From an uncultured Lachnospiraceae bacterium (lineage in GTDB: Bacteria; Bacillota; Clostridia; Lachnospirales; Lachnospiraceae), in the NCBI GenBank assembly GCA_934351765.1, contig CAKRJM010000037.1:1-13287 (forward strand): a DNA stretch of 13,287 nt, read 5' to 3'. Each line of letters opens with the position of its first letter. Positions within the stretch are counted from its first letter, which is position 1. Made by a program: the position numbers and the translations under genes. The notes beneath the pieces are model-generated. The model was not told the DNA's origin and made no database searches. It saw nothing but the letters and a program-made list of their open reading frames with translations. This document shows positions 1 through 13,287 of the stretch, piece after piece.

Positions 1-942
1 AGAGCCGAATTCTATGATTATGCAGCGCAAAGCTATATCCCGATATGTGGGAAGGCGAATTGCCGGCATCAGTATATAGATGAAACCTGTACGGCTGTTT
101 GGTTAGAAAGAGGAGGGTGTGTCGGGAGAATCGGAGATAAATGGTATTATCATTGTGATTCCTTTTTTAGCTGTGATCTGGACGGAAGTAATGAGAAAGA
201 ACTTGGGGAGTTTCATCATATGCTATCTCCACTGGGAGTAAGGATTTTTCGCGATAATTCTATTATCTGTGCAACGTATGATATTGATTTTGATGAAGAG
301 ACAGAGGAGCCGCTGGACAGCAGTGCGATCTATCGATTCCATTTTGATACAGGAGAAACCGAGATAATCTGTCCGGAAATCCAATCAGATCTTCCGGTGT
401 ATGAAGTAGTTGGGCTTTACGAGAATCAATTGATTTATCGGGAATGGACGAGAGAGTACGGGAAGCGCACAAAGATGATCGATCTTGATTCCAGAACGAT
501 TACAGAACCAATCGGAACGGTTGAATCGGCCAGAGATATGGTCATAGAAGGGGATTCTTTAATTACGACTGTAGCAGACGGGGGAGACTTTTCGGTGGCT
601 GAATTCAATTTAAAGACGGGAGAGCAGAGAACCCTGCTGGGAAAATTGAAGGATGGGGTAAATGTTTATTGGGGAGCTGAATTAAAGCAGCTTCAGACCA
701 TTGAAACCAGGGGCTTCCGTGATTGGCATATGGAAACCTATCAATACCAGGAGGACAAAGGCTGTGCCCTTTTTCGGGAAGGGGATGTATATCATGAAAT
801 GGAAGTTCTTATGGTAAAGAATGGACAGGTGATCGGAAGAATCGGTGATCCCGGCGATGAAGACGTGATGTTTGATCTTGTAGTGATCAGTCTGGAGGAT
901 TACCTGGCGGGAAAAACCAACTGGAAACTATTAGAGTATTAA
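1..942 (+). CDS. Propeller-type lipoprotein with CCHC signature (5'-truncated by window edge)
   Basis: The reading frame is open from the first base to the TAA at 940-942 and encodes 313 residues. The in-frame ATG at 220 is internal: the residues before it (RAEFYDY, then C16-x4-C21-x-H23-x6-C30) align with residues 53-82 of the protein at 3625-4740. About 52 residues, including the signal peptide, therefore lie outside the window. The protein consists of repeated short units such as 'YRFHFDTGETEIICP', 'VYEVVGLYENQLIYREW' and 'VYWGAELKQLQT', which suggest a beta-propeller. It ends with EDYLAGKTNWKLLEY. The closest relative in the window is 3625-4740, with long stretches of identical DNA near the 3' end. 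By analogy it is a surface-anchored lipoprotein of unknown function. The CCHC residues could bind metal or form disulfides; this is inference. Confidence 0.9.
   Translation, partial: RAEFYDYAAQSYIPICGKANCRHQYIDETCTAVWLERGGCVGRIGDKWYYHCDSFFSCDLDGSNEKELGEFHHMLSPLGVRIFRDNSIICATYDIDFDEETEEPLDSSAIYRFHFDTGETEIICPEIQSDLPVYEVVGLYENQLIYREWTREYGKRTKMIDLDSRTITEPIGTVESARDMVIEGDSLITTVADGGDFSVAEFNLKTGEQRTLLGKLKDGVNVYWGAELKQLQTIETRGFRDWHMETYQYQEDKGCALFREGDVYHEMEVLMVKNGQVIGRIGDPGDEDVMFDLVVISLEDYLAGKTNWKLLEY
769..819 (+). repeat. 51-bp identical block, copy A (pair with 4567-4617)
   Basis: These 51 bases inside the propeller gene, encoding LFREGDVYHEMEVLMVK, match 4567-4617 with no difference, silent sites included. 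The sequence on either side differs at many silent sites. It lies in the same 3798-base register as the larger repeat at 910-1017. The patchy identity points to gene conversion between the two paralogs. Confidence 0.9.
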
Positions 943-1017
943 AAGAAAGGGATGAAACGATAGCTTTGAAATCATTCAGGCTATTATAACGGACGAGGAG
1001 GGCAGGGCATGAAGAAA
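910..1017 (+). repeat. 108-bp identical block spanning gene junction, copy A (pair with 4708-4815)
   Basis: By eye these 108 bases are identical to 4708-4815. The block covers the last codons of the propeller gene, the full 66-base intergenic region with its AGGAGGG ribosome site, and the first three codons of the next gene. Similarity continues with three substitutions (at 1018, 1033 and 1063) to about 1074, just past the lipobox cysteine codon at 1069-1071. After that the two downstream genes are unrelated. Confidence 0.93.
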
Positions 1018-2478
1018 GCGATCATAAAATTGCTGGCGGGTTTGCTGGCGGTTAGTCTGCTGTCGGGCTGCGGCGCGGGTGTTTCACAGAAAACGCCTGA
1101 AAAGCAGATATTGAAATGGGCGCTTTCTAACATGAACTATGATATGACACCGTATGAAGAGGTTTTGAATGAAAAGCTGGAGGAAAAGGGATTTCCTTAT
1201 GAGATTCAGTTTGAATCCATTCAGACGACTTCCGGTGATGATACGGAATCATATGTAATGGCGTATATTGACCAATTGGGGAGTGGAAATTATGACATAG
1301 TGAGCTGTCCGGGAACGGAGAATGGCTATGATTATTATGAGATTCTGGCGGAGCGGGGGAATCTGGCACCATGGGAAGATTGGCTGGAACAGACCGAAGC
1401 GGGGAAAAAGCTGAAAGAATCTTATCCGGAAATTGTTTGGGACACGCTCCGGTATCAGGATCACATTTACGGGGCGGCAACACCAAAAACCGACTGGCGG
1501 TTTTACGCCGTGTTTCAGCAGGAGTATGCGGAACAGTATGGACTGGAGCTTCATAATGTTACGTTTGATGATATGGAGCAACTTCTGGAATGTGGTCTGA
1601 AGGAAAAGGAAGCACAGGAAGATTTTGTGGTATCCTTTGGCTGGCCGTATTATTTGCAGAATGGATATGAATATACGAAATGTCAGCTGGTCTGTGCAGA
1701 TACGAAACAGGAGACGGTTCGTGCAGAGTCCATTTTGGAAAATGAAGAATATCAGAACCATGTCAGGAAGCTGTATCGGTGGAAGCAGAGGGGAATGTAT
1801 GATCCGGAGCCGCCAGCAACTCAGATCCAGAAGGGAAATTTTTTGGCAGCAGGATTGTATTCCTATGGAAAAGAGGGCGCAGAAGCGCTGCTTCGCGCAC
1901 AATATCATATTCCGGAAAATGTGAAATTACAGGCAGTAGAGTTGCCGGAGTTTCAAATGCCGATGGCGAAAAAGGGACGACAGACCGCAGTGTGGGGGAA
2001 AAGTGATAATCAGGACAGTGCATTTCAAGTAATAGCGGCAATCTATTCGGATCGGGAACTGACAGATGCGCTGGTATACGGAAAGGAAAATGAGGATTAC
2101 CAGATTGAGGACGGAAAAGTGGTGCTGCTCAATGACAGCGGTTATTTCGGAATTTATCGGAGTAAAACGTTCGGTAATCCTTATATAAAAACTCCTGGGG
2201 AAATGGATTCAGTATCCATGGGAAAGGAACTTTGGGAGGAAGCGGAACAGGCAAAGCTGTCAAAACAGATCGGAATCCACTGGGACGATTCAGAATTGAA
2301 CCGGGTAATCAGTACGATCAATACAGAATTTATGGCAGACGGAACATTTCTGCTTTCCGGAACAGGAATAGATTATGAGGAGGAGCTGAAGGAATTAGAG
2401 AAGGAGATGGAGGCACTTGGACTTTCAATGGTTACAGAGCGTATGGATCAGATTTTCAGAAAGGAGACCGGCGTATGA
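1009..2478 (+). CDS. Extracellular solute-binding-protein-like lipoprotein
   Basis: A 489-residue protein with a lipoprotein signal peptide: KK at residues 2-3, a hydrophobic core at 5-19, and lipobox LSGC with Cys21 as the lipidation site. The start is supported by AGGAGGG at 996-1002, six bases before the ATG. The mature part resembles large ABC-transporter solute-binding proteins. A strand-like segment ILKWALS (34-40) is followed by a helix and the strand YEIQFESI. A 'gLaPwedwle...lkesYPEIvWdtlryqdhIYGaatp' block lies at about residues 118-159. The family normally delivers sugars or peptides to a permease, but none is encoded here. It overlaps the following propeller gene by 4 nt (ATGA), which suggests translational coupling. 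Its signal peptide and leader are almost identical to those of the unrelated gene at 4807. Ligand unknown. Confidence 0.9.
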   Translation: MKKAIIKLLAGLLAVSLLSGCGAGVSQKTPEKQILKWALSNMNYDMTPYEEVLNEKLEEKGFPYEIQFESIQTTSGDDTESYVMAYIDQLGSGNYDIVSCPGTENGYDYYEILAERGNLAPWEDWLEQTEAGKKLKESYPEIVWDTLRYQDHIYGAATPKTDWRFYAVFQQEYAEQYGLELHNVTFDDMEQLLECGLKEKEAQEDFVVSFGWPYYLQNGYEYTKCQLVCADTKQETVRAESILENEEYQNHVRKLYRWKQRGMYDPEPPATQIQKGNFLAAGLYSYGKEGAEALLRAQYHIPENVKLQAVELPEFQMPMAKKGRQTAVWGKSDNQDSAFQVIAAIYSDRELTDALVYGKENEDYQIEDGKVVLLNDSGYFGIYRSKTFGNPYIKTPGEMDSVSMGKELWEEAEQAKLSKQIGIHWDDSELNRVISTINTEFMADGTFLLSGTGIDYEEELKELEKEMEALGLSMVTERMDQIFRKETGV

Positions 2479-3608
2479 AAAAAGGGTTAATTATGGGACT
2501 GTTCTGTATCATGATTTTCTGTATGGCGGGCTGCGGATCTTCTGATTCAGGGGAAACAAAACAGCAGGAAATAAAAGGCACAGGTTTAAAATCGGTCGAT
2601 TCTATCTGGGAAGTAAATCTCTGCCGGATGAAGGATGGCATTTTGTATAATAATCCTGATGGCTCATATCTGGGATATTTTGATTATGGAACAGGTGCAT
2701 ATCTGCCGTTTTGCGCAAAAGCAAATTGCCGGCATGACAATCAGAAATGCCAGGCAGTTCGTTTACATAAACAGATTGTTGTTATGGGAGCAGACGAGGA
2801 GTCGGTTTATTATCTGTTTCAAGATGATAACGGAAATAATACCTTTTACCGATGTGACCGGACCGGGGAGAATGAAACGCGGATCGGGGAATTCCCTCAT
2901 TTTGCGGAGGGCTGGGGAGCGAATCAGGCAATTGTCCGAGATAAAACGCTTATCATGGCAACAAATGATGATCAGTGGGATGAAAAAACGAACGAGTGGA
3001 AAGCGGCGACAAGCGGGATCTTTCAATACGATCTGAAAACCGGAAAAGCAGAAGCACTTTGTGAGGAAAAACAGTATCAAGTATTTGGGGATGGATATCA
3101 GGTACTTGGGATCCATGACAATGATCTGATTTATGCAGAAGAAACGACTGAGAAAAAAGAAATTTGGAAAATGGATCTGGATTCCAGGGAGAAAACAAAG
3201 CTTTTGGAAGGATGGTATGGCTCGCTGCTGTGGCTGGCGGACGGAGCCGTGATCCGGACCATAGAAGAGGACGGCCTGAAGCCATTGGTCGTGTATGATC
3301 TGGAAAGCGGGAAAGAGACAAAGCCTGAGGGATTGGATGGAATCAACCAGGTATTGTGGGAAAAGGAACTCAAGCTTGCGTATTATGGCGAAGGTTATAA
3401 AAAAGACTTCCGGTATAAAATCTATCAATGCGATGAAAACGGAGAAAGTCATCTGATCCGTCAGGGAGAGGAGGAAAATTTATTTTATCCGAAATATCAG
3501 GAGGGAGATCTTCTGATCGGACAGGCGGGAGAAAACTGGGATCTGGCGTATATGAAAAAGGAAGATTTTCTGGCAGGGAAAAATAACTGGACGGTGATAG
3601 AAGAGTAA
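2475..3608 (+). CDS. Propeller-type lipoprotein with CCHC signature, SBP-coupled type
   Basis: A 377-residue lipoprotein. The signal peptide runs over residues 1-19 with lipobox MAGC, Cys20. An AAGGAG ribosome site at 2461-2466 lies inside the end of the upstream gene, and the ATG overlaps that gene's TGA. The CCHC signature is C80-x4-C85-x-H87-x4-C92, the short-spacing form also found at 8425-9576. Propeller-like units follow ('TFYRCDRTGENETRIGEFP', 'IFQYDLKTGKAEALCE', 'IWKMDLDSREKTKLLEG', 'LVVYDLESGKETKPEG'). The C-terminus EDFLAGKNNWTVIEE is a variant of the array's EDYLAGKxNW motif. It is probably anchored on the outer face of the membrane and made together with the SBP-like protein encoded just upstream. 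The biochemical role is not recognised. Confidence 0.9.
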   Translation: MKKGLIMGLFCIMIFCMAGCGSSDSGETKQQEIKGTGLKSVDSIWEVNLCRMKDGILYNNPDGSYLGYFDYGTGAYLPFCAKANCRHDNQKCQAVRLHKQIVVMGADEESVYYLFQDDNGNNTFYRCDRTGENETRIGEFPHFAEGWGANQAIVRDKTLIMATNDDQWDEKTNEWKAATSGIFQYDLKTGKAEALCEEKQYQVFGDGYQVLGIHDNDLIYAEETTEKKEIWKMDLDSREKTKLLEGWYGSLLWLADGAVIRTIEEDGLKPLVVYDLESGKETKPEGLDGINQVLWEKELKLAYYGEGYKKDFRYKIYQCDENGESHLIRQGEEENLFYPKYQEGDLLIGQAGENWDLAYMKKEDFLAGKNNWTVIEE

Positions 3609-3624
3609 TTACAGGGGAGACCGT

Positions 3625-4740
3625 GTGAAGAAAATAGGAATATATGTATGGTGTATTATTTTGATAATAGTTTTAAATGGCTGTGGTCAGAAAAGAATGA
3701 CTGGTCAGTTCGGTTCAATACAAAAATATAATTACACTTATACTGCTGATGGATTGTTATATTGTAATCCACGTACCGGAAAAGCGGAATTTTATGATTA
3801 TGAATCAAAGAAATATTTCCCGTTGTGCGGGAAGGCAAACTGCCGGCATCAGGATAAAGATTTAAATTGTACTGCGGTTAAGCTGGCACGGAATGGATGG
3901 ATCGGGAGAGGGGAAGATAAGTGGTACTATCAGCTTGATGGAGATAATGGCGAAAGGGCTTTTTATTCCTGTGATCTGGATGGAACCAATGAAAGGAAAA
4001 TAGGAGAATTTCCATATAGGATTGATAGTGATGGAATTACTATTTGCCAAAGTGATTCCATAATTTTCACTTCATGGGATCTCGTATATGAGGAGAAAAC
4101 GGACGAAACATATTTTGCCAGTGGAATTTATCGTTTTCGGCTTGATTCCGGAAAGGCGGAGGAAATCTGCCCCCAAATTCAAGAAGAACTTCCGGTTTAT
4201 GAAATCATTGGAAATTATGAAAATAAACTAATCTACAGAGAATGGACAGGAAAAATCGGTAAAAAAACAAAAATGATTGATTTAGACAGTAAGGAGATAA
4301 CGGAGCCAATCGGAGAGAAAGAGACTTTTGGAGATATGGTTATTGACGGTAATTATCTGATTGGTACAGTTGTGGAGGCGCAGGGGTGCACCGTAACAGC
4401 GTTTGATCTGCAGAATGGAAGCAGCAGGGAAATATTGGGCGGATTAACGAATAATCCGAAGATTTATTGGGGAGAAGCGTTAAAGCAGATCCAAACCGCA
4501 GAAACATCGGAATTTCGGGATTGGCATAAGGAAACTTATCAGTATCAGGAAAATAAGGGGTGTACTCTTTTTCGGGAAGGGGATGTATATCATGAAATGG
4601 AAGTTCTTATGGTAAAGGATGGAATAGTAATTGGATACGTTGGAGACATTGGGGATGAAGAAGAGCAGTTTCATCTTGCAATTATCAACTTGGAAGATTA
4701 CCTAGCAGGAAAAACCAACTGGAAACTATTAGAGTATTAA
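3625..4740 (+). CDS. Propeller-type lipoprotein with CCHC signature
   Basis: A 371-residue lipoprotein starting at a GTG codon. AGGGGAG at 3613-3619 is spaced five bases from it, and no suitable ATG gives a signal peptide. The signal peptide ends in lipobox LNGC, Cys20. The signature is C68-x4-C73-x-H75-x6-C82, after an 'EFYDYESKKYFPLC' lead-in. Typical repeated units are 'AFYSCDLDGTNERKIGEF', 'IYRFRLDSGKAEEICP', 'KTKMIDLDSKEITEP' and 'VTAFDLQNGSSREILGG'. The C-terminus is EDYLAGKTNWKLLEY. It follows the previous gene by 16 bases, so it probably shares its transcript. It is the nearest paralog of the truncated gene at 1-942, and the two share perfectly identical DNA patches at their 3' ends. 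Function unknown. Confidence 0.91.
   Translation: MKKIGIYVWCIILIIVLNGCGQKRMTGQFGSIQKYNYTYTADGLLYCNPRTGKAEFYDYESKKYFPLCGKANCRHQDKDLNCTAVKLARNGWIGRGEDKWYYQLDGDNGERAFYSCDLDGTNERKIGEFPYRIDSDGITICQSDSIIFTSWDLVYEEKTDETYFASGIYRFRLDSGKAEEICPQIQEELPVYEIIGNYENKLIYREWTGKIGKKTKMIDLDSKEITEPIGEKETFGDMVIDGNYLIGTVVEAQGCTVTAFDLQNGSSREILGGLTNNPKIYWGEALKQIQTAETSEFRDWHKETYQYQENKGCTLFREGDVYHEMEVLMVKDGIVIGYVGDIGDEEEQFHLAIINLEDYLAGKTNWKLLEY
4567..4617 (+). repeat. 51-bp identical block, copy B (pair with 769-819)
   Basis: Second copy of the 51-base tract encoding LFREGDVYHEMEVLMVK, in the 3' part of the 3625-4740 gene. It is identical to 769-819, while the bases between this block and the one starting at 4708 have diverged. 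Confidence 0.9.
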
Positions 4741-4815
4741 AAGAAAGGGATGAAACGATAGCTTTGAAATCATTCAGGCTATTATAACGGACGAGGAGGG
4801 CAGGGCATGAAGAAA
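4708..4815 (+). repeat. 108-bp identical block spanning gene junction, copy B (pair with 910-1017)
   Basis: Second copy of the tract that joins a propeller gene to the next lipoprotein gene. It includes the 3' end of 3625-4740, an identical 66-base intergenic region and ATG-AAG-AAA of the gene at 4807. Offset from copy A is exactly 3798 bases throughout. Confidence 0.93.
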
Positions 4816-5490
4816 ACGATCATAAAATTGTTGGCGGGTTTGCTGGCGGTTAGTCTGCTGGCGGGCTGCGGCAAAGCGGTAAAAACGGAAGAAAAGAAGG
4901 AGGTTTCTGAAAAGCTGGTTGATGTCTGCGAACATTTTTTTGAGACCTCAAAGGGAGAGTATCGGGCGATTGATAAGGATGGAAAGGATATAACGGATGA
5001 CTTTTATGAACAGTATCAGTCGGCTTATACGGAAAAGGATTATGAAACCATAGCGGATGCAGCGGCGAATGATCTGAAATATATCAAGTGGACGGAGCAG
5101 ACAGAGGATCAGGAGAAGTCCTCTGAGCTGACAGCCAGAACGATAACAGGGGATTTTTATGTAATGGGGCAGGCAAAGGAGCTGTTTAAAGGAAAGTCCT
5201 TTGATATGGTTTTCAGCATAACCGGAGAATTTCAATTCTTAAAGGAAACCGGAGAGGTTCAGGAATATGGGGATTCGATGTTCTCTGTGGAATATTTCAA
5301 TGCAGGAACAGGGATCACTTATATGGCACAGGATGTGTCCACCGAAGCCAGAAAAAATGCGGACGGCCAGGTGGAGTTCTCCGCTGATTTCAGTGTGAAG
5401 CTGTCCGGGCAGAATGAGAAAGGCGATGTAGGGGAGGAAATCGCAGGGCCGTATCATGGGGAAGCCCTGGGAGAGGGAGAAAAGAAATAA
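4807..5490 (+). CDS. Lipoprotein of unknown family (227 aa)
   Basis: A 227-residue lipoprotein with lipobox LAGC, Cys21, and a good AGGAGGG site six bases upstream. The signal peptide is almost the same as that of the 1009-2478 gene (three base differences from 1009 to the cysteine codon), but the mature chain is unrelated and much shorter. After the cysteine comes a Lys/Glu-rich linker (22-36), then a mostly helical, charged segment (about 37-110). A probably beta-rich C-terminal half follows, with alternating hydrophobic residues such as 'FDMVFSITGEFQFL', 'SMFSVEYFNAGTGITYMAQ' and 'VEFSADFSVKLSG'. It lacks the CCHC signature and the EDYLAGK motif. I do not recognise the family. It sits 24 bases before the next SBP-like gene and may belong to that unit. 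Confidence 0.85.
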   Translation: MKKTIIKLLAGLLAVSLLAGCGKAVKTEEKKEVSEKLVDVCEHFFETSKGEYRAIDKDGKDITDDFYEQYQSAYTEKDYETIADAAANDLKYIKWTEQTEDQEKSSELTARTITGDFYVMGQAKELFKGKSFDMVFSITGEFQFLKETGEVQEYGDSMFSVEYFNAGTGITYMAQDVSTEARKNADGQVEFSADFSVKLSGQNEKGDVGEEIAGPYHGEALGEGEKK

Positions 5491-5514
5491 AAATTTTATA
5501 TGGGAGGCGGCAGG

Positions 5515-6975
5515 ATGAAGAAAACACAGATCAGTATGATGATACTTATGCTTCTGGCGGTGCTGTTGGCAGGCTGCGGAGCACAATCTTCGAAAGAGTC
5601 TGCCGTCTCCCATATTGTATGGGGAGTTTTTACCAATCAGGAGGATTCGTTCCCGGAGGAATGGCAGAACGGATTTAATGAACTGCTGAAGGCGAAAGGC
5701 ATTTCGGCGGAGGTGGAGTTCTGTCCGGTGATTGTTGACCGGAGGGCGGAGGGGCTTCCGATCGGGAGCTATCAGGAATATGGAGAATTGTTTGCAGAGC
5801 GAGTGGACGGGTGCGACCTGTTTACAGATCTTGGTGTTTTTGGATTTTATCAATATTATGGAAATTTTATTCGAAAAGGGTTGTATGAACCGCTGACACC
5901 ATATCTGGAAACGGAAACGGGAACGGCGCTTCGGGAAAGTTATCCGGAGATTTTCTGGGAGGCGATGAAAGCGAACGGAACGATTTATGGTGTTCCATCG
6001 CGGTATGGGATTTATGACCGTTCCTACGGGGTACTGCGAAAGGACGCCGCAGATGCCTATGGGCTGACAGAAGAAGATTCGATCGGAGATCTGGAGCTTC
6101 TGGAGCTGGCAAAGCGGTTTTCGGAGGAGCAGGGGATTCTGTATCAGGTTCCGGGTGGAGAGCTGATCCTCCCAGAAGAATTTGAAACCATGTGGGAGAG
6201 TGATCTTCTGGCAGCATGGAACAACGGAGAGGAGTTTCAGGTGGATTCCATGATGGAAAATCCGGTGATTCAGGAGCGGATTGAGGCGTATGACAGTTAT
6301 GAGAAAGAGGATTACTGGAAGTACAGATTCGATCCGGCAAGGAATCAGCTTTTTGGGACGTATGTGCGCTCCTACAGTCCGGAGGCGGCTGTTCGGACGG
6401 TATGTGAAATGTATGGTACAGATCCAGAAGAGTATCTTGCAGTGAAGCATCGGGATCTGCCGTTTCGGCAAAGAGGCACAGTGACTGGGATCTGGTCCGG
6501 ATCGAAGGAAAAGAAAGCTGCATTCTCGGTCCTGCAGGCGGCCTTCAGTGATCCGGAGATTGCAGAATATCTGGCATATGGACAGGAAGGAAGAGAATAT
6601 CGGAGAGAGAATGGATTTATTGTGACGGTGCGGCCGGTAACGGAAAACAGTCAGATCGATACCAGGTGTATGACAAATCATCTGCTGCTGACACCGGAAG
6701 CGGGGGAGGATGAATCAAAACAGACCGTTTTAAGGGACTATTATGAACAGTGTCAGAAATCCATATTATGTGGAGTATGGTTTGATTATAACGCATACAA
6801 GACAGAAATAAAAGAAATGAGCCGGGTTGTCAGTGAAAACGGATGGTTTTTGGGAGCGGCAGCGGATGGAAAAGGAATAAAGGAAAGCCTGGTACAGATG
6901 AAAGAACAGCTTTCTGATATCAATCTGAAGGGACTGGAGCAGGAGTTTTCCGGACAGCTGCGGGAACAGAAGTGA
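5515..6975 (+). CDS. Extracellular solute-binding-protein-like lipoprotein
   Basis: A 486-residue SBP-like lipoprotein. An in-frame ATG occurs at 5500, but 5515 is the better start: GGGAGG at 5502-5507 would be its ribosome site, and the product begins MKKTQ with lipobox LAGC, Cys21, matching the paralogs. The mature protein starts with the strand IVWGVFT and the block EDSFPEEWQNGFNELLKAKG (about 43-62). A central 'KGLYEPLTPYLE...LRESYPEIFWEAM...IYGVPSRYG' region lies at about 121-165. The next gene has all of these blocks, so the two form a tandem duplicate pair; the SBP at 1009 is more distant. The gap to the next gene is 10 bases. No transporter membrane subunit is encoded in the window. 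Ligand unknown. Confidence 0.9.
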   Translation: MKKTQISMMILMLLAVLLAGCGAQSSKESAVSHIVWGVFTNQEDSFPEEWQNGFNELLKAKGISAEVEFCPVIVDRRAEGLPIGSYQEYGELFAERVDGCDLFTDLGVFGFYQYYGNFIRKGLYEPLTPYLETETGTALRESYPEIFWEAMKANGTIYGVPSRYGIYDRSYGVLRKDAADAYGLTEEDSIGDLELLELAKRFSEEQGILYQVPGGELILPEEFETMWESDLLAAWNNGEEFQVDSMMENPVIQERIEAYDSYEKEDYWKYRFDPARNQLFGTYVRSYSPEAAVRTVCEMYGTDPEEYLAVKHRDLPFRQRGTVTGIWSGSKEKKAAFSVLQAAFSDPEIAEYLAYGQEGREYRRENGFIVTVRPVTENSQIDTRCMTNHLLLTPEAGEDESKQTVLRDYYEQCQKSILCGVWFDYNAYKTEIKEMSRVVSENGWFLGAAADGKGIKESLVQMKEQLSDINLKGLEQEFSGQLREQK

Positions 6976-6985
6976 GGAGGTACGC

Positions 6986-8446
6986 ATGAAAAAACGGCTG
7001 ATGACAGGGATACTGTTTCTGGGAGTTATGTTCGGAATAGCTGGATGTGGGGAGAAAGAGAAGGAGCCGGTTTCTCTGACCTGGAGTGTGTTTGCGGACT
7101 GTGAGGATTCTTTTCCAAAAGAGTGGCAGGATGGATTTAATGCGCTTTTAAAGGAAAAGGGAATCTGTGCAGAGGTGCAGTTTCAGGCGGTTTCGGTTGA
7201 CTGGCAGGCAGCGGGGGAGGAATCCTTCGGAACCATCTGCAGAAACGGATTTGCCGGGCAGACGAAGCAGAGCGATATTCTTACGGATTTCGGGCGAACA
7301 GAGGATGTGTGGTGTTATCCGGATTATATTCGGAACGGAATCTATGAAGATCTGACTCCGTTTATGGAAACAGCAGACGGGAAGAAACTGAAAGAGGCAT
7401 ATCCAGAGGCCATCTGGGAAACGGTTCGATATGAAAGGAAAATTTATGGGATTCCCAGCTTTGGTGAGCTTACTTTTTCCGAGTATTTTGTGATGAAGAA
7501 AACAATGGCCGAAGCTCTTGGAATTTCGGATAAAACAGAATTACCAAAATCGGAGCTTCTTGCGTTGGCAGAAGTATATTCGGAGAAGAATGGCAGAGTG
7601 TATAAGATTCAGTACGGATCACTGACTGCACCGGAGGGATATGAAGTGATTCCTGGGGCGTCCTGGTTTTTAGCCGGAAAGATGAATGGAAACTATGAAG
7701 TCAGTCTGCGACTGGACAATCCGGCGTATCTTCAGATGTTAAAGGAATATCAGTCGTATCATGAAAAGGGAATATGGGACGGGATCAGCCTTACGGATCC
7801 AAATCTGTTCGGGTACAGCGTCGGAAGTTACAGTGCGGAAACCGCAATGCAGGCTGCTTCGGCAGAAATGGGATTAGATCCGGATCAGTATCAGGTTTTT
7901 CATGTGGAGGATTATCCGCTGTTCCTTTCCGGAAATACAACCGGTATTCACAGATCGTCGGAACATCAGGAGGAAGCTTTTCAGGTTCTGGCGGCGGCTT
8001 TTTCCGATGAGGAGCTTGTAAATTATCTGGTTTACGGAAGAGAGGGAATAGAATATCATCTGGAAAACAGAAAAGCGGTGGTCGATCGGGGAATTACAGA
8101 ATCGGGCGGTGTGACAACAAAAAGCATGAGCAATCATATTTTGTGTCTACCGTCTGAACGAGAGACCGAGCAGAAACGGGAAATCCTGATGGCATATTAT
8201 GATACACTTCCGAAATCCATCTTTCTGGATCGCTGGATCGATACCGCTCCTGTGCAGGAGGAAACTGCAAAACTGCAGAAGGCGTATGGATATGAGGAAT
8301 GGCAGGATGGATTGACGGATGACCTGGAGCGCGATATTCAGGAAGTAAGAGAACGGATTTCCGGCACAGAAACGGAAACAATCCGAAAGCTGCTGGAAAG
8401 TCAGCTGAACGAGCAGGAGGAGACATGGGAAGACGGAAACAAATAA
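6986..8446 (+). CDS. Extracellular solute-binding-protein-like lipoprotein
   Basis: A 486-residue SBP-like lipoprotein. GAGGAGG at 6974-6980 overlaps the TGA of the upstream gene and is five bases from the ATG. Lipobox IAGC, Cys21. It parallels the 5515-6975 protein along its length: EDSFPKEWQDGFNALLKEKG at about 40-59, 'NGIYEDLTPFME...LKEAYPEAIWETV...IYGIPSFG' at about 117-160, and a later 'VNYLVYGREGIEY' block matching 'AEYLAYGQEGREY'. The C-terminus is extended by a charged, probably helical tail (DDLERDIQEVRERI and onward). Its 3' end overlaps the following propeller gene by 22 bases, with that gene's AGGAGG inside this coding sequence, so the two are probably translationally coupled. Confidence 0.9.
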   Translation: MKKRLMTGILFLGVMFGIAGCGEKEKEPVSLTWSVFADCEDSFPKEWQDGFNALLKEKGICAEVQFQAVSVDWQAAGEESFGTICRNGFAGQTKQSDILTDFGRTEDVWCYPDYIRNGIYEDLTPFMETADGKKLKEAYPEAIWETVRYERKIYGIPSFGELTFSEYFVMKKTMAEALGISDKTELPKSELLALAEVYSEKNGRVYKIQYGSLTAPEGYEVIPGASWFLAGKMNGNYEVSLRLDNPAYLQMLKEYQSYHEKGIWDGISLTDPNLFGYSVGSYSAETAMQAASAEMGLDPDQYQVFHVEDYPLFLSGNTTGIHRSSEHQEEAFQVLAAAFSDEELVNYLVYGREGIEYHLENRKAVVDRGITESGGVTTKSMSNHILCLPSERETEQKREILMAYYDTLPKSIFLDRWIDTAPVQEETAKLQKAYGYEEWQDGLTDDLERDIQEVRERISGTETETIRKLLESQLNEQEETWEDGNK

Positions 8447-9576
8447 CAGCAATGATTCTGGCCGCGGTATTCCTGATCAGTGGATGCGGAGGCGCAAAGC
8501 AGACGGTTCGGACATCCGAAAAAACGGAGAAAGATGGAATCCGGTCAAATGGTTTTTCTTGTGTGACCGATTATGGTGTACTGTTCTGTGGAAATACCGA
8601 TATGCTGTACCTGTATGATTATGGTGCAAAGGAAGCGGTGCCGTTCTGTGCCCGTCCCAATTGTCGTCATGATTCACGGGACTGTACGGCAAAGCTGTTT
8701 GAAGATCGGGCAATCCTTCCGGTCCTTTACGAAAACGGGCTGTACTATATGAAGCTGAACGGGAGCGCGGACGCATGGGAATATTGCAGGGCGGATCAGA
8801 ACGGGGAAAACGAGAAAGTGCTGGCAGAGGTATCCTATGATGTGATCAATCCGCTGAATGCCATTTTATATCATGGAAAAGCTTATATGATCGGAGAACG
8901 GGCCACGGTTCAGGAGGATGGCCATTACGATGGGAGCAATGACGTGTTTTCGGTGGATCTGCAGACCGGGGAAACAGAAACGATACTGACGCAGACCTTT
9001 GGAACGGATGGCATTGCATTGATTAATTTCGAGCATGCAGAAAACGGAACAGCATATCTTTATCTGTACGGAAGAAACATAACAGAAGGATTTTCCGACG
9101 GATATTATGCGCTGGACATGGAAACGAAGAGCATTACCCGGCTGGAAAATGAGGAAAACAGTTCTGCCGGTGCCTGGGGAGACGGAAGGATGATATACAG
9201 CCGGATCAATGGCGCGCAGGAGAATGGATTCTGGAGCTATCGGCTGGATAACGGAGAAACGGAAAAGCTGTGTTCCTGCGAAAATCCGGGGCGGGGGCTG
9301 ATGATGAAGGATGGATTTTTACACAGAGTCTGTGATTCCGAATATAAAACCGGACGCTGGCATTTCTATGAATGGGACACCGGGGAAGACCGGGAACTTC
9401 AGAAATCTGATACAGAGGAAGATTTTTTAACAGAGCTTGCCGTTGAGGCAGACGGAGAGGAGCTTCTGATCGGATGGTATGGGGAAGGAGAGGCGGAAGG
9501 GCATTATCTGATCCCTGCGAAAGCATTTATGGACGGATCAAGAGACTTTCAGTTTTTGTGTACGGTGAATCAGTAG
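8425..9576 (+). CDS. Propeller-type lipoprotein with CCHC signature, divergent SBP-coupled type
   Basis: A 383-residue lipoprotein. Signal peptide MGRRKQITAM with lipobox ISGC, Cys21, and AGGAGG at 8415-8420 within the end of the upstream gene. The signature is C75-x4-C80-x-H82-x4-C87 with Pro-Asn before the second cysteine. Repeats such as 'VFSVDLQTGETETIL', 'YYALDMETKSITRLE' and 'FWSYRLDNGETEKLC' support a propeller. It is the most divergent member of its family here: the C-terminal EDYLAGKxNW motif is replaced by 'AKAFMDGSRDFQFLC'. Like 2475-3608 it overlaps an upstream SBP-like gene and has the short H-x4-C spacing, so the two probably form a subfamily with a common job. Function unknown. 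Confidence 0.9.
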   Translation: MGRRKQITAMILAAVFLISGCGGAKQTVRTSEKTEKDGIRSNGFSCVTDYGVLFCGNTDMLYLYDYGAKEAVPFCARPNCRHDSRDCTAKLFEDRAILPVLYENGLYYMKLNGSADAWEYCRADQNGENEKVLAEVSYDVINPLNAILYHGKAYMIGERATVQEDGHYDGSNDVFSVDLQTGETETILTQTFGTDGIALINFEHAENGTAYLYLYGRNITEGFSDGYYALDMETKSITRLENEENSSAGAWGDGRMIYSRINGAQENGFWSYRLDNGETEKLCSCENPGRGLMMKDGFLHRVCDSEYKTGRWHFYEWDTGEDRELQKSDTEEDFLTELAVEADGEELLIGWYGEGEAEGHYLIPAKAFMDGSRDFQFLCTVNQ

Positions 9577-9642
9577 GTGCTGGGATTGGAAGAGGGAAAG
9601 AGTCAGTAAAGATCGGCCTGAGAATGACAGGGGAGGAATTGC

Positions 9643-10791
9643 ATGAAGAAACGTCTATGGATTTTATTGTACGGTTTATTGGCCTTTTTGCTCGCGGCGG
9701 GAGGCTGCGGGAAAACGGATAAGTCAAAAAATGGCAGTGCGGCAGACGGGATTGAGTCGATAAAATGGGATAACTGGACATATTTTGATGAAGGGATTGT
9801 ATATTCCAATCCAATGACCAGACGGGCAGAATATTATGACTATGAAACGAAGCATTATATGCCGCTTTGTGTAAGGGCAAACTGTCGTCATCTGCCAAAT
9901 GATGAAAACTGTATGGCAGTTCGACTGACAATGAATTCAATGGTTGGAAAAAGCGGGGATTCATGGCTGTACCTGGCCGACAATGGTGTGGGGAGATCCT
10001 TTATGCAGTGTGATCTGGATGGGGCAAATGAAAAAGAAGTAGTGGAATTTGATCATTTGATTGAAAATCGTGGCTGTATTTTTACAGATGATTCCATTAT
10101 CGTGGCAACATGGGAAGTGGAAATGGATGAAGAGGGTGAAGACTGTGTTTATGTATGCGGAATCTATCGGATCAAGATTAAAACCGGTGAAGTGGAGACC
10201 ATATGCCCGGCAACAAAAGAAAAAATTCCCAGATATCTTCTTGCCGGGGTATATGAAAACAAACTGGTTTATCGGGAGTGGACAGAGGCAGGAATGACAA
10301 TCCGAATGGTTGATATGGAAAACGGTGAAGAATCAAAGCCGTTGGGTGATCGGGAAATTGGCTGGAATGACTGCATTGTAGCCGGGGAAGAACTGATTTG
10401 TACAGAACAACTGGAGAATCATAATGAAATCCTGTCCCATGCGCTGGTCGTTAATTTAAAAACCGGAGAAATCAGGCAGATCATGGATTTTGGACAGGTC
10501 GATGTAGGACCGAAGATTTACTGGGGAGAGAAGGAAAAATTCCTTCGAGTCACAAAAAAAGAAGGGGGAAAAAGCTATGCGATAACGTATCGCTATCAGG
10601 AGGAAACCGGCTGTCAGTTTCTGCGAGAGGGATTGTGGTGTGAGGAACTGGAGGTTCTTTCCGTAAAGGACGGTACGGTGATCGGAAGAGTCGGGGATAT
10701 AGGAGATGAGACACTGATGTTTGATATGGCAACGATCAGTCTGGAGGATTATCTGGCTGGGAAGAGTAACTGGGAGATGTTGGAATATTAG
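9643..10791 (+). CDS. Propeller-type lipoprotein with CCHC signature
   Basis: A 382-residue protein. GGGAGG at 9631-9636 lies six bases before the ATG. The signal peptide ends AAGGC with Cys22. The lipobox is less canonical than in its neighbours, with Ala in place of the usual Leu at -3, but lipidation is still likely. The signature is C76-x4-C81-x-H83-x6-C90 after 'EYYDYETKHYMPLC'. Propeller-like units include 'SFMQCDLDGANEKEVVEF', 'IYRIKIKTGEVETICP' and 'ALVVNLKTGEIRQI'. The YREW and KIYWGE motifs are shared with 1-942 and 3625-4740. The C-terminus is EDYLAGKSNWEMLEY. It is separated from the gene upstream by 66 bases with no clear terminator. Function unknown. Confidence 0.9.
   Translation: MKKRLWILLYGLLAFLLAAGGCGKTDKSKNGSAADGIESIKWDNWTYFDEGIVYSNPMTRRAEYYDYETKHYMPLCVRANCRHLPNDENCMAVRLTMNSMVGKSGDSWLYLADNGVGRSFMQCDLDGANEKEVVEFDHLIENRGCIFTDDSIIVATWEVEMDEEGEDCVYVCGIYRIKIKTGEVETICPATKEKIPRYLLAGVYENKLVYREWTEAGMTIRMVDMENGEESKPLGDREIGWNDCIVAGEELICTEQLENHNEILSHALVVNLKTGEIRQIMDFGQVDVGPKIYWGEKEKFLRVTKKEGGKSYAITYRYQEETGCQFLREGLWCEELEVLSVKDGTVIGRVGDIGDETLMFDMATISLEDYLAGKSNWEMLEY
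10726..10773 (+). repeat. 48-bp near-identical 3'-end block (pair with 11973-12020)
   Basis: This block encodes MATISLEDYLAGKSNW and differs from 11973-12020 at a single base (10756, Ala versus Thr codon). The rest of the two genes is clearly more diverged, so this stretch is either under strong constraint or was recently exchanged. Confidence 0.85.
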
Positions 10792-10901
10792 AAGCAAGTG
10801 AATTTGTATGCGGAAAAGTTATTCGGAAAATCATGACCGGTTAAAAATAATATCTGGGATTGGAAATCGACTAAGTGCTGAAAAATAGAAAAGGGTGCTG
10901 T

Positions 10902-12038
10902 ATGAAAAAATATTGGAGAACAGGTCTTTTGGGTGTAGCGGCAGCTCTGATTGCTTTAAGTGGATGCGGGGAAAAGACATCGGTATCGGAAAGCAGGGAA
11001 CGGGATTCCTGGGGGTTTTTGAACTGGACATTTACAGCAGATGGTGTTCTTTACCGCAATCCGAATCCGCCGCAGAATGGAAAGGCGGAATATTATGATG
11101 CCCTGTCGCAAAGTTATTTTCCCCTGTGCGGCAGAGCAAATTGTCTCCATAAGGATGATACCTGCAGTGCAGTTCATCTGAATAAGGCGGAGCTTCTGGG
11201 GCAGTGCGGGGATCGCTGGTATTATCTGATGAACGAGGAGGATGGCAGCCTGGCGTTTTACAGCTGCGGTATGGATGGAAGCGGAGAAAAGAGGGAAGGG
11301 GATTTCCCTCATAATAATTATGGTTCAGTCGGAACGCGGGCGCTGTACACAGATCATTCTTGTGTATATACAGCGGAGGATGTGGATCTGGGAACGGAGC
11401 AGCCGGTGGGGGAATGGTATTCGGAGCACTGGAACAGCGGGATTTATCAGTATCAGTTTGATACGAAGACAGAACAGGTACTCGTTCCGGCAGAAGTGGA
11501 TGTTCATATGGAACTGATTGGAAAATATGAAGACAAATTGTTGTATCGGCAGTCAGATGAGAATTCCAGTGTGATGGGAATGCTGGATCTGGGAACAAAG
11601 GAGATCAGTCATCCCATGGGTAAGCGGTTCCTGACACCGGTAAACAGTTTCCATGACGGGCTTTTGGCAGGCAATCTTCTGGAAAATGATACACGAAGCA
11701 TCGTGGAGTTTAATCTGGAAACAGGAGAAGTGAATGAAATCCGGACAGGATTGGAGCAGGGCGCGAGGCTGTACTGGAGCCGTGATCTGAAGCTGATCAC
11801 AGAAGCGGAAAAATCGGACAGTGGGATCAAATATCGAACATATCAGTATGGCGCGGATGGAAAGCAAAAACTGATCCGGGAGGATGAAGAGGGAAATTGT
11901 CTGGAGGTTATGGCAGTAAACAATGGTATGATTTATGGCGAACTGGACTTGGATGGAGAAACGGTATTCAAAATGGCAACGATCAGTCTGGAGGATTATC
12001 TGACTGGGAAGAGTAACTGGACGGTGCTGGAGTATTAA
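10902..12038 (+). CDS. Propeller-type lipoprotein with CCHC signature
   Basis: A 378-residue lipoprotein. A GTG at 10875 is in frame, but the ATG at 10902 gives the family-typical MKK start and a proper signal peptide with lipobox LSGC, Cys22. The ribosome site is modest (AAGGG at 10891-10895), weaker than at the other genes. The signature is C76-x4-C81-x-H83-x4-C88, with Leu instead of Arg between the second cysteine and the histidine. Units such as 'AFYSCGMDGSGEKREGDFP', 'IYQYQFDTKTEQVLVP' and 'IVEFNLETGEVNEI' fit a propeller. The C-terminus is EDYLTGKSNWTVLEY. The gene has the longest upstream gap in the lipoprotein array (110 bases), so it could have its own promoter, though none is obvious. 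Seventy-seven bases of it (11664-11740) recur exactly at the window's end. Confidence 0.9.
   Translation: MKKYWRTGLLGVAAALIALSGCGEKTSVSESRERDSWGFLNWTFTADGVLYRNPNPPQNGKAEYYDALSQSYFPLCGRANCLHKDDTCSAVHLNKAELLGQCGDRWYYLMNEEDGSLAFYSCGMDGSGEKREGDFPHNNYGSVGTRALYTDHSCVYTAEDVDLGTEQPVGEWYSEHWNSGIYQYQFDTKTEQVLVPAEVDVHMELIGKYEDKLLYRQSDENSSVMGMLDLGTKEISHPMGKRFLTPVNSFHDGLLAGNLLENDTRSIVEFNLETGEVNEIRTGLEQGARLYWSRDLKLITEAEKSDSGIKYRTYQYGADGKQKLIREDEEGNCLEVMAVNNGMIYGELDLDGETVFKMATISLEDYLTGKSNWTVLEY
11664..11740 (+). repeat. 77-bp repeat, internal copy (pair with 13211-13287)
   Basis: This internal segment of the propeller gene 10902-12038 is identical to the last 77 bases of the window, 1547 bases away. The match starts abruptly (T at 11663 against A at 13210) and runs to the last base of the window. 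Confidence 0.95.
11973..12020 (+). repeat. 48-bp near-identical 3'-end block (pair with 10726-10773)
   Basis: Second copy of the 3'-end block, encoding MATISLEDYLTGKSNW, with one base difference from 10726-10773. The corresponding part of 1-942 is also similar at the DNA level. Confidence 0.85.
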
Positions 12039-12050
12039 AAATTTCCAGTC

Positions 12051-12203
12051 GTGGACAACTACAAGTACTTCTTACACGAAGAATTCACCAAGCCGTGGCT
12101 GGGTACAGGTTGCTGTTGTGTGGAACAATTCATACAATCGAAAGAGGGCCGTCAGGTGTGCGCTCAGAAAAGAATTTTGGAAGCGGAGAGGAAAGGAGGA
12201 ATC
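12051..12203 (+). other. Leader region of uncertain coding status before the small membrane genes
   Basis: This stretch has no stop codon in the frame that continues into the gene at 12204. It could be read from a GTG at 12051 as DNYKYFLHEEFTKPWLG and so on. I do not call it part of that gene: no ribosome site precedes the GTG, whereas a strong AAAGGAGG precedes the ATG at 12204. Several codons end in C (GAC AAC TAC, TAC TTC), unlike the neighbouring lipoprotein genes, so it may be a remnant of another gene. A small inverted repeat (CTTC...GAAG) lies near 12070. No clear promoter or terminator is seen. Confidence 0.35.
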
Positions 12204-12668
12204 ATGAAAAAATTAGGTTTTTATCTATTGAAGTACATAACTTGCTTTCTGGTGATCATATTGATTTATGGAATTGCACAGTGGTTCCTCTATCCCGTAA
12301 AAGAAAGCAGAGCGGACGCCTATGCAGAGAAGATCGGAACAATCTGTAAAAAGGCAGAGACGGACGGTTCCCTGATTTATCTGTGTGAGACCGGAGACGG
12401 AAAACAGGTGGTGGTATTAGCGGAAAACCTGTGGTTTCCGAACCGTTACCGGAAATACGAGGTTACCGAGAAAAAGCGTCTGGATATAAACAGCCGGAAA
12501 GAATATTATCAGGTGTTCCGGGATGAAGCCGGGATTCACGTCGGTGAAGTGACAAACGTAAGTGGCAAAAATAGTTCATCGGTCTTGTTTGGTATGCTGA
12601 TCATGCCGCTGTTTGTTGTTGCGATCGCAGAGAACATCAGAAAACGGATTAAAAGAAAGAATGGCTGA
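12204..12668 (+). CDS. Small membrane protein of unknown function (154 aa)
   Basis: A 154-residue protein. The ATG at 12204 is chosen for the strong AAAGGAGG at 12192-12199 and because the product then begins with a membrane segment (about residues 7-28, FYLLKYITCFLVIILIYGIA). A polar middle part (about 30-125) contains 'GSLIYLCETGDGKQVVVLAE' and 'YYQVFRDEAGIHVGEV'. A second membrane segment (about 128-147) is followed by a strongly basic tail (RKRIKRKN). The middle part is probably an extracytoplasmic domain between two membrane anchors. It has no lipobox and no similarity by eye to the lipoprotein families. It lies 165 bases after the last propeller gene, with two more tiny membrane-protein genes behind it. 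No family recognised. Confidence 0.8.
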   Translation: MKKLGFYLLKYITCFLVIILIYGIAQWFLYPVKESRADAYAEKIGTICKKAETDGSLIYLCETGDGKQVVVLAENLWFPNRYRKYEVTEKKRLDINSRKEYYQVFRDEAGIHVGEVTNVSGKNSSSVLFGMLIMPLFVVAIAENIRKRIKRKNG

Positions 12669-12742
12669 GCCCAACATCAAGAGTTACTAAGAATTCGGCT
12701 GCCATACAGGAAGTACAGTGAGAACAGGAAGGAGGAATTATA

Positions 12743-12859
12743 ATGACGGTATTTTGGAACGGATTCTGGACAATTATCCCCGTTTTAAGCGGACTGCTGA
12801 AGGTGGTAACCTGCGGGTTGGTAATTGCGGCGTGTATTAAATATCTCAGGGCGAAGTAA
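12743..12859 (+). CDS. 38-residue single-span membrane microprotein
   Basis: A short reading frame beginning MTVFWNGFWTIIPVL and ending KYLRAK, preceded by an excellent GGAGG at 12731-12735. One hydrophobic segment covers about residues 9-32, with a basic C-terminus, so it is probably a one-pass membrane peptide. The good ribosome site and its place between two other small membrane-protein genes support expression. Its role is unknown. A small toxin or a small subunit/regulator of a membrane complex would be possible, but nothing decides between them. Confidence 0.65.
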   Translation: MTVFWNGFWTIIPVLSGLLKVVTCGLVIAACIKYLRAK

Positions 12860-12877
12860 TCTGCGGAGGTGGTCAAG

Positions 12878-13039
12878 ATGATTCTGCTTTTGCTTCTTGG
12901 CGGCCTGCTGGTCTGGCCGATGATCGCATGGCTGTTAGAAAAAGTAAAGTCCGGGGAATCCCTGCTGGTGCCGGTCGCATATTTGACTATCTATACAGAA
13001 CTGCTGCTGGTATATTGGCTGGTTATGATGCAGAAGTAG
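12878..13039 (+). CDS. 53-residue two-span membrane microprotein
   Basis: A short reading frame beginning MILLLLLGGLLVWPM and ending at TAG 13037-13039, with GGAGG at 12865-12869 eight bases before the ATG. Two hydrophobic segments (about residues 2-20 and 29-50) are separated by a short charged loop, LEKVKSGES, giving a predicted hairpin in the membrane. It follows the 38-residue gene by 18 bases, consistent with one transcript. No homolog is recognised. Confidence 0.65.
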   Translation: MILLLLLGGLLVWPMIAWLLEKVKSGESLLVPVAYLTIYTELLLVYWLVMMQK

Positions 13040-13057
13040 GGGCAGCAGAGAATAAAC

Positions 13058-13210
13058 AATAAAAAGAGATCTTGCCGAGCCCAGTCCCACCCATGCCCGC
13101 AGGCGGCACATACTCTAGTTGCCGCTGCCGGTCATGGGAAGTGGAGCCTGGAACCGGAAGAGGGCTCTCGAAAGCTTGAGATTGTCCTTATGAGAAACTA
13201 TGATAGTCAA
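13058..13210. ncRNA. Candidate structured non-coding element
   Basis: This GC-richer stretch after the last small gene can fold strongly. An outer stem pairs GAGCCC (13077-13082) with GGGCTC (13162-13167). Inside it, 13090-13108 pairs with 13120-13138 over 17 base pairs with two bulges and one mismatch, around an 11-base loop. A short hairpin (13167-13180) follows, and the region ends with the palindrome ACTATGATAGT and TCAA. The strand is undecided. On the minus strand there is a weak promoter-like pair (TTGACT, 18-base gap, GACAAT; 13210 down to 13181) and a five-T run at 13061-13065 beyond the stem. On the plus strand the arrangement resembles the right end of an IS200/IS605-type element with its end-derived RNA. 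No known RNA family is identified. Confidence 0.35.
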
Positions 13211-13287
13211 TTGGCAGGCAATCTTCTGGAAAATGATACACGAAGCATCGTGGAGTTTAATCTGGAAACAGGAGAAGTGAATGAAAT
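13211..13287 (+). pseudogene. Terminal fragment identical to part of the 10902-12038 propeller gene
   Basis: The last 77 bases repeat 11664-11740 exactly and continue off the window. The coding frame is kept, and an ATG at 13190 in that frame would add seven residues (MRNYDSQ) in front of LAGNLLENDTRSIVEF, but no convincing ribosome site precedes it. It could be the start of a 1547-base tandem duplication or a gene fragment left by recombination. It could also be an assembly-graph overlap: 77 is a common final k-mer length in short-read assembly, and the match begins abruptly. A functional gene is unlikely, because the signal peptide and the N-terminal half are absent. Confidence 0.55.

Follow-up and report, generated by a model that had tools for sequence, protein, structure and literature searches.

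Two lipoprotein genes of unrelated families, within a 13,287-bp stretch of DNA from an uncultured Lachnospiraceae bacterium (the whole of which we call the window), carry almost the same leader, and the match between them stops at the lipobox. The shared part is an operon junction with a ribosome-binding site (RBS): the tail of the upstream gene, the spacer and the signal peptide of the next gene. Mosaics of this kind, with the seam just past the lipobox, recur in a related MAG (G004) and among the protein records of other assemblies. We consider it likely that gene conversion between junctions within a lipoprotein array produced them, and that the conserved lipobox serves as the seam.

Results

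The lipoprotein gene array

All genes of the array lie on the same strand (+), and its lipoprotein genes comprise six propeller-like genes, three SBP-like genes and one gene for a protein of 227 residues. At the left end is a propeller-like lipoprotein gene truncated by the window start (1-942), whose 3′ end falls within the first copy of the leader. It is followed by the gene for an SBP-like lipoprotein of 489 residues (1009-2478), a propeller-like gene (2475-3608), a propeller-like lipoprotein gene with a GTG start whose 3′ end falls within the second copy of the leader (3625-4740), the 227-residue lipoprotein gene (4807-5490), two further SBP-like genes (5500-6975 and 6986-8446) and three propeller-like genes (8425-9576, 9643-10791 and 10875-12038). 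The closest relatives found for the window's bacterium are Lachnospiraceae MAGs.

A profile of the first SBP's family matched solved solute-binding proteins at E 1.7e-17, and the three SBP-like proteins of the window are related to one another (35% and 25% identity). The 227-residue protein belongs to no known family: it matched no Pfam family at E 0.1 and has a single homologous cluster, P0001. Its predicted structure, for which there were two input sequences, has a mean pLDDT of 53.8. The label 'propeller' is our reading of weak DUF5050 matches below the Pfam cut-off and of one weak TolB match. All six propeller-like proteins (window 1-12038) share invariant P-x-C-x3-N-C-x-H residues near the mature start, a possible metal or disulfide site. 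Moreover, two adjacent propeller-like genes have a 68-bp 3′ end in common (10726-10793 and 11973-12040, 90% identity) that stops just past the stop codon; this is another shared junction piece.

A shared tract that ends at the lipobox

The first-pass annotation of this DNA had reported that the 108 bases at 910-1017 are identical to those at 4708-4815, and we reproduced this identity. It comprises 33 bp of upstream CDS (910-942), a 66-bp spacer (943-1008) that contains the RBS, and the initial 9 bp of the gene that follows, which is the SBP-like gene for the first copy and the 227-residue gene for the second (both on the + strand). Over the rest of the signal peptide, 54 of 57 bases agree between 1018-1074 and 4816-4872, the three differences falling in signal peptide codons 4, 9 and 19. 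In total, 162 of 165 bases match between 910-1074 and 4708-4872. The next codon differs at all three of its bases, and the match thus ends one codon (3 bp) past the lipobox Cys codon, so that the break does lie at the lipoprotein processing site, where the annotation had placed it. Comparison within the window found no similarity downstream of 1074/4872, and so no downstream homology block. The claim that one leader precedes two unrelated mature lipoproteins was likewise upheld, since the mature SBP and the mature 227-residue protein show no similarity (best BLASTP E 0.23) and a profile comparison of the two proteins aligned only positions 1-26, the signal peptide. Five of nine lipoprotein genes of the window contain the short conserved lipobox DNA GGCTGCGG.

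The homology extends far upstream of the leaders. Both follow paralogous propeller-like genes, 1-942 and 3625-4740, which have 60% amino acid identity and a 1097-bp DNA alignment at 69.6%. An alignment of 3-1074 with 3783-4872 has 1072 gap-free columns, 69.9% of them identical, and the identity of the upstream paralogues over the 906 columns before the tract is 64.8%. The longest identical runs in this alignment measure 108, 51 and 29 bases. The second of these, a perfect tract shared by the upstream paralogues (769-819 and 4567-4617, + strand), is the longest in the background part. In 20,000 shuffles of the columns of the whole alignment the longest run had a mean of 17 and never exceeded 47, and shuffles of the background part gave runs of 34 at most. 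Thus, the conserved blocks of 108 and 51 bp in a diverged background exceed chance. Because these runs in a 64.8% background beat all shuffles, the leader was copied much later than the upstream genes diverged.

Constraint does act on signal peptides and RBS regions, and one could suppose that function, whether as a regulatory RNA or in export, has kept the two leaders alike with no recent copying. We give this reading next to no credence. Other lipoproteins of the window carry unlike leaders, the fold of the leader RNA is at chance (z 0.04 against shuffles), and in 11 relatives only the propeller-tail part of the leader region was matched, over 54 bp at most. Moreover, the identity covers a noncoding spacer, and selection at the protein level alone is therefore insufficient as an explanation.

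The annotation had also described the leader as an expression cassette, and in this it has to be corrected: scanning 910-1074 and 4708-4872 with a consensus revealed no sigma-70-like promoter, and the left end of the segment lies within the upstream gene. By eye, TTGACA-N17-TACAAT can be seen upstream of the SBP gene L029:5137 in G004 and of gene L040:1020 in a second MAG, G006. Judging from these motifs, the promoters of such arrays may lie before the first genes rather than within the exchanged leader.

An assembler that merged strains or paralogues at a repeat could also have created a mosaic. The 108-bp repeat could let it swap flanks, and the final 77 bp of the window (13211-13287) exactly repeat 11664-11740 and look, by their length and end position, like an assembler k-mer overlap, for which reason the sequence near the window end calls for caution. 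As the source of the shared leader, however, such an artefact is extremely unlikely. The signal peptide before the 227-residue gene has three substitutions of its own; little is common past the seam, so that a join at 4872 would lie outside any misleading shared stretch; and G004, an unrelated assembly, shows the same pattern.

Leaders and mature proteins in other assemblies

We compared the window's proteins with three protein records. P0001 represents a cluster of 71 sequences, of which the window's 227-residue protein could itself be a member. From the Cys onwards P0001 is identical to that protein at 206 of 207 residues, and its signal peptide differs (MRKGILAVGTGLLLGMLMLAG in P0001, MKKTIIKLLAGLLAVSLLAG in the window); this is the sole allele-like pair. 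P0002 matches the window SBP at 483 of 489 residues, with six differing. P0003 has its first 22 residues identical to those of P0002, and the whole proteins are 39% identical. At the level of protein records, these comparisons give one leader with three mature proteins (those of the window, P0002 and P0003) and one mature protein with two leaders. The outcome that would have spoken against the first-pass annotation, an old and fixed duplication in which the leader always precedes the same cargo, is not what the other assemblies' protein records and the related MAG show. With the first 40 residues of the SBP as a query, two clusters (P0002 and P0003) were found at E 10 among only 24 candidates, and further cargo types may therefore have been missed.

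Relatives of the SBP occur at E 0.001 in eight of the 11 genomes in the genus of L001's genome. At E 1e-40, three genomes in a draw of 397 from the family had an SBP match, all of them among this 11-genome genus set. The 227-residue protein had no match in six genomes, an exact 37-base leader pattern had none in the genome contig set, and no viral contig contained a relative of any query (SBP, 227 or propeller).

Different assemblies thus hold alternative combinations of leader and mature protein, as would be expected of programmed switching, in which a dedicated system, like those of surface-antigen variation, exchanges several mature cassettes behind a constant leader at a high rate. We regard such a system as very unlikely here. 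The window has no inverted copy of the leader (of its five inverted pairs measuring 25 nt or more, none lies there), and invertible, shufflon-like lipoprotein loci have inverted repeats at the site of exchange. Neither silent cassettes nor a single expression site were found in the window; its mature genes are all open frames with starts of their own, both leader-bearing genes have a start and an RBS within one array, and there is no homology downstream of the seam.

Shared leaders in a related MAG

The pattern recurs in G004. Three propeller genes of this MAG, L029:1376 (-), L029:227 (-) and L077:1042 (+), carry signal peptide DNA that is identical over all 57 bp, while the propeller gene L029:2507 (-) and the SBP gene L029:5137 (-) have 53 of 57 signal peptide bases in common. 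In the pairs 1376/227, 1376/1042 and 2507/5137 the similarity reaches 6 bp beyond the Cys codon and ends there. The propeller proteins of the first two pairs are 48% (over 42 residues) and 33% identical, respectively. In the pair 2507/5137 only about 30 bp are common upstream of the start, without a long left anchor. A DNA search of G004 with one leader found five copies, four on contig C58 and one on C57. The end of one contig and the start of the other have exactly the same 127 bp, and the two therefore probably form one array.

The G004 genes 1376 and 227 are counterparts of two neighbouring genes of G006, 1020 (72% over 356 residues) and 2168 (70% over 56), respectively. The signal peptides of 1020 and 2168 differ from each other, matching at 35 of 57 bases, and the identity of the leaders in G004 therefore seems to postdate the split of the two lineages. 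The counterpart of G004 gene 2507 (81% amino acid identity) lies downstream of the type-2 gene in G006 and upstream of the type-1 gene in G004; gene order has thus changed too, which speaks against a simple picture. This third propeller of the G006 array (L040:3235-4260) seems to be without a signal peptide.

In G006 itself the 88 bp before L040:1020 (921-1008) match the tail of propeller 2168 and the spacer behind it (3192-3279) at 93% identity. This stretch encodes a propeller tail with no preceding propeller; it may represent either a junction segment that was copied or what is left of a lost gene. Since it stops 11 bp short of the start codon, it is not an exchange of a signal peptide.

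These two MAGs bear on the first-pass proposal that cargo is exchanged behind a constant leader. In such a scheme the leader stays and the mature genes are replaced, as would happen if a propeller-leader-SBP unit were duplicated and a later deletion between two lipoboxes fused the leader to the 227 CDS. The end product would be the same mosaic; P0002, P0003 and the window do combine one leader with three mature proteins, and the differing array order of G004 and G006 indicates that genes do move. However, the leaders match at 162 of 165 bases although the upstream propellers are only 65% identical, which rules out that the entire unit was duplicated recently, and the type-1 and type-2 neighbours are still adjacent in both MAGs while their leaders differ between the genomes. 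One part of the proposal, that the leader stands before different mature proteins, holds. The other part is not supported, as the comparison of G004 with G006 suggests instead a spread of the leader onto genes that remained neighbours, albeit with a change of order around them. Transfer of the leader fits better than exchange of cargo, which we consider unlikely.

Further genes accompany the related arrays. Two long frames of G004, L029:10375-12897 (-) and L029:5265-7757 (-), each contain one propeller-like and one SBP-like match, the order being reversed between the two frames, and this arrangement suggests that the two families may work together. At L029:12915-14664 (-), L091:3365-5111 (+) and L077:2160-8469 (+), related arrays adjoin genes for a BlaI-like repressor and a BlaR1-like M56 peptidase, after which come an ABC transporter ATPase gene and a weak HlyD-like gene. 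With such neighbours, the arrays are possibly a sensed and regulated envelope operon.

How common leader sharing is

Leader sharing was found in two of nine assemblies, the window's and G004, and G006 has a junction tract only, which stops short of the start codon. Called-gene pairs and a screen of BLAST hits found no sharing in G001, G002, G003, G005, G008 and G009. A motif rule called 50 lipoprotein genes in the regions retrieved, of which 38 were kept once duplicates and members of families other than propeller, SBP and 227 had been dropped; the rule misses genes, including that at 3625 in the window and two in L091, and the 38-gene set has none from G003. When the 60 bp up to and including the Cys codon were compared, an identity of at least 75% was seen in 5 of 91 within-genome pairs, four of them with unlike mature starts (32-45%) and one with like starts (75%). 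Between genomes the same threshold was reached by 2 of 612 pairs, in both of which the mature starts are alike (83-85%). The four informative pairs do not amount to four independent events, for two of them are propeller-propeller pairs with one gene in common, and only two join different families. The BLAST-hit screen was limited to hits of at least 80% identity and at least 40 bp, a filter that hides even the window's leader, which lies within the longer 69.6% alignment. Leaders buried in longer alignments would therefore be missed in other genomes, and the pairwise count covers called genes only.

Discussion

We infer gene conversion as the process behind these mosaics. In the mechanism proposed here, recombination would copy one junction over another, taking with it the 3′ end of a propeller gene, the RBS-containing spacer and the signal peptide of the following gene. 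The left anchor would be the homology of related propeller genes, and the right anchor only the short conserved lipobox DNA. Microhomology and selection together would set the seam. A tract that ended at the lipobox would preserve the reading frame, the lipidation site and the mature protein. As a seam at this position is harmless to all three, recombinants could persist even where the families joined are unrelated. The 227-residue gene of the window was probably the receiver of a leader of the SBP lineage, because two SBP records carry the leader and P0001 has the 227-residue protein with another. Gene conversion would account at once for old paralogues, recent identical tracts and intact mature proteins.

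Recombination through conserved blocks in tandem genes is already known. The tandem immunity paralogues esaG and tipC of Firmicutes are described as undergoing homologous recombination through conserved blocks, which in tipC lie at the 5′ and 3′ ends of the gene (PMC9484751). The window likewise has tandem related genes, six propeller-like and three SBP-like, with conserved blocks. As described there, however, esaG and tipC are paralogous over their full length, whereas the seam in the window joins unrelated mature families, at the lipobox. In the tandem lipoprotein cluster lpl of Staphylococcus aureus a conserved part has been proposed to permit gene shuffling (PMC4470592). The window resembles it in having tandem lipoprotein genes with a conserved part, but in the cited account that of lpl is an intragenic core with variable ends, while that of the window consists of 3′ tail, spacer and signal peptide, with unrelated mature parts. 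In the vmp system of Borrelia hermsii, a shared block of 61-62 bp, reaching 26 bp into the CDS, serves lipoprotein gene conversion (PMC6011951). Here too a homology block, 910-1074, spans the gene start. As reported there, the vmp system comprises a single expression site, silent copies and a homology sequence downstream; we found none of these in the window. What sets the window apart is the seam at the lipobox and the exchange between unrelated families; a literature search at the level of titles and abstract openings found no description of natural signal peptide exchange at the lipobox.

More tentatively, and with less than even confidence, we suggest that the lipobox is a recurrent recombination seam, that tags or junctions circulate among unrelated lipoproteins in the population, and that strains may differ in the leader from which a given surface protein is translated and exported while gene content stays constant. 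Leader transfer of this kind would be a possible route by which bacteria pass the signals for translation and export from one surface protein to another, unrelated one, leaving the mature part untouched, with the processing site as the safe place to join them. If this is general, the histories of signal peptides and of the proteins behind them would disagree in a predictable way, and differences between strains in the expression of surface proteins could stem from short conversion tracts that are invisible to comparisons of gene content.
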